A stretch of 64,000 nt of DNA from Thiotrichaceae bacterium. Its GTDB lineage: Bacteria > Pseudomonadota > Gammaproteobacteria > Beggiatoales > Beggiatoaceae. Below the pieces are notes generated by a model. That model searched no databases and was not told the DNA's origin. It saw only the letters and a program-made list of their open reading frames with translations. Positions within the stretch are counted from its first letter, which is position 1; every line of letters begins with the position of its first letter. The stretch lies in assembly GCA_011391085.1 (NCBI GenBank), contig JAABRD010000010.1, positions 1 through 64,000 on the forward strand. Reading direction: 5' to 3'. The position numbers were made by a program, and so were the translations under genes. Positions 1 to 64,000 of this stretch are shown here, piece after piece.

Positions 1-333
1 CATGTTGCCCATGCCGCCCATGCCATAGCCGTACATAGGATACATACCCATGCCGCCCATGTTGCCCATGCCGCCCATGTTGCCCATGCCGCCCATGCCA
101 TAGCCGTACATAGGATACATACCCATGCCGCCCATGTTGCCCATGCCGCCCATGTTGCCCATGCCGCCCATGCCGCCCATGCCATAGCCATACATTGGAT
201 ACATGCCCATGCCACCCATGCCCATGCCACCCATATTATCCATGTAATTGTAGTAAGCACTAGCAACATGTGGCATAGCCACTAAAGAACCGATAACAGC
301 AGCAAGACCGACAGACTTCTTAATATTCATCAT
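1..333 (-). CDS. Secreted Met/Gly/Tyr-rich repeat protein, C-terminus outside window
   Basis: The frame is open from the ATG at 333 (a second ATG follows at 330) to the window edge, giving 111 codons without a stop. An AAGGA ribosome site lies about 10 nt upstream. The first 26 residues form a signal peptide (MMNIKKSVGLAAVIGSLVAM, then PHVASA). The mature part is built from GMGGMGNMGGMG units alternating with a MYPMYGYGMGG unit, repeated at least three times. Composition and architecture resemble sulfur-globule envelope proteins of sulfur-oxidising gammaproteobacteria, which are exported, Gly- and aromatic-rich and of low complexity. The assignment is by analogy only; another structural or metal-binding secreted protein is possible. 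The near-identical DNA repeats suggest length variation by slippage. Confidence 0.75.
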   Translation of the reverse strand, partial: MMNIKKSVGLAAVIGSLVAMPHVASAYYNYMDNMGGMGMGGMGMYPMYGYGMGGMGGMGNMGGMGNMGGMGMYPMYGYGMGGMGNMGGMGNMGGMGMYPMYGYGMGGMGNM

Positions 334-538
334 GTTAGATTTATCCTTTTTAATTAGCGTTTTAAATTTCGTTTGAACTTAAGCTGAAATCATGGCAAAG
401 CCATAATCCCTAACTTCTGTATTCTGATTTGTTTAACAGGATCAAGATACTAACATTGCACTCGAAATCTTGTCAACAACTAAAAACGAAAATTTCAGAA
501 AATTACTTTCTTTATGGAAATTAGTATCTGAAAACCAC

Positions 539-707
539 AGGACTTACGCAACCACTTTGTAACTCATTCAGGACTGACGCAACCGCCGGTCTTTACCCCA
601 CCCCAACCCTCCCAGCACGCGGGGAGGGAGTCCCCCCGTACACAGGGGGGCAGGGGGGGTGATAGTGTGTAAAATCAAATAATTACAAAAACGGTTGCGT
701 AAGTCCT
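539..707. repeat. MITE-like element with 15-bp inverted ends (AGGACTTACGCAACC)
   Basis: The perfect terminal inverted repeat at 539-553 and 693-707 encloses a non-coding interior containing an imperfect inverted pair of ACCCCACCCCAACCCT and GGGGGGGT tracts. The same ends occur in the 103-bp elements at 857 and 1150 and in the element at 31430, whose interior is also similar. No ORF is present. Confidence 0.75.
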
Positions 708-722
708 AAAACCTTGACTCGA

Positions 723-823
723 CTCGAGTCACGGGCTGACCCGTCTCGAGTCACGGGCTGACCCGTCTCGAGTCACGGGCTGACCCGTCTCGAGTCACGG
801 GCTGACCCGTCTCGAGTCACGGT
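723..823. repeat. 22-bp tandem repeat, 4.6 copies
   Basis: The unit CTCGAGTCACGGGCTGACCC plus GT is repeated exactly at 723, 745, 767 and 789, with a partial fifth copy at 811. The unit contains the palindrome GACTCGAGTC and the sub-motif GCTGACCC, which is also in the 22-bp tandem repeat at 11974. There are no spacers, so it is not a CRISPR. Confidence 0.95.
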
Positions 824-856
824 GTGGGTGAAACAGTCATTCAACATTAATATATT

Positions 857-959
857 AGGAGTTACGCAACGACTTTTGCAACTCCTTGACTTTCCACAAG
901 TATAAGAGATAACACCCCTCGAAGGGGTGTTATCTCTGCCGCAGTTTTGCGTAAGTCCT
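857..959. mobile_element. 103-bp MITE, copy 1, TA-flanked
   Basis: Terminal inverted repeats AGGAGTTACGCAA and TTGCGTAAGTCCT are flanked by T and A, so the insertion reads as TA-delimited, as for IS630/Tc1-type elements. The centre (905-937) is a perfect 15-bp stem, AGAGATAACACCCCT, with a CGA loop. It differs from the copy at 1150 by only about ten bases and has the same length. It encodes nothing. Confidence 0.8.
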
Positions 960-1058
960 ATCATTGATTTGATACCCCCCATCCCCCCTGTGTACGGGGG
1001 GGAATCACTCCCTCCCTACGTGCGGGGAAGGTTGGGGTGGGGTGAATGCGTAAGTCCT
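960..1058. repeat. Repeat fragment related to the 539-707 element
   Basis: A CCCCCCATCCCCCCTGTGTA tract and a GGTTGGGGTGGGGTGA tract, ending in GCGTAAGTCCT, repeat the interior and right end of the element at 539-707 in inverted order. It directly abuts the 103-bp MITE, so the two share a terminal repeat. Confidence 0.55.
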
Positions 1059-1149
1059 GAACCATTAACAATTATGTTATTGAATGATATATAATCCCCA
1101 TTTATGACAAAATGTCATATTGTCAGAATCTACATAGACTAAAGTATCT

Positions 1150-1252
1150 AGGACTTACGCAACTATTTTGGTAATTCTTTGATTTTCCACAAGTACAAGA
1201 GATAACACCCCTCGAAGGGGTGTTATCTCTGCCGCAATTTTGCGTAAGTCCT
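1150..1252. mobile_element. 103-bp MITE, copy 2, TA-flanked
   Basis: The ends AGGACTTACGCAA and TTGCGTAAGTCCT are flanked by T on the left and A on the right, and the same 33-bp central hairpin is present as in the copy at 857-959. The segment from there to the first gene at 1420 contains only a weak copy of the GAAACTAAGTTTCT palindrome near 1264 and no gene. Confidence 0.8.
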
Positions 1253-1419
1253 AGTATCGCGAAACTAAGTTTCTCAAAGACACCTAGTTTCTGATGACCA
1301 TTGCAGAAGTCCCAGTTACCTTACATGCGTAAATCCCCTTGCTATTTCCTCTAACTTGAACGATAATTTAAATCACCCGTGCAAAGCAACACCAGCACTT
1401 CTTAACCGGAGGTAAACAA

Positions 1420-1833
1420 ATGCCAACAGAAGAAAGTCGAAAACAATTCGTTGAATACATCATGCTACAAGTGTATGATGACCAATACGTGGACCGCGCT
1501 GAAGAAAAGAAAATTCTGGAAATGGGAATCAAAAAGGGATTCAGCGTCGAAGAAGGTCTTGCCATTCTGCGCCAAGTCGCAGATGACAAAGGTTTTGCGA
1601 TTGAAAGAGAGGCCGAAAATCGCGCCAAAGAAATTTTGGGACAATTTGCCGCAAACGACGGCGTCGTTGACAAGAAGGAATTTGAAGATGCCCTCGCCCT
1701 GTTCAAGTCAGCCAGCAAAGGCAAACTTCCCGAACCCGAACTCAAAAAACGCCTCAAAAAAATGATGCTAGACAACGGCTGGAAGGCCAAAGAAGGCGGT
1801 CTCTTTGGAACCAAATGGTTTTCCGCCATCTAG
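1420..1833 (+). CDS. TerB/EF-hand-like small acidic-basic protein, paralog 1 of 3
   Basis: This is a 137-residue soluble, charged, helical protein preceded by GGAGG 7 nt before the ATG. Two similar motifs are visible: DDQYVDRAEEKKILE near residues 20-35 and NDGVVDKKEFEDAL near 80-93. Each has the D...(I/V)D..E pattern of degenerate EF-hand or TerB-type helical repeats; acidic positions 1 and 3 of a true calcium loop are missing. The C-terminus ends in KMMLDNGWKAKEGG and GTKWF, conserved in all three paralogs. The first member of a co-directional row of three (gaps of 46 and 96 bp). I do not recognise a named function; a regulatory or chaperone-partner role is only a guess. Confidence 0.85.
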   Translation: MPTEESRKQFVEYIMLQVYDDQYVDRAEEKKILEMGIKKGFSVEEGLAILRQVADDKGFAIEREAENRAKEILGQFAANDGVVDKKEFEDALALFKSASKGKLPEPELKKRLKKMMLDNGWKAKEGGLFGTKWFSAI

Positions 1834-1879
1834 GTTTGCCTCGAAAACCCACTCAACCACAAGAGGATAGGTAACAACT

Positions 1880-2299
1880 ATGCCAGTATCAGAAACCATC
1901 AAGAAACAATTCATGGAGTACATCACTCTTCAAGCGTTCGACGATCAACTGATTGACCGCACTGAAGAAAAACAGATTGTGGAAATCGGCCTCAAAAACA
2001 ACCTCACCGTGGACGAAAGCCTGGCCATCATCCGCGAAGTGGCCCAACAAAAAGGACTGGTCATTGAAAGAGATGCCGAAGACCGTGCCAAAGAATTTCT
2101 CCACAAAGCCGCTACCAACGACGGACAAGTCAGCAAAAAGGAATTTGATGACGCCGTCGGCCTCTTCAAAACTGCCACCAAAGGCAAATTCCGGGACCCC
2201 GACATCAAACAACGGCTAAAGAAAATGATGCTAGACAACGGCTGGAAAGCCAAAGAAGGCATCTTCTCCGGCGGTTCTTGGTTCTCAGAACTAGGTTAA
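1880..2299 (+). CDS. TerB/EF-hand-like small protein, paralog 2 of 3
   Basis: A 139-residue paralog of its neighbours, roughly 55-65% identical by eye, with the same two motifs (DDQLIDRTEEKQIVE and NDGQVSKKEFDDAV) and the same end (MMLDNGWKAKEGI). The start is preceded by AAGAGGATAGGT. It is the most divergent of the three: the second motif has Ser in place of the usual Asp (VSKKEF versus VDKKEF), and the tail reads FSGGSWFSELG instead of GTKWFSAI. It lies 46 bp after paralog 1 and is probably co-transcribed. Confidence 0.85.
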   Translation: MPVSETIKKQFMEYITLQAFDDQLIDRTEEKQIVEIGLKNNLTVDESLAIIREVAQQKGLVIERDAEDRAKEFLHKAATNDGQVSKKEFDDAVGLFKTATKGKFRDPDIKQRLKKMMLDNGWKAKEGIFSGGSWFSELG

Positions 2300-2309
2300 C
2301 TTTTCCCCA

Positions 2310-2341
2310 AAAACTAAGTTTCTTCAAGAAACTTAGTTTTT
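2310..2341. terminator. Palindrome with flanking T run, possible terminator
   Basis: AAAACTAAGTTTCTT and AAGAAACTTAGTTTT form a near-perfect 15-bp stem followed by T residues. It lies between paralogs 2 and 3. The same stem sequence is scattered over the window (1264, 7184, 12520-12547, 17281, 31410 plus 31556), so it may be a dispersed repeat rather than a dedicated terminator. Confidence 0.5.
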
Positions 2342-2395
2342 CATCAACCAAGAAGGTACTCTGCTACCTTCCCTTCTCAACAAGAGGAACTCATT

Positions 2396-2815
2396 ATGGC
2401 TGTTTCAGAAGACGTGAAAAAACAGTTTGTGAACTACATCCTGCTACAAGTGTTTGACGATCAATATATTGACCGCGCCGAAGAAAAAAAGATTCTCGAA
2501 GAAGGCGTCCGAAAAGGTCTCGGCGTGGACGAAGGCTTGGCCATCATACGACAGGTTGCCTCAGAAAAAGGTTTGGCCCTGGAACGAGACGCCGAAGAAC
2601 GCGCCAAAGAAATGTTGGCTAGATTCGCCGGCAACGATGGCAAAGTCGATAAAAAGGAATTTGAAGACGCCCTCGCCATCTATCACTCTGCCAGTAAAGG
2701 CAAGATTCCTGAACCTGAACTGAAAAGACGCCTCAAAAAAATGATGGAGACGAATGCCTGGAAAGCCAAGGAAGGCGGGTTGTTTGGGACCAAATGGTAT
2801 TCGGCAATTACTTAA
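2396..2815 (+). CDS. TerB/EF-hand-like small protein, paralog 3 of 3
   Basis: A 139-residue paralog with AAGAGGAAC upstream of the ATG. Motifs are DDQYIDRAEEKKILE and NDGKVDKKEFEDAL; the C-terminus (KAKEGGLFGTKW) is closest to paralog 1. Three tandem copies with intact frames and good ribosome sites indicate recent, maintained amplification. Function unknown. Confidence 0.85.
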   Translation: MAVSEDVKKQFVNYILLQVFDDQYIDRAEEKKILEEGVRKGLGVDEGLAIIRQVASEKGLALERDAEERAKEMLARFAGNDGKVDKKEFEDALAIYHSASKGKIPEPELKRRLKKMMETNAWKAKEGGLFGTKWYSAIT

Positions 2816-2846
2816 ACTCGACGTTCAAAATTTTTTTAGTTTGCCT

Positions 2847-2950
2847 GGGCGGGCCTAGAGGCTTCAGCCGGGTGGAACAATACCGATTTCCCGGCTGAAG
2901 CCTCCTGTCCCGCCCGGCTGAAGCCTCCTGTCCCGCCCGGCTGAAGCCTC
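2847..2950. repeat. GGCTGAAGCCTC-type palindromic repeats
   Basis: An inverted pair GGCCTAGAGGCTTCAGCCGG and CCGGCTGAAGCCTCC, with the right arm then repeated three times at 18-20 bp intervals. It belongs to the most abundant repeat family in the window (family P1). Confidence 0.85.
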
Positions 2951-2977
2951 AAAGCCATTAAGTTAAACACCTTATGA

Positions 2978-3046
2978 GTAGGGTGCGTCCTACGCACCAT
3001 TCAGAAATAAAGCGGTTTTCAGAATGGTACGTAGGACGCACCCTAC
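2978..3046. repeat. Long palindrome GTAGGGTGCGTCCTACGCAC
   Basis: The left arm GTAGGGTGCGTCCTACG and the right arm CGTAGGACGCACCCTAC surround a short spacer with ATTCAGAA/TTCAGAAT. It is the same structural type as the GTAGGGTGG... palindromes at 7421, 7966, 8098, 16234 and 48801. Non-coding. Confidence 0.85.
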
Positions 3047-3190
3047 CTTAACTGAATGGCATTGGACAGAAGCCTCTAGTCCTGCCCGGCTATGGCTGAA
3101 ACAGAAGAAATCAATATCCATACGGCCAGCCCTTATCTCACGAAAAAATCACCCAAATGAAAAACCAAACACCAGCGTAAAGGGAATAAT

Positions 3191-4306
3191 ATGGATTTGA
3201 TAGATCAACTCAAAGCACTCTCCTCCAAAGTGGCTAAACAATCCGACCTAATTAAAACCGAAGAAGCCACCAAAAATGCCTTTATCATGCCTTTCATCAA
3301 TGCCCTGGGTTACAACGTCTTTGACCCCACCGAGGTCACGCCCGAACTCACCGCCGATGTTGGCACCAAGAAAGGCGAAAAAGTCGATTATGCCATCCTC
3401 AAAGACGGCAAACCCATCATGTTGTTTGAATGTAAATGCTGTAAAGTTGACCTGGACAAAGAGGAAATGTCGCAACTATACCGTTATTTCAACGTTACTG
3501 ACGCCCGCTTTGGAATACTCACGAATGGAGTCATTTACCGTTTTTACACCGACCTTGAAGAACCCAACAAAATGGATTCCAAGCCATTTTTAGAGTTCAA
3601 CATTCTTGACGACATCAAAGACTCTTTGGTAGAAGACCTCAAACGGTTCACCAAAACTTTTTTCAGTTTGGATGAGACCTTGACGGCAGCTTCAGAACTC
3701 AAGTACACCAAAGAAATTAAACGATTGCTGGCCGAACAACTGACTAATCCGTCAGATGATTTCGTCAAATTCTTTGCCTCCAAGGTTTACGCAGGCAAAC
3801 TGACACAAGTGGTTCGACAACAGTTCACCGACTTGACGAAAAAAGCGTTACATCAATTTATCAATGACCGTATTAACGAACGTTTAAAATCGGCTTTGGC
3901 TGAGGAGAACGCCCCCACGCAATCATCGCCAACCACGGCGCAACCTGTCGCTACCGAGGAAACCAAAGAGGCAGGAGGTAAAGGCAAAATTGTCACCACT
4001 CAAGAAGAAATGGAAGGATACCACCTGGTCAAATCCATTTTGAGACAAGTAATTGAACCCTCGCGAGTCATCATGCGTGACACCGTCAACTACTGTGGAA
4101 TTTTGCTAGACGAAAACAATCGCAAACCCATTTGCCGCCTGCATTTTAACAATCCCAATAAAAAGTATTTGGGGTTGTTTGATGTCGAGAAGAAAGAAGA
4201 GAAAGTACCAATTGGGGAGATCAATGAAATTTACCAATATGCAGAACGGCTAATTGCCACGGTCAACAACTACGAGAAGGCCAAAAAGGTTGAGAATACT
4301 GAATAG
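3191..4306 (+). CDS. HsdR N-terminal-like (type I restriction endonuclease-like) protein
   Basis: A 371-residue soluble protein with an AAAGGGA ribosome site. Residues about 20-160 match the HSDR_N / COG4748 PD-(D/E)XK fold: GEKVDYAILKDGKPIMLFEC supplies D66, E80 and, just after, K82. There is no helicase (no Walker motifs), so this is a stand-alone nuclease-like domain and not a full HsdR. A Gln/Thr/Pro-rich linker (about 240-265) leads to a C-terminal domain with the RDTVNYCGILLDENNRKPIC stretch, typical of this family's C-terminal part. No methylase or specificity subunit is adjacent. In other genomes such proteins are scattered or prophage-linked; the substrate is unknown. Confidence 0.8.
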   Translation: MDLIDQLKALSSKVAKQSDLIKTEEATKNAFIMPFINALGYNVFDPTEVTPELTADVGTKKGEKVDYAILKDGKPIMLFECKCCKVDLDKEEMSQLYRYFNVTDARFGILTNGVIYRFYTDLEEPNKMDSKPFLEFNILDDIKDSLVEDLKRFTKTFFSLDETLTAASELKYTKEIKRLLAEQLTNPSDDFVKFFASKVYAGKLTQVVRQQFTDLTKKALHQFINDRINERLKSALAEENAPTQSSPTTAQPVATEETKEAGGKGKIVTTQEEMEGYHLVKSILRQVIEPSRVIMRDTVNYCGILLDENNRKPICRLHFNNPNKKYLGLFDVEKKEEKVPIGEINEIYQYAERLIATVNNYEKAKKVENTE

Positions 4307-4633
4307 TGAAGCGGTGAAGTGGAAAATATTTTGCACCACGGTCACCCAAACTTCGAACTAACAGTTCGGCAGTCAATGGCAAGACACTTGTCCACTTCAC
4401 TTGATTAAAACTGGTCCCAGCTTTGCCTCCGCCTTCGAAGTTTAGGAAAGCCACTAACAGTTATCTCATTATTCACCGGTCATCGGCGTCATCTGTCTCA
4501 TCTGTGGCAATCTGCGAGTCCGAACAGAAAGTACCGACTCGGTTAAGTAATTGAAAATACGGTAAAATTTCTGCTTCGTTACTCATGCCTTAGACACCTG
4601 GTTCAACATTTTTCAAATTAGGAACTTTTTTAC
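4307..4633. other. Intergenic, no gene seen
   Basis: About 330 bp without a credible ORF. It contains a weak inverted pair around GAAGTGGA and TCCACTTC and a fragment (4427-4452) related to the AAGGTTTAGGAAAGC hairpin found at 59756. The promoter for the molybdoenzyme probably lies here but no consensus boxes stand out. Confidence 0.4.
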
Positions 4634-7174
4634 ATGATAACCAATCTCCATTCCCTCCTCTCCCCCCGCCTCAACTGCACCCGCCGTCACTTCCTCAAAA
4701 CGACAACGTTAGGTACCGCTATCACAGGTGGACTCCTCTCCTCCTCCCGTCAGGCCCAAGCCTTTGCTTATGAACCTTATCCCACCGATGATGAATTAAC
4801 CACCGTCGTCACCAGTTGCGCCCATAACTGCGGTTCTCGGCATCTCTTGGTCGCCCATAAACAAGGCGATGTGATTGTCCGTTTATCCACAGACACCGGC
4901 GTTTATCAAGGCGATGCGTATGGCACCGATACAGAGGAGGTGCCCCAACTCCGCGCCTGCTTACGTGGCAGGTCCTACCGAATGCGCCTCTATTCCCCAG
5001 AACGCTTGTTATTCCCCATGTTGAGGGTTGGAAAACGCGGAGAAGGGAAGTTTAAACGAGTGACCTGGGACGCCGCGTTAGATTTCATTGCGGAAAAGAT
5101 GTTGTCTCTCAAACAGAAATATGGGGAGACCGCGTTGTTAGACCAAAGCTATGCAGGGGCATCGTGGGGCGTGTTACATAAATCGGACCAGATTGAAGGT
5201 TTGTTAGGACGCTTCTTAGGCATGTTCGGATGTCGCACCAGTTCCTGGTCCGTACCCTCTTATCAAGGGACCACGTTTAGTTCCTTGATGACCTTTGGGA
5301 CCCTGTCAGATGGCAATGAAGACGACACGTTTGCCCATTCCAAGTTAATCATTTTGTGGGGCTGGAATCCTGCGTATACTTTTCATGGAGGCAACACCTT
5401 TTATTATATGCGCTTGGCCAAACAACGGGGGTGTCAATTTGTCGTGGTGGACCCACAATATACTGATTCAGCAGCCACTTATAATGCCTGGTGGATTCCC
5501 ATCAAACCCAATACCGATGCCGCCATGTTAGCCGCGATGGCGCATTATATCTTTGTGAACAACTTGCAAGACCAGACGTTTATTAACCAGTTCACTCAAG
5601 GGATGGATGCTGGTACCATGCCAGACTGGGCGACGGGAAAGGAGAACTTTAAAGATTATATTTTGGGTAAATACGATGGTCAACCTAAGACTCCGCAATG
5701 GGCTGAACCTATTTGTGGAGTCAAAGCCAGTGACATTGAAAAATTGGCATCACTGTATGCCACGACTAAACCTGCCGCCTTGAAAGCCTCCTGGGCACCG
5801 GGACGGGCCGCTGCTGGTGAACAATACAATCGCATGGCCGCCACATTACAAGCAATGACGGGGAATATTGGAAAATTAGGCGGTTCCTCCGAAGGCGTGG
5901 GAAAAGCCTGGCATTCGGAAGCAGTCGCTTATCCGTATGATGAATTTGCTAACATTTGGAAGCAGTCTATCAAATCAGACCGCTGGGCACATTGTGTCCT
6001 CCATTATCCCAACGTGAAGCGAGAAGAGATTGGCTTGTGGCCCCGCAATGATGACACCGATGGCCAAATTCCCAATATCCGCGGCATCTTCTGGCAAGGG
6101 TCCAATTGGTTGAACCAGTTGCCCAATATCAACAAAGGTCTCCAAGCCATTGCGAAATTAGATTTAGTGGTAGGAATGGATTCGACCATCACTCCTTCTG
6201 GCTTATGGGCCGATGTGTTGTTACCCATTGCCACCCATTTTGAACGCCATGATGTGGCACTGCCTTGGTATAAAGGTCACTACTATATTCATCGTCCCAA
6301 AGTCATTGAACCGCTGGGAGAGAGTAAAACGGACTTCCAGGTGTTCACAGAACTGGCTTACCGTTTGGGTTTTGGCGAGAAATATAATCCTAAGGCGACA
6401 CGGGAGTATTTTCAGCATCCAGACGAAGTTGATGAGACGTATTTGCGCCAGTGGTGGGAAACGAAAGTGATGGCGGGTCAACAAGTCACCATGCCTTGGG
6501 AAGAGTTTAAGCAACGGGGAGTCTATAAATTTAAACTCGACCGTCCTCATATTGCGTTCCAAGACCAAGTTGAAAACGGTCAACCTTGGCCCACGCCGTC
6601 TGGGAAGATCGAGATATTGTCGACCTCATTGGCCCAAGTGGAGGACTGGACGAAGACCTCTTACGGCTATGAGATACCTACGATTCCCAAATGGATTGAC
6701 CCTTTGGAATCATTTCAACCTAACCGTGACCACCAGACGAAGTATCCCTTTCATCTCATCACTCCCCATCCCCGCTGGCGCACCCATACCATCTTCCACA
6801 ATGTAGCAGTATTGCGCGAAACCTATCAACAAGAAGTCACCATGAATGCCAGTGATGCCAAACAGTTTGACATCCACACGGGTGACACGGTGGAATTATG
6901 GAATGACCAAGGACGAGTCGTGGTACCTGTGTATGTGACCGAACGTTGTAGGCCGGGCGTGTTAGTGCTACATGAAGGTGCTTGGATGGACCTAGATGAC
7001 AAGGGCACGGATCGGGCTGGGAATCCGGACTTTTTGACCTTAGATCAACCCAGCCCAGCGGGGGCGTTTGCCTACAATACGATTTGGGTGAATGTGCAGA
7101 AGACTAATTTAGAACATCGACCTGGTTGGGATAAGTTGGCGACGGCACGTAGTCATCTCTTTCGGCGGGAGTAG
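4634..7174 (+). CDS. DmsA-like molybdopterin oxidoreductase, Tat-exported, orphan
   Basis: The 846-residue protein has a Tat signal (RRHFLKTT, Arg17-Arg18, then a hydrophobic stretch to about 45) and aligns along its length with DMSO-reductase-family catalytic subunits: the RACLRGRSYRMRLYSPERL region (residues 107-125), FVVVDPQYTDSA, a WNPAYTFHGGN segment and the C-terminal MGD-binding domain (HPRWRTHT, NAVD-like NASDAKQF). The FS0 iron-sulfur motif reads C62-AHN-C66-GSR-H70 ... C109, so the third Cys of DmsA is His. The Mo ligand by alignment is Ser209 or its neighbour (VPSYQG). No B (ferredoxin) or C (membrane anchor) gene is next to it. Substrate is not predictable: S-oxide, N-oxide or a sulfur compound are options. 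AGGAAC lies upstream of the start. Confidence 0.85.
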   Translation: MITNLHSLLSPRLNCTRRHFLKTTTLGTAITGGLLSSSRQAQAFAYEPYPTDDELTTVVTSCAHNCGSRHLLVAHKQGDVIVRLSTDTGVYQGDAYGTDTEEVPQLRACLRGRSYRMRLYSPERLLFPMLRVGKRGEGKFKRVTWDAALDFIAEKMLSLKQKYGETALLDQSYAGASWGVLHKSDQIEGLLGRFLGMFGCRTSSWSVPSYQGTTFSSLMTFGTLSDGNEDDTFAHSKLIILWGWNPAYTFHGGNTFYYMRLAKQRGCQFVVVDPQYTDSAATYNAWWIPIKPNTDAAMLAAMAHYIFVNNLQDQTFINQFTQGMDAGTMPDWATGKENFKDYILGKYDGQPKTPQWAEPICGVKASDIEKLASLYATTKPAALKASWAPGRAAAGEQYNRMAATLQAMTGNIGKLGGSSEGVGKAWHSEAVAYPYDEFANIWKQSIKSDRWAHCVLHYPNVKREEIGLWPRNDDTDGQIPNIRGIFWQGSNWLNQLPNINKGLQAIAKLDLVVGMDSTITPSGLWADVLLPIATHFERHDVALPWYKGHYYIHRPKVIEPLGESKTDFQVFTELAYRLGFGEKYNPKATREYFQHPDEVDETYLRQWWETKVMAGQQVTMPWEEFKQRGVYKFKLDRPHIAFQDQVENGQPWPTPSGKIEILSTSLAQVEDWTKTSYGYEIPTIPKWIDPLESFQPNRDHQTKYPFHLITPHPRWRTHTIFHNVAVLRETYQQEVTMNASDAKQFDIHTGDTVELWNDQGRVVVPVYVTERCRPGVLVLHEGAWMDLDDKGTDRAGNPDFLTLDQPSPAGAFAYNTIWVNVQKTNLEHRPGWDKLATARSHLFRRE

Positions 7175-7227
7175 CCAGGTTGAGAAACTAAGTTTCTTCA
7201 AGATGCCGTGTTTCTTCAAGATGCCGT

Positions 7228-7312
7228 TGGAGTGGAGGCTTTAGCCGGCCGGCGGTCGGCACACTCCAATCTTTGAGAAAGGGGAACGCCGGCCGGCTAA
7301 AGCCTCCAGTCC
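7228..7312. repeat. P1-family palindrome (GTTGGAGTGGAGGCTTTAGC type)
   Basis: Left arm GGAGTGGAGGCTTTAGCCGG and right arm CCGGCTAAAGCCTCCAGTCC with an additional inner pair CCGGCCGGCG / CGCCGGCCGG. It closely resembles the element at 8213. A solo GTGTAAGTCCT end lies at 7356. Confidence 0.85.
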
Positions 7313-7420
7313 CACAATGCAAGAAGAATTTTTGCACTTCCGCGGACCTGTTTTGTGTAAGTCCTGAAAGCAAAGACCTACACCATTAAGTGCCTGTGCA
7401 TAACAAACCTGGTATTTCAT

Positions 7421-7496
7421 GTAGGGTGGATTAAGCGTAGCGTATCCACCAACATTTCGAACGACTGGTGGATACGCTACGCTTAATCCACCCTAC
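7421..7496. repeat. GTAGGGTGGATTAAGCGTAG palindrome
   Basis: About 30-bp inverted arms (GTAGGGTGGATTAAGCGTAG... and its complement). Further copies of this family are at 16234 and 48801-48887. Confidence 0.9.
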
Positions 7497-7588
7497 AGAA
7501 CGACAGAACGACAGATGGAACAAAAATATCAGATTGGTTTTGCATAGATACTTACCAACCACTCGTCAAATGACTAAGGAGAATACGC

Positions 7589-7687
7589 ATGATTACAATT
7601 AAAGACTTACGAAAACGGTGGTGTTGCAGAGGTAATGGTATAGCGGTTTTGGAGTACGGAATGGATTCCGTTGGAGTACGGAATTAA
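7589..7687 (+). pseudogene. 5' remnant of a small gene interrupted by a repeat
   Basis: An excellent ribosome site, TAAGGAG, lies 7 nt before the ATG. The first nine codons (MITIKDLRK) look genuine, then the frame runs into a repeat (7617-7752) and stops after 32 codons. Downstream of the repeat a short open stretch resumes until the next gene's GAGGAG at 7800. I infer a small gene broken by the element. The identity of the gene cannot be told. Confidence 0.4.
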
Positions 7688-7752
7688 TTCCGTTTCAAGC
7701 GGAATAAATTCCGTACTCCAAAACCCATAACCACTACCTTTGCAACATCACC
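7617..7752. mobile_element. GGTGGTGTTGCA...TGCAACATCACC element with nested palindrome
   Basis: Terminal inverted repeats of about 24 bp (GGTGGTGTTGCAGAGGTAAT and, at the other end, ACTACCTTTGCAACATCACC) enclose a second palindrome built on TTTTGGAGTACGGAAT. The ends resemble those of the 115-bp elements at 37333 and 54274 (GGTAGTGATGCAA). The flanks share only AAAAC, so no exact duplication can be claimed here. Confidence 0.6.
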
Positions 7753-7810
7753 CAAAACATGATAGAGGCTGCCAAAGTCCTATTAAACTGTATCAAATGA
7801 GGAGACTCTG

Positions 7811-7963
7811 ATGGATTTTGAAAATTTGAAGAAATTGATTCCGATTGTGGAGAAAGAGAAAGGGAAAGTTCATTTCTTTGCCGTGTTTGAACGGACCCGG
7901 CTACCAGGAGAATGGGATATTGTCCTCTCGGCGGATGGCCTCCTGCCTGACCAAATGCAGTAA
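7811..7963 (+). CDS. Small hypothetical protein, probably truncated
   Basis: A 50-residue frame with a good GAGGAG site. It reads like the N-terminal part of a small conserved protein (MDFENLKKLIPIVEKEKG, then a phenylalanine-rich strand and GEWDIVLSADGLLPD). The stop at 7961 lies three bases before a GTAGGGTGGG palindrome, in a 132-bp unit that is directly duplicated (7961-8092 and 8093-8220). That suggests the 3' end was replaced by repeat insertion. It is adjacent to the broken gene at 7589 and may have formed an operon with it. Confidence 0.5.
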   Translation: MDFENLKKLIPIVEKEKGKVHFFAVFERTRLPGEWDIVLSADGLLPDQMQ

Positions 7964-8309
7964 ATGTAGGGTGGGCAAGTGTTTTGTTGCCCACCGTCTT
8001 TGCTAGGTGGTGGGCAACGATAAACCCATTGCCCACCCTACCCATCTGTAGCCGGCGTACCGGACTAGAGGCTTCAGCCGGTGGGACTGGAGTAAATGTA
8101 GGGTGGGCAAGTGTTTTTTTGCCCACCGTCTTTGCTAGGTGGTGGGCAACGATAAACCCATTGCCCACCTTACCCATCTGTAGCAGGCGTACCGGACTAG
8201 AGGCTTCAGCCGGTTGGACTTACGGCTTCAGCCGGCCGGCGGTAGGCGTTCCGCTTTCTCAAAGATTGGAGTGTGCCTACCGCCGGCCGGCTGAAGCCGT
8301 AAGTCCAAC
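7961..8309. repeat. 132-bp tandem duplication of compound repeats plus P1 palindrome
   Basis: The unit starting TAAATGTAGGGTGGGCAAGT is present at 7961 and 8093 with a few mismatches. Each unit holds a GTAGGGTGGGCAAG palindrome (7966-8041 and 8098-8173) and a P1 half-element (GGACTAGAGGCTTCAGCCGG). It is followed by a complete P1 palindrome at 8213-8309. This indicates duplication after the repeats had inserted next to each other. Confidence 0.85.
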
Positions 8310-8415
8310 GTAGTCTTCATTTATAAAATAATAGTTCCACATCAGATTTAAAATATTGTATCATATTCACTCTAACCCTCCACTCCCTCTTGTGTCACTG
8401 TCAGGAGAATTGTTT

Positions 8416-11400
8416 ATGTCCAATAATAAAATAGACTTCGCCATCATCACCGCCCTGCAGAAAGAATTAGACGCGGTGTCATCTAAATTAGATTCTCCTC
8501 AAGCGATTCTAGAAATGCCCTATATTTTTCAATTGGGTACGATTGGCAATGCTAAAGTTCTCGTAGCGCGTTCTGGGGAAAGAAGTATTAATGCGGCCCA
8601 GGCGGCTACGACAATCTTAGAACGTTATCATCCCACTTATTTATTGATGGTCGGTATTGCGGCGGGTTTTGAGAGTGAGGGCGTGAAACGTGGTGATGTG
8701 GTAGTGGCGGATACTTGTTACTATGATGAACCTGGCAAACAGACACCCGACGGGAAACAGCCCGCACCAGAACAAATCCCGACCAGTCCGTCGTTGCTGG
8801 CTTTTTCACAAAATTATCAAAATCTGGATTGGAAAGACAAGATTCAGGTCTCTTCTCCGGAAGGGGGTTCTCTTCCGAAAGTTCATCATGGTGTGATTGC
8901 CAGTAAAGAGACAGTCATTGCTAATAAACAAATCATGGAGAATCTGTTGACTTCTGGGCATCGGAAGTTACGGGCGTTGGCGCAGGAGGGTTATGCGGTG
9001 GCCAAAGTGGCGCATGGGTGGGAGGAGAAGGTAGAGTTTTTAGAGATTCGTGGCATTTGTGATTTTGGGGATGAGAATAAAGACAAGGTTTGGCAAACAT
9101 ACGCGGCTCATGTGGCGGCAGCTTATGCCGTCGGTTTATTGCGTTATATTGAGGAATTGCACAACCCAAACCTGACAGGTCTTCAAGACCTGTCAGGTTT
9201 AAAACCGCTACCATCCTCCTCCCTCGACCTCTCCCGTCTCCCCCACCCCGCTATGCCCTTAATCGGTCGGCAAGATTACTTGCAACAGTTACAACAAGCG
9301 TTTCTCACTCCCAAAACTTATCTCACCATTCTAGTCGCGGCTGGAGGCATTGGGAAATCGGCGTTGTCGGATGCGTGGTTAAAACAAATGCAACCCCATT
9401 ATCACGGCGTCCAGCGCGTCTTCGCGTGGTCCTTTTATTTGCAAGGGTCACATAATACCCAAACCTCGTCCGTGCCCTTCTTTCAAGTGGCCTTGCCGTT
9501 CTTTGGGTGGACGGGGGAGATACCGAAAGACGAGGTGGCGAAAGGACGGGCCTTGGCTAAGTGTTTGCAAGCGCAGGCGTTTATCTTGATATTGGATGGG
9601 TTAGAACCGTTGCAACACCCGACGTCTATGTTAGATGGCGAGTTGAAAGATACCGCCTTGCAAGCCTTCTTTGAGGAGGTGCGGTTGTATGGACTGGCGG
9701 CGACACCCAGTCTGATTGTAGTCTCCTCACGGCAGCCGTTAGTGGAGTTGCAAGCGTGGGAGGCGGAACGGTCGGTGACGATAGATTTGCAGACTTTGCC
9801 TGTGGCTGACGGGGCGCAGGTGTTAGCGGCTTTAGGGGTGCAAGGGACAGCGACGGAGTTAAGGCAAGCCAGTGAGGAGATGGGTGGTCATGCGTTAGCG
9901 TTGGTGTTATTAGGGAAGTTGTTAAAGGAGAAGTTTGCGGGGCGCATTGAACGTCGTGACCAGTTACCTAAGTTGTGGAAAGTGAAGAAACTGGGGGAAC
10001 ATGCGTTACGGGTGTTGCAGTTTTATGAGAAGTTCTGGCAACGGTCAACTTGGCAACGGTGGTGGCACGGTGAGACTCCTGAACGGACGTTTCTGTATTT
10101 ATTGGGTTTATTTGACCGTCCCATGACGTTGCAAGAGAAAGAGGTGTTAGTCAAGCAAGCCAAGTGTGCGAAACCGTTGCGGGCGTTAGATGACGTGGGT
10201 TGGGAATTGTTGGAGAGACATTTAGAGGCGGCGGGGTTGTTGTTAGCCCTCACCCCCGGCCCCTCTCCCAGAGGGAGAGGGGAGACAACCCTCACCCCTG
10301 ACCCCTCTCCCAAAGGGCGAGGGAAGAATAGCAATAAGAATGGTTTTCTCCCCTCTCCCTCTGGGAGAGGGGCCGGGGGTGAGGGAAATGAAGGCCAACG
10401 TTACCACTGGGACTGCCACCCCCTCATCCGCGACTACTTTGGCCAACGCTTTCAAGACTCGCAACCTGAATTATTTCGTCAAGCCCACCGCGTCTTGTTT
10501 GACTATTATCAAGCCGTCCCCTCCCAATCCCAACCCGCTACCTTAGCCGAATTAGAACCCTTATATCGTGCGGTGGTGCATGGGTGTTTGGCGGGGGAAT
10601 ATCAAAAGGCGCGTGAGGAGGTGTACGAGAGACGTATTCTGCGGGGTAATGAACATTACAGTCTCCACAAACTCGGTGCCTACAGCCAAGACTTAACCGC
10701 CCTCGTTGCCTTTTTCCCCCACGGCTGGTCACACCCCGTCCAACATGGTTTAACCGAAGCGGACCAAGCCTGGTTATTAGCCGTAGCCTCCTCTTGTCTC
10801 ATGTCCTTGGGACGCTTGGGGGAGGCGGTGGCGCCGAGAGAGGCTAGTTTGCCAATCTTTGAAAAGCTACAGCACTGGAAAACCGCATCAGCCACTGCCC
10901 AAAATCTGATAGACCTCTATCTGCCCTTGGGTCAATTGGCCAAGGCGGCCACGGTGGCCCGTCAGGGTATCCAGTATGCCGAACAGAGTGGGGATTTATT
11001 TGAACAACTGACAAGTCATGCCTCCCTCGCCATCACCTTACATCGGAAGGGACAATTAGACTTAGCACTGCAGTCGTTTCAACGCGCCGAACAATTTCAG
11101 CAAGAAAACCAACCAGAGTATCCGCAATTGTATTCACTCCAAGGCTTTCAGTATTGCGCACTGTTGTTAGACCAAGCGCAGTCGGTGGCGGAGTTTGAGG
11201 CGGTGTTGGGGCGGGGGGAATATTCTTTGAAACTTATGCAAGGGCTACCAAATTTATTAGGAATTGCCCTTGACCACCTCACCCTCGCCCGTGTCCTCAC
11301 GCAGTTACAACGCGACGACGAAGCCGCGGCTTCTTTTGACCAAGCGGTGGTGGGTATCCGCAAAGCGGGAAGCACTTATGACTTACCAGAATTTCTCATA

Positions 11401-11667
11401 GACCGCGCCAATTTCCATCTGCGCCTGTCCCGCTTGAACTTAGAGACCGCGGCGCACGATTTACAAGAAGCCGACAGCCTGATTCGCCGCTGTGGCATGA
11501 AACTCTATGCCGTGGATTGCCAGTTAGCGTGGTGTCGTTATTACCTACAACAGGGGGAGACGGAGACAGCCCGTCAGTGTTGGGAACGGGCGAAGATGGG
11601 GCTGGAAGTGACGGGGTATCGGTTGCGGGAGAGGGAGGTGGGGGAATTGGAAAAGGCCACCGGCTGA
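8416..11667 (+). CDS. STAND NTPase with PNP/MTA-SAH-nucleosidase-like N-terminus and TPR C-terminus
   Basis: The ATG at 8416 is chosen over an upstream in-frame one because AGGAGAA precedes it and IDFAIITALQKELDAV then begins the domain; the product is 1083 residues. Residues 5-250 are a PNP_UDP_1-type domain (GIAAGFESEGVKRGDVVVAD; EIRGICDFGD near its end). Residues about 275-600 are a NACHT/NB-ARC-type STAND ATPase with Walker A GGIGKS (310-315) and Walker B ILILDGLEPL (D394). Residues about 720-1060 are helical TPR-like repeats. This architecture is that of NLR-like bacterial immune sensors: TPR sensing, STAND oligomerisation, nucleosidase effector. Two palindromic repeats sit in frame at 9168-9200 and 10247-10384, in interdomain linkers. 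The stop codon is the TGA of a P1 repeat (GGCTGAAGCC). Confidence 0.85.
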   Translation: MSNNKIDFAIITALQKELDAVSSKLDSPQAILEMPYIFQLGTIGNAKVLVARSGERSINAAQAATTILERYHPTYLLMVGIAAGFESEGVKRGDVVVADTCYYDEPGKQTPDGKQPAPEQIPTSPSLLAFSQNYQNLDWKDKIQVSSPEGGSLPKVHHGVIASKETVIANKQIMENLLTSGHRKLRALAQEGYAVAKVAHGWEEKVEFLEIRGICDFGDENKDKVWQTYAAHVAAAYAVGLLRYIEELHNPNLTGLQDLSGLKPLPSSSLDLSRLPHPAMPLIGRQDYLQQLQQAFLTPKTYLTILVAAGGIGKSALSDAWLKQMQPHYHGVQRVFAWSFYLQGSHNTQTSSVPFFQVALPFFGWTGEIPKDEVAKGRALAKCLQAQAFILILDGLEPLQHPTSMLDGELKDTALQAFFEEVRLYGLAATPSLIVVSSRQPLVELQAWEAERSVTIDLQTLPVADGAQVLAALGVQGTATELRQASEEMGGHALALVLLGKLLKEKFAGRIERRDQLPKLWKVKKLGEHALRVLQFYEKFWQRSTWQRWWHGETPERTFLYLLGLFDRPMTLQEKEVLVKQAKCAKPLRALDDVGWELLERHLEAAGLLLALTPGPSPRGRGETTLTPDPSPKGRGKNSNKNGFLPSPSGRGAGGEGNEGQRYHWDCHPLIRDYFGQRFQDSQPELFRQAHRVLFDYYQAVPSQSQPATLAELEPLYRAVVHGCLAGEYQKAREEVYERRILRGNEHYSLHKLGAYSQDLTALVAFFPHGWSHPVQHGLTEADQAWLLAVASSCLMSLGRLGEAVAPREASLPIFEKLQHWKTASATAQNLIDLYLPLGQLAKAATVARQGIQYAEQSGDLFEQLTSHASLAITLHRKGQLDLALQSFQRAEQFQQENQPEYPQLYSLQGFQYCALLLDQAQSVAEFEAVLGRGEYSLKLMQGLPNLLGIALDHLTLARVLTQLQRDDEAAASFDQAVVGIRKAGSTYDLPEFLIDRANFHLRLSRLNLETAAHDLQEADSLIRRCGMKLYAVDCQLAWCRYYLQQGETETARQCWERAKMGLEVTGYRLREREVGELEKATG
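9168..9200. repeat. In-frame 33-bp palindrome in STAND gene
   Basis: AAACCTGACAGGTCT - TCA - AGACCTGTCAGGTTT, perfect 15-bp arms, 11 codons in frame (NLTGLQDLSGL), exactly between the PNP-like and ATPase domains. A related palindrome is at 38541-38566 in intergenic DNA. Confidence 0.9.
10247..10384. repeat. CCCTCACCCCCGGCCCCTCT palindromes in frame in STAND gene
   Basis: Three arms of the CCCTCACCCC...GGGGTGAGGG family in a row encode LTPGPSPRGRGE-like and [12 protein letters not shown]-like peptides at residues about 611-656, between the ATPase and the TPR region. The reading frame is kept throughout. Confidence 0.9.
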
Positions 11668-11974
11668 AGCCTCTAGTCCACCACTATTTTAATTCCTTTG
11701 TCACTTCAATTCCTTTGTCACTTCAACTTAATGGCATTGCGGTTAAAGCCTCCACTCCACCGGCATTCAGTAAGTGTAGTAAACGTAGGGCAAGGGTTTT
11801 GTTGCCCACCGTCCTCAACGGTCATATCATTAAAAATGGATGTAAAATACCAAAGTTAAATGGTTTTTACTCCCATCTTTAACCTGCAATAATTTCTCAT
11901 TAAGGCCAAAGTCGAAAACCCTGATGAATCCTCATTGGTGACGGGGTACGCTTTGAGGCGATTCGGGTCAGCGG
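11660..11974. other. Repeat-filled 3' flank of the STAND gene
   Basis: Begins with the P1 arm CACCGGCTGAAGCCTCTAGT that contains the gene's stop codon, then ATTCCTTTGTCACTTCAA repeated twice, a TTAACTTAATGGCATTG motif shared with other P1 contexts, and half of a GTAGGGCAAGGGTTTTGTTG repeat. No credible gene. Confidence 0.6.
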
Positions 11975-12083
11975 CTGACCCAAGTCGGTACAAACGCTGA
12001 CCCAAGTCGGTACAAACGCTGACCCAAGTCGGTACAAACGCTGACCCAAGTCGGTACAAACGCTGACCCAAGTCGGTACAAAC
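11974..12083. repeat. 22-bp tandem repeat, five exact copies
   Basis: The unit GCTGACCCAAGTCGGTACAA plus AC starts at 11974, 11996, 12018, 12040 and 12062. It is the same period as the array at 723 and shares GCTGACCC with it. No spacers. Confidence 0.95.
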
Positions 12084-12331
12084 GCGGTATCGAATCAATA
12101 CCCGGCATGAGTTTACATGAAGGGGCAGTATAATGTGTCTTTAACCTTATGTGTTGCACACAAGGTATTCCCCATACTCTAAAAACGGGGGCCGCCTACC
12201 GGCTAAAGCCTCTAGTCCAGCAGTTAATAAGATTTATCTCGTGTTTCTGCGTGGGAACGTGGGAACGTGGGGCAAGGGGCTGTATAATGCCTCTTAATAC
12301 AACATGTTATAATTTTTTTGCGATTCCCCTC

Positions 12332-12360
12332 TTGACATTATCTAGTTTTGTACCTATAAT
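12332..12360 (+). promoter_or_regulatory. Consensus sigma-70 promoter of tRNA-Ser
   Basis: TTGACA (12332-12337), a 17-bp spacer and TATAAT (12355-12360), a perfect match to consensus, 12 bp upstream of the mature tRNA 5' end. Strong, constitutive tRNA expression is inferred. Confidence 0.9.
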
Positions 12361-12372
12361 AAGTGACAAACA

Positions 12373-12464
<92 letters not shown>

Positions 12465-12515
12465 GAGTCCTTCCCTAAGGATGTTTTTCCGAAAAAGTAT
12501 GAAGTGAAGTGTCAG

Positions 12516-12555
12516 CCAGGAACTAGGTATAAAAAACTTAGTTTCCTGGTTTTTT
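12516..12555 (+). terminator. Rho-independent terminator after tRNA-Ser
   Basis: CCAGGAACTAGGT and ACTTAGTTTCCTGG form a stem around an A-rich loop, followed by six T. The stem includes the dispersed ACTTAGTTTC motif, so a repeat element may have been adopted as terminator. Confidence 0.75.
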
Positions 12556-12716
12556 CCCCTCCCAGCACACATTCCCTTTACACAGTTCAAATATAGTAAT
12601 ATTCCCCCAAACCTGTACCATTCCCGCTTACGCGCAATAATTCTTATTGCACTCCAGCAGACATGTACAAATTTACATGAATATCACTATAACTGCATAG
12701 AAGATGGCGTCGAAAT

Positions 12717-13070
12717 TCATGGTAGCCATCCTATCACCCGTTGTTCTAACTGGTCACATAATCCGCAATGACGACATGCCGAACCACTTTTTGCAGGCAA
12801 GGGCAAACTCGTCGCCAACAGTTGTCGTATCTCTCCCTGATACCCTTGCATGTCTGCTTGTGCTTCGTCAGGGGACGAGGGTTTGGGGTGTGACAATGAA
12901 CTTTCTATGGTTTCGACTAGGCGACCATGTAGTTCATTCATGTCCTGACAGTGTTCTACTTTTCCAGATTCTTGGGCCAACTCATTGACAATGTCAACCA
13001 ACGTCCGGTGACGTTGGTCAATGTCGGGCAGGCCAGTTAAATACTTTGACTTCCAGCGTAGCGGTTTCAT
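12717..13070 (-). CDS. Hemerythrin-like protein, C-terminal half aberrant
   Basis: The start at 13070 is chosen because AGAGGAAAA lies upstream and the family begins WKSKYLTGLPDIDQRHRTLV, matching the first helix of bacteriohemerythrins including the first iron-ligand His. The remainder of this 117-residue frame (SSLSHPKPSSPDEAQAD onward) lacks the HxxxE and HxxxH ligands. An alternative frame over the same DNA reads TKHKQTCKGIRERYDN, which looks more like the expected third helix, so a frameshift is possible. The frame ends with CRHCGLC, unusual for the family. Oxygen or redox sensing would be the normal role; this copy may be inactive. Confidence 0.55.
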   Translation of the reverse strand: MKPLRWKSKYLTGLPDIDQRHRTLVDIVNELAQESGKVEHCQDMNELHGRLVETIESSLSHPKPSSPDEAQADMQGYQGEIRQLLATSLPLPAKSGSACRHCGLCDQLEQRVIGWLP

Positions 13071-13089
13071 AAGTTTTCCTCTGTAACAC

Positions 13090-14001
13090 TTAATACAATG
13101 CCAAAACTCGGTAGCCACGGGCTTCCAATAACTTGAGGATGCCCTTCCCCCCAGGTAAATGGAGGGCGCCTACCGCAATAAACGCATTTCCTTCTTGCAA
13201 GCGGACTTGCATCCGTTCTACCATTCGCACGTTCCGGTCATCGACTAACCGTTGCATAAACTTCTCGGTTAATTTCTTCTCCTCGGCAGTGCCTTTCGCC
13301 GTATATTCATCGTTTAGTTGTAACAGCGCAGTCAAATCACGTTGCAAATACAACTCATGTAACTCTTCTAACATCTTGGGCATGTCGTCCAAATATTCTA
13401 AGGAACCTTTTAGCAAGACGACTTGTTCAGGAATGGGCAAGGCATCGAAAATAGCCAGTTGTTCTTCCACAGTTTCTAATCCATACACGGGTTTGTCAAG
13501 GTCTTGGGCGCGTTGGTATAACAGCAAATCTAAAAATTGTCCGCTGTTGGATTTGGGCATACTCAAAATCATTAGGGTAGCCAACGGTTTCAGACGTTTG
13601 GTCACTTCCTCAGGTACGCCATGTTGTTCCAGGCGTTTGACCAGTTCTTCATAATCGGGTTTTGAAATGAACTTATCCAGCGTTTGCCCTGGTTTTAAGT
13701 AGATTCCAAAAATGCTTTTCATCAGATTTGAGAAGCTGAAGTTCATTTCAATAGTGACGCTGTCGGCTTGTTCAAAACGACGTTGGACCTGGGAGGGTAA
13801 TTGGGTGACTCGCGGGTCTTCAGAGTGAATTGTTCCAAACACGTAACTGGGTTTTAGCCCGGCTTTGTTGATTTGCCATAACAACCCTATTTGGGAAGCG
13901 TTCTCGGTAGCCAGAGAGGAGTGGTAAGAAACCGTGAAGAGGAGAAGAAGGAGGATAAAAAGGGGGTTCAATCTATGTTGCAGACGAGAAATATTGTTCA
14001 T
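13090..14001 (-). CDS. TraB/GumN family (YbaP-like) secreted protein
   Basis: 303 residues from the ATG at 14001, which has GAGGTG 8 nt upstream (a TTG 15 nt further up is less likely). A signal peptide covers about residues 1-31 (hydrophobic FILLLLLFTVSY). The family motifs are present: VFGTIHSEDPRV with the conserved His near the N-terminus and VGALHLPGGKGIL near the end, typical of the TraB/PrgY/GumN fold thought to be metal-dependent proteases or binding proteins. It follows the ferredoxin-cyclase gene by 46 bp on the same strand. Confidence 0.85.
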   Translation of the reverse strand: MNNISRLQHRLNPLFILLLLLFTVSYHSSLATENASQIGLLWQINKAGLKPSYVFGTIHSEDPRVTQLPSQVQRRFEQADSVTIEMNFSFSNLMKSIFGIYLKPGQTLDKFISKPDYEELVKRLEQHGVPEEVTKRLKPLATLMILSMPKSNSGQFLDLLLYQRAQDLDKPVYGLETVEEQLAIFDALPIPEQVVLLKGSLEYLDDMPKMLEELHELYLQRDLTALLQLNDEYTAKGTAEEKKLTEKFMQRLVDDRNVRMVERMQVRLQEGNAFIAVGALHLPGGKGILKLLEARGYRVLALY

Positions 14002-14047
14002 AATTAAGCACCTCAAAAATGGTAAAGGGTAAGTCTAAGTGGTCAGG

Positions 14048-14971
14048 TCAGGAATTGGTTAAACCCGTAATTTCATATAAAACATGTGTTCGACTTTGAC
14101 CACGTAATTGGGTCTTCACAACCCGTCCAAGGTTAACTTTATTTTCAAGATGTTCCATCATGTCTTGAGAAATCAATAAGGTCGTACCAAATTCTTTATT
14201 GACCGATTCAATGCGACTGGCTACATTCACGGTATCACCTAACACGGTCAACTGTCGCTTCGACGGGTGGCCGATCTCTCCGACTATCACTAAGCCATAA
14301 TGTAAGCCTATCCTTATCTTAAATTCATGGGAAAAATCTTTGACTACGGATTTGTTTAACTCTGCCACTTGTGTTTGCATTTGCAAACTGGCTTGTACCG
14401 CTTGTAAGCAATTTTCCAATGGGTCACGTTGTTCAATTCCGAAGATGGCCATCAAGCCATCGCCAATATATTTGTCAATGTACCCTTGATGGGTCAGGAT
14501 GGGTTCACAGACTTCTTTAAAATATCTATTTAGCAAATAGACCACGTCGTAAGGCAGATGTTGTGTTGCAAAACCAGTGAAGTTGGCTATATCGCAAAAC
14601 ATTACCACGAGAGAACGTTCATGGCCTGTCATCACATCTGAACACTTTTCCACTGAGGTGTTCTTGGCTACGGAATCCAAGACTAATTGTTTAATCTTGA
14701 CATCGCCTAAAACTTTGGCCTGACAGGCCAATCGAATGTCCGCCGGCCAGTTTTTTTCTTGCGCAACCTTCTGTTCTGCGGCAGTGCGGGGGGCAAGGTA
14801 AGAACCGCCATCTAAGACACGAACACGGCAGGTGGTACACCGGGCATTGCCACAGCAGGCATGAGAGTGGGGGATACCGTGTGTTAGAGAAGCGTCTAAA
14901 AGGGTGCCTCCGACAGGAAATTCTATCGTTAAGGGAGTTTCGGTGTCATGATGGTAAGTGATGGTGGGCAT
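14048..14971 (-). CDS. 2Fe-2S ferredoxin fused to class III adenylate/guanylate cyclase
   Basis: 307 residues. Residues 1-95 are a plant-type ferredoxin domain with cluster ligands C40, C45, C48 (CGNARCTTC) and C83 (RLACQAKV). Residues about 115-305 are a class III nucleotidyl cyclase: metal-binding Asp127 (FCDIANFTGF), Asp171 in DKYIGDGLMAIFG, and VLGDTVNVASR. Lys167 in the DKYIGDG context favours ATP over GTP. No transmembrane segment, so it is cytoplasmic. The fusion implies that cluster redox state or oxygen controls cAMP synthesis. It follows nuoK on the same strand, which links it to respiratory redox state. Confidence 0.9.
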   Translation of the reverse strand: MPTITYHHDTETPLTIEFPVGGTLLDASLTHGIPHSHACCGNARCTTCRVRVLDGGSYLAPRTAAEQKVAQEKNWPADIRLACQAKVLGDVKIKQLVLDSVAKNTSVEKCSDVMTGHERSLVVMFCDIANFTGFATQHLPYDVVYLLNRYFKEVCEPILTHQGYIDKYIGDGLMAIFGIEQRDPLENCLQAVQASLQMQTQVAELNKSVVKDFSHEFKIRIGLHYGLVIVGEIGHPSKRQLTVLGDTVNVASRIESVNKEFGTTLLISQDMMEHLENKVNLGRVVKTQLRGQSRTHVLYEITGLTNS

Positions 14972-15133
14972 ATCCTGTTTTGTAGGACCTGTAAAAAATG
15001 GAAGAGTTCAGGAGTTCAAAGCGTAGCTTTGTAGGAGACTCAGGAGTTCAAAGCGTAGCGTTGCCAGGCATAGACAAAGTTGCGCTGTGGACTCCTGAAT
15101 ACTCCTGAATACGGTTGGAACTCTTGAAGTATA

Positions 15134-15445
15134 TTAACCCTTCATACTATTGAGGTCCTCCACATTAATCGTCTGCCGATTGCGGAACAATACGACTAAA
15201 ATAGCCAATCCAATTGCCGATTCGGCGGCCGCTACGGTGAGAATGAAGAAGACAAAAACTTGTCCTTGAATGTCGCCGTTAAAGTGGGAGAACGCAATGA
15301 AGTTCATATTGACGGCTAACAACATGAGTTCAATGCACATAAGGAGGATGATTAGGTTTTTGCGGTTGAGGAAGATTCCTGCCACGCTGATACAGAACAG
15401 CCCGGCCCCTAAGGTGAGGAAGTCGGATAAGACAAGTGGTTCCAT
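15134..15445 (-). CDS. nuoK: NADH-quinone oxidoreductase subunit K
   Basis: 103 residues, three predicted membrane helices, with conserved glutamates in [10 protein letters not shown] and [10 protein letters not shown] that carry protons in complex I. It lies 66 bp downstream of nuoJ. Normally nuoL, M and N follow; here an unrelated cyclase gene follows instead, so the membrane-arm genes are elsewhere or lost from this site. Confidence 0.95.
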
Positions 15446-15511
15446 GATGTTAATCCTGTTAGTTGTGAAGAGTGGACAATGAAAAAGGGTGAGTAACAGA
15501 TGATAAGTGTT

Positions 15512-16105
15512 TTAATCCTTAGGTTCTGCTGGCATACTGATCAGGCGGATGCGGTCTTCGCGACGCACAACGACTTGTTGTTCGGGTTTTTGGTATTTGG
15601 CGCGGTTATGTAGGCGACTGGTTAGCGCAATGGCGGCTATCATGGCAACCAGGAGAATGGCTGCGGCTATTTCAAATGGGTAAGCATAAACCGTGTAGAG
15701 AACTTGACCTAGCATCTTGGTGTTTGACATCTCGGTTGTGACTACGGTAGAGGGGTTTGCCAACCCCTTCCAATGGGTCACTACCATGACCATTTCTATG
15801 AGGATAAGGAAACCCACCGTCAGTCCGACTGGGAGATGTTTGGCGAAGCCTTCGCGTAAGGGGGCAAAGTTGATGTCTAGCATCATGACCACAAAGAGGA
15901 ACAGTACCATGACGGCGCCGACATAAACCAGAACGAGGGCAATGGCGAGAAATTCTGCTTGGAGGAGTAGCCAGATCGCCGCTGAAGAGAAAAACGTTAA
16001 GACGAGAAAGAGGGCGGCATGAACCGGGTTACGGACCGTGATGACCCGGAAGGCCGCAAAGATTAAGGTGGCTGCAAAAAAGTAAAAGATTAGGGTGGTG
16101 GTCAT
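15512..16105 (-). CDS. nuoJ: NADH-quinone oxidoreductase subunit J
   Basis: 197 residues with five predicted membrane helices; the VFYVGAVMVLFLFVVMML-like core (residues about 58-75) is the NuoJ signature. The cytoplasmic C-terminal tail is about 35 residues. It is separated from nuoI by 1.28 kb containing a YwqK-like gene and repeats. Confidence 0.95.
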   Translation of the reverse strand: MTTTLIFYFFAATLIFAAFRVITVRNPVHAALFLVLTFFSSAAIWLLLQAEFLAIALVLVYVGAVMVLFLFVVMMLDINFAPLREGFAKHLPVGLTVGFLILIEMVMVVTHWKGLANPSTVVTTEMSNTKMLGQVLYTVYAYPFEIAAAILLVAMIAAIALTSRLHNRAKYQKPEQQVVVRREDRIRLISMPAEPKD

Positions 16106-16460
16106 AGTTGTCTCAGTTATCAGTTATTCAGAATTGTTATTAAGAAACAGCGTGTTTGCGGAAAAACGGTGTTTCTCGGTTGTGTAGAATTTCAATGTAC
16201 TACCATTTTATAGCGTAAGTGGGGGGAGAATCTGTAGGGTGGATTTCGCTGCGCGTATCCACCGACGTCTGTATGACGTTTTACAGGACGGTGGATACGC
16301 GCAGCGAAATCCACCCTACAGAATGTTAAAGCCTCTGGTCCGGTCTCCATTCTCCATTTCTGCATTATTCCTTTCCTTCCTAATTTGTTCTTGAATTACG
16401 AGGGGTGGGAAGTGATTATGACTCCTTCCCCTGCCTATATTTTAGTTTTTCCGTAAATTC
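16106..16460. repeat. Intergenic with GTAGGGTGGATTTCGC palindrome
   Basis: A perfect-armed palindrome at 16234-16319 (GTAGGGTGGATTTCGCTGCG and its complement). Nothing else recognisable between nuoJ and the YwqK-like gene. Confidence 0.8.
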
Positions 16461-17168
16461 CTACCACCAGCTGGTCACTCTTCGTCTTTCCAGCAATTGG
16501 TCATTTTTGTAAATCCGTTCAGCTATCAATTTGCCGTCTTTATCATACTCTTTCGTGATGCCATTGAGTTTGCCATCGGTAAACTTGTGGACCAACCATT
16601 TTTCACCACTGCGGTAGTAGATAGTGGCAGCCACGGGCGCACCTTCTTTAAATTCCCAATCGCCTTGTAAGTTGCCATTGTTGTAGTAACCTTTGGCATT
16701 TCCGTCTTTTTTGCCATTTTTATAGTTACGTTCGGCCTTCTTTTGGCCATTTTGATAATACTCGATTTCCAATCCTTCACGTTTGCCATTGACCAAAGTT
16801 CGCTGGTTGTGTAATTCCCCTGAGGGGTAATACTCAATTTGTGTTTCCGTTTTATTGGCTTTGCTATCATACTTCATTTCATATTCAAGCTGACCATTGT
16901 TACGAAAATCTCTTTGGAATACCAGCTTACCTTTTTCGTAGTTTTTTTCCGATTTAACCTCGCCGGTCTCATAATACTCTCTAGTGAGTCCTTCTAGTTG
17001 ACCTTCCACATACGTGTATTCAAAATGTATGGCCCCGCCTTCGTAATGTTCCGTTTTGAGGTCCTTCTGGGGGGGAGAGGGTAATAAGGGAGGTTGGGAC
17101 TGCACAGACACACTTGCCAATATGATTGTCAGGATGACTGTCAGTGGGAAGAACTTAGCGTATTGCAT
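16461..17168 (-). CDS. Exported YwqK/MORN-variant repeat protein
   Basis: 235 residues with AAAGGAGGT 8 nt before the ATG. An N-terminal signal peptide (about 1-24) is followed by a run of roughly 20-23-residue repeats of the form 'G..EG...EYY.NGQ.K.E..Y.NGK' (for example YYETGEVKSEKNYEKGK and YYQNGQKKAERNYKNGK), the MORN-variant motif of the YwqK family. Such proteins occur as antitoxins of YwqJ-type toxins and as secreted or outer-membrane proteins; no toxin gene is next to this one. Its position inside the nuo cluster is odd and points to an insertion. Confidence 0.85.
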   Translation of the reverse strand: MQYAKFFPLTVILTIILASVSVQSQPPLLPSPPQKDLKTEHYEGGAIHFEYTYVEGQLEGLTREYYETGEVKSEKNYEKGKLVFQRDFRNNGQLEYEMKYDSKANKTETQIEYYPSGELHNQRTLVNGKREGLEIEYYQNGQKKAERNYKNGKKDGNAKGYYNNGNLQGDWEFKEGAPVAATIYYRSGEKWLVHKFTDGKLNGITKEYDKDGKLIAERIYKNDQLLERRRVTSWW

Positions 17169-17230
17169 AAAATATTACCTCCTTTGGTTGTCTAGGACCA
17201 GGATTTTCAGATTTAAATGACCAGTCTATC

Positions 17231-17263
17231 AGGACTGGCAGTCCTCAAAGGACTGCCAGTCCT
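17231..17263. repeat. AGGACTGGCAGTCCT palindrome
   Basis: AGGACTGGCAGTCCT - CAA - AGGACTGCCAGTCCT, with another copy at 37751-37783 and a half copy at 53140. A GAAACTAAGTTTCT palindrome follows at 17281-17313. Confidence 0.85.
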
Positions 17264-17382
17264 AACTTCTCACTCCAGAAGAAACTAAGTTTCTGTAAGA
17301 CAACTTAGTTTCTATGATGCCGTTGCGTAAAGTGAGAACTTAAATCTCCTGGTGCAGACAATTATAACACACCGTTTTTGAA

Positions 17383-17871
17383 TTAACGGTACTTTGCATC
17401 AGAAGCCCTGTCGTTGGCAATTTGCGGTTCCATTTTGTCGCCCATGGCTAATAATCTTTCCTTGGTCATCAGCAAATCGCCACGTTGTTCGCCATGATAC
17501 TCAAACACATTGGTTTCTACAATCGAGTCAACCGGACAGGATTCTTCGCAGAAACCGCAGAAAATACATTTCACCATGTCAATCTCGTAGCGCGTGGTGC
17601 GCCGTGTGCCATCTTCGCGTGGGGAGGCTTCAATGGTGATAGCCAAGGCGGGACATACGGCCTCACAGAGTTTACAGGCAATGCAACGTTCTTCGCCATT
17701 GGGGTAGCGACGTAACGCATGGTGGCCACGGAAACGCGGTGACAATGGGGTTTTCTCTTCAGGATATTGGATGGTAATTTTTCTGGCGAATAAATATCGT
17801 CCAGTGACGCCCATGCCCTTGAAGAGTTCTAAGAGGAAGAGGCGTTTTAGGTAATGGGTCACAGATTTCAT
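17383..17871 (-). CDS. nuoI: NADH-quinone oxidoreductase subunit I
   Basis: 162 residues with two 4Fe-4S motifs, [12 protein letters not shown] and [12 protein letters not shown], carrying clusters N6a and N6b that pass electrons to N2. Starts 6 bp after nuoH, so the two are one transcript. Confidence 0.97.
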
Positions 17872-17877
17872 AAGCAG

Positions 17878-18939
17878 TTATCCTTTCGCAACAATATCAA
17901 ACCATGGTGGTAATTTAACTAAAATCGCCACCCCAATGACAACTATCCAAACCAGGGTGATGGGTATAAACACTTTCCATCCTAACCGCATGATTTGGTC
18001 ATAGCGGTAGCGTGGGAAGGTAGCACGAGACCACAGGTACAGGAAGAGGAAAATGGACATTTTGCCCAGTAACCAGAAAATCCCTGGCACCCACGCAAAC
18101 ATGGGTTCTAAGACCGGGATGCCTTGAAATGGTGATAGCCAACCGCCTAGAAACATGAGGCTGGCGAGGGCCGCGATGAGGATCATGTTGGCATATTCGG
18201 CCAAAAAGAAAATCGCAAATAGCATTCCTGAATATTCAACGTGGAATCCTGCCACGATTTCTGATTCCCCTTCGGCCACGTCAAAGGGGGCGCGGTTGGT
18301 TTCGGCCACGCCGGAGATAAAGTAGATGGCAAACAAAGGTAACAAGGGTAGCCAGAACCAGTGGAGGAAACTGCCATTTTGGGCTGCCACGATGTCACTT
18401 AAATTTAAACTGCCAGCGGCCATGAGAACGCCGACTAGGGCAAAGCCCATGGCAATTTCATAAGAGACCACTTGGGCGGCAGACCGTAAGGTGCCTAGCA
18501 AAGCATATTTAGAGTTAGACGCCCAACCGGCGATGAGAATCCCATAGACACTCATGGAAGTCATGGCGAGAATGTAAAGCAGTCCTACATTGATGTCAGA
18601 CAATACCCAACCCTCTGCAAAGGGAATCACTGCCCAGGCCGCGATGGCTGGGGCAAAGGAAATGGTGGGCGCAATGATGAAGAGGAACCGGTTCGAGTGG
18701 GTGGGGAGGACGATTTCTTTGAACATAAGTTTAAAGGCATCGGCAATAGGTTGTCCAAAACCTCGTAACTTATTAAGTAGTGGTAACGGGAGATTGACAC
18801 GATTAGGGCCAATTCGCACTTGCATGTAGCCAATGATTTTGCGCTCTGCCAGCGTTAGATATGCTACGCCTACCATCAGAGGGACGAGAATGACCACAAT
18901 ATAGAGGAGGATTGTGATGACGTAAATGAGTGTTTGCAT
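17878..18939 (-). CDS. nuoH: NADH-quinone oxidoreductase subunit H
   Basis: The ATG at 18939 ([15 protein letters not shown]) is preferred to a TTG 42 nt upstream; the product is 353 residues with about eight membrane helices. NuoH signatures are present: [10 protein letters not shown], the [20 protein letters not shown] loop and [18 protein letters not shown], which line the quinone site. It heads a two-gene nuoHI fragment; nuoG and earlier genes are absent upstream, where mutM lies instead. Confidence 0.95.
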
Positions 18940-18981
18940 GATAGTGTTTTGATTTGGTTCTTTTTCAATATTTTCTAACAA

Positions 18982-19388
18982 GATTTAAGGGTGGACAGAG
19001 TGGGCGAGTCTAGCATAACAAATTAAATAATGCAACTGTCATCTGTAGGGTTGAGTAAATAAAGCGTATCCATCTGACGGACTGCGCTTTATCTGTAACC
19101 AGGCAACGCCTCGCTTTGAAGGCGTGGGCAATTTAGGAAAGCGAACGGATGTATCCTATGTAAAATCATAAAGTTGCGAAAAACTGTGGGTGTGATTTTG
19201 GATTTTAACATAAGCTTATTAGATTGACAAGGCGCCGTTGCAATTAATAATCATAACCTTGTGTGCAATATCTATTTGAGTGTACCTTGTGTGCAACACC
19301 TATTTGAGTATGTAAATTGGGGTAGAGGCGAATGCCTCCATGCCATTAAGTTAAGCGCGATGGTGTTGCACACAAGGTTTCACTATGT
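18982..19388. repeat. Intergenic with CCTTGTGTGCAACACC repeats
   Basis: TACCTTGTGTGCAACACC at 19283 and its inverse GGTGTTGCACACAAGGTT at about 19362-19379 bound a roughly 97-bp element containing TTAAGTTAAG; a partial left end precedes at 19255. The same ends recur at 12150, 23665, 37602 and 37900. No gene is seen. Confidence 0.7.
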
Positions 19389-20204
19389 CTAACGTTGACA
19401 TTTCTTGCAAAAATAACTCGCCCGTTGCCCAATTCTTTGAACTTGTATCAGGTTACCACAGTTGACACACGCTTCACCGGCCCGTCCATACACTTGCAAG
19501 GCTTGTCTAAAATAGCCCTGTTGTCCCGTGCTGTCACTGAAATCGCGTAATGTGGTCCCGCCCATTGCAATTGCCCTTGTCAACACTTGCTTGACATGGG
19601 TGACCAACTTTTGGTAACGTGTACGACTAACCTCTCCCGCGGGGCGTGCGGGATGAATGCCGGCCAAAAACAAGGCTTCATTCGCATAAATATTGCCAAC
19701 GCCAACCACGATGTGACTATCCATAATATAATTTTTTACCGCCACGTTTCGCTTGTGGGCCAGATGATGTAAATATTCTCCCGTAAAATCAGAAGATAAC
19801 GGTTCGGGTCCCAAATTGGAAAGCAATGGGTGATTGAAAATCGGTTCAGTCGTCCATAACACGCTACCAAAGCGGCGCGGATCGTGATAACGTAGGCACC
19901 TTTGATGGTCAAAAATCAGGTCCAGATGGTCATGTTTTTTGACGGGTGTAGAAGGTGGCAAGAGGCGCAGGTTGCCAGACATTCCTAAATGAATTAAAAT
20001 GTGTCCTGTCGTGCATTGAAAGAGTAAGTATTTACCGCGTCGCACAATGCGTTGGACTTGTTGACCTGGTAAAATATCGGCAAGATGGTCAGGAACAGGC
20101 CACCGTAATCGGTGTTCTCGCACAATAACAGTTTGGATAAATTGGTTTTCTAGGTGTGTGGCTATGCCACGTCGAATGGTTTCTACTTCGGGCAGTTCAG
20201 GCAT
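19389..20204 (-). CDS. mutM: Formamidopyrimidine-DNA glycosylase
   Basis: 271 residues, standard length. The mature N-terminus PELPEVET carries catalytic Pro2 and Glu3. The helix-two-turn-helix region (HIVVGVGNIYANEALFLAGI) and the C-terminal zinc finger (CVNCG ... YFCKKC) are intact. Excises 8-oxoguanine in base excision repair. Stands alone on the minus strand between nuoH and sucC. Confidence 0.97.
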   Translation of the reverse strand: MPELPEVETIRRGIATHLENQFIQTVIVREHRLRWPVPDHLADILPGQQVQRIVRRGKYLLFQCTTGHILIHLGMSGNLRLLPPSTPVKKHDHLDLIFDHQRCLRYHDPRRFGSVLWTTEPIFNHPLLSNLGPEPLSSDFTGEYLHHLAHKRNVAVKNYIMDSHIVVGVGNIYANEALFLAGIHPARPAGEVSRTRYQKLVTHVKQVLTRAIAMGGTTLRDFSDSTGQQGYFRQALQVYGRAGEACVNCGNLIQVQRIGQRASYFCKKCQR

Positions 20205-20535
20205 ATTTATTTTTATTAACTTATTGTATTGGTTAGTGAATGGCAGAAACGGAGAGAATTTTTGCTTGCTGAAGGTGGTTAACGTGATTATACTTCAGAA
20301 GACCCATGAGTCCAAAAGCATAGCGGTGGACTAGAGGCTTTAGCCGGCGGGTGAGGCCCTGCGATTTCAATTATGTTCCACTCCCCACAGGCGTTAGCCT
20401 CTAGTCCACCTGTATTTTAATTTCGGGGGACTTTTTTCCTTAACTTAATGGCATGGAGGCGTCAGCCTCTACTCCAACAAAACCTGGCCAAAGCCTCTAC
20501 TCCAACGCTGAACCCAAAAATCAGGTAGAACAGGA
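20205..20535. repeat. Intergenic with P1 palindrome upstream of sucC
   Basis: A P1 element at 20325-20410 (GGTGGACTAGAGGCTTTAGC ... GCGTTAGCCTCTAGTCCACC) followed by loose GCCTCTACTCCAAC arms up to 20507. No gene is seen. Confidence 0.8.
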
Positions 20536-21699
20536 ATGAACATACACGAATATCAAGCCAAAGAATTATTAGATAAATATGGTATTCCCATCCCCCCAGG
20601 ACTGGTCGCTTTGTCCGGTGAGGAGGCCCGGGAACATACGTTTTCGCTAGGTGGCACCGCTTGGGTCGTCAAAGCCCAAGTTCATGCTGGTGGACGCGGC
20701 AAAGCTGGTGGCGTGAAAAAAGTCTCGTCCCCTGACGAAGTGGCCACCATTGCCCAACAGTTAATCGGTTCACGCCTGGTCACGCATCAAACCGGGGCGA
20801 AGGGGCAACCCATCTCCTCCGTGTTAATAGAACTGGCCACAGAAATAAAACAGGAACTGTATTTGAGTTTCGTCGTGGATAGAAGTCGTCAACGCATTGC
20901 CATCATCGCTTCCACACAAGGCGGGATGGACATTGAGGAAGTGGCTGCCAAAACGCCGGAGAAGATTGTCAGTTGCACCATCGACCCGGTGGTGGGATTG
21001 CAAGACTATCAAGGTCGTGAAATCGCTTTTGCACTGGAGTTGAATGCCAATCAACGTAAGGAACTGGGTACCATTCTAGCGGGCTTATATAGGCTGTTTC
21101 TCGAACGCGATTTAAGTCTGGTAGAAATCAATCCTCTAATTATTAACCAAGAGGACAAATTGATGGCGTTAGATGCCAAAATCAACGTGGATGATAACGC
21201 TTTGTACCGTCAAGTTGACTTAGCCAAATGGTATGATGCCAGTCAAGTTGATGAAAAAGAAGACCGGGCGAAACAATTTGACTTAAATTACATTGCCCTG
21301 GACGGAAATATCGCCTGTATGGTCAATGGCGCAGGATTGGCTATGGCCACGATGGACGTGATAAAAATGTACGGTGGTCAACCCGCTAACTTTTTAGATG
21401 TCGGCGGTGGAACGACGGCTGAAAGAGTCACAGAGGCTTTTAAAATCATTGTATCCGATAAAAATGTCCAAGCGATTTTGGTCAACATTTTTGGCGGCAT
21501 TGTTCGTTGCGACTTGATTGCCCAAGGGGTCATTCATGCAGTTAAGGAAACCGGTACAAAATTACCTGTGGTAGTGCGTTTAGAAGGCACCAATGTGGAA
21601 GCCGGCAAAAGTTTATTACGAGACAGTGGATTATCTGTGATTCCCGCAGACCATTTAGATGATGCGGCGAAAAAAGCCGTGCAAGTGGTTAACCGATAA
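20536..21699 (+). CDS. sucC: Succinate-CoA ligase beta subunit
   Basis: 387 residues, full length. ATP-grasp N-terminus ([36 protein letters not shown]) and C-terminal CoA-ligase domain ([29 protein letters not shown]). Catalyses the substrate-level phosphorylation step of the TCA cycle with SucD. sucD begins 294 bp downstream, an unusually long gap filled with repeats. The ribosome site is weak (AACAGGAATG). Confidence 0.97.
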
Positions 21700-21993
21700 A
21701 GCAATATTTCCCTCACCCCCGGCCCCTCCAGGTGCGGGGGAGAAAACCACGGGTGCCGCCTTTCCCCCCTCTCCCTCTGGGAGGGTAGTGAGGCAATGTG
21801 GGTTCTCTGTCTGAACTCTGATTAGAATGATTTTCAGATGGACTATGATTAGTCAAGCCTCCTTTCATAGCCCTCATTTAATCATCTCAATCAAAGTTCA
21901 AGACCAACGAGAAACCGCATGATATTTCACCCAGATTGCATCACTACCCTGGAAGAGGGGCCGGGGGTGAGGGGGCAACTGACAGGAGAACAC
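21700..21993. repeat. Nested repeats separating sucC and sucD
   Basis: A CCCTCACCCCCGGCCCCTC palindrome is split: its left part is at 21711-21784 and its right part (GAGGGGCCGGGGGTGAGGG) at 21955-21973. Between them lies a segment with diverged GGTAGTGAGGCAATGTGGGT and ATTGCATCACTACC ends (21785-21952), the end sequences of the 115-bp family. No gene. Confidence 0.75.
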
Positions 21994-22872
21994 ATGAGTA
22001 TTTTAGTGAATGCAAACACCAAAGTGATTTGTCAAGGATTTACTGGTAAACAGGGAACGTTTCATTCTGAACAAGCCTTAGCGTATGGCACCCAATTGGT
22101 CGGTGGCGTGACCCCCGGCCGCCGTGGACAAACCCATCTGGGTCTCCCCGTATTTGACACCGTGCGCCAAGCCGTGGAAGCCACTGGGGCACAAGCAACC
22201 ATGATTTATGTCCCCGCCGCTTTTGCCGCTGATGCCATTTTAGAAGCCGCCGACGGGGGTATTCAAGTGATTACTTGCATTACCGAAGGGATTCCAGTGT
22301 TAGATATGTTAAAGGTAAAAACGGCTTTGCGGGACCATTATCCGAAGGTCCTTTTGATTGGTCCCAACTGTCCGGGTATCATCACGCCAGGCGAATGTAA
22401 AATTGGCATTATGCCAGGTCATATTCACTTGCCTGGAAAGATAGGCGTGGTGTCACGGTCTGGAACGTTGACGTATGAAGCTGTGAAACAGACCACCGAT
22501 AACGGATTAGGTCAAAGCACCTGTATTGGCATCGGTGGGGACCCCATTCAGGGAATGAACTTTATAGACTGTCTAACCTTGTTTCAACAAGACCCAGGGA
22601 CGCAAGGCATTGTCATGGTTGGCGAAATTGGAGGTACCGCGGAGGAGGAAGCGGCCACGTATATTCAAGCCCACGTCACCAAGCCTGTGGTGGCTTATAT
22701 TGCTGGCGCCACTGCCCCGCCGGGGAAACGTATGGGACATGCGGGGGCGATTATTGCGGGGGGGAAAGGCACTGCCCAAGATAAATGTGCCGCACTGGAG
22801 GTTGCCGGTGTAAAATTAGCCCGTTCTCCAACTGACATTGGCAAACAGATGTTGGAATGTCTGAAGGGCTAG
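21994..22872 (+). CDS. sucD: Succinate-CoA ligase alpha subunit
   Basis: 292 residues from the ATG at 21994, which has AGGAGA upstream; an in-frame upstream ATG at 21919 reads only through repeat DNA. CoA-binding N-terminus ([20 protein letters not shown]), [10 protein letters not shown], and active-site phospho-His249 in [14 protein letters not shown]. Partner of SucC. Confidence 0.97.
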
Positions 22873-22988
22873 AAAATCAAAGCGTTGCCTGGAGTCATAT
22901 CCATGAGTTCAAAACGCGTAGCGAAGGACTCCTGGGTATCTGTGTTGGACTCCTGGGTACCTACTTTGGCTAAAAATTTACCAACTAA

Positions 22989-23366
<378 letters not shown>

Positions 23367-23766
23367 CGCGGTTACAGTGCAAGTTAATGCTTGTAACTTA
23401 GCTGGCTTTTTATCATTCCAAAATTGAGTAGTGAAGCAATCTGGTTCTCCCCAAACACGTACCATGACCTGGAGGAAAAAACGAGAACTTGTCAAAGTAT
23501 CGCTTTTTCTTCCTGCTGGAGTTGTAGCCCTACTTCCGTCGTGCCCGTTTCCCTGTTAATCGTGCCACCAAATTTTCCTAGACGCCTGTAACAACAATGC
23601 GGTATCCCAAGGCGTTAGCCTCGACTCCAACGCTTAGGTCGGCATACGCATTAAAATGGGGCTTGCACACAAGGTATTTTTGGGATAATTGTAGATTAAG
23701 GTGATGAATTTAGGAACTTATAGACCCCATATACCCCCCACATTTCATCACCACCTATTTTTCATC
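23367..23766. other. Intergenic, repeat fragments only
   Basis: 400 bp without a credible gene. It contains a P1-type arm (GGCGTTAGCCTCGACTCCAA, near 23602) and a TTGCACACAAGGTATTTTT end near 23664 that matches the element family at 19283 and 37602. Confidence 0.5.
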
Positions 23767-24237
23767 ATGCAAATTCATCTTATCTGTCTAGGTCAACGAA
23801 TGCCTCATTGGGTTAACGAGGGCTATCACGAATATGCGAAACGTTTACCGTTACCTTGTTCTCTTCACCTCATTGAAATTCCATTGGGGAAGCGTTCGAA
23901 ACCTTCGGATTTGGCACGGTTGCAACGTCATGAGGGAGAATTGATGTTGTCTGCGGTGGTCCCCCAGACCCATATTATTGCTTTAGATGAACGTGGACAA
24001 GCGTGGAATACGTCGCAGTTAGCAACTCAACTGGCCCATTGGCAACGGGAATATGATACGGTGGCTTTGTTGATAGGAGGCCCCGAAGGTTTAGCCACGG
24101 AATGTTTGCAACGTGCCCATCAAAAATGGTCATTGTCGGCGTTGACGTTGCCTCATCCGTTGGTGCGTATTGTGGTAGCAGAACAATTGTATCGGGCGTG
24201 GAGTGTGTTAAATCATCATCCTTATCATCGGGCGTAA
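23767..24237 (+). CDS. rlmH: 23S rRNA pseudouridine-1915 N3-methyltransferase
   Basis: 156 residues from the ATG at 23767 (MQIHLICLGQRMPHWVNEGY); the longer in-frame start at 23701 is not supported by the family. SPOUT fold with SAM-binding LLIGGPEGL, the TLPHPLVRIVVAEQLYRAW region and the C-terminal YHR. Methylates pseudouridine 1915 of 23S rRNA helix 69. The usual neighbour rsfS is absent. Confidence 0.95.
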   Translation: MQIHLICLGQRMPHWVNEGYHEYAKRLPLPCSLHLIEIPLGKRSKPSDLARLQRHEGELMLSAVVPQTHIIALDERGQAWNTSQLATQLAHWQREYDTVALLIGGPEGLATECLQRAHQKWSLSALTLPHPLVRIVVAEQLYRAWSVLNHHPYHRA

Positions 24238-24306
24238 TCAAGATCACCAGGCGTTCAAAGTTTAGCTTTGATAAAGCTGCGCTTTGAACGCCTGGACGGG
24301 CTATTA

Positions 24307-25350
24307 TTATTCTGGATAACTATGAACATCTCCCATCTTCAACATCCCACAAAATACCCCCTCTGGTACTTGAGGTTCCAAATCATAATGATAGAGGAGA
24401 CATTTTTTTTGAATCTCTGGGTCAAGATTATTCACCAGGTCCAGGATATGTGGATGAACTCCAGAACGAAAGGGAGTGGTTTCACAATCCATATAAATTC
24501 GATTCGCCTTCCGGTAATGTGAGGTCAATTGGGTTGGCATCATGTGTTGAGTGTCCGTGGGCATCAACACATTATAACCATCGGAGTGTTGTAAGCTAAT
24601 GCCATAACTAGCCATTTCCTCAGAACTGGAAATGACGTGCATGGCAAAAATTGGTGTGACGGCCCAAAAGCCTTCCCCATCTGCAAAGGTCTGTTTTCTA
24701 GTTTCCCCACTGTCCTGCTTACCAATCAGGTGAATATCAAAGTAGGTTTCAATGTTCACATCAGGCACACCTTGCAAGGTATCTAAGCCCGGCCCGATGG
24801 CCCTCTTTAAGGGTTCTAACACCTTTCGATGGATAAACAAGTCGGGTTTTACATGTCTGGGAGGAACGGATAACCATTCGGGTTCCAAAAAGAGTTTATC
24901 CGCAATGAACTGCGCCCCCAACCATTCCCGTTTGGATTTGGTATAGAAGGGGTTAAACAAGGTTGTCAAACTCAAGTATTCCATTCCCCCTATATGGTCG
25001 TTGTGGGGATGTGAAATATAAATCCCGTCTATGTCCGACGAAGTTAGCCCAATACCTTTGAGGGCGTGTCGGATGTCGCCCCCGGCATCTAGTAGCAAAC
25101 GATAAGGTGATTCACCGGTGCGTTTGCTAGGCATATCAAATTCAATGAGAAAATTCGAATGCCATTTGGGTTGATAAAAACGTCGGGCTAACTTTTTAAC
25201 TTCAGCCACAATGACTTCTTCTGGCGCGTTTCTAAATTCTTCCGAATTAGCTATTTTCAAAATCAATTGCAACGCCTGTGAAGTCGGAATGACTTCTTCA
25301 AATTGCCCAGTGGCAAACGCTGAATTGACACCTATAGCAGTTATTTTCAT
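24307..25350 (-). CDS. MBL-fold metallohydrolase
   Basis: 347 residues from the ATG at 25350 (GAGGTTA upstream; MKITAIGVNSAFATG). The metal motif HPHNDH follows ISHP at about residue 120, preceded by LLLDAGGDIRHAL, as in ribonuclease Z / phosphodiesterase-type beta-lactamase-fold enzymes. Further metal-ligand candidates are Asp in LMPTDTQH and a His-rich C-terminal part (HYDLE). An insertion of about 90 residues after the HxHxDH motif makes it longer than simple MBL hydrolases. Substrate unknown; a cyclic-nucleotide or other phosphodiester is possible given the signalling genes nearby, but this is a guess. Confidence 0.8.
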   Translation of the reverse strand: MKITAIGVNSAFATGQFEEVIPTSQALQLILKIANSEEFRNAPEEVIVAEVKKLARRFYQPKWHSNFLIEFDMPSKRTGESPYRLLLDAGGDIRHALKGIGLTSSDIDGIYISHPHNDHIGGMEYLSLTTLFNPFYTKSKREWLGAQFIADKLFLEPEWLSVPPRHVKPDLFIHRKVLEPLKRAIGPGLDTLQGVPDVNIETYFDIHLIGKQDSGETRKQTFADGEGFWAVTPIFAMHVISSSEEMASYGISLQHSDGYNVLMPTDTQHMMPTQLTSHYRKANRIYMDCETTPFRSGVHPHILDLVNNLDPEIQKKCLLYHYDLEPQVPEGVFCGMLKMGDVHSYPE

Positions 25351-25941
25351 AAGTAACCTCAAAATCAATTTGACCAATCTTACCTCTGTGCATTGCTTAC
25401 GTTGAGGGGTTGAAATGGCATTATCTCTGCTTTATCAATATCAATAGTAACAAATGTTAAAAAGGTTATGCACTTTCTATGCCCTTTATTTTAGTGGAGA
25501 GTGGACAGTGGACTTAGTGGATAGTGGATAGTGGATAGTGGAGGTTAACTATGGCCAAAATTATCCGCGGGACTAGAGGCTTCAGCCGGGAATCGGGGCA
25601 CGTCACCGGCTAAAGCCTCTAGTCCGGTATAATTTGTTCTCCACTCTCCACTCTCCACTCTCCACTCTCCACCACCCACTCTCCACAGTTCGGTTTTGCG
25701 TTATACTATCTCAAGGATACTCCATCAGGTAGGATAGAGTTCCTCAATTTTCCAGATGAATTGAACAATGGCATTGCTATTGCTTAATTTTTTAGGCCAT
25801 CCGTCCGATGGTTAACACCATAATCTATAGATTGACCGTATGACTATTCTCGTCGGTTATCAATTATGGGCAAATCCTTGGCCCACCGTCAAGGGTTGAC
25901 TGTCTGATGACGGACCTCCAATAACAGATAACTGACTGATT
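25351..25941. repeat. Long intergenic with GTGGAGAGTGGA/TCCACTCTCCAC flanks around P1 palindrome
   Basis: A purine-rich array (AGTGGATAGTGGATAGTGGA, 25494-25543) and its complement (TCTCCACTCTCCACTCTCCA, 25630-25688) bracket a P1 palindrome at 25569-25626. The same three-part arrangement occurs at 43180-43345. The promoter of the downstream kinase must lie in the remaining 250 bp; none is obvious. Confidence 0.75.
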
Positions 25942-27984
25942 ATGAACATAAAAAATCCGTTTTACGGTATTTCTAAACTCTCTCAAAAAATTTCACTCCG
26001 CACCCTCCTGGTGATACCCTCTGTGGTACTCATTTTTGTGGCTGTGTTATTAACGGGATACCTCTCGTTGCACAATGCCCAAAACGCGGTCAATGATGTC
26101 ACCAGCCAATTACGTGAAGAAATTACGGCCCGGATTCAACAACATCTCTATAATTATTTGGAAACTCCCCATCTGGTCAATCAAATCAACAGCGATGCGC
26201 TACATCTCAACTTGCTGAACATGTACGACGTAGCGGCACTCGAAAGCCATTTTTGGCATCAATTACAACTGTTTGAAGATGTCAGCGGTATTTATTTAGG
26301 TACGGAACAAGGCGGCATCCTAGCGGTTGCCCGTTATGATAAAGACCAAATCACCATTCAACTGACCGAAGGACTTACGAAGGGTAATTATTACACCTAT
26401 TCCAGTAATAAGCAAGGGCAACGCACTCATCTAGTCGAGGTTGCCCCCAATTATGACGCCACGAAACGTCCTTGGTACAAGGCTGCGATTCAAGCCGACA
26501 AACCTGTTTGGAGTGATATTTACACTTTCGTGTATCCTGCCGGAAGTTTAGGAATCACGGCCAATCAACCCTTTTATGATTACACCGGCAAACTCCAAGG
26601 CGTGTTAGCCGCGGATTTTATGCTTCTCAAAATCAGCGAATTTCTACACAGTTTAAAAATTGGTCGGTCTGGACAAACTTTCATTATCGAACGTTCTGGT
26701 CTCATGGTAGCTTCTTCTACCCTTGAACAACCCTTTCGCAGAGAACACGGCAGTCGCGAAGACGCCCGATTACATGCGACAGCAAGTAGTATTCCCCTCA
26801 TTCGTGCCAGTACCCAATACTTGCAAGAATACTTTGGCGACCTGTCTAAAATCAATAGTAATCAACAAATTAATTTCTCCATCGCGGGGGGGGAAAAACA
26901 ATTCCTACAAGTCACGCCATTACAAGACATTTACGGCCTCGACTGGTTAATTGTCGTAGTCGTTCCAGAAGCCGACTTTTTGGAAAAAGTCAATGCCAAT
27001 ACCCGAATCACCGTCCTCCTGATTATCATTGTGGCTGTCCTGGTCGCTTTACTTATCGGCATTTTCATCTCCCGCTGGGTCGTCGATCCGGTTCTGAGTC
27101 TCAATCATGCCGCTAAAGCCCTGGCCCAGGGGAAATGGAATCAACAAGTCCATTTGCAACGAGAAGACGAAATTGGGCAACTGGCTAACTCGTTTAATCA
27201 AATGTCTAAACAATTGCAAGAGTCCTTTACCGCTTTGCAACAAGCCTATACCGTGGCGGAATCGTCACGGCAAACCGCAGAAGCGGCGAGTCGGGCGAAA
27301 AGCACTTTTTTGGCTACCATGAGTCATGAACTGCGTACCCCGTTAAATGCCATTATTGGGTATAGCAACCTCATTGCCGAAGAGGTACTCGACATGGGAT
27401 ACCAAGAAGTGATTCCCTCGTTGGAAAATATTCAAAAATCTGGGCAACTCCTATTGGGCATGATTGGTGAAGTGTTGGACATCTCTAAAATTGAAGCCGA
27501 AAAAATGGAATTGGAATTGACCGAATTTGACATTGCCACCTTAATTAAGGAAGTGGCAACTTGGTCCCTGCCGCTGTTCACGGCGGGAAATCAGAATCAG
27601 TTGATTGTTCATTGTCCCTCAGAGATTGGTAAGTTAACCACGGACCTTATTAAAATCCAAAAAATTCTTCAAAACCTGCTGAGTAATGCCAATAAGTTCA
27701 CTCACCAGGGGACTGTCACACTCACCGTTAAACGTCTGAAACTGGACGTTTATTTTGAAATTGCTGACACCGGTATTGGGATTGCCCCCGAAAACTTAGC
27801 ACAAATTTTTAGACCGTTCTACCAAGTCGATAACACCACCACGCGCCGTTATGGAGGCACCGGGTTAGGGTTGACGATATGTGAACGGTTTTGCCAGATG
27901 ATCGGTGGAAAAGTGATGGTTCAAAGTGAGTTGGGGAAAGGGAGTGTGTTCACCGTCTGGTGCCCAGATAGAAAAGTGTGCTAA
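25942..27984 (+). CDS. Membrane sensor histidine kinase (dCache-HAMP-HisKA-HATPase)
   Basis: 680 residues. Membrane helix about 22-44, periplasmic dCache-type sensor about 50-345 (contains RPWYKAAIQADKPVWSDIY and GVLAADFML, typical of Cache domains binding small metabolites), second helix about 352-375, HAMP 376-430, coiled coil, HisKA with His462 in SHELRTPLNAIIGY, and HATPase with N-box (NLLSNANKFT), G1 (DTGIGI), F and G2 (GGTGLGL). There is no receiver domain and no response regulator gene next door, so its partner lies elsewhere. Confidence 0.93.
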   Translation: MNIKNPFYGISKLSQKISLRTLLVIPSVVLIFVAVLLTGYLSLHNAQNAVNDVTSQLREEITARIQQHLYNYLETPHLVNQINSDALHLNLLNMYDVAALESHFWHQLQLFEDVSGIYLGTEQGGILAVARYDKDQITIQLTEGLTKGNYYTYSSNKQGQRTHLVEVAPNYDATKRPWYKAAIQADKPVWSDIYTFVYPAGSLGITANQPFYDYTGKLQGVLAADFMLLKISEFLHSLKIGRSGQTFIIERSGLMVASSTLEQPFRREHGSREDARLHATASSIPLIRASTQYLQEYFGDLSKINSNQQINFSIAGGEKQFLQVTPLQDIYGLDWLIVVVVPEADFLEKVNANTRITVLLIIIVAVLVALLIGIFISRWVVDPVLSLNHAAKALAQGKWNQQVHLQREDEIGQLANSFNQMSKQLQESFTALQQAYTVAESSRQTAEAASRAKSTFLATMSHELRTPLNAIIGYSNLIAEEVLDMGYQEVIPSLENIQKSGQLLLGMIGEVLDISKIEAEKMELELTEFDIATLIKEVATWSLPLFTAGNQNQLIVHCPSEIGKLTTDLIKIQKILQNLLSNANKFTHQGTVTLTVKRLKLDVYFEIADTGIGIAPENLAQIFRPFYQVDNTTTRRYGGTGLGLTICERFCQMIGGKVMVQSELGKGSVFTVWCPDRKVC

Positions 27985-28007
27985 CACGGAAAATGAAAAA
28001 CATAAGG

Positions 28008-28082
28008 CCGGACTAGAGGCTTTAGCCGGTGGGTGGCTACTTAAATATCGGGGCAGACCCACCGGCTAAAGCCTCTAGTCCA
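28008..28082. repeat. P1 palindrome after the histidine kinase
   Basis: GGACTAGAGGCTTTAGCCGG and CCGGCTAAAGCCTCTAGTCC with inner GTGGGT/ACCCAC pairing. It begins 23 bp after the kinase stop and could act as a transcript 3' end. Confidence 0.85.
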
Positions 28083-28195
28083 CCTTTCGGTTCATTTTAG
28101 GGACCTTTATTCCTTAACTTAATGGCATTGCGGCTAAAGCCTCCACTCCAACGTTTCTTCTACTCCAACGTTTCCTCTGTCAGAACCTATTCGGC

Positions 28196-29893
28196 CTAAG
28201 ATAACACCTTACTCAACACTTCCGATGCCGTCATCACTCGATCCAACTCATGTCGAAAAGCGGTATATCGACTATATTGAACCTCCCGATAATGAACAAT
28301 CAACGACTGTCCATATTCCAGTTGACCTGCCAGAATAAAATATTCCACCAAAGCCCCCAACACTTCCGCGGCCCGGTGATACGCTTTGCGAAACTTGTTG
28401 TTCACAATATGTTCAACACGTCCTCTGCCAATTTGTTCAGCCCATTGAACCCATTGAGGAGGTTGCCAATCCGACCGATTTTGACTCTGTAAGCCGGTTA
28501 AGACTTGGTCTATCATTCTATCCCCCGTGGCAAGCATCTTCTCTTCCCGTGTGTGAGAAGTCACGGTGTTCTTCTCTACATAATATTCAAGCAAATGATA
28601 AATATGAGAAGGCGGTGGAGTGTTAGGAGGCAACATAGCGGTGAGGAGACCGGCAAACACGACTCCAGCAGAACTGTAAGACCATCCATAACTTTTTTCA
28701 TCTTTGGCCACTGCAAAAGCCCGATCTAGTTCGCCTGCGATGAGGCAAACTTTGGCATATAAGCCAGTTAAGCGACTCTTATTGGCTAAGAACTGTAACG
28801 CTATCTTGATTTCCTCTGATTTTTTACCTTGTTTCGCGGCTTCATTTAACCAGTTTAACAAGGACACTTCGCCAGGCAGTGACAAACATTTTTCCCGTTT
28901 GCCTTTCAGGAGGAGTGCAGTGTCCTCCTGTTTTTCAGCGGCCAATATGAGGGCATCTGCTACCTTGGCACGGGGTTCCCCATAAGACAAGGCATACAAG
29001 GCTTCTTGAGTGATGGTAGCCAGTTCTGGCCAATTGGCCTGGGCTATCAATTTTTCTATCCAAAAGAGGTAGCCATAAGGTTGACGGTCTTTCCAATCCC
29101 GGGCCAAGGTCGCAACCGCGTTCAAACCTTGACTCAAGTAATTCGCTTCCAAACGTAAAAGGGCCGCCCGATCGGTGTGCAAACTGGTTAACGCTTCTTG
29201 CCAGGCAGTTAAGAATAGGTCAAATTCAGATAATTGACCTGGCCTGGCATCAATGAGGTCTTGCACGCTGGGATATTTTCCATCCAACAGATGGTGCGGG
29301 GTTGGACTGGGTGATTTCTCCGGTGCCAAGACCTTTAGCAATTCTGGGACGCGCCGTTCCAGCGGAAGAGTTTCGTAGAGACACCGGCCATATCTGGCCC
29401 GTAGTTCACGGAGATCGAAGTGAATTGGGGCATAGTCCAGAGAGAATTTAAACAATTCTTCAAATCCTTCGGTGGCCGCCGGCAGTTGGTTAGCGAGAAA
29501 CAGCGTATTTACCTGTGAAAGGAATTGTTCCAGCCGTTGTTTTTGTTCTTCAGAAAAATAGTCAGGGCCTTCTTCTGAAGACTCGTCCCATTCCTCGTTG
29601 TCGTCATAGTATGTACCCTCTTCAATGGCTACCATTCGCGCTTCCACTTCTTCTCGCAGAGTCTGGATGTCTGCAATCAACTTATTGCTGTCATCTTGAG
29701 AAGGAGGAGTGAGTTTGGCTTTTAGGGGTTCCGCTTGGAACAACTTATTTAAAAATGGCTGGCGTTCCTCTTGGGGAAGAGTTTGCGCAAGACTCAGAAG
29801 GATGTCCAGGAGTTGTTCGCGTGTTAGGCAAGCGCAGTGTTTTTCAATCGTTTCTAGGAATGGTTTGAGGGCTAGTTTGTCTTGAGGAGTCAT
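28196..29893 (-). CDS. Hypothetical large soluble protein
   Basis: 565 residues from the ATG at 29893 (MTPQDKLALKPFLETIEKHC). A longer reading to 30031 runs through a P1 repeat and is rejected. No signal peptide, membrane helix or nucleotide-binding motif. An acidic stretch lies at about residues 95-115 (DDNEEWDESSEEGPD). The rest is Leu/Ala-rich alpha-helical, with repeat-like helical pairs (LARDWKDRQPYGYLFWIEKL and following) suggestive of a solenoid. Family not recognised. It follows the deaminase gene on the same strand with the P1 element between them, and no clear ribosome site is present. Confidence 0.75.
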   Translation of the reverse strand: MTPQDKLALKPFLETIEKHCACLTREQLLDILLSLAQTLPQEERQPFLNKLFQAEPLKAKLTPPSQDDSNKLIADIQTLREEVEARMVAIEEGTYYDDNEEWDESSEEGPDYFSEEQKQRLEQFLSQVNTLFLANQLPAATEGFEELFKFSLDYAPIHFDLRELRARYGRCLYETLPLERRVPELLKVLAPEKSPSPTPHHLLDGKYPSVQDLIDARPGQLSEFDLFLTAWQEALTSLHTDRAALLRLEANYLSQGLNAVATLARDWKDRQPYGYLFWIEKLIAQANWPELATITQEALYALSYGEPRAKVADALILAAEKQEDTALLLKGKREKCLSLPGEVSLLNWLNEAAKQGKKSEEIKIALQFLANKSRLTGLYAKVCLIAGELDRAFAVAKDEKSYGWSYSSAGVVFAGLLTAMLPPNTPPPSHIYHLLEYYVEKNTVTSHTREEKMLATGDRMIDQVLTGLQSQNRSDWQPPQWVQWAEQIGRGRVEHIVNNKFRKAYHRAAEVLGALVEYFILAGQLEYGQSLIVHYREVQYSRYTAFRHELDRVMTASEVLSKVLS

Positions 29894-29940
29894 AGGTGTA
29901 GTGGATAGCGGTTTTAGTGGATAGTGATTTCTTTTAAAGT

Positions 29941-30002
29941 ACCGGACTAGAGGCTTCAGCCGGTGGCGGGGGCACGTTCCCCGGCTTCCGCCTCTAGTCC
30001 AC
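29941..30002. repeat. P1 palindrome supplying the deaminase stop codon
   Basis: CCGGACTAGAGGCTTCAGCC ... GCCTCTAGTCCACC. On the minus strand the CTAG of the element gives the TAG stop of the gene ending at 29994. Confidence 0.85.
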
Positions 30003-31343
30003 CTTCGATGTTTTATTTCTCCATTTTTCATTTTCCATTATCTTCTCGCGCCACCTTTGCGTTCTGGTCAAAAGTTCAGGAATATCTAAGGTAGTGAGAC
30101 GACGTGTTTTTAACAACTGTTTTCCTGCCACCCATACGTCTGTCACTTTCTCGCGTCCCACTGCATAAACCAATGTTGACAGCGGGTTATACAGGGGTTG
30201 AGTATCAATATCGTAAAGGTCAATGGCAGTGATGTCAGCCGCTTTGCCGGGGACTAGGGAACCGGTGAGATGACTGATGCCTAACGCCTTCGCCCCATTC
30301 AAGGTGGCCATTCGCAACGCTTGTGCGGCTGGTAGGCAACGGGCATCTTGGTTTAATCCTTTGGCCAGTAGGGCCGCAGTGTGCATTTCTCCTAACATAT
30401 CTAAATCGTCATTGCTGGCCGCCCCGTCAGTACCCAAGGCGACGTTCACGCCAGCTTTAAGTAGTTGATGAACCGGACAGAAGCCGCTGGCCAATTTTAA
30501 ATTAGATTCCGGGCAATGTACCACATTCACTTCGGTGTTGGCTAACAGTTGAATTTCTGCTTCGGTCAACTGAGTGGTATGTATAGCAATCAAACTGGAG
30601 GAGAGTAATTTCAATCGCTGTAATCGTTCCAAAGGACGTTCTCCATATTTTTCCAAGGACTCGCGGATTTCTAGGGCCGTCTCATGGACGTGAATATGAA
30701 TGGGCACATCTAATTTCTCGGCCAATGTTTTAGCGGCAGTCAGGGAAGTATCTGACACTGTATAAGGTGCATGTGGGGCAATGGCAGTACGTACCAACGG
30801 GTGGCCTCGATAGTGGTCATAAACGTCTCTAGCTTTCCTCAAATAATCTTCGGCATCGTTCCCCCAGGAAGTAGGAAAATCAATGAGAATCAGTCCCACC
30901 ATGGCCCGCATTCCGACTTTGCTAATCACTTCACATTCCACGTCAGGAAAGAAGTACATGTCACTAAAACAGGTGACGCCACCGCGTAACATTTCCGCCA
31001 TCGCCAATTGGGTGCCGTCGCTAACAAATTCAGGACTGACACACGCTTGTTCAGCAGGCCAAATGTGTTGCATTAGCCATTCTTGCAAGGGCATATCATC
31101 AGCCAATCCACGCAGTAAATTCATGGCCGCGTGGGTATGCGCGTTGATAAGTCCTGGAATGAGTAAATGGTTAGGCAAATAATGAGTATCGCCACTGGTG
31201 AACTGCCGGTTTGCCTCCTCACTGGATAAAATCGCGAGGATATTTCCATCTTGAATGGCTACGGCATGATGTTCATAAATCACGTTGTCAGGTTCGACGG
31301 GAATGATCCAGCCGGCATGAATGAGGGTGTCAATGGGTTGCAT
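29994..31343 (-). CDS. mtaD: 5-methylthioadenosine / S-adenosylhomocysteine deaminase
   Basis: 449 residues; amidohydrolase (TRZ/ATZ) fold. Zn ligands His69 and His71 (INAHTHAAMNLLRG), HIHVHET, and Asp in GTDGAASNDDLDM. Deaminates MTA or SAH to the inosyl product. The last residues (MENEKWRNKTSKVD) are not family-like and read into a P1 repeat, whose TAG ends the gene, so the original 3' end has probably been replaced. Typical neighbour ubiG is absent. Confidence 0.88.
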   Translation of the reverse strand: MQPIDTLIHAGWIIPVEPDNVIYEHHAVAIQDGNILAILSSEEANRQFTSGDTHYLPNHLLIPGLINAHTHAAMNLLRGLADDMPLQEWLMQHIWPAEQACVSPEFVSDGTQLAMAEMLRGGVTCFSDMYFFPDVECEVISKVGMRAMVGLILIDFPTSWGNDAEDYLRKARDVYDHYRGHPLVRTAIAPHAPYTVSDTSLTAAKTLAEKLDVPIHIHVHETALEIRESLEKYGERPLERLQRLKLLSSSLIAIHTTQLTEAEIQLLANTEVNVVHCPESNLKLASGFCPVHQLLKAGVNVALGTDGAASNDDLDMLGEMHTAALLAKGLNQDARCLPAAQALRMATLNGAKALGISHLTGSLVPGKAADITAIDLYDIDTQPLYNPLSTLVYAVGREKVTDVWVAGKQLLKTRRLTTLDIPELLTRTQRWREKIMENEKWRNKTSKVD

Positions 31344-31408
31344 ATTAAGTTAAAATGTCAAAGCTAGGTTATAACCAGAAATCCAAAGCGTAGCTTTGAT
31401 AAAGTGAT

Positions 31409-31576
31409 GAGAAACTAAGTTTCTTAAATAGGACTTACACAGTCACCCCACCCCAACCCTCCCCCCACGCGGGGTGGGAGTCATTCCCCCCGCGTGCGGG
31501 GGGGCTAGGGGGGGTATCAACTCAACAAGTTACAAATACAGTTGCGTAAGTCCTGTTAAAGAAACTTAGTTTCTGA
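31409..31576. mobile_element. AGGACTTAC/GTAAGTCCT element inserted into a GAAACTAAGTTTCTT palindrome
   Basis: GAGAAACTAAGTTTCTTAAA (31409-31428) and TTAAAGAAACTTAGTTTC (31556-31573) are the two arms of the dispersed palindrome. Between them, 31430-31554, is an element with AGGACTTAC and GTAAGTCCT ends and a CCCCACCCCAACCCT interior as at 539-707. This is a nested insertion that orders the two families in time. Confidence 0.75.
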
Positions 31577-31585
31577 TTCATGGTC

Positions 31586-32059
31586 CTATCTGGATTCTTT
31601 AAGAAACAGTTGATGAAAACACAGTTTTACTTTATCCAGACTCTCCATCAAATAATCATGTTCTATTTGGGTCAGGGGACCGCCCAAATTGTGTATGTGG
31701 TCTCTCACCATTTCCAAATAGATGGTGGTACCTATTTTAAATTGTTTCCTGGCCACATCGGTTTTGCCCAGGGCCAAATAGAGGAGTCCTATTTCCATCA
31801 GTACATTGGCACTCTCTTCCACTTTGCCCGTTTGTTTATAACTTTTAAACGCTTTTTGATATAAATTCAAGGCGCGTTGAAAGTCAACTTTTTCATATTT
31901 GCCGGCGGTGGAAAAATACGCAGCCGCTTGTTCTTTATCCGTGGACAGGAGGAGGTCTGCGTGACTTTCAAAATATATCGACGCCTGTTGATAATTTCCC
32001 GTGGTTAGGGCTTGATCGGCTAACTTGAGTAAGTTTTCTGAAATAGGAGGGGTTGGCAT
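31586..32059 (-). CDS. Small TPR protein
   Basis: 157 residues, all helical, with about three TPR-type helix pairs (LLKLADQALTTGNYQQASIY; AAAYFSTAGKYEKVDFQRAL; VLMEIGLLYLALGKTDVARK). Cytoplasmic, probably a protein-interaction module. It starts 47 bp after the AbiEii gene on the same strand and may be co-transcribed with it; a link to the toxin-antitoxin pair is not known. Confidence 0.75.
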   Translation of the reverse strand: MPTPPISENLLKLADQALTTGNYQQASIYFESHADLLLSTDKEQAAAYFSTAGKYEKVDFQRALNLYQKAFKSYKQTGKVEESANVLMEIGLLYLALGKTDVARKQFKIGTTIYLEMVRDHIHNLGGPLTQIEHDYLMESLDKVKLCFHQLFLKESR

Positions 32060-32106
32060 AAGATAATGTTTGGCAAAGCACAGTGAAGGACTTCTAAACG
32101 TTCACC

Positions 32107-32958
32107 TTACCATTGTTTTGACAGTTTAGAAAGTTCCCCCAGGAAAAAATCTACACTCCATTTTGATAACATTTCCTTTTCGGAACTTCTGAGAAATGGT
32201 GAAACATCACGTTTGGCTATTTGCCAGTCAACACTTTGAATTTTCATCGAAAGTTGGTTAATATACCACGCAGGGGTCACTTGAATGGTTTGGTTGGCCC
32301 AGGGTCCCTGTTGATGTAGCGCATTCGCCAAAAAATCGAAATTGGGTAACACTTCCCGGTTGACATACCAAAGGAAGTCATACCAATCTCGTCCTTTCAG
32401 ATAGGTTCTACACAAAAGCGCATGGCTTTTACTGGCAAAGTTACTAGAGAGGTCTTGTATCTCAATAGGAAAATCCACGGGAAAGTCTAAACATTTAACT
32501 TCCGTTTGACAACCTGCTGGTGGATTAATATCGATCTCTAACTTGATGGTGATTTTTTGATTAGGAGAATGTTGAAATGACAATTCCAAAAATTTACCGA
32601 TGGAATTGTCTTTGAGAAACATTTTTTGCACAGTCACCCCCACTTTGCTTTTGTCCTTAATTTCAGGATAAATACCATATTGCTTACAGACCTCTGCAAT
32701 GGCTTTCTGATAAGGTTGCCAGGTAAAATCAGGATTGACCTGTTTTAGCATAAAATCTAAATCTTCTGAAAAACGTGGTAAGTGATAGACGATACGCAGG
32801 CAAGAACCGCCGTGAAAAACGGCTTTGGCAAAGAAATCGGTATGGGACAGGCCCTGCAAAATAATTTCCTGCAAAATCTCTTTCAAAGCGTCTTCCTCTT
32901 CATCAGCGTTTTGCACGGCATATTTTTTAAATCGGTCTTTGATAATGTTAGGTATCAT
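32107..32958 (-). CDS. abiEii: AbiEii/AbiGii-type nucleotidyltransferase toxin
   Basis: 283 residues. The nucleotidyltransferase motif reads FHGGSCLRIVYHLPRFSEDL followed by DF: GGS plus the metal-binding DLD, as in the AbiEii/MenT toxins. Later motifs KLEIDINPP and the LKGRDWYDFLWY segment are also typical. It starts 9 bp after the antitoxin-like gene with AGAGAAGAG upstream. In the type IV system the enzyme transfers nucleotides to a tRNA acceptor end and arrests growth. Confidence 0.88.
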   Translation of the reverse strand: MIPNIIKDRFKKYAVQNADEEEDALKEILQEIILQGLSHTDFFAKAVFHGGSCLRIVYHLPRFSEDLDFMLKQVNPDFTWQPYQKAIAEVCKQYGIYPEIKDKSKVGVTVQKMFLKDNSIGKFLELSFQHSPNQKITIKLEIDINPPAGCQTEVKCLDFPVDFPIEIQDLSSNFASKSHALLCRTYLKGRDWYDFLWYVNREVLPNFDFLANALHQQGPWANQTIQVTPAWYINQLSMKIQSVDWQIAKRDVSPFLRSSEKEMLSKWSVDFFLGELSKLSKQW

Positions 32959-32967
32959 AACTCTTCT

Positions 32968-33639
32968 CTACCGTTTGGAAGACATAGTTGTAGCAAATAA
33001 TTCTCGTTGAATTTCATTCAGGAAAGAGAGAACTCGCCGGGCGCGAAATACGGACCTCACTTGCTGAAAATCCGCCAACGTCAAGGTTCTGAGATTCTCT
33101 TCTTCAATGCGCAAGCCATCCAATAACCAGTCGATGCTGGTCCATTCAATTTTTCTATCATACACATAATCGGCCAGTGCCCTCAAGGGGGTTGCCATCA
33201 AAAAAGGTTGCCCTTGATACTCCTCACGAGTGACACCGCTTAAAAATTCCGCTTCCTTGACAGGTAAATGCACATATTCAAATTCAAAGTCACCCAAGGG
33301 AGTTTCAAAATGCCGAGATCGCCCTTTTGAAATGACACTGAGGACTTGGACCACTCGTTCTGGAATCCAACCATGATATGATAGGGCACTTTCAAAGGAA
33401 ATGTAACTATTTGGCACCATCTGACCTGCTACCACAAATTTGCTAACTTTAATGGTGCGATATTTTGGGGCCACCATGTAGGCACCGTGTTGTAACCGCA
33501 TCAAATATCCTTTGGCCCAGGCCCGATAGACCAGTCTATAATATCTGGTAGGACTCCCATCAGACAGACGGACTAAATCTCTCGCGTGGAAAATTCGTTG
33601 ATGAACTCCAGCGTTTTGTAAAATGTCGATAATTAACAT
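32968..33639 (-). CDS. abiEi: AbiEi-type antitoxin / transcriptional repressor
   Basis: 223 residues: N-terminal winged-helix (residues about 10-60, VRLSDGSPTRYYRLVYRAWA) and a C-terminal AbiEi domain (GQPFLMATPLRALADYVYD). First gene of the bicistronic AbiE operon. Known members repress their own promoter by binding inverted repeats; I could not pick out an operator in the 214 bp between this gene and the divergent channel gene. Confidence 0.88.
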   Translation of the reverse strand: MLIIDILQNAGVHQRIFHARDLVRLSDGSPTRYYRLVYRAWAKGYLMRLQHGAYMVAPKYRTIKVSKFVVAGQMVPNSYISFESALSYHGWIPERVVQVLSVISKGRSRHFETPLGDFEFEYVHLPVKEAEFLSGVTREEYQGQPFLMATPLRALADYVYDRKIEWTSIDWLLDGLRIEEENLRTLTLADFQQVRSVFRARRVLSFLNEIQRELFATTMSSKR

Positions 33640-33853
33640 TTAGAATTTCTGTAAAATTTTCAAAAAATCAGTCAATCAGTTTTAAAGCAAGACTATCATT
33701 TGCAAAAAGTTCCCCATTTTAAGATAAAATAATAAAGCAGTCAATTGCCATACGATTATTTATTATTTCACTCTTCATTCTTCATTATTGATTGGCACTA
33801 TAATTGCTGAATCCTTTGCCTAAGTCATCAATTATCACATTGGCAAAAACCCC

Positions 33854-36800
33854 ATGCGACCCAAAATTTTAATATTCATACTCCTCATCACTTCTGTTGC
33901 GGCCTTTTGGGCAAGTAAGCAAAATTACCTTCAAGAAGAAAAAGAACCCATCCATATTGCTTTTGTAGGCCCCATGTCCGGCGATGGGGCGATGGCGGGC
34001 AAATTAATGACCCAGGCAATTCAATTGCACTTAGATTCAGTGAACAATCAAGGCGGCATCAATGGTCAAAAAATCGTCATGGATATTCTTGATGACCGCA
34101 ATAATACTCTCGATGCGAAAAATAAAGCCTTGGATATTGTCGAAAATAATCAGGCCGTGGCCGTGATTGGTCATTGGTACAGTTCAACCTCAATAGCCGC
34201 AGGAAAAATTTATAAGCAATACGGCATTCCTGCCATTACCCCTGGTTCAACCAACATCAATGTCACCAAAGACAATCCTTGGTATTTCAGAAACATTTTC
34301 AATGCCAGTGCGTCGGGTCAATTTTTGGCAAATTATGTCAAAAAAGTGTTGCAACAAAACACGGTGAGTATTATCCATGAGAATGAGGCTTATGGTGCCT
34401 ATCTCGCCCAAGTGTTTGCGGAATCTTCCCTCAAACAGGGAATGGAAGTCAAATATCAGTGGGCATTTGATAACCAGGATAAGCACTTGGACCGCACCTT
34501 TGAACGGATTATCCAACAACTCAAAACCAAAGACGATGCGGGGGTGGTATTTTTGGCCGTACAAGCCAGTGAAGGCATTAAACTCGTCAAGTTAATTAAA
34601 GAAATTGGGATTCCCAACACTCTCATCAGCGAAACCAGTTTTTCGGAACAAACCTTCATGCACGGTTTTGATGAATTTCCTAGAGAACTGGCCAACCCTG
34701 GCTATTACACCAACGACATTTATGTTGCCACGCCTCTCATCTTTGACACGGCCAATGAACGGGCCCAACAATTTCGCGAAGACTATCAAACCAAATATCA
34801 AGAAGAACCTGATTGGTCAGCCGCGTATGCTTATGACACCGCCATGTTGGTGGTGGAAGCGATTCGCAGAACCGGTGTGCAAGGGGCGCCAACTTCTATT
34901 CAAGAAGATCGGAAACAGATTCGAGATTATCTGGCCTCTCTTTCCAGTTTAGATGATGCTATCCTGGGGGTGACAGGATTGAACTATTTTGATGCGCACC
35001 GAGATGCGCAGAAGCCCATTTCCATTGGCGTGTATAAACACAAAAATATCATCTCCGCCTTGACTCAACTCCAGTTCATTAATAACACCAGTGCCGTTTT
35101 AGACCTGGAAACGGGGTTACAAAAAGAACAAGTGTTGGTCATTGATGACAAATATATGTATAAGACCAATGTCGTCTATGCCGGCGTGAAAGTCAATGAA
35201 ATCACCGAACTGGATTTGGATAAACTCACCTACTTGTTAGATTTTGACCTCTGGTTTCGTTTCCAGGGCGCCATCAATGAAGCTGAAGACATTGAATTTC
35301 TCAATGCCGCAGAACCAATTGTCTTGGGAAAACCGGTTATCAATGAAGTCCTGGATAAAATTACCTATCGAGTGTATAACATCAAGGGACGTTTTAAGGC
35401 AGATTTTTTGCCCAATTATCACTCCTTCAAGCAACATATTTTAGGCATCAGTTTTCGGCACCGGCACCTGAATCGCAACAATCTGATTTATGTCACCGAT
35501 TTTTTGGGCATGGGCTTGACCAAAGGTCGTTCTTTCGTTGAAAAACTCAAAAATAACAAAGTGCTGAGTCCTGTTTATAACTGGAATATCAGTCAAGCCT
35601 GGGTGTTTCAAGACATCGAAAAAGAAGACTCCCTGGGCAACCCCAAATATCTCAACGTCCATGACGGCATCGTTGAATATTCGCGATTCAATACCGGCAT
35701 TCTCATCAAGAAAGACGAGATCTCGCTTTTGAATATGGTATCAGTGTCGCTGATGGAAAAGTTACTGATATTAAGCGGGGCTATCATTATCTTCTTGACC
35801 ATTCTAATTAGGCGCCAACAATTTCACCATGCCACGCGCTTCCTCTGGATGTTGCGCGTCCTGTTTGCCTTCCTGATGCTATTTGCGACGGAGGCGGTTC
35901 TGATTGAATGGTTGGCAGAAAAAACCAGTACCGGGGTTCTGGAATCTCTCATCAAACTGTTTAACGCCCTTTGGTGGTTTATCCTCGCCACCCTGATTAA
36001 TCGTGCCGCAGAAAGTTTTATCTGGACCCCGTTGGAAGAGAAAACCGGGCGCCAAATTCCTAATATTGTGCGACGCTTTGCCTCCTTTTTAGTCTATCTA
36101 CTGGCCTTCTTTGCCATTGTGGCCTTTGTCTATGAACGCGCCCTCACCAGCCTCTTGGCGACCTCTGGTGTGATTGCCATGATTATCGGTTTAGCCATTC
36201 AAATCAATATCTCCAACATCTTTTCAGGTATCGCGCTTAACATTGAACGACCTTTGCGAGTGGGCGACTGGGTGAAAATTGGTGACTTCGATGAAGGTCA
36301 AGTACTGGATATTAACTGGCGGGCGACGCGACTGGGGCTCCGGGATGGTTCCACTTTTACCATCCCCAACAGCGTCGCCTCTGAAAAAGTCATTCGCAAT
36401 TACTCTTACCCAGGTGAACATTACTGGCTGTGGCCAACGGTTTATATCGATTCCACTCATCCGCCGGAACGAGTTGAAAAGATTCTCCTCGATGCCGTGT
36501 TATCGGTTAAAGGCATTCTCAAAGACCCCAAACCGATGGTTATCTTTGAAGGCATCAACGAATGGGCCGCCGCCTATTGGGTCGTCGTCTGTGCCGATGG
36601 CTATGAAAACAAACCATATATTTTGCAAGAAGTCTGGAAACGAATTTGGATTCACCTCAACCGCGCTGGTATCAATCCGGCGGTTCAACAGCATAAGATA
36701 CACATGTTTCGTGGTGTCAAAGAACGCGGAGAGGAGGCCACGAACCGCTTGACGTTGTTGCAAGAGATTGACATTTTCCAACCGTTTTCCGAAAAAGCTA

Positions 36801-37261
36801 AATTATACCTGAGTAAACGGATGCGGGCGCATCGTTTTTCCAGCGGTCAAACCGTCGTTCGTCAAGGTGAAGCAGGGGATTCTTTATTCATTATTGTAGA
36901 AGGAACGGTGAGTGTACAAATTCGCAAAGAAGATGCCCAAATCATTGAAGTGGCCCGGTTAGGTGCAGGTAACTTCTTTGGAGAGATGGCACTTCTCACC
37001 GGTCAAGACCGAACCGCGACCATTGTAACCTTAAACGAAACTTACCTATTTGAAATTATCAAGGAAGATATTTTACCGCTTCTGCAAAGACAACCCACGG
37101 TCTCTAAATTGATTAGTCAAGTGTTGACGGAACGACAATTGCTAACCAAAGCCAAAATGGGCAATCTCTCGCAAGACCCACAGACGGAAAGAGATGTCAT
37201 TTATAAGAGGATGTTGCGCGGGATTAGGGACTTCTTTGGATTGGGGAATGCGGATGGGTAG
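33854..37261 (+). CDS. Periplasmic binding domain - Cys-loop-receptor-like domain - MscS channel - cNMP-binding fusion
   Basis: 1135 residues. A signal anchor (about 1-20) is followed by a type I periplasmic binding protein of the Leu/Ile/Val class (about 33-400: IHIAFVGPMSGDGAMAG, GGINGQKI, YGIPAITPGST). Residues about 430-630 are beta-rich and resemble the pentameric ligand-gated channel extracellular domain (YAGVKVNEITELDLDKLTYL, IEFLNAAEP, GRFKADFLPNYHSFKQHILG). Five helices follow (about 637-653, 664-686, 697-720, 746-764, 772-800), the last being the MscS pore (GLAIQINISNIFSG), then the MscS beta domain (LRVGDWVKIGDFDEG) and TIPNS. Residues about 972-1095 are a cyclic-nucleotide-binding domain with FGEMALL (Glu1044) and RTAT (Arg1053). 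Topology fits: ligand domains outside, cNMP domain inside. Likely a dual ligand-gated ion channel. Confidence 0.85.
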   Translation: MRPKILIFILLITSVAAFWASKQNYLQEEKEPIHIAFVGPMSGDGAMAGKLMTQAIQLHLDSVNNQGGINGQKIVMDILDDRNNTLDAKNKALDIVENNQAVAVIGHWYSSTSIAAGKIYKQYGIPAITPGSTNINVTKDNPWYFRNIFNASASGQFLANYVKKVLQQNTVSIIHENEAYGAYLAQVFAESSLKQGMEVKYQWAFDNQDKHLDRTFERIIQQLKTKDDAGVVFLAVQASEGIKLVKLIKEIGIPNTLISETSFSEQTFMHGFDEFPRELANPGYYTNDIYVATPLIFDTANERAQQFREDYQTKYQEEPDWSAAYAYDTAMLVVEAIRRTGVQGAPTSIQEDRKQIRDYLASLSSLDDAILGVTGLNYFDAHRDAQKPISIGVYKHKNIISALTQLQFINNTSAVLDLETGLQKEQVLVIDDKYMYKTNVVYAGVKVNEITELDLDKLTYLLDFDLWFRFQGAINEAEDIEFLNAAEPIVLGKPVINEVLDKITYRVYNIKGRFKADFLPNYHSFKQHILGISFRHRHLNRNNLIYVTDFLGMGLTKGRSFVEKLKNNKVLSPVYNWNISQAWVFQDIEKEDSLGNPKYLNVHDGIVEYSRFNTGILIKKDEISLLNMVSVSLMEKLLILSGAIIIFLTILIRRQQFHHATRFLWMLRVLFAFLMLFATEAVLIEWLAEKTSTGVLESLIKLFNALWWFILATLINRAAESFIWTPLEEKTGRQIPNIVRRFASFLVYLLAFFAIVAFVYERALTSLLATSGVIAMIIGLAIQINISNIFSGIALNIERPLRVGDWVKIGDFDEGQVLDINWRATRLGLRDGSTFTIPNSVASEKVIRNYSYPGEHYWLWPTVYIDSTHPPERVEKILLDAVLSVKGILKDPKPMVIFEGINEWAAAYWVVVCADGYENKPYILQEVWKRIWIHLNRAGINPAVQQHKIHMFRGVKERGEEATNRLTLLQEIDIFQPFSEKAKLYLSKRMRAHRFSSGQTVVRQGEAGDSLFIIVEGTVSVQIRKEDAQIIEVARLGAGNFFGEMALLTGQDRTATIVTLNETYLFEIIKEDILPLLQRQPTVSKLISQVLTERQLLTKAKMGNLSQDPQTERDVIYKRMLRGIRDFFGLGNADG

Positions 37262-37965
37262 TAAGGTTGGCGGGTGGCGGTAAGATTGTTGGATTAGGTA
37301 GGATAAGCAACCGATTAATTGTTACACTTTGTGGTAGTGATGCAATCTGGGTGATATTCATAGAGTTTCCCTCACCCCCGGCCCCTCTCCCTCTGGGAGA
37401 GGGGCCGGGGGTGAGGGTAAACATATCACCCACATTGCATCACTACCCACTTTGTATGCAACGCCTCTTTGAGGGTGTGAAAAATGGGATGCTTGTGGCA
37501 TGATTTCCTGGTAAAATGACTATGAAATTTTATTATCTTATATTTTAACCAATCACTTTTTAAGGAAATAGTCATAAGCAGAGATGATTTTATCACCTGG
37601 GTACCTTGTGTGCAAAACCTATTTTTGTATGTTTAACAATTAGAGTGACAATTTTCGTGGTGGCTTTCGCCGTCATACCATTAGCATGATGGAGTGGAGG
37701 CGAACGCCTTAATGCCGTTAAGTTAAGGAATTTATGGGTGGTACGGGAGTCAGGACTGGCAGTCCTCAAAGGACTGCCAGTCCTTGAACATTCCTTAACT
37801 TAGGCATTGAGACTAACGCCTCCACTCCACCGGCTAAAATTTTTGCGTAGCAGGCGACAGCCTCCAATCCAACACTTAGGCGCATTTACGCATTTACATA
37901 GGTGTTGCACACAAAGTATAAATGTCTATTTTCCATTCCCCATTCCCCATTCCGCAACCTCTTTT
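37262..37965. other. Intergenic packed with repeats
   Basis: Holds the 115-bp element (37333-37447, separate entry) and a larger compound structure bounded by TACCTTGTGTGCAAAACCT (37602) and AGGTGTTGCACACAAAGTA (37900-37918). Inside it are the AGGACTGGCAGTCCT palindrome (37751-37783) and inverted GGAGTGGAGGCGAACGCC / GGCATTGAGACTAACGCCTC arms. No gene. Confidence 0.7.
37333..37447. mobile_element. 115-bp MITE with 8-bp target duplication (CACTTTGT)
   Basis: Ends GGTAGTGATGCAAT and ATTGCATCACTACC; interior is the CCCTCACCCCCGGCCCCTCT palindrome. CACTTTGT occurs directly on both sides (37325-37332 and 37448-37455). Same length and ends as the copy at 54274-54388. Non-autonomous; an 8-bp duplication and no transposase gene in the window. 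Confidence 0.93.
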
Positions 37966-38451
37966 ATGAATCTCAGAGAAATCGAATATTTTGCGACAGA
38001 AGTCGGCGCCCGATTACACAGACAAGGCTGGTATCTTGTCACCGCCGAATCATGCACAGGTGGTTGGTTGGCAGAAGCCATCACGGCCATTCCTGGCAGT
38101 TCCAAATGGTTTGACCGCGGCTTTGTCGCCTATTCCAACTCCGCTAAACAAGACATGCTTAAAGTACGTCCTGAAACTCTCACCAAACACGGTGCCGTCA
38201 GTGAACAATCCGCACTGGAAATGGTCAACGGCGCCATCGCCCATAGCCAAGCCCATGTTGGCATTGCCATTACCGGCCTCGCAGGTCCCAGCGGAGGCAC
38301 TTCCCAAAAACCTGTCGGCACCGTTTGGATTGCCTACGCCTTTCCGAACAATGTGTATGCCCAACGTAGTTTTTTTTCCGGAGACCGTCACGGTATTCGT
38401 TACCAGGCAGTGATGACGGCCCTGCAAAGACTCTCCCAAGCCATTGGTTAG
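37966..38451 (+). CDS. pncC: Nicotinamide-nucleotide amidohydrolase (CinA C-terminal family)
   Basis: 161 residues from the ATG at 37966; the longer in-frame reading covers repeats. Conserved CinA_C signatures: LVTAESCTGGWLAEAIT with active-site Ser, GFVAYSNSAKQDML, TGLAGPSGGT, KPVGTVWIAY. Converts NMN to NaMN in pyridine nucleotide recycling. No competence-type N-terminal domain. Confidence 0.95.
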   Translation: MNLREIEYFATEVGARLHRQGWYLVTAESCTGGWLAEAITAIPGSSKWFDRGFVAYSNSAKQDMLKVRPETLTKHGAVSEQSALEMVNGAIAHSQAHVGIAITGLAGPSGGTSQKPVGTVWIAYAFPNNVYAQRSFFSGDRHGIRYQAVMTALQRLSQAIG

Positions 38452-38497
38452 CCCTTTTTCATCGTTCAATCTCATACATGACACAGCTACAGTAGCA

Positions 38498-38590
38498 GGT
38501 AGTGATGCACAAGGTAGTGGTGATGATCACCAAAGCCTTCTGGTCTTAAAGACCTGTCAGGTTTAAACCACTACCTTGTGCATCACTACC
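38498..38590. mobile_element. 93-bp element of the GGTAGTGATGCA family
   Basis: Ends GGTAGTGATGCACAAGGTAG and CTACCTTGTGCATCACTACC, interior half-palindrome AAAGACCTGTCAGGTTT as in the STAND gene. Flanks do not match each other, so no target duplication is visible. Lies between pncC and yhdP 3' ends. Confidence 0.75.
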
Positions 38591-38653
38591 CAAATTTTGA
38601 TAGGAGACATTCGCTAATACCTATCAAAGTTCCTCCTCAACCCACTGACCGAC

Positions 38654-41600
38654 CTATTGTGAAAACCTCTCCATCTGCGGCTTCTCCCAACTGCCAAACA
38701 CCCGATAACCAAAACTCATCGTCTTTTCCAACTCAGTTTGTAACACCTGTTGCACCACCGTGGCAGCCACCCCACCACCAACGCCACCGGCAACCGCCCC
38801 TGCCACCGGCAACGCATTGAAAACATGAGGAATCACCGTCACCGTCTGGTCATAACGCTGGGCGACTAAATCCGTCTTCCCACGAATTTCTAAAGAAGCG
38901 ACTGGACTGTGCAGAACCAGATGATCAATCTGCGCAATCCCTCCCTGGACACTGATAAAACCAACCAGATTAGAAAAACTTAATCCGTTTCCAAAGACAT
39001 CGTTAAAGTCTAACGCCAACCGTTGAGGTAAGGCTTGCCAATCAAACAATCCAAACAGACGACCTACTCCAGGTTCAATTTCCACAAGTTGTCCGTCTTG
39101 TACCAAAAGACTCAATCTACCAGTGACCGAAGCGAGAGAAAACGCCGCGGGTGTCCCTGGCCATTGTGCATTGACAATCAGTTGACTCAGACCACCTTGT
39201 AGAGGAGGTTTGGCCACCCCCAACTGATGTAACAGTTGCCCTAAGTTTTCACTATTTAAACTGCCTTGCAAACGAGTCTGATGTTGTTGTTGCCTCGCCT
39301 CCCATTGACCTTTGGCTAAGATATTTAAGTTCTTCACATTGGATTCTAACAGTAACTCGATTCCTGCTACCGTAGATTGCGTGGAAAAATTGATCGTACC
39401 AAAATTTATCTCCCCCACCCGAAATTGCTTACAATAGAAAGAGACGGTTGGCAAACGATGTGGGTCAAGTGTCTCTTTCTTCTCCTGCCTCACCACTTTA
39501 TCCTCCTTGGAGGTATCATCATGGGACAGAGAATTAGAACGGTGAGGAAGACGTAAAGTGATTTGATCAAATGTCAAATTTAATTTAGCGACCTCTGTGG
39601 GTGATGGCGACTGATAGGTGACTTGACCTTCAAGATTGCTACCGTTCATAATCATTTGCCAATGTTTCTGCGTGTAGTTGGCTTGCAGAACCAGATTCGT
39701 GAATACCTGTCCAAGTGCTTCCAGAGAATCAAAGTGAAGAGTCATTTGGACGTTAGGGTAGTTGTAAAGGCTACCCTCGACCCCTCTCTCAGAGGGAGAA
39801 GGGAGAGGGACGAAACCAGTGATTTTCTCCCCTCTCCCAGAGGGAGAGGGGCTGGGGGAGAGGGTAGCTTTCTCCCCTCTCCCAGAGGGAGAGGGGCTGG
39901 GGGAGAGGGTAGCTTTCTCCCCTCTCCCTCTGGGAGAGGGGCTGGGGGAGAAGGTAGCTTTCTCCCCTTTCCCTCTGGGAGAGGGGCTGGGGGAGATGGC
40001 CGATAGACTCTCAAAAACAGTTTGCCATTCCGTCAGAGACAACGTCGGAATCTGCCCTTGAATATTTAACCAATCTTGCGCAGGCAAAGAAATACCAGTC
40101 TTTGCAATCGTACCGAATAACACTGTACCACGTTTCAAACCCGTCTGAGGTTCAATCTTGAAGAGACTATGAAATCTCTCCCCATAAGTAACCCGTAGCA
40201 ACCACACCTCCGCCGGGAGGACGTTAGCAGGAGAGGTTAACATTTGCACCCGCACCGTTACAGGTACCGATTGATCAGACGTTTTACCCAGGGGGGCAGG
40301 TAACTGAATGCCTAACCCTGCCAAATTGCTTTCCACCTCCAGAACCATTTCATTATCTGTCTTCGCACTGGGAATATCCAAAATAGCTTGCCAGGAGGTC
40401 TTCCCTGACAAATATTGATCCCAAGGTAACTCGGCTAACGCAGGCTGTTGGAGTTGCGCCAGTTTGGCAAAAAAGGTCGAATCTGCTTGACCTGTCAACT
40501 GTAAACGAGTTCGTTTCGGACGTTGATTTTTCAATGTCAGAATGGAAAATTTCACTGGCTTACCAAACAACTTGCCGCGCATCTTAGGGGCTGAAACGGA
40601 TCCATTGTCAAAGGCCAACGTCCCCGTCACGTCAGTGAATGTGATACCTACCGATTTCTTATGCAACTTATTGTTTTTAAATGAAATTTTACCGTTCACT
40701 TGGTCTTTTTTGGAGGACAACCACAAAGCGATTTTTAGAGACAAATCCATTTCTCCTTCGATACCCAACGTCTTCTCCCCCAAGTCCAATTTTTTATGCA
40801 ATGGACTTTGATCCAGAAAACGGAGACCGTCTATCGCAGGGCCATGAGTGGTACCGACAATGCTAAGAAGCGGATCGTGTGCTTTTAAATCAGAAATCTT
40901 GACTTCCACTTGGCGAATTTGATTATTTAACAACTTACCTTGTTGAGAAGTGACGGTCAACGTGCGACCCTGAATCACTACTTTAGCTTTAACATCTCTC
41001 ATGGGTGGCCAGTCTTTAGCATAGTTAAAATTGGCCTGGTTAACCTGCGCTTCAAACTGAAAACGGTCGGATTTACCCTCTGCAAATAACGCATTCAGAG
41101 GACCTGTTAGTGACGCTTTAGCACTTTGAATTTTGCCTGTCATCTGCGCCTCCTCAAACCAATGAATCACGTTGGGCCAAAGTTTATCCGGCAAGAACTG
41201 GGCAACCTGGGCCAGTTGCCCATTTTGTAGTGTGACCTTGAGATTCGTTTGCACTGGTACCCCCTTCGCCTGCGGAATATCGAGACTCCCCAACACTTGC
41301 ACAGGCATTTGTTGCGTCACCCATTGTAACTGTGGCAAAGTAATATGCCAATATTTATTTTTCTTATTCTTCACCAATTGCCAATGCACTTGTCCCTGCA
41401 AGCGCGTTCCTGACAGTGGGTGACTATAAGCATGAGGAAAATTCAGCGTCAGCGCCGCTTGGTCGAACTGAAGAACACCCGTTTCCGAAGAGAGTTTCAC
41501 TTGTCCTGACCAGTCTTTCAATTCCACTTGCCTATTATCTTCCCCAATATAATTAAGGTGAGCATTTTTTACCGTTCCCATAACCTTAATATCCAGTTGT

Positions 41601-43165
41601 TCACCGCGTCCTTGGAGGAGAAGTTGAACTTTGGGTAAGGTGCCATCGAGTTGAATTTGACTTAATGATGATAAAAATGGTTTCGGAATATAGTTTGGTA
41701 ATTTGGCCAGTGGGACTTCATGGAAGAGTATTTTCACTTCGCTATTCGGTTTTCCCCCCGCCACTGGCACTTCTACCTTTCCGATCACTTCTAATTTCGT
41801 TTGATTATCTATAAAAAATTGTATGTTGGGAGTCATCAACAACCATTTATTTTTAAGACGTTGCCATTGCAACTGGCCACGCCACTGCGTCAACGCCAGG
41901 GGATGTTGATACCATTGGGGCAGTTGGAGAGTGACCTTGGCAGCCTCAAACTGAAGTGTCCCAGTCTTTGAAGTCAGGTCCAGATGCCCAGAGAGTTGGC
42001 TGATACCCGGCCATTTTTCAGACGCCTGACAAGCGATATTGAGGAAACGAGAACGCCATTGCCAAGTGTCAGAAGTCACCGTCCATTCAATATCTTGTAA
42101 CGTCCCTTGCACAGTTTTGAGAATATCTTGGAAGTCGGTTTGAACGGGGATGATAAACTGGGATAAGTTATCTAGGGAAAACTTGGGCAGTTGACCGCTG
42201 ACCTTCATACCACCTTGTGTTAGAGATGATAAATGCAAAGTCACGGGTGGGAGGTGAATCGCCACCTTTCCCTGGTCACGGTGCCTAGAATTATCATTTG
42301 TAGAAGGTAACAAAGAGGAGGTTGGTGGAGACACGGCGACAAGTTGGGTCACGTCGATTTGCCAACTGGCATTCGATTGCGGTTTAACCGATAGTTGTCC
42401 TTCCATACGTGACAACGCGACGATGGCCTGTGGAGAAGTCCACTCAAGTTGTTCTAAGGCAACTTGACAAGAGAAAGTCTGCCATTGCCCAGGCAACCCC
42501 GAAATGACTCCGTCAAAGGCCAATCGTTGTGCCAAAACGCCGTTGAAAGAACGTTGCGGTAAATCTATTTTCCCCTGGATGCGATGACTTGCTGCCTGCT
42601 TTTGCACCATCAATTGCACATTGCTGAAGACCAGTGGCGGTTGTTGAGGTGCCACCCAAGTGAGTTGAGAGACGCTGACAGACAGATCCGGTTGCAAAGA
42701 CAACCAGAGGAGAAGCGCAGTAGGGTTGGAAGCCTGAGAAGAGTTGGGCAACCCTGCTAAAGTCACACTGCCATCGGCCTGTTGAATCAAGGTTAAAGAA
42801 TGACTATTTAACAACACACTACTGGTAAGCGGGGTCCCTTGATACAGAGAAGCAAAAACATTCAACGTCACTTCGACGCGGGCGAGTTCCAGCAGAACTT
42901 GTTTCGACTGTGGTTCTATCCAACGCACTTGTTGCAACGCCAAGGTCGGTTGCCAACCCATCCAATAGGTCGACACTTCTCCTACAGTAATCGATTGATG
43001 AACAGCATTGCTTACCCACTGTTCAAGAACTGGCCGATAGTCTGGCAACTTGGAAAACAACACCACCATCACCCACAGCGCAATGCAGGCACACAGCCAT
43101 AGCCATAGCCAGATTAGCCAGAGGATACGAAAGAGGCTTAAAATGTAGTTGAGAATAGCGAACAT
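38654..43165 (-). CDS. yhdP: YhdP-like AsmA-superfamily protein
   Basis: 1503 residues; one N-terminal membrane helix (about 5-37) then a very long periplasmic beta-rich AsmA/DUF3971-type region, ending in the AsmA-like C-terminal domain (LVQDGQLVEIEPGVGRLFGL). YhdP proteins bridge inner and outer membrane and help phospholipid transport. Gene order rng-yhdP matches E. coli, whose YhdP is about 1266 residues; about 75 of the extra residues (about 1056-1131) are SPSPSPRGRGEKAT-type peptides encoded by four to five tandem palindromic repeats at 39771-39996, in frame. Starts 195 bp after rng. Confidence 0.92.
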   Translation of the reverse strand: MFAILNYILSLFRILWLIWLWLWLCACIALWVMVVLFSKLPDYRPVLEQWVSNAVHQSITVGEVSTYWMGWQPTLALQQVRWIEPQSKQVLLELARVEVTLNVFASLYQGTPLTSSVLLNSHSLTLIQQADGSVTLAGLPNSSQASNPTALLLWLSLQPDLSVSVSQLTWVAPQQPPLVFSNVQLMVQKQAASHRIQGKIDLPQRSFNGVLAQRLAFDGVISGLPGQWQTFSCQVALEQLEWTSPQAIVALSRMEGQLSVKPQSNASWQIDVTQLVAVSPPTSSLLPSTNDNSRHRDQGKVAIHLPPVTLHLSSLTQGGMKVSGQLPKFSLDNLSQFIIPVQTDFQDILKTVQGTLQDIEWTVTSDTWQWRSRFLNIACQASEKWPGISQLSGHLDLTSKTGTLQFEAAKVTLQLPQWYQHPLALTQWRGQLQWQRLKNKWLLMTPNIQFFIDNQTKLEVIGKVEVPVAGGKPNSEVKILFHEVPLAKLPNYIPKPFLSSLSQIQLDGTLPKVQLLLQGRGEQLDIKVMGTVKNAHLNYIGEDNRQVELKDWSGQVKLSSETGVLQFDQAALTLNFPHAYSHPLSGTRLQGQVHWQLVKNKKNKYWHITLPQLQWVTQQMPVQVLGSLDIPQAKGVPVQTNLKVTLQNGQLAQVAQFLPDKLWPNVIHWFEEAQMTGKIQSAKASLTGPLNALFAEGKSDRFQFEAQVNQANFNYAKDWPPMRDVKAKVVIQGRTLTVTSQQGKLLNNQIRQVEVKISDLKAHDPLLSIVGTTHGPAIDGLRFLDQSPLHKKLDLGEKTLGIEGEMDLSLKIALWLSSKKDQVNGKISFKNNKLHKKSVGITFTDVTGTLAFDNGSVSAPKMRGKLFGKPVKFSILTLKNQRPKRTRLQLTGQADSTFFAKLAQLQQPALAELPWDQYLSGKTSWQAILDIPSAKTDNEMVLEVESNLAGLGIQLPAPLGKTSDQSVPVTVRVQMLTSPANVLPAEVWLLRVTYGERFHSLFKIEPQTGLKRGTVLFGTIAKTGISLPAQDWLNIQGQIPTLSLTEWQTVFESLSAISPSPSPRGKGEKATFSPSPSPRGRGEKATLSPSPSPSGRGEKATLSPSPSPSGRGEKITGFVPLPSPSERGVEGSLYNYPNVQMTLHFDSLEALGQVFTNLVLQANYTQKHWQMIMNGSNLEGQVTYQSPSPTEVAKLNLTFDQITLRLPHRSNSLSHDDTSKEDKVVRQEKKETLDPHRLPTVSFYCKQFRVGEINFGTINFSTQSTVAGIELLLESNVKNLNILAKGQWEARQQQHQTRLQGSLNSENLGQLLHQLGVAKPPLQGGLSQLIVNAQWPGTPAAFSLASVTGRLSLLVQDGQLVEIEPGVGRLFGLFDWQALPQRLALDFNDVFGNGLSFSNLVGFISVQGGIAQIDHLVLHSPVASLEIRGKTDLVAQRYDQTVTVIPHVFNALPVAGAVAGGVGGGVAATVVQQVLQTELEKTMSFGYRVFGSWEKPQMERFSQ
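39771..39996. repeat. Tandem palindromic repeats in frame within yhdP
   Basis: Units of about 58-60 bp of the form TCTCCCCTCTCCCTCTGGGA-GAGGGGCTGGGGGAGAGGG, four adjacent plus a diverged fifth at the left. All keep the yhdP frame (lengths multiples of three). Related to the CCCTCACCCC family at 10247, 21711, 37371 and 54304. Confidence 0.93.
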
Positions 43166-43360
43166 GTTATTATAGTGGAGAGTGGAGAGTGGATAACGGA
43201 TAGTGGAAAGTGGAAAGTGGAGAGTGGATAACCAAAAAAGTCATGATGGACTAGAGGCTTCAGCCGGTGGTTGTGCCCCTGCCACCGGCTGAAGCCTCTA
43301 GTCCCGCATAATTTGTTTCTCACTATCCACTATCCACTAAAACAAAACCACTCTCCGCTA
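43166..43360. repeat. P1 palindrome bracketed by AGTGGAGAGTGGA / TCCACTATCCACT
   Basis: Same three-part layout as 25494-25688: purine-rich arm (43179-43229), P1 palindrome (about 43248-43305), complementary arm (43321-43338). Sits between rng and yhdP. Confidence 0.8.
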
Positions 43361-44929
43361 CTAAAACGGGCACGGAATAATATCATATTGTTCTTGTACA
43401 TAAGAAGTTTCAACTTGAAATCGAATCGTTTTCTCGATAAACTCTTCCAGTTCTGCAACACTACTAGATTCTTCAGTTAGGCAAAAATCCACGACTTCTT
43501 GACAAGCAAGCACTAAAAAATATTTGGTATCAAATAAATGAGCTTCGCGTTGCAGTTCTCGCAAAATTTCGTAACAGATCGTTTCTACGGTTTTAATTTT
43601 ACCGCGTCCATCACAGGTTGGACATGTTTCACAGAGTACATGTTCTAAACTTTCACGAGTCCGTTTGCGAGTCATTTGTACCAGTCCCAGGGAAGAGACT
43701 TCGCTGAAATGACTTTTTGTATGGTCTCGTTCTAAACATTTTTCCAACGTTTTTAAAACTTGATGTTTATGTTCCACGTCTAGCATGTCAATGAAATCTA
43801 AGATAATTATCCCTCCTAGATTACGGAGCCTAAGTTGTCTCGCAATTGCTTGGGCCGCTTCTAAATTAGTCTTGAAAATCGTTTCTTCCAAATTGCGAGT
43901 CCCCACGTAAGCACCTGTATTCACATCTATCGTGGTCATCGCTTCCGTTTGATCAATGACCAAATAACCGCCCGATTTAAGAGGCACCTTGCGTTCTAAC
44001 GCCTTGTTAATTTCATCATCAATGGCATAGAGGTCAAAAATAGGACGGTTTCCTTTATACAATTCAATATTGGGAACCAGGTCCGGAATAAACTTGTGGG
44101 CGAAGTCCACCACTTCCGCAAAAATGTCTGGGGAGTCGATTCGAACCTTTTCCACTTGCGTACCAATCAAGTCTCGAAGGGACCGGCTGGCAATTGAAAA
44201 ATCCTTATAAATCAATGAACAAGGTGAAGCAGACGCTTCTTTCTCTAAAATGTCTTTCCAAAGACGACAGAGAAAGTCCATATCTGCACACAGTCGATTT
44301 TCTATCACTCCTTCGGCGGCAGTACGAATGATAAAACCATAATGGCCACATTTGTTAGAAAAGGCTTGGGGAAGCGGGGAAACCGTTTGCATCATTTCCA
44401 TACCGTCTTTGCCAGGCTTTTCCACCATTTCTTGAGGAGAGAATCCCATCTGTCGCAAGGCAATGTCCTTCAAACGTTTACGTTCTTCCTCCTTATCAAT
44501 TCGAGTCGAAACACCGATCATGCCTCCACTATAGGGAATCAGCACGGCATACCGCGACGGAATTGAAATTTGGGTAGTCAGACGCGCCCCTTTTGAACCT
44601 AATGGGTCCTTGACGACTTGAACAAGTAGCGTTTGGCCCTCATATAACAGTTCATAAATCGATTCTGATTGTGGCGCGGAAACCCCGTTATGATCTAACT
44701 GAGTGTTCACTACATCTGAGACATGCAAAAAAGCGGCCCGTTCTAAGCCAATATCCACAAAGGCCGCTTGCATCCCTGGCAACACACGGCACACGCGACC
44801 TTTATAAATATTGCTGACCAGTCCCCGGTGACTGATGCGTTCAATCACGACTTCTTGTAGTATGCCATTTTCGACCATGGCAATACGAGTTTCTCGTGGG
44901 GTGACGTTAATTAAAATTTCTTCACTCAT
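43361..44929 (-). CDS. rng: Ribonuclease G
   Basis: 522 residues (E. coli about 489). S1 domain at about 38-120 (GLVSNIYKGRVCRVLPGMQA), catalytic aspartates in TIDVNTGAYVG and IIILDFIDM, and the zinc-link CPTCDGRGKI near 405-415. Processes 16S rRNA 5' ends and degrades mRNA. First gene of the rng-yhdP pair. No Shine-Dalgarno is evident upstream (CCTCTTATGAT). Confidence 0.96.
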   Translation of the reverse strand: MSEEILINVTPRETRIAMVENGILQEVVIERISHRGLVSNIYKGRVCRVLPGMQAAFVDIGLERAAFLHVSDVVNTQLDHNGVSAPQSESIYELLYEGQTLLVQVVKDPLGSKGARLTTQISIPSRYAVLIPYSGGMIGVSTRIDKEEERKRLKDIALRQMGFSPQEMVEKPGKDGMEMMQTVSPLPQAFSNKCGHYGFIIRTAAEGVIENRLCADMDFLCRLWKDILEKEASASPCSLIYKDFSIASRSLRDLIGTQVEKVRIDSPDIFAEVVDFAHKFIPDLVPNIELYKGNRPIFDLYAIDDEINKALERKVPLKSGGYLVIDQTEAMTTIDVNTGAYVGTRNLEETIFKTNLEAAQAIARQLRLRNLGGIIILDFIDMLDVEHKHQVLKTLEKCLERDHTKSHFSEVSSLGLVQMTRKRTRESLEHVLCETCPTCDGRGKIKTVETICYEILRELQREAHLFDTKYFLVLACQEVVDFCLTEESSSVAELEEFIEKTIRFQVETSYVQEQYDIIPCPF

Positions 44930-45270
44930 ATCATAAGAGGTGGTTTAGAAACCGATGTGGTTAAGAATCATGGGTATGATGAGAAACTATGAAATCTAGT
45001 TTCTTTGAATTTACCAAACTTTATTATAGCATACATCTCTATGCAAAACCAATCTAGTCTTTGTCAACCAATTATTGCAAAATCCGTATTGCTTCGTCGT
45101 AAAATGAACGTTGGTGTGAATGAACATTGGAGTCGCTGAACGTTGGAGTGGAGGCTTTAGCCGGTGGCTAGGCCCCAAAATTTGATACCGCCCCCCGCAG
45201 GCGTAAGCCTCTACTCCAACTTTACTTTTTACTACCATTACTTTTGCAACACTACTTTAAGGTGAAAACG
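44930..45270. repeat. Intergenic with P1 palindrome between rng and helicase
   Basis: A P1 element at about 45142-45220 (GTTGGAGTGGAGGCTTTAGC ... GGCGTAAGCCTCTACTCCAA) followed by ACTACCATTACTTTTGCAAC, an end related to the element at 7617. Divergent promoters for rng and the helicase must lie here. Confidence 0.75.
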
Positions 45271-48200
45271 ATGATACATTCTAACCTCCGTGACAACCAT
45301 CAACGCGGTACCGTCGGCGCGTTTTTGCAACAGACGATTAAACCCGATGCCTCCCTTTCTGTGGTGACGGCGTATTTTACTATTTATGCCTTCGGCGAGT
45401 TACAGAAGTCATTAAGTGAGATTAAGCAACTCCGATTGTTATTTGGTGAACCGCAATTTATTAAGTCTTTGGACCCCTCCAAGACCACTTATCAAGCATT
45501 TGCGTTAGGTCAGGATAATGGTTTAACTCCACTGGCTAATCATCTTCAACAAAGCCGAGTCGCCCAAGACTGTGCCAAATGGATTCGTGACAAAGTAACT
45601 ATCAAATCGATTCGACAAGCGAATTTTTTGCATGGCAAAATGTATCATATCGACAATCATGGCATCGTCAGTGCCATTGTAGGCAGTTCCAATTTTACCG
45701 TCCCGGGCCTGGGACTGGGTAAAACCAACAATGTGGAACTCAATCTGATTGCCAGTGATGACCGCGATAAGGAGGAGTTAAAGGCTTGGTTTGATAACTT
45801 GTGGCAAGATAACTCGTTAGTGGAAGACGTGACCGAAAAGGTGTTGGAATATTTGGCACAACTGTATCTACCCAACCCCCCAGAATGGATTTATTTCAAA
45901 ACGCTTTACCATCTGTTTGGGCAACATTTGGAAGTTCAAAAACAGAGTGCTGAACAGATTGCACAAAGTACCTTACATCAAACCCCATTGTGGAATCGAC
46001 TTTATCAATTTCAACAAGATGGAGTCACCGTGATACTGGCAAAATTATCTCGTTACCACGGTTGCATTGTGGCCGATAGCGTGGGGTTGGGGAAGACGTT
46101 TGAAGCGTTGGCAGTGATTCGTCATTTTGAATTGCAACGGCGCCGGGTGTTGGTGTTGTGTCCTAAAAAATTAAGTCAAAACTGGTTGCGATATATTCGT
46201 CGCAATCAGAATCCTTTAGCAGACGAAAATTTTCGCTACACCTTGCTGGCACACACGGATTTGAACCGCACCAGTGGGAAGTCCGAAAGTGGTGAGGATC
46301 TGGCGACGTTTGACTGGGGACTCTACGACCTGGTGGTCATTGATGAATCACACCATTTTCGTAATCAGACGAGTCGTTATGAATTACTGATGGAGAAGGT
46401 GCTGACCAAACTCAGTGGTGACAAAACCAAGGTGTTATTACTGTCGGCGACCCCTGTTAACAATAATTTGCGAGATTTGCGTAATCAACTGTATCTCTTC
46501 ACGGAAGGACAAGAGAATGGTTTTGAAGACACCTTGGGTATTAAAAATCTCAAGGACACTTTTGGAGTGGCCCAGAAACGTGTCAACGAGTGGATGCAAT
46601 CTTCCGACGGTCAAAAAAGTCAACTGATTCAAACCCTCGGGGCCCCCTTGTTTTATCTCCTGGATGAATTGACCATTGCCCGGTCCCGTCGTCATGTCGA
46701 AGCGTTTTATCAAAACGATTTAAATAAACTCGGCAGTTTTCCGCAACGCTTACCGCCTCTGGCGATAACGGCAGAGATTGATGTACAAGGTCAATTTTGT
46801 GCTTACCATGAGTTAGATAAACGCATTTCTGAGTATCAATTAGTCGTGTTTAACCCGTCGAAATATATTCGGGAAGAGTGTCGGCAATTAGAACGTTATC
46901 GGCGTTTATTTGAAAAAGGACATTTCCAACAACTCGACCGCGAACATCATTTGATTGGCATGATGAAAATGAATTTTCTGAAACGGTTGGAAAGTTCGAT
47001 TTCGGCTTTTGCTATCACGATGTCCAACACCTTGGATAAAATTGAGAAGTTAATGCAAGGCATTCGGGCGTTTCAAGCCAGGCCGTCGGAGGAAAATTTA
47101 TTTGATCGTGTGAAGTCTGAAAACTGGCGTATCGACAGTGATGAAGATGAGGAATTGGAAGACTGGTTAGTGGGAGACAATCTACAATTTCGGTTTGCCG
47201 ATTTGTCCTTAGACGAATGGTTAGCAGATTTGGATCAAGACCGCCTCAAGATTGCTACCCTGCTTTTGGAAGCACAAGCAATTACGCCTCCTCGCGATAA
47301 CAAGTTGCAACATTTAAAGGCGTTGATTCAAGATAAATTCACGCATCCTTCCACCAATCGTTTAGGAACATCGCTGCGCAAAGTGTTGGTCTTCACTGCT
47401 TTTGCTGATACCGCCAAATATTTATATCAGCAATTGCACGAATGGGCGAAGCAAATTGGTGGAGTAGAAAGCGCGTTGGTAACTGGTACGGAAGTGCGAA
47501 CCACGTTGGTAAAAACCAAAGGGAAGGTTCCCTTTGACACGGTGCTGGCCCAGTTTTCTCCGCGTTCTAAAGAATGGAAAAAAGGAGGTAAGGAGATCGA
47601 TTTATTGATTGCCACCGATTGCATTTCGGAAGGGCAAAATTTGCAAGATGCCGACTATCTGATTAATTACGACATCCATTGGAATCCTGTACGAATCATT
47701 CAACGATTTGGGCGCATTGACCGCTTGAATAGTGTCAATGCAACGGTGCAGATGGTCAATTTTTGGCCCACCGATGACTTGGAAGAATACCTCAATTTAA
47801 ACCGTCGCGTGACCTCCAAAATGGCTTTGGTAGATGTGACTGGCACAGGTGATGATGACTTGCTATCTCCCGAACTCATCAATGAAGAATTTCGGTTTCG
47901 TGATAAGCAGTTACAGAAGTTGAAAAACGGCGAATTACCTGAATTAGAGAATACTGAGGAAGGTTTGAATTTAACCGATTTTTCTTTAGAAAATTTCCGG
48001 TTGGAACTAGCGAATTTTTTAGACCGCACTGCACGGGAATTGCGCGAAGCCCCGTTGGGTCTATATGCTGTCGTACCACCTACAATAGGTCAGGAACTGG
48101 TTAAGGAAGGGATTATTTTCTGTTTAGAATGGCAACCCACCGCGAACACTTCGCCGGCGCTGTTAAGGCAATATCAAGCGGTCAATCGCTTACATCCCTT

Positions 48201-48537
48201 TTTCCTGATTTATGTGCAGACCACGGGCGAAGTGAGTGTCAATTTTACGCAACCTAAATTGATTTTGGAAATTTTTCAGGCGTTATGTCTGGGTCACACG
48301 CAGGCAGATGAAGCGTTGTGGCATTTGTTTAATAAACGGTTGTCAACTCATTCCACCGGCCGGGCACTGGACCGATTAGCCCAAACCGCGGTGGATACGA
48401 TTGTGAAGCATTTTCAGAAAGATACTTTGAAAAATGTTTTCCTAAATCGAGGTGGCAAAATTCCGGAATTTGCGGTACAATTAAAATCAAATAGTGAGTT
48501 TCGGTTGGTTACTTGGTTGGTGATTCAAGGGAAATAA
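45271..48537 (+). CDS. PLD-domain SNF2/DEAD-type helicase
   Basis: 1088 residues from the ATG at 45271 (AAGGTG 7 nt upstream). Residues about 1-200 are a phospholipase-D-like domain with one HKD motif, HGKMYHID (His121, Lys123, Asp128) and GSSNFT. Helicase motifs follow: I VGLGKT (271-276), II DESH (358-361), III LLSATPVNN, then the C-terminal lobe with ATDCISEGQNLQDADYLINY and VI QRFGRIDRLN. Such proteins occur in restriction/defence islands, usually with a methylase and a DUF4391 gene; neither follows here. Likely nucleic-acid-directed defence enzyme, orphaned. Confidence 0.9.
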   Translation: MIHSNLRDNHQRGTVGAFLQQTIKPDASLSVVTAYFTIYAFGELQKSLSEIKQLRLLFGEPQFIKSLDPSKTTYQAFALGQDNGLTPLANHLQQSRVAQDCAKWIRDKVTIKSIRQANFLHGKMYHIDNHGIVSAIVGSSNFTVPGLGLGKTNNVELNLIASDDRDKEELKAWFDNLWQDNSLVEDVTEKVLEYLAQLYLPNPPEWIYFKTLYHLFGQHLEVQKQSAEQIAQSTLHQTPLWNRLYQFQQDGVTVILAKLSRYHGCIVADSVGLGKTFEALAVIRHFELQRRRVLVLCPKKLSQNWLRYIRRNQNPLADENFRYTLLAHTDLNRTSGKSESGEDLATFDWGLYDLVVIDESHHFRNQTSRYELLMEKVLTKLSGDKTKVLLLSATPVNNNLRDLRNQLYLFTEGQENGFEDTLGIKNLKDTFGVAQKRVNEWMQSSDGQKSQLIQTLGAPLFYLLDELTIARSRRHVEAFYQNDLNKLGSFPQRLPPLAITAEIDVQGQFCAYHELDKRISEYQLVVFNPSKYIREECRQLERYRRLFEKGHFQQLDREHHLIGMMKMNFLKRLESSISAFAITMSNTLDKIEKLMQGIRAFQARPSEENLFDRVKSENWRIDSDEDEELEDWLVGDNLQFRFADLSLDEWLADLDQDRLKIATLLLEAQAITPPRDNKLQHLKALIQDKFTHPSTNRLGTSLRKVLVFTAFADTAKYLYQQLHEWAKQIGGVESALVTGTEVRTTLVKTKGKVPFDTVLAQFSPRSKEWKKGGKEIDLLIATDCISEGQNLQDADYLINYDIHWNPVRIIQRFGRIDRLNSVNATVQMVNFWPTDDLEEYLNLNRRVTSKMALVDVTGTGDDDLLSPELINEEFRFRDKQLQKLKNGELPELENTEEGLNLTDFSLENFRLELANFLDRTARELREAPLGLYAVVPPTIGQELVKEGIIFCLEWQPTANTSPALLRQYQAVNRLHPFFLIYVQTTGEVSVNFTQPKLILEIFQALCLGHTQADEALWHLFNKRLSTHSTGRALDRLAQTAVDTIVKHFQKDTLKNVFLNRGGKIPEFAVQLKSNSEFRLVTWLVIQGK

Positions 48538-48739
48538 AACATAAGGAGTCCAAAATATGTTTTGGACTCCGGCTAATGGCACAAGTTCTGATTGCCGCGA
48601 TAACAAACCACTGACATTCAATCTTTACTATTAACACCGGCGCCGTGTCAGAAGAATAACGGGCAAACAAGTTGGGCACTACCTCCGTGGTAGCTTGATT
48701 CACACTGAATAACCGTCCCAGCACGTAAATAATCTCCAT
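48509..48739 (-). pseudogene. Possible gene remnant
   Basis: A 76-codon frame whose first 50 residues look protein-like (FSVNQATTEVVPNLFARYSS, then APVLIVKIECQWFVIAAIRT). Its ATG is embedded in a CCCTCACCCCCGACCCCTCT repeat without ribosome site, and its end overlaps the helicase 3' end through a TCCAAAATATGTTTTGGA palindrome. Both ends therefore look replaced. Family not recognised. Confidence 0.35.
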
Positions 48740-48936
48740 CTGGGAGAGGGGTCGGGGGTGAGGGAAAATACCGCAAAATTTCTGCTTCAGTACTTATTTC
48801 ATGTAGGGTGGATTAAGCGTAGCGTATCCACCAATCTTTAATATTTCATGTAGGGTGGATTAAGCGTAGCGCGTATCCACCCTACAGATGGAACTACTGA
48901 TGAAACTGGACGTCATTAGACATTTCAAACCTATTT
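48538..48936. repeat. Repeat-rich gap upstream of the Rpn-like gene
   Basis: A palindrome CAAAATATGTTTTG at about 48552, half a CCCTCACCCC element at 48740-48766, and three GTAGGGTGGATTAAGCGTAG arms between 48802 and 48887. Confidence 0.75.
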
Positions 48937-49905
48937 ATGAAACATAAACCACATGACCACTTTGCCAAACAATATTTGGCCTACTTGCTAGATTCAACGT
49001 TTGGTCAAGCCACTAAAGGTTATGAACTGGCCCACGGACTGCAAGTGGATGTTATGTTCACGCCCACGACCACCGCGGCCCGACTGCAACCGTTGGGACT
49101 GTTGGGACAACTAGTGGTTCTCCCCGCGCTGTTGGAACCCTTTTGGAATCAACCCAGTAAACGAGATATTCGGGATTGTCAAATGAAACTCTGGCTAGTA
49201 TATAAGCCAATTTACAACCAGGCCCGCAGTGACAAAACACGAGTGAATGAAGACCAATTGCCACGCCTCTGGATTTTGGCAACCTCAGCCTCCACCGCAT
49301 TGCTTTCCAGTTTTGGGGCCCAATCGGATGAAACCTGTTATACAGAAGGTGTCTTTTTGTTGCCAGAGGCGCAACGAACGGGTATCGTAGCGATTAATCA
49401 ATTGCCTGCGACCTCTGAGACGTTATGGTTAAGAATTTTAGGCAAAGGTGCCACACGTCAACAGGCAATTGAAGAATTACGGGCGTTACCAGCGGAACAT
49501 CCATTGCGCGATACCGTGCTAAAATTAATTTACGACTATCTCAAGCAGATAGAATCTCAAAACCAATCTACAAAAGAAGAGAAGGAGTTGCTTATGGACT
49601 TATCACCTGCTTATTACAAATGGGAACAAGAAACCTTGCAAAAGGGTCGCTTGGAAGGACAACAGGAAGGCCGACAGGAAGGCCGACAGGAAGGTCGTCA
49701 AGAAGAACGCGGCGAATTTTTAAGAAGTTTGCTGACTCTCCGCTTTGGCAAACTGGACCAAACTCTGTCAGACCTTCTCAAACCATTGTTACAATTGTCA
49801 CCAGAAGAGTCGGCACGGTTGTTGTTACAGTCGTCTCGTGAGGAGTTGCTAGTCAAATTTGGGAAACCACCTCACTCGCGGCGACGGTTGGTAAAGAAAA
49901 AATGA
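48937..49905 (+). CDS. Rpn/DUF4351-type putative nuclease
   Basis: 322 residues. The N-terminus (HDHFAKQYLAYLLDSTFGQA) and overall layout resemble Rpn-family (PD-(D/E)XK transposase-like) and DUF4351 proteins. The central part is helical. A charged repeat GRLEGQQEGRQEGRQEGRQE (about 232-255) precedes the C-terminal DUF4351-like helix (LTLRFGKLDQTLSDLLKPLL ... SPEESARLLL). The GRQE codons are a short tandem DNA repeat that may vary in number. Members promote recombination or cleave DNA; this protein's catalytic residues are not clear to me. Start has no strong ribosome site. Confidence 0.65.
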   Translation: MKHKPHDHFAKQYLAYLLDSTFGQATKGYELAHGLQVDVMFTPTTTAARLQPLGLLGQLVVLPALLEPFWNQPSKRDIRDCQMKLWLVYKPIYNQARSDKTRVNEDQLPRLWILATSASTALLSSFGAQSDETCYTEGVFLLPEAQRTGIVAINQLPATSETLWLRILGKGATRQQAIEELRALPAEHPLRDTVLKLIYDYLKQIESQNQSTKEEKELLMDLSPAYYKWEQETLQKGRLEGQQEGRQEGRQEGRQEERGEFLRSLLTLRFGKLDQTLSDLLKPLLQLSPEESARLLLQSSREELLVKFGKPPHSRRRLVKKK

Positions 49906-50030
49906 GATGAACCCAAAGCGTAGCCTTGCCATGAGTATGTACAAAGCTACGCTTTGGACTCCCGGAATCGTGGTGAACATTCAGGAGTACAAAGCTACGC
50001 TTTGAACTCCTGGTTTAGGGTTTGGTGGAG
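49906..50030. repeat. TCCAAAGCGTAGCTTTG-type repeats
   Basis: AAGCGTAGCCTTGCCATGAG, ACAAAGCTACGCTTTGGACT and ACAAAGCTACGCTTTGAACT: inverted and direct copies of the short palindrome also found at 15018-15065, 22874-22935 and 24250-24290. Confidence 0.75.
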
Positions 50031-51356
50031 TTATACTTTCTCCCCTCTCAAAGAATTGGGCAACGCTTCGGTAATTCGAACCTGCATAAATTGTCCTATC
50101 CAGGACGGTTCTGCCGTGACATTGACCACGCGATTATTTTCCGTTCGGCCTGCCAATTGTGTGGTGTCTTTCCGCGAGGTGCCTTCTATTAAGACTGTTT
50201 GCACAGTGCCCACCATAGCGGCACTGTATGCCTTTTCTAAGTCTATTAGACGTTCTTGTAAAAGGGCGAGACGTTGCTTTTTAACTGAGAGAGGCACATC
50301 ATCAGGAAAACTGGCTGCTGGGGTGCCTGGTCTGGGACTATATACAAAGCTAAACGAGTGGTCAAATTTCAGTTCCTCAAGCAGTCGCAAGGTCGCTTGA
50401 AAGTCCTCTTCCGTCTCCCCTGGAAAACCAACAATGAAATCGGAGGACAAACTCAAGTTGGGACGAATCGCACGTAAGCGTCGCACGGTTTGTTTATATT
50501 CTAACACCGTATGACCGCGCTTCATCTTGCTTAAAATTCTATCTGAACCGCTTTGTACTGGTAAATGCAGATGACTGACTAATTTGGGAATGTGGGCATA
50601 CACTTCTATCAAGGCGTCGGAAAATTCGACGGGATGGGAAGTGGTGTAACGAATCCGTTCAATTCCTTCAATTTTATCCACTTCGGTGATTAATAAGGCT
50701 AAATCGGCATTGTCACCGTCAGTTAGAGTGCCCCGATACGCATTGACATTTTGTCCTAATAAAGTGACTTCTTTGACTCCTTGTCTGGCTAACGAAGTGA
50801 TTTCAGTGATCACATCTTCAAATGGACGACTGATTTCATAGCCGCGAGTGTAAGGGACAATGCAAAAGGTGCAATAGTGATTACATCCTTCCATAATGGA
50901 CACAAACGCCGTCGGTCCCTCCGCCCGTGGTTCGGGTAGGCAATCAAATTTTTCGATTTCTGGAAAGGAGACATCGACTTGGGGGTGCTTAGAACGTTGT
51001 ACTTGCGTCAACATAGCGGGCAAACGATGCAAGGTTTGCGGCCCAAAAATTAAGTCCACGTAGGGCGCCCGTTGCAAAATCGCTTCTCCTTCTTGACTGG
51101 CAACGCAACCGCCGACGCCAATGACTAGATGAGGTCGTTTTTCTTTCAATGTCCGCCAGACACCTAATTGGGAAAAGACTTTTTCTTGCGGTTTTTCGCG
51201 CACGGAACAGGTGTTTAACAGGAGGACGTCCGCTTGATTGGGGTCTTCTGTCAATTCTAATCCATGTGACACTTCTAGGGCTTGGGCCATTCGAGACGAG
51301 TCATATTCGTTCATTTGGCAACCGAAGGTTTTGATGTAGAGTTTTTTTGGGGTCAT
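50031..51356 (-). CDS. miaB: tRNA-2-methylthio-N6-dimethylallyladenosine synthase
   Basis: 441 residues. N-terminal cluster cysteines in [26 protein letters not shown] and [11 protein letters not shown]; radical-SAM motif [16 protein letters not shown]-terminal TRAM domain ([12 protein letters not shown]). Adds methylthio to i6A37 of tRNAs. Stand-alone gene. Confidence 0.97.
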
Positions 51357-51673
51357 GGTAATGAATAATGAGTGATGGATGTCGTGGTGGACTAGAGGTT
51401 TTAGCCGGTGGAGGGCGAAAAATTAACGTCGTGGTGGACTAGAGGCTTTAGCCGGTGGGGGCAGAAGACATATTGAAATCGCAATGCCCCCACCGGCTGA
51501 AGCCTCTAGTCCACCTGATCGCAATGCCCCCCCACCGGCTGAAGCCTCTAGTCCACCTGTCGGTTAATTTCGGGAACCTTTATTCCTTAACTGAAACTTT
51601 CTTTCCGGCTGAAGCCTCTAATCCACCAAATCGTTTCTTTCTGGCTAAAGCCTCTAGTCCACGAAATCGTTTC
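51357..51673. repeat. Cluster of P1 arms
   Basis: At least six arms: GTGGTGGACTAGAGG (51384), again at 51431, then CACCGGCTGAAGCCTCTAGT at about 51491 and 51534, and weaker GGCTGAAGCCTCTAATCCAC at 51607 and TGGCTAAAGCCTCTAGTCCA at 51642. This is the densest P1 cluster and shows local arm duplication. Confidence 0.85.
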
Positions 51674-53086
51674 TTACAGTTTCAGAACCTCCTCTTGAAT
51701 CAATTCCCAAACCGCATCCACTTGTTTTTGGGAAACATACGTTTGCGCAATGACTAACCGAATGGCATACACGTCTTTCAACTTCGTGTGAGTTAGATAT
51801 GCCTGGCCAGTTTTGTTAATGTTCTCAAGCAACCTGGCATTGAGTTCATTGAGTTTGGTTAAGTCTTGCAGATGGGCGGGTTTGTATCTGAAACAGATCA
51901 AACTGAAAGGCACCGGGGCCAGAATTTCATAGTCCTTGGCAGCCTTCATTTTCTCTGCCAGAGAGTGCGCTAATCGCACATGTTCACGAATCCTGTCTTG
52001 CAAGCCGGAGACGCCAAAGGTGCGGATGACAAACCATAGTTTCAGGGCCCGAAAGCGGCGTCCCAATGGGACACCCCAGTCACGATAGTTATTGACTTGG
52101 GCATCGGCTTTGGTTTTGAGATATTCAGGCAGAATTTCAAACGTGCGGAGGAGGGCCGCTTTGTCTTTGACAAAGTAAGCCGAACAGTCAAAATTGGTGA
52201 ACATCCATTTATGTGGATTGAACACGTAAGTATCTGCTAATTCTAAGCCTCGAAAGTAAGGTCGCATTTCGGGTAACAAGGCCGCGGTGCCGGCAAAAGC
52301 GGCGTCCACATGGAACCAGAGGTGATATTTTTGGCAAATCTCCCCAATGGCAAACAGAGGGTCAACGGCGGTAGAACTGGTGGTGCCCACCGTGGCCGTG
52401 ACACAGAGGGGTTGATAACCTTTCTCCAAGTCCTCTCGAATGGCTTGTTCTAAGGCACTTGGTTGCATAGCAAACTGGTCGTCCACCGCAATTTTTCTCA
52501 AGTTCTCTTTGCCAAAGCCGGCGATTTTGATTGCCTTCTCCAAAGAGGAATGGGTTTCTGTGGAACAATATACGGTGAATTTTTCATTGGCAAAACCTCT
52601 TTGATTGATGCCACCGTCGGAAAATTTTTCGCGGGCTGTGAGAAGTGAAGCGAGGGTAGCGGTGGAAGCGGTATCTTGAATGACACCCACGAAATGGTCC
52701 GGCAACCCCATCATCTGTTTTAGCCAGTTCATCATTCTCTCTTCCAACTCGGCGGCGGCAGGAGAGGTTTCCCAACTCATACATTGCGCACCTAAAGTGG
52801 CTGTTAACATTTCTGCTAACACGGAAGGGAGGCTGCTATTGGCTGGGAAGTAAGCAAAAAACGAAGGATGTTGCCAGTGGGTGATGCCTTTCAAAATATC
52901 GCGTTTGAAATCGGCAAAGACGGTCTCAAACGGTTCTGCCTCTACAGGAGGAGAATCGGGAAGGAGACTATAGATGTCTTTGGGTTGAACTTGGGATTTG
53001 ACGGGGAAATTTTCCACCGTTTCATAGTAATCGGCCATCCAATCGACAAGTTGATGGGCATGTTTTCTAAATTGTTGTGGGGTCAT
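51674..53086 (-). CDS. Group II pyridoxal-phosphate amino-acid decarboxylase
   Basis: 470 residues from the ATG at 53086 (MTPQQFRKHAHQLVDWMADY). Conserved features of the aromatic-L-amino-acid decarboxylase family: AQCMSWETSPAAAELE, VTATVGTTSSTAVDP, WFHVDAAFAG (Asp contacting the pyridine ring) and the PLP lysine in NPHKWM (Lys293). Soluble homodimer, makes an aromatic or related amine. The extension to 53122 adds MYHFTHFSFFIL, from repeat-like AATGAAAAATG DNA, and is rejected. Substrate (Trp, Tyr, DOPA, Phe) cannot be told. Confidence 0.92.
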   Translation of the reverse strand: MTPQQFRKHAHQLVDWMADYYETVENFPVKSQVQPKDIYSLLPDSPPVEAEPFETVFADFKRDILKGITHWQHPSFFAYFPANSSLPSVLAEMLTATLGAQCMSWETSPAAAELEERMMNWLKQMMGLPDHFVGVIQDTASTATLASLLTAREKFSDGGINQRGFANEKFTVYCSTETHSSLEKAIKIAGFGKENLRKIAVDDQFAMQPSALEQAIREDLEKGYQPLCVTATVGTTSSTAVDPLFAIGEICQKYHLWFHVDAAFAGTAALLPEMRPYFRGLELADTYVFNPHKWMFTNFDCSAYFVKDKAALLRTFEILPEYLKTKADAQVNNYRDWGVPLGRRFRALKLWFVIRTFGVSGLQDRIREHVRLAHSLAEKMKAAKDYEILAPVPFSLICFRYKPAHLQDLTKLNELNARLLENINKTGQAYLTHTKLKDVYAIRLVIAQTYVSQKQVDAVWELIQEEVLKL

Positions 53087-53343
53087 AAGAATGAAAAATG
53101 AAAAATGGGTAAAGTGATACAATGTGGGTGGTAAGCAAGGACTGGCAGTCCTGATACTCCCATCACCGACATTGCATCACTACCGAAACATGAAAAGTGA
53201 ACTTATTCAACTATGGAAAATGGAGTAGCCAAATTTTGATGGTCTTCCTCCTCAAACCAATGATGGAGTTGTAAATCAAAAGATTAGCAAAGGCCAGCCA
53301 CTATCCACACCTCCGCTATCCGCTATCCGTTATCCGCTATCCA
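53087..53343. repeat. Intergenic with diverged GGTAGTGATGCA element
   Basis: GTGATACAATGTGGGTGG (about 53113) and ACATTGCATCACTACC (about 53171-53186) bracket half of the AGGACTGGCAGTCCT palindrome, a degraded copy of the 115-bp family. A TATCCGCTATCC run follows at 53310-53345. Confidence 0.6.
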
Positions 53344-53967
53344 CTATTTGACAATCGAACCATTTTGAATAGCCTCGTACAATCCAGACACGAACAGCCA
53401 GGGCAACGAAATCTTTTCTTCTGTGGAGAACTTGGATTTTATCAAATCTTGTAACCAAGCCATGATCTGTGATTCGAAGCCTGGATACTTTGGTTGATAT
53501 TTGTGGATAAGGTCTGTCACTTGGACATTATAATCGGGTGGTTGAATGGAAGTCGAGTCGGTTTTTTTCCATAGATAGAACGAGTCCGGGAAAACTGCTA
53601 ATAAGAAGTAAGGCGTGTTTGGGATTCCAGCATGAACCAGTAAGTTTCGATAAACTTGGGTAGCCCATTGCAAGGGAGTCACAGATTTTATAGAGGGTGG
53701 CTGTTTTACTTCAACTGCCAGTTGTAGTTTGCCATTGGGTGCATAGACAGTTAGATCGGCCCGCTTTTCTATTCTGGCCCCTTGAATTTCCCATTCTCCG
53801 GTCCGAATCATCTCCTGTAAACAGGCAGCACAAACATCCACTTGAGTGCGTCCTGGGGGGGCCCAGACCGCAGTAATAGCGGCCGGGGATTGGTTGGCAA
53901 CACATTTATCGGTTTGCAGACCACATATCCCCTTCATGATGACTCCACTGGGTTCAATTGTTTTCAT
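53344..53967 (-). CDS. Zinc-binding PD-(D/E)XK nuclease-like protein
   Basis: 207 residues from the ATG at 53967, with AAGAGGAAC upstream and the start overlapping the preceding gene's stop (TAATG). Four cysteines (C15, C22, C46, C49; CGLQTDKC ... CAAC) suggest a treble-clef or zinc-ribbon N-terminus. Residues 68-90 hold a PD-(D/E)XK signature: Asp71, then AVEVK with Glu86 and Lys88. The rest (WATQVYRNLLVHAGIPNTPY) is consistent with that fold. Function unknown; translational coupling with the HELAH-containing upstream gene indicates a two-gene module. Confidence 0.75.
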   Translation of the reverse strand: MKTIEPSGVIMKGICGLQTDKCVANQSPAAITAVWAPPGRTQVDVCAACLQEMIRTGEWEIQGARIEKRADLTVYAPNGKLQLAVEVKQPPSIKSVTPLQWATQVYRNLLVHAGIPNTPYFLLAVFPDSFYLWKKTDSTSIQPPDYNVQVTDLIHKYQPKYPGFESQIMAWLQDLIKSKFSTEEKISLPWLFVSGLYEAIQNGSIVK

Positions 53968-54539
53968 TACTGAGTTCCTCTTATAGATTGGGTGGCAAGC
54001 CATTGAATTAATCGGTCTCTGGCATCTTCAATCAAGTCGGCACGGTCTTTAACACTTAATATGGTCATAAAGGAAGCATGTAAGCTAGTTTCTGCTTCGT
54101 CAATGAGAACCTCTGGCATAGTTATCGGTCTTTGGAATCCAAGTTCATATCGTTCTGCATGGGCCAGTTCATGGGCCAGACAAGCAAGCATGGACATTCT
54201 GGAATTGGCATCAACATTTTCGCCAGGGTAAACATCGGCCCCCAAATAAACCGCATTGCGGTCTTCAGAAAAGGGTGGTGATGCAATGTGGGTGATATGT
54301 TTACCCTCACCCCCGGCCCCTCTCCCAGAGGGAGAGGGGCCGGGGGTGAGGGCAACTCTATGAATATCACCCACATTGCATCACTACCCAGAAAAGCGGG
54401 TACGTGAACCAAACGTAGTCGCTTCTGAAGTGATCAGTTCTTTGACAGTTTTTCCTTCGCATAAAGTCTGCCATGCCAGTAAGCAAGATTCAATTTGCCG
54501 AGGAGATAAGCCAGTTTGGTTTCTTTTAGAGACTAACAT
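53967..54539 (-). pseudogene. HExxH-type putative metallopeptidase gene interrupted by a 115-bp MITE
   Basis: Fragment A, 54539 to 54384, reads MLVSKRNQTGLSPRQIESCL and on to TFGSRTRFSG then a TAG inside the element. Fragment B resumes with FSEDRNAVYLGADVY and continues to HELAHAERYELGFQRP, ending at 53967. Removing the element and one copy of the 8-bp duplication (123 bp) joins RTRFS to EDRNAV in one frame of 149 residues. HELAH is a zinc-protease-like motif (HExxH). As it stands only fragment B could be made, from an ATG inside the repeat at 54374. Partner of the downstream nuclease-like gene. Confidence 0.85.
54274..54388. mobile_element. 115-bp MITE with 8-bp target duplication (CAGAAAAG)
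   Basis: Ends GGTGGTGATGCAATG and CATTGCATCACTACC, interior CCCTCACCCCCGGCCCCTCT palindrome. CAGAAAAG flanks it directly at 54266-54273 and 54389-54396. Interrupts a protein gene. Confidence 0.95.
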
Positions 54540-54572
54540 TCTGATAGTATTACGGCAAAATTTTGTACAAAG

Positions 54573-57500
54573 CTACGCCTTCCCCTCCTGGCATTCTTTC
54601 TGGCGTTCTTCTCGGTTCGTTATTTTCATTTTTTCTTGAAGTTCCAAGTTATGCCTTCTCAACTCTCGATTCTTCGTTTGCAGTTGTTTTTGGAAATATC
54701 TTAGATTCAACTGCGTTCTAACTCGCACTAACACTTCTTCATGTTGAAATGGTTTGGTGATATAGTCCACTGCACCTGTTTCAAAGCCTTTGAGTTTATC
54801 TGTGGTACTTGTCAAGGCGGTGATAAAGATAATCGGAATGTCCCGTGTTTCAGATTGTTCTTTCAGTTGTCTGCAAGTTTCAAAACCGTCCATACCAGGC
54901 ATCATGACATCTAATAAAATGACATCCGGTTTTTCATGCAACAGCACATGTAAAGCAGTTTCACCACTGTCAGCGACGAGGACTTCAAAGCCCTGGTGGC
55001 TTAACATGTCAAATAACACGGCCACATTTTCTACAATGTCATCCACAATCAGAATCGTTCCGCCGGTGGGGGGAACGGCGTCTAATGTTTCACGACAACG
55101 TTCCAAATAAACTTGGGCAGCCCAGTCCTGTTCATGGCATTGTAAAACATTTTCAAACAATGGATAGGCATCTTGCACTTCTCCTGAATGATAGAGGACA
55201 AAGCCTGTTTCAAAATCGGCAAGAGTGTCATCTTTGAGGGTGACACTGTCTTGGGGGTCTGCATCATAGACTTCATAAATGGTGACGGGTTGTGATTTGC
55301 CTTTCACTTTGGCCGCGTCAATGACACGAATATGATACCGTGAGGGGTCGACTAATTTCAAATAAGTTTGTTCTGTGATGAGAAGAGGAGTATGATAAAT
55401 TTTGGTTAAGTCTTGAACTCGTGAGGCAACGTTCACGGCATCTGAAATGACGGTGCCATCCATGCGATTTTGTCCTCCCACAGTGCCTAACATCAAGGGA
55501 CCCGTATTTAAACCAATGCCTATTTTAATTTGTGGTAACCCGGCCCGTTGGAGGAGGTCGTTGTATTTGGTCAACGTTTTCAACATGCCAATGGCACCAC
55601 GAACGGCGTCATCGGCGCGGAGGGGAAACAAAGCCATAATGGCATCGCCAATGTATTTGTCAATCACGCCGCCTTCTTCAAGAATGATAGGTTCCATTTG
55701 TCCCATATAATTGTTAACAAAGTCAAATACATCCTGTGGAGACATTTGTTCCGATAAGGTGGTAAATCCGCGAATATCGGCAAACAAGATCGTCATTTCT
55801 TTAAAGACCTGGTCTCCCAGTTGTACGTCTAGGACACTGTTTTTATCTAACAAACTTAAAAATTGTCGTGGGACAAAACGTTCATACGCTTTGTTGAGTT
55901 GAAATAATTTTTCTTTTTGGGCCTCTGCCAGTTCTTTGGTGAGATGTTCTAACTGCGCATTTTTGGCCTGTAACTCAATATTTTGTTGTTGGATTTGGGC
56001 TTCGGCCCGTTTACGTTCGGCCAGTTCTTGCTGACTGAGTGTATAGAGACGGGCATTTTCAATGGCATTGGCAGCGGAAGAGGCTATCGCTTCCAACAGA
56101 TTTAAGTCATCTGGAGAAAAGCAATTGGCTTTGGGGTCTGCTAGGTTGAGAACGCCAACCACTTTGCCGCTGGTGAGTAAAGGAACACAGAGAATGGAAC
56201 GCAATTCGACGCCCGTTTTCTTGTCCACGCCTTTAAAGTGTCGTTCATCTTGACGAGTATCAGACACCAACACCGGTTCTCCCGTTTGGGCGGCCCCGCC
56301 TGTGAATCCTTGTCCGATGGGCAATCTCCAACCGATCACGACGTCGCTACTGTCGCCTTTCGCATGACGGCAAACTAATTCGTTGGTATCCGTGGCCAAC
56401 CAGAGTGAGGTGATGGCAATGCCTAACAGATGTTGTACTTCTTCTAAAATGACTTCTAATACTTCATTCAATTCTATAGTCGAACTAAAAATTCCTGCCA
56501 CTCGATTGATGAGGGCTAGTTCTTTAGTTTTTTGTTGGAATGCTTCCTCTACTCGTTTCCGTTCGGTGACATCTTGATTGAAACCTTTTAGGCGAATAGG
56601 CGTTCCCGATTCGTTAAATTCCAGTTCTGCCTGGGAACGCAAGGTGCGAACTTGACCGTCTGGCCAAGTCACACGAAATTCCACTTCGGCAGTTTGCCCT
56701 TCGATGATACACGTTTCTAACAACGTGTCTATCACATGCTGATCGTCTGGATGAATGGGGGCGATAAAGGCTTCGTATGTGGGTGTATAGTTCGCCGGGG
56801 CCAATCCGCAATTGCGACAATCTTGTTCCGAACGATAGACGGTACCTGTTTTAATGTCCCAAACCCAACTTCCAAGGGATGCCATGCGTTGGGCATCGGC
56901 CAAGATTTTTTCCTTTTCGCGTAAGGCCACTTCCATGTTTTTTTGTTCCATAATGTCAATGAGAATGCCATTGAAGACAATTTCTTGGTCATTGACTTGT
57001 ACGGGTCTGGAAATGCTACGCCACCATTTGATTTGTCCAGACGGGAGGACGAAGCGTCCTTCAAACGAAAAATCTTGTTTCGTTTCGCAAGCCTGTTTAA
57101 AAGAGTCGTGCCATTTGGGCAAATCTTCTGGATGTAACGGTAGCAATTTGGGATTTTGCAGCCAGTCTTCAGCCTTGACTCCATAGAGGTCTTCACAACG
57201 CGGACTGACATAATAAAATCCACGTTCTCCAGTTTGACGTTCATACCATTGATAAATGACGCCAGGTACATTGGCAGCGAGGTCATGAAATTTGTCTTCC
57301 AGGGACTTCAACTGTTGTTTATCATGTTGGTGTCTGGCAACTTCTGCGAGTTGACGTTCGGAGATGTCTTGTAATACACAAATGGCATAAACGATATGGT
57401 CACCGGCAAAGATCGGGGTGCCACAAATCTCTAAAGGAATAATCTTTTCTCCTTGATGCACTTCTATGTCATCCACTCTAGCCGTTTCGCCTCTTAATGC

Positions 57501-58148
57501 ACGTTGAACAGGTAATTTTGAAGCTGGATAGATTTCCGTGGTGCCAGCTTGATACAGTTGATAAACGTCAGGTAGTTGTGTTGCGGAAAGTTTCGAACTC
57601 TGATCTTTGCCAAAAATGTGAGTCGTGATTTGGTTTTGGTAAAACAGTTGATCTTGCGCATCTATGATGAGAATACCCACGGGCATCACTTCGAGGAATT
57701 GTCTTAACCGCTGTTCTCCGTCTCGAACCGCTTTAAACGCCTCGGCTTTGAGTTGTTGTATATGCAGATAGGTGTTAATCCGCGCTAATAGTTCATGGGT
57801 AGAAATCGGTCGGATTAGATAATCGTTGGCGCCCACTTCCAATCCTTTCACCACGCCTGTGTGATGAGGATTAGCGGTTAACAGGATGATGGGTAATTCA
57901 TCGGCCCGCCATTTTTCGCGAAGTTTTTGGGTGACTTCATAGCCATTCATTTGAGGCATCATCACATCTAATAAGATCAGATCCGGTTGCAAACCGTTAG
58001 AGATGAGAGTTAATGCCTCTATACCAGAGGCAGCTTGAATGACCGTATAATGTCGTTGCGATAACTGGTCGGCAAGCACCTGTCGGGTGATGAGTTCATC
58101 ATCCACAATCAAGATGGTAAGTGCAGTTTGAGGGGTGTTGCTAACCAT
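54573..58148 (-). CDS. REC-PAS-PAS-PAS-GAF-adenylate cyclase-REC signalling protein
   Basis: 1191 residues, soluble. Domains in order: receiver (about 10-128; phospho-Asp in LILLDVMMPQMNG, Lys replaced by Arg in DYLIRP), PAS about 145-275, PAS about 290-405, PAS about 415-530, GAF about 560-705, coiled coil about 715-775, class III cyclase about 785-965 (FADIRGFTTLSEQ and DKYIGDAIMALFP, both metal aspartates present) and a second receiver about 1035-1155 (ILLDVMMPGMDG, DYITKP intact). The C-terminal tail is charged coiled coil. Output is cAMP or cGMP; input is a phosphorelay plus PAS/GAF ligands. The histidine kinase at 25942 lacks a receiver, but pairing is speculative. Confidence 0.92.
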   Translation of the reverse strand: MVSNTPQTALTILIVDDELITRQVLADQLSQRHYTVIQAASGIEALTLISNGLQPDLILLDVMMPQMNGYEVTQKLREKWRADELPIILLTANPHHTGVVKGLEVGANDYLIRPISTHELLARINTYLHIQQLKAEAFKAVRDGEQRLRQFLEVMPVGILIIDAQDQLFYQNQITTHIFGKDQSSKLSATQLPDVYQLYQAGTTEIYPASKLPVQRALRGETARVDDIEVHQGEKIIPLEICGTPIFAGDHIVYAICVLQDISERQLAEVARHQHDKQQLKSLEDKFHDLAANVPGVIYQWYERQTGERGFYYVSPRCEDLYGVKAEDWLQNPKLLPLHPEDLPKWHDSFKQACETKQDFSFEGRFVLPSGQIKWWRSISRPVQVNDQEIVFNGILIDIMEQKNMEVALREKEKILADAQRMASLGSWVWDIKTGTVYRSEQDCRNCGLAPANYTPTYEAFIAPIHPDDQHVIDTLLETCIIEGQTAEVEFRVTWPDGQVRTLRSQAELEFNESGTPIRLKGFNQDVTERKRVEEAFQQKTKELALINRVAGIFSSTIELNEVLEVILEEVQHLLGIAITSLWLATDTNELVCRHAKGDSSDVVIGWRLPIGQGFTGGAAQTGEPVLVSDTRQDERHFKGVDKKTGVELRSILCVPLLTSGKVVGVLNLADPKANCFSPDDLNLLEAIASSAANAIENARLYTLSQQELAERKRAEAQIQQQNIELQAKNAQLEHLTKELAEAQKEKLFQLNKAYERFVPRQFLSLLDKNSVLDVQLGDQVFKEMTILFADIRGFTTLSEQMSPQDVFDFVNNYMGQMEPIILEEGGVIDKYIGDAIMALFPLRADDAVRGAIGMLKTLTKYNDLLQRAGLPQIKIGIGLNTGPLMLGTVGGQNRMDGTVISDAVNVASRVQDLTKIYHTPLLITEQTYLKLVDPSRYHIRVIDAAKVKGKSQPVTIYEVYDADPQDSVTLKDDTLADFETGFVLYHSGEVQDAYPLFENVLQCHEQDWAAQVYLERCRETLDAVPPTGGTILIVDDIVENVAVLFDMLSHQGFEVLVADSGETALHVLLHEKPDVILLDVMMPGMDGFETCRQLKEQSETRDIPIIFITALTSTTDKLKGFETGAVDYITKPFQHEEVLVRVRTQLNLRYFQKQLQTKNRELRRHNLELQEKMKITNREERQKECQEGKA

Positions 58149-58187
58149 GTTATTTAAGTGTTAGTAGAATGGGAATGAGAATACTTA

Positions 58188-58290
58188 TACTGCATAGCTT
58201 CACAATCTGAACTTTGAGTAGGGATAACACCCCTTTTCGGGGTGTTATTCCTTGCGACGAACAAAACTCAAATTGTCAAGCTATGCAGTA
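58188..58290. mobile_element. 103-bp MITE with TACTGCATAGCTT ends, TA-flanked
   Basis: Ends TACTGCATAGCTT and AAGCTATGCAGTA with an outer TA on both sides. The central hairpin GGGATAACACCCC / GGGGTGTTATTCC resembles the core of the 103-bp elements at 857 and 1150, and the length is identical, though the ends differ completely. Confidence 0.8.
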
Positions 58291-58291
58291 T

Positions 58292-58702
58292 ATTCATATC
58301 ACCGCTAACCAATTTGTCGCCTCTTAGGATAGTCTCATCAGTGCCTCGGCCAAACGGGGGATTGATGGACAAGTGATCATTTCCGCGCCGAATGAGAATG
58401 TCAGTGGCAGTCTGTTCGGGTTAAACAAGCAATTAAAAGAAGTGGTTCGTTTGAAACATCCTTGTGGTGTCACGAGTTTTGAAGAGTTTCTCCAACGAAG
58501 TTCGTTTCATGTCTTTCGAATTGCGGGGTGTCCACAGGTCTCAGGGGATTGGCATCCCAATCCGTATTTATCGGTGCATGATTGGCAGTCTCCTCCCGTG
58601 GTCAAATCTCCAGAAACGTTGTTGAAACCATCCCTGGGAGAACTGGAACAGAAGGAACCGAGTGGGTTAGTATTGGTGGTGGAGTGTCAGAAGGGGAAGT
58701 AG
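58292..58702 (+). pseudogene. C-terminal remnant of a TpsA/filamentous-haemagglutinin-like exoprotein
   Basis: Downstream of the MITE an open reading gives IHITANQFVAS, a TAG at 58325, then DSLISASAKRGIDGQVIISA and PNENVSGSLFGLNKQL, ending at 58702 with GCPQVSGDWHPNPYL. The SxxSASxxxGIDGxVxIxxP..(D/N)VSGSL pattern is the C-terminal signature of two-partner-secreted exoproteins. Everything upstream is missing, cut by the MITE, and no TpsB transporter gene is nearby. It cannot be expressed as a normal exoprotein. Confidence 0.7.
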
Positions 58703-58719
58703 TGCAGTTGGGTGGTGAT

Positions 58720-58785
58720 GTGCTACCACCGGCTTTCGCCTCTAGTCCAGCGCGACTACTGCTGGACTAGAGGCGAAAGCCGGTC
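58720..58785. repeat. P1 palindrome after the TpsA remnant
   Basis: CTACCACCGGCTTTCGCCTC-TAGTCCAGC and GCTGGACTAGAGGCGAAAGC-CGG arms, a variant with TTTCGCC in place of TTCAGCC. Confidence 0.8.
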
Positions 58786-58830
58786 CCCACTCAATATGGT
58801 AAAATTCTCCTGGACCTGATATTATTTCAT

Positions 58831-59016
58831 CTGGAGCGCAATAAGAATTATTGCGCTGTGCGTTGCGCAGCAACGGCGCAATAATTCACTCCAGAGGGTA
58901 CGTACAGGTTCATTATGAATACTACTACACCTTACTTAGAACGAACAGCGCAATAATTCTTATTGCGCTCCAGAGGGTACGTACAGGTTCATTATGAATA
59001 CTACTACACCTTACTT
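58831..59016. repeat. CTGGAGCGCAATAAGAATTA palindromes and duplicated ompA-like gene 3' end
   Basis: CTGGAGCGCAATAAGAATTA with inverse arms at 58831-58893 and 58949-58972. The stretch CCAGAGGGTACGTACAGGTT and on through ACTACTACACCTTACTT occurs twice, at 58891-58937 and 58970-59016; the second copy ends in the last codons and stop of the OmpA-like gene. A single copy of the GCGCAATAATTCTTATTGC motif is also at 12634. Confidence 0.85.
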
Positions 59017-59718
59017 GGGTGGTTGTTCTTGCGGCTGTTGCAACGTCTGTTGTTCTTGTGGTATACGGCTAGTGTCAACCGCAATTTTAATTTCGACACG
59101 GCGATTTTTGGCTTTGTTTTCTGGAGTATCATTGGTAGCCACAGGTTGAGATTCACCATAACCCACCGAAGTGAGACTGGCAATCCCCAGATTTTTGGCT
59201 TTGAGATACATTTCAATGGCTGCCGCCCGGCGTTCCGAGAGTTTCTGATTATATTCGTCTTTGCCATCACTATCGGTATGTCCTTCAATCACTATCTTGT
59301 TTTCAGGATATTTGGCAAATACCGTAGCCAGTCCATCCAATTTAGTGGCTTCCTGGGGCATAATGTCGTCCCTATCAACATCAAACTGAACCTTCACGTT
59401 GAATCCGATGTTTTCCTGGCCTGCGGTTTTGTCAACGCTGACATCTTCTACCCCACTGACATTTTGGAGTTCTTCAGCTTGTTGGTCCATGCGTCTGCCA
59501 ATCAGTCCTCCTACTACGCCGCCAATGACGGCGCCGGCAATGCCCGCTTCTTTTTCTTTTCCAGATTTGTCTCCCAGGGCCGCCCCCAGGCCGGCGCCAA
59601 TGACGGCGCCAATGCCTGCCCCTTTGGTTTGGCTGCTGGCGGTGCAACCATTTAGGAGGAGTGAGGAGGAGAAGGTGAGGGTTGTGAGTGTGATAAATAA
59701 GGGAATAGGTCTTTTCAT
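59011..59718 (-). CDS. OmpA-family lipoprotein with glycine zipper
   Basis: 235 residues. Lipobox LLLNGC with lipidated Cys25, then a glycine-zipper segment (GAGIGAVIGAGLGAALGDKS; GAVIGGVVGGLIGRRMDQQ) and a C-terminal OmpA peptidoglycan-binding domain (about 105-215: VIEGHTDSDGKDEYNQKLSE, RRAAAIEMYL, NRRVEIKI) with the conserved Asp and Arg that bind diaminopimelate. The tail is Gln/Pro-rich. Outer-membrane lipoprotein tethering the envelope; YfiB/YiaD-like. Its 3' end is partly duplicated downstream. Confidence 0.93.
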   Translation of the reverse strand: MKRPIPLFITLTTLTFSSSLLLNGCTASSQTKGAGIGAVIGAGLGAALGDKSGKEKEAGIAGAVIGGVVGGLIGRRMDQQAEELQNVSGVEDVSVDKTAGQENIGFNVKVQFDVDRDDIMPQEATKLDGLATVFAKYPENKIVIEGHTDSDGKDEYNQKLSERRAAAIEMYLKAKNLGIASLTSVGYGESQPVATNDTPENKAKNRRVEIKIAVDTSRIPQEQQTLQQPQEQPPK

Positions 59719-59755
59719 TTGATGAGGTTCTTGTCTGTTAAATGTGAGTTGCTTC

Positions 59756-59893
59756 AGCTTTCCTAAACCTTCAAGGTTTAGGAAAGCTGGTAAACACTCA
59801 GTTTTTTGAAAAAACTGAGTTTCTTTTGGTTGAACACTTACTTGCCAGTGCTATAGAAACTCAGTTTTTTGAATGAAAAAACTGAGTTTCTTT
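59756..59893. terminator. Three hairpins between the giant surface protein and the OmpA-like gene
   Basis: AGCTTTCCTAAACCTT/AAGGTTTAGGAAAGCT (59756-59788), ACTCAGTTTTTT/AAAAAACTGAGT (59797-59820) and GAAACTCAGTTTTTT/AAAAAACTGAGTTTC (59856-59890). On the minus strand the last is followed by T-rich sequence and may end the surface-protein transcript. The 42-bp stretch 59808-59849 repeats 59875-59916 with two mismatches and includes a copy of the upstream gene's final codons. Confidence 0.65.
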
Positions 59894-59904
59894 TGGTTCA
59901 ACAC

Positions 59905-62900
59905 TTACTTACCAGTATCGGTCTTATCGGTCTTGTCCGTTTTGTCGGTCTTGTCCGTCTTATCGGTCTTGTCCGTCTTATCGGTCTTGTCCGTTTTGTC
60001 GGTCTTGTCCGTCTTATCGGTCTTGTCCGTCTTATCGGTCTTGTCCGTTTTGTCGGTCTTGTCCGTCGTATCGGTCTTGTCCGTTTTGTCGGTCTTGTCC
60101 GTTTTGTCGGTCTTGTCCGTTTTGTCGGTCTTGTCCGTCGTATCGGTCTTGTCCGTCGTATCGGTCTTGTCCGTCTTATCGGTCTTGTCCGTTTTGTCGG
60201 TCTTGTCCGTTTTGTCGGTCTTATCCGTCGTATCGGTCTTGTCCGTCGTATCGGTCTTGTCCGTCGTATCGGTCTTATCCGTCGTATCGGTCTTGTCCGT
60301 TTTGTCCGTTTTGTCGGTCTTATCCGTCGTATCGGTCTTGTCCGTCGTATCGGTCTTGTCCGTCGTATCGGTCTTATCCGTCGTATCGGTCTTATCCGTC
60401 GTATCGGTCTTATCCGTCGTATCGGTCTTATCCGTCGTATCGGTCTTGTCCGTCGTATCGGTTTCGCCTGCATCCGCCGTATCAGTTTCACCTGTGTCAG
60501 TGGTACCTTCCGTGTCCGTGGTGTCTTCCCTGTCGGTACTTTCGCCGCTGGTATCAGCCTTCTTGTCATTGACATTGAGGTCAATAGATTTGGGCGTTTC
60601 TACCACGGTGCCATCTTCTAGGCGATAGCCAAAATGGACTTTCAAAATGCCAGGAGACAGAAGCACACCTTGATAAATTTCCACATCTGCAAGAGAAGAC
60701 AGTGTGACTCCCGCTTGGAAGGCCACCAAATTTTCTACCTTTTGGTCCCATGCCTGTATAGCACCTTTGCTATCTAGCATGAGGTGGAAAGGTTTGTCGT
60801 CAGCCGTTGCTTGATAGGAGGCATAGACAAAAATATCGGCTTTCTTACCAACATGGGCAGTGTCAACCGTGATTCCACCATGCAAGTCAACCACGTCTGT
60901 CAGTGGTTTGGCTTGACCTTCTCCTTCAAAGGTGGTGCCGTCATTGAGGGCGATTCCACCGGTAAATTTGGCGGTGGTTTGGATGGGTTTGCCGACGGGG
61001 TCCGTGGCCAGTGCAGTGCCTAAACTAGGCATGTCAGGCAATTCCGTAGGTGGCGTGGTAGGTGGCGTGGTAGGTGGTGTAGTGGGGCTTTCGTCGTTCT
61101 CAATGACGACGCCTTTTTCGAGGTCCACATTGGCGCCTAAGGTGACACCTGAGAGGTGGCTACCTGCCTTGACGACAACATTTTCTAGGGTTGCAGGGGC
61201 TTTTTTATCGCCCTTGATGGTGCCTTTCAACACGCCACCTTTGATCTTGGCATTGGCAGCCAGGGTGACGTTAATAAACGCCCCGCCGACTTTGCTGTTA
61301 TTTAGAATGGTACCTGCCAACGTCCCACCAGTGATAGAGGCACCCAGGAAGGTGAAGTTGGAGATGGTACCTTCGTTCTTGATGTACCCCGTCAAGGTGC
61401 CGCCTTCCACAGTGGCGCCAGCCGCGACGGTAGAGTTGGAAATCCAACCGTTGTTCTTGATGGTACCCATGAGGACGGCATTCTTGACATTGGCATCGAC
61501 ATCAATGGTGACGTTCTTTAACACGTTGCCGTTAGCATTGTAAGTGCCTATGACAAGCCCTTTAGCAGTGTCATAGTAACCTGCACTGGTGTTCACCGAG
61601 GTGGAAACGGGGACGGTGGGAGGGGTAGAAGTGGTAGGTAACACATTGAAAGCAGCAGTGCAAGCCTTCGCCGCATCCATCGTGACGGTGACAGGACTGG
61701 TTGCGCCCATGCAGGCACCACTCCAACCGGCAAAGGTTGACCCTGGGTTGGCTTGGGCTGCGAGTGTGACCACGGTAGCTGCCGCTAAGTCTTCAGCACA
61801 ATCGGTACCGCAGTTGATACCTGCCGGGGTGCTGGTGACGATTCCCAAACCGGTGCCTTGTAAAGCGACGGTGAGTGGGAAGGTGGTGCCAGCGGGAGGA
61901 GGTGCAATTGGAGGAGGTGCAATGGTGTTACCAAAAGTCGCGGTGCAATTCTTGAGATTGTCCATCGTGACTTTGGTGGTGGCTTCAGTGCCAGTGCAAT
62001 CGCCCATCCAGCCAATGAATCCAAGGGTGGGATTGGTGATGGTGGCGGTTAAGGTCACGACGTTACCTGCGGGGTAGTCTTTCGTGCAAGCGGTGCCGCA
62101 ATCGATGCCGGCAGGGTCACTGGTGACTTTGCCTTCTCCGGATAAAGTGACGGTGAGGGTATTGAATGGAGAGGTCAGCATGTCAAAGGTGGCGATACAC
62201 TCTTTGTCAGCATCCATGGTGACTTTAACGGCAGGGTCAGTGCCAGTGCAACCACCACTCCATCCTTTGAAAGTGCTACCAGTCAAGGGACGAGTGTCGT
62301 CCAGTTTCAACGTGACCACAGTGCCTTGAGGATAAAACTCCGTGCAATCTGCCGTGGTGTCTTTGTTGCAGTCGATGCCGGTGGGGTCACTGATGACGTA
62401 ACCTGCGCCGGTACCTTCCAATTTGACATTCAAGGTGCTTTTCGCGACGGCGCCAAAGGTGGCTTTACATTCTTTGGTAGCATCCATGGTGACGGTGGTG
62501 GTCAATTCCGTGCCGGCACAAGCGCCACTCCACCCTAAGAGAGTGACAGTGGTGCTGGTAACGCTTAGGGTCACAACGGTGCCTAAGTCATACTCTTTGG
62601 TGCAGGTGCCATCTGCGGGTCCACATTTGATTCCACCATCATTGCTGATGACGGCGACGGTAGCATCGCCACCGTTCTCTAACGTGACCGTCAAAGCATT
62701 TTTCGCCACTACAGGTTTTAATTCAAAGGTGGCCGTGCAGTTTTTCGCGGCATCCAGGGTGACTGTAGCAGTTGTTGCGACTCCAGCGGCAGCACAATCG
62801 CCATCCCATTGTTTGAACTGGGAATCGTCAGCAGGAGTGGCGGTGAGAGTGACCGCGGTGTTGGGTGCAAACGATGCGTTGCAAGTGGCGCCGCAATCGA

Positions 62901-64000
62901 TTCCAACCGGTTCACTCTTGACGGCGCCATTGCCGGCTAAAGTGATGGTGAGGGGCAGAGTGGTGACCGCGGTAGATTCAAAGTTAACTTCGCAGGTCTT
63001 CGCGGCATCCATTTTGAGGGTGACTTCGTTACCTGTCAGATCTTTGCAATCGCCTCCCCAACCAACTAAAGTGGAACCTTCGTCGGGAGTGGCGGTTAAC
63101 TTCACTTCGGTGGCAGGTGCATAATACTCGGTGGCTTCTTTGCAATCTTTACCACAATTGATACCAGTGGCTAGACCTGGGGTGGAAGTAACGGTGCCAG
63201 TTCCTGTGGCGGTAGCCATCTTTTCGACGTTGAGGGCAACTTGGTCTGGGGTCAGGGCAACCAATTTGGACGAGAACTCGTCCATGAAAGGAATGACCAA
63301 GACATTGTTGGCCGGCAAATAGGTCAGGTCTGCCGAAGCAAAGTCGATTTCACCTGGCATCAGTTCTGTGACTTTGCCAGTCTCGTCGGCATAGAACAAT
63401 TTCCCACCCAGATCAGCCGTGCCAAAATCAGTCACGTAGTAACCGATTCCTTCATCATAAACCAGCCCATCTAACAAGGTGACATCATTGAAAGTGGCAA
63501 TGGTGCTAACCGCTTTCCCTTCGGCAAAACTGACACTTTTCAAATAGCCCGTTTTGGTCGTTTCGTCAGTGGTCACAACCAGTAAACTGTTGGTCATGGT
63601 ATCGACCAGAACGCCGTTGGGATTGACCAACTCTGCGCTATCTGACCATACGTCAAATTTACCGGCACATAGGCAGTAAATCTTATTGCTTTTCGTGTCC
63701 GAGACATACACGTTGCCGTTGGCATCTGCGGTCACGTCATTTAGCATGGTCGGGGCCGTTGCACCTTCTGCCACGGTGTAGGTGTTAATTACCTTTTTCT
63801 CCGTCAGACTGATTTCAAGCAGTTTGGGAGATTCGGCAACATATAAGGTAGTGCCATGGATAGCCAGGCCCGTAATATCGCCTAGTCCGGTCAACCAATC
63901 TTTGGTGGCGACTTGACCTGTAGCGGAGTCCACGGTGGAAATATAGCCGTCGAATTGGTCAGGGGTTGCGCCCATGACGGCATTGGATACATATAGTAGC
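59905..64000 (-). CDS. Giant surface protein: beta-propeller, InlB-type repeats, beta-helix, Thr-Asp-Lys tail; N-terminus outside window
   Basis: The frame stays open to the window edge (LLYVSNAVM before the first in-window Met), so the start lies outside; at least 1364 residues. The N-terminal part (to about 260) is NHL/propeller-like (GLAIHGTTLYVAESPKLLEI; TADANGNVYVSDTKSNKIYC). Seven to eight divergent InlB B-repeats follow, each about 85 residues with paired Cys (GIDCG..C...Y, WxGxC, C.ATF). Then a beta-helix-like region (GTIKNNGWISNSTV, GGTLTGYIKNEGTISN), a PPTTPPTTPPTELP linker, a beta domain, and a tail of about 185 residues made almost only of TDKTDTTDK. Likely exported adhesin or sheath protein. 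No C-terminal anchor is visible. Confidence 0.85.
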   Translation of the reverse strand, partial: LLYVSNAVMGATPDQFDGYISTVDSATGQVATKDWLTGLGDITGLAIHGTTLYVAESPKLLEISLTEKKVINTYTVAEGATAPTMLNDVTADANGNVYVSDTKSNKIYCLCAGKFDVWSDSAELVNPNGVLVDTMTNSLLVVTTDETTKTGYLKSVSFAEGKAVSTIATFNDVTLLDGLVYDEGIGYYVTDFGTADLGGKLFYADETGKVTELMPGEIDFASADLTYLPANNVLVIPFMDEFSSKLVALTPDQVALNVEKMATATGTGTVTSTPGLATGINCGKDCKEATEYYAPATEVKLTATPDEGSTLVGWGGDCKDLTGNEVTLKMDAAKTCEVNFESTAVTTLPLTITLAGNGAVKSEPVGIDCGATCNASFAPNTAVTLTATPADDSQFKQWDGDCAAAGVATTATVTLDAAKNCTATFELKPVVAKNALTVTLENGGDATVAVISNDGGIKCGPADGTCTKEYDLGTVVTLSVTSTTVTLLGWSGACAGTELTTTVTMDATKECKATFGAVAKSTLNVKLEGTGAGYVISDPTGIDCNKDTTADCTEFYPQGTVVTLKLDDTRPLTGSTFKGWSGGCTGTDPAVKVTMDADKECIATFDMLTSPFNTLTVTLSGEGKVTSDPAGIDCGTACTKDYPAGNVVTLTATITNPTLGFIGWMGDCTGTEATTKVTMDNLKNCTATFGNTIAPPPIAPPPAGTTFPLTVALQGTGLGIVTSTPAGINCGTDCAEDLAAATVVTLAAQANPGSTFAGWSGACMGATSPVTVTMDAAKACTAAFNVLPTTSTPPTVPVSTSVNTSAGYYDTAKGLVIGTYNANGNVLKNVTIDVDANVKNAVLMGTIKNNGWISNSTVAAGATVEGGTLTGYIKNEGTISNFTFLGASITGGTLAGTILNNSKVGGAFINVTLAANAKIKGGVLKGTIKGDKKAPATLENVVVKAGSHLSGVTLGANVDLEKGVVIENDESPTTPPTTPPTTPPTELPDMPSLGTALATDPVGKPIQTTAKFTGGIALNDGTTFEGEGQAKPLTDVVDLHGGITVDTAHVGKKADIFVYASYQATADDKPFHLMLDSKGAIQAWDQKVENLVAFQAGVTLSSLADVEIYQGVLLSPGILKVHFGYRLEDGTVVETPKSIDLNVNDKKADTSGESTDREDTTDTEGTTDTGETDTADAGETDTTDKTDTTDKTDTTDKTDTTDKTDTTDKTDTTDKTDTTDKTDTTDKTDKTDKTDKTDTTDKTDTTDKTDTTDKTDTTDKTDKTDKTDKTDKTDKTDKTDTTDKTDTTDKTDKTDKTDKTDKTDKTDKTDTTDKTDKTDKTDKTDKTDKTDKTDKTDKTDKTDKTDKTDKTDKTDKTDKTDTGK
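59919..60462. repeat. Thr-Asp-Lys coding microsatellite-like array
   Basis: Tandem 9- and 15-bp units (TCGGTCTTGTCCGT with TTT, CTTA or CGTA variants) over about 540 bp. Variants occur in runs, a pattern expected from repeated slippage and partial gene conversion. In frame throughout the surface-protein gene. Confidence 0.95.

Follow-up and report, generated by a model that had tools for sequence, protein, structure and literature searches.

Pentameric ligand-gated ion channels (pLGICs) consist of five subunits, and channels of the unrelated MscS superfamily normally consist of seven. To our knowledge, the ectodomain of nicotinic/GABA-type receptors has always been described as part of a pentamer, seated on a four-helix pore of its own. 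PBP-pLGICs, in which this kind of receptor is fused to a periplasmic binding protein (PBP), were described by Tasneem et al. in 2005 (PMC549065). On the MscS side, the bCNG channels carry a C-terminal cyclic-nucleotide-binding (cNMP) domain (Caldwell 2010 and Malcolm 2012, as cited in PMC4560390), and MscK is an MscS-type heptamer under the control of a periplasmic ring and of an external ligand, K+ (PMC9653487). PBP-pLGIC fusions and MscS-cNMP (bCNG) channels have been known as separate systems, as has each module of the protein described below; the surprise lies in the joining of two superfamilies with different symmetries and in the wide spread of the product. The combination of the two was not found in the open-access literature searched, subscription papers and preprints being largely outside the scope of that search.

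The 64-kb window (the whole stretch of DNA analyzed here) contains, at positions 33854-37261 of the forward strand, one continuous ATG frame of 1,135 codons with no internal stop. With somewhat better than even confidence, we read its product, P0001, as a natural chimeric channel subunit that combines a periplasmic PBP-pLGIC ectodomain block with an MscS pore and a cytoplasmic cNMP domain and would be gated from both sides. The chain of 1135 aa starts with a hydrophobic segment, either a signal peptide or an N-terminal anchor (residues 3-21, 33860-33916; seen in hydropathy and as a model helix at residues 3-24), followed by a type I PBP (residues 32-369, 33947-34960; Peripla_BP_6, E = 1e-41), a middle domain (residues 402-632, 35057-35749), five transmembrane (TM) helices (residues 631-794, 35744-36235), the MscS beta and alpha/beta cytoplasmic domains (residues 786-941, 36209-36676), and the cNMP domain (residues 993-1079, 36830-37090; cNMP_binding, PF00027, E = 2.2e-21), all encoded on the forward strand. 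The MscS part matches MS_channel_2nd (PF00924, residues 786-851, E = 3.8e-17) and MS_channel_3rd (PF21082, residues 869-941, E = 4.2e-5, 24.3 bits with a cut-off of 21). All four Pfam matches exceed the curated cut-offs; NCBIfam yields only partial matches to P0001, below threshold. The PBP is nearest to Leu/Ile/Val-type binding proteins in both sequence and fold (LivJ, PDB 4gnr, TM-score 0.90), and the phosphate-binding cassette of the cNMP domain, NFFGEMALLTGQDRTAT (residues 1040-1056, 36971-37021, forward strand), is intact, with Glu1044 and Arg1053 present.

The full-length AlphaFold model (mean pLDDT 80.7, pTM 0.56) displays the binding protein, a beta domain, and five long helices (residues 631-653, 655-690, 693-731, 737-759, and 764-794, of which the last is TM3, the pore helix of MscS), followed by both of the cytoplasmic MscS domains, beta and alpha/beta, and by the cNMP domain; the pore region around residues 771-800 is poorly determined (pLDDT 36-58). 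Hydropathy profiles of relatives belonging to other phyla likewise indicate five helices, and searches of PDB sequences match the pore to MscS and YnaI. P0001 has the pore helix TM3, the beta domain, and the C-terminal alpha/beta domain of the MscS superfamily. Because the number of TM helices is odd, the PBP and receptor domains are expected in the periplasm, with the cNMP domain and the vestibule of MscS on the cytoplasmic side. The first-pass annotation, made from the sequence letters, had proposed the uninterrupted frame, a Leu/Ile/Val-type binding domain, five hydrophobic helices ending in an MscS pore, and a cNMP domain with the Glu and Arg of its phosphate cassette, and all of these proposals were borne out. 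The two outcomes that it had named as refuting, a predicted middle domain lacking the receptor fold and pore helices unlike those of MscS, did not occur. Its suggestion that the middle domain resembles those of pentameric receptors was also borne out, for which the evidence is as follows.

Residues 402-632 have no match in Pfam, and a profile of MscS-type ectodomains finds no PDB sequence up to an E value of 10; both results would suit a beta-sandwich that looks like a receptor ectodomain but is unrelated to it. In view of the missing direct PDB match, homology was established via intermediates, profile-profile comparison, and fold. A profile built from 64 MscS-type middle domains only (A3) aligns in hhalign with the PBP-pLGIC ectodomains, the type found in P0002 (see below), over 221 columns (probability 100, E = 3.7e-67) and with simple bacterial pLGICs over 166 columns (probability 98.9, E = 3.9e-17). 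The same profile retrieves stand-alone pLGICs of 372-375 aa in whole-genome searches with E values of about 1e-12, and a profile of four PBP-pLGICs matches the GABA-A receptor beta3 (1.6e-15). The AlphaFold model of residues 402-632 (64 sequences; pLDDT 88.6, pTM 0.84) has the receptor ectodomain fold. Its best Foldseek matches in PDB, out of 1096 at E values of 0.001 or below, are acetylcholine-binding proteins, the nicotinic receptor ectodomain, and GluCl (E = 3e-8, probability 1.00), and its TM-scores against solved ectodomains are only 0.50-0.58. Faced with the two profile alignments and the Foldseek result, the unrelated beta-sandwich becomes very improbable, and we reject it on present evidence. 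Four lines of evidence, namely, a homologue in the same genome, the hhalign alignments, the model, and the pattern of coupling residues, identify the middle domain of P0001 as a homologue of the pLGIC ectodomain. P0001 has a 10-strand immunoglobulin-like ectodomain homologous, by profile comparison and model, to the pLGIC superfamily, lacks the four-helix M2-lined pLGIC membrane domain, and contains an MscS core in its place. The tie of the MscS-type ectodomains to solved receptors runs via intermediates and the model, which we count against the chimeric-channel reading, together with the TM-scores of only 0.50-0.58 and the low confidence of the modelled pore region.

The homologue from the same genome, P0002 (contig C44, 795 aa), shares the PBP and the middle domain with P0001 at 36% identity but ends in four pLGIC-type TM helices. 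Since its C-terminal 355 residues match the GABA-A receptor alpha5 (7.3e-8) and GLIC (about 2e-5), P0002 belongs to the class of PBP-pLGICs that Tasneem et al. (PMC549065) reported. The Pfam profile Neur_chan_LBD, run over this genome, finds only a simple 353-aa pLGIC, below the cut-off; the latter, also on contig C44 (L096:1129-2190, forward strand, in G000:C44), has the Pro-loop FPFDRQ and is encoded just 3' of an ABC transporter permease-like gene. Contig C33 encodes two tandem paralogues that share the PBP, middle domain, and MscS core with P0001 at 56-57% identity, P0003 with a cNMP domain and L003 (1012 aa) without it. On another contig, L005:1501-1761 (G000:C61:11872-12132, reverse strand) contains an orphan fragment that is almost identical in sequence to the tail at the C terminus of P0003. 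The genome is a draft in 140 contigs, a circumstance in which an assembly or gene-calling artefact might have produced the PBP-ectodomain-MscS fusion. However, the tandem paralogues in the same genome share this architecture, and it recurs in a complete chromosome of Desulfonema magnum (L019) and in many independent assemblies, so that chance or mis-assembly as its source has next to no credibility and is rejected.

The proline of the Y/FPxD motif has been described as absolutely conserved in Pro-loop receptors (PMC4795631), and a pairing of the acidic residue of this loop with a basic residue where the ectodomain ends has been reported (PMC549065). Among non-identical relatives of the pLGIC type, both P and D are present in 25 of 25, and the pre-M1 Arg is found in all 14 rows that reach that position. 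The same columns in non-identical MscS-type relatives contain P in 14/110 and D in 5/110 and show a new consensus, Q-H-x-x-G; the pre-M1 position is mainly K, E, or P. In P0001, the degenerate Pro-loop (beta6-beta7 loop) reads HSFKQHILGI (residues 523-532, 35420-35449, forward strand), with HSFK at residues 523-526 in place of Y/F-P-x-D, and the alignment puts Lys620 (35711-35713, forward strand) at the pre-M1 arginine position. The first-pass annotation had assigned the loop before "F.Q..L.I" to the place of the receptor loop, correctly, as pLGIC-type relatives read Y-P-x-D-x-Q-x-L-x-I in these columns. In contrast, the beta2 W, loop-F D, and beta10 S, which lie inside the sandwich, are fixed in both types. 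The loss of the coupling residues alongside fixed sandwich residues argues that selection holds the ectodomain while its old contact with the membrane domain is gone. The junction to the MscS part lies at the end of beta10. According to Jaiteh et al. (PMC4795631), relatives without the Pro-loop motif would escape detection, and its absence explains the blind spot for these chimeras.

A scan of one genome per species revealed 249 stretches encoding relatives of the middle domain, and 77 loci were read. These come from Thiotrichales (Thiomargarita, Thioploca, Parabeggiatoa, and Halobeggiatoa), Oceanospirillaceae, Rhodospirillales and Magnetospirillum, Magnetococcales, Desulfobacterota (including the D. 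magnum chromosome), Myxococcota, Leptospiraceae, Calditrichota, Electryoneota, Chloroflexota, SAR324, and Cyanobacteriota. The PBP-ectodomain-MscS architecture is present in at least seven phyla, and no relatives were detected in viral contigs. In the family to which the window belongs, the middle domain is found in 31 of 43 genomes, and a single genome can have as many as 16 matches. The MscS core is present in 131 of the 164 fetched frames with the domain and the pLGIC membrane domain in 24; cNMP was detected in 69 of the 131 MscS-type frames, a count to be read with the fact that some of these end early at the 3' end.

In the ectodomain tree, a single branch (support 98) has every MscS-type row on the same side of it. 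After removal of the coupling-loop columns and the long rows, the MscS/pLGIC split has a support of 99 and requires one change; when these columns are dropped and the very long branch of L096 is kept, two changes are required. The tree is unrooted, with no root inferred. As the simple pLGICs fall opposite the MscS-type rows, the simplest reading that would fit the trees is a single membrane-domain swap with an origin in a PBP-pLGIC. L020, which keeps YPID, and L054, which keeps FPFN, may be near-ancestral or convergent. Among other domain combinations, a PBP-pLGIC encoded at L072:4789-8352 (forward strand), which exceeds the Pfam Neur_chan_memb cut-off (1.4e-7), has a type II binding protein (SBP_bac_1) past its last TM helix and thus sensors at both chain ends. 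In Desulfamplus (L030:4373-6304 and L037:7723-9720, with equivalents in L023, L043, and L051), a chimera without cNMP is followed by a gene that combines cNMP with a Na+/sulfate-citrate symporter.

In 37 full-length relatives, TM3 hardly varies, Glu1044 and Arg1053 are each kept in 36 of the 37, and most residues of the PBP pocket region are conserved, a pattern to be expected if all parts work. These data bear on two other readings of P0001. In one, the protein would be a non- or weakly conducting receptor, in which the PBP-ectodomain block serves various outputs as a general sensor module and the MscS part holds the cytoplasmic domain as a scaffold would. The protein encoded at L066:4717-8088 (forward strand) indeed places the PBP, the same ectodomain, and one TM helix on a P-loop NTPase, a non-channel output, and its ectodomain groups among the MscS-type ones; but this is 1 of 164 frames, and a nearly invariant TM3 would be needless for a mere scaffold, which makes this reading improbable. 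We give distinctly more weight, still well short of even, to an osmotic or mechanosensitive release channel, in which the PBP and receptor ring would stiffen or position the channel and a ligand would only modulate the tension threshold. The fully conserved TM3 and beta domain of MscS, the lost pLGIC coupling residues, and the periplasmic gating ring and external K+ dependence of the heptameric relative MscK (PMC9653487) are all in line with it. Nevertheless, a PBP clamshell with a receptor ectodomain is elaborate for a spacer, the pocket region of the PBP is conserved, and as many as 16 copies per genome suggest diversified ligands rather than one osmotic valve. Within the pocket, the carboxylate Ser/Thr region is kept. 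Position 151, which would correspond to the amine-binding Asp of LIVBP, is Ala in P0001 and Asp in 20 of the 37 relatives. Because Ala151 replaces the Asp of most relatives, the ligand of P0001 may not be an alpha-amino acid.

Two chimera genes are arranged head to tail on the same strand in 12 fetched loci (L011, L014, L015, L017, L018, L026, L029, L038, L041, L047, L049, and L069) and on contig C33 of the same genome (G000:C33:94199-100721; L003 and L002), in a fixed order, with the first gene lacking cNMP and the second carrying it. The exception, L055, has two copies, both without cNMP. First-position genes from many Thiotrichaceae form a clade of their own (support 95). This pairing of cNMP-less and cNMP-bearing genes suggests the alpha and beta subunits of two-subunit heteromeric channels. 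The window gene itself is unpaired and lies between an opposite-strand AbiE-type pair and a CinA gene; the former, an AbiEi/AbiEii-type toxin-antitoxin pair (32107-33639, reverse strand), is directly upstream. Tandem pairs aside, any given family of neighboring genes is shared by at most 6 of the 77 loci. Two cyclases had been pointed out in the window, and both are there, as class III enzymes (14048-14971 and 54573-58148), the former on the reverse strand and fused to a 2Fe-2S ferredoxin-like domain; since the genome encodes 21 class III cyclases, including these two, they are no sign of a specific linkage to the channel gene.

Under the preferred reading of P0001 as a chimeric channel subunit, the ectodomain block of a bacterial PBP-pLGIC (binding lobe plus beta-sandwich) would have been attached, where beta10 ends, to an MscS-superfamily pore of five helices with a cNMP domain on its cytoplasmic end. 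In the periplasm, a small organic ligand, perhaps amino-acid-like, would bind and close the clamshell; the pLGIC-type domains would then rearrange as a ring and signal to TM1 through the remodelled loop, whereupon TM1 and the MscS paddles would move and the ion-conducting pore would either open or close. A cyclic nucleotide could act on the same gate from the cytoplasm. The symmetries of a pentameric ectodomain and a heptameric pore do not match, and this too weighs against the chimeric-channel reading. We see an evenly balanced case for a separate class of ligand-gated channels, distributed over many bacterial phyla, in which the pLGIC ectodomain would form a seven-fold or heteromeric two-gene ring over the MscS pore and gating would be by a periplasmic ligand, a cytoplasmic cyclic nucleotide, and perhaps tension.

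Judging from these sequences, many bacteria appear to carry hybrid channels, with a nerve-receptor-type ectodomain on a pressure-sensitive-type pore and a second sensor, for cyclic nucleotides, inside. Evolution appears to have put a receptor ectodomain on an unrelated pore of another symmetry and to have kept, multiplied, and spread the result across phyla. As the loop and the arginine that touch the original pore have decayed, these proteins represent a natural experiment on ectodomain-pore coupling; they also raise the question of whether rings with a subunit number other than five can be built from the receptor-ectodomain fold, and they supply candidate ligand-gated MscS channels.

Like the bCNG channels, P0001 has an MscS core followed by a C-terminal cNMP domain with an intact phosphate cassette; unlike them, it has about 630 periplasmic residues ahead of the pore. 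We know of no bCNG channel with a PBP or a pLGIC ectodomain. MscK resembles P0001 in joining an MscS core to a large periplasmic region, which in MscK acts as a gating ring with dual control by tension and K+, but the resolved ring of MscK is helical, and the protein has 11 TM helices and no PBP, receptor, or cNMP domain. DeCLIC and other N-terminally extended pLGICs (PMC9897478, PMC12664993) likewise place an accessory periplasmic domain before a pLGIC-type ectodomain; in DeCLIC, unlike P0001, jelly-roll lobes are combined with a normal pLGIC pore. The PBP-pLGICs share with P0001 the N-terminal type I PBP followed by a homologous ectodomain, but they connect the core ectodomain to a four-TM pLGIC pore, whereas P0001 has an MscS pore and has lost the Pro-loop motif.
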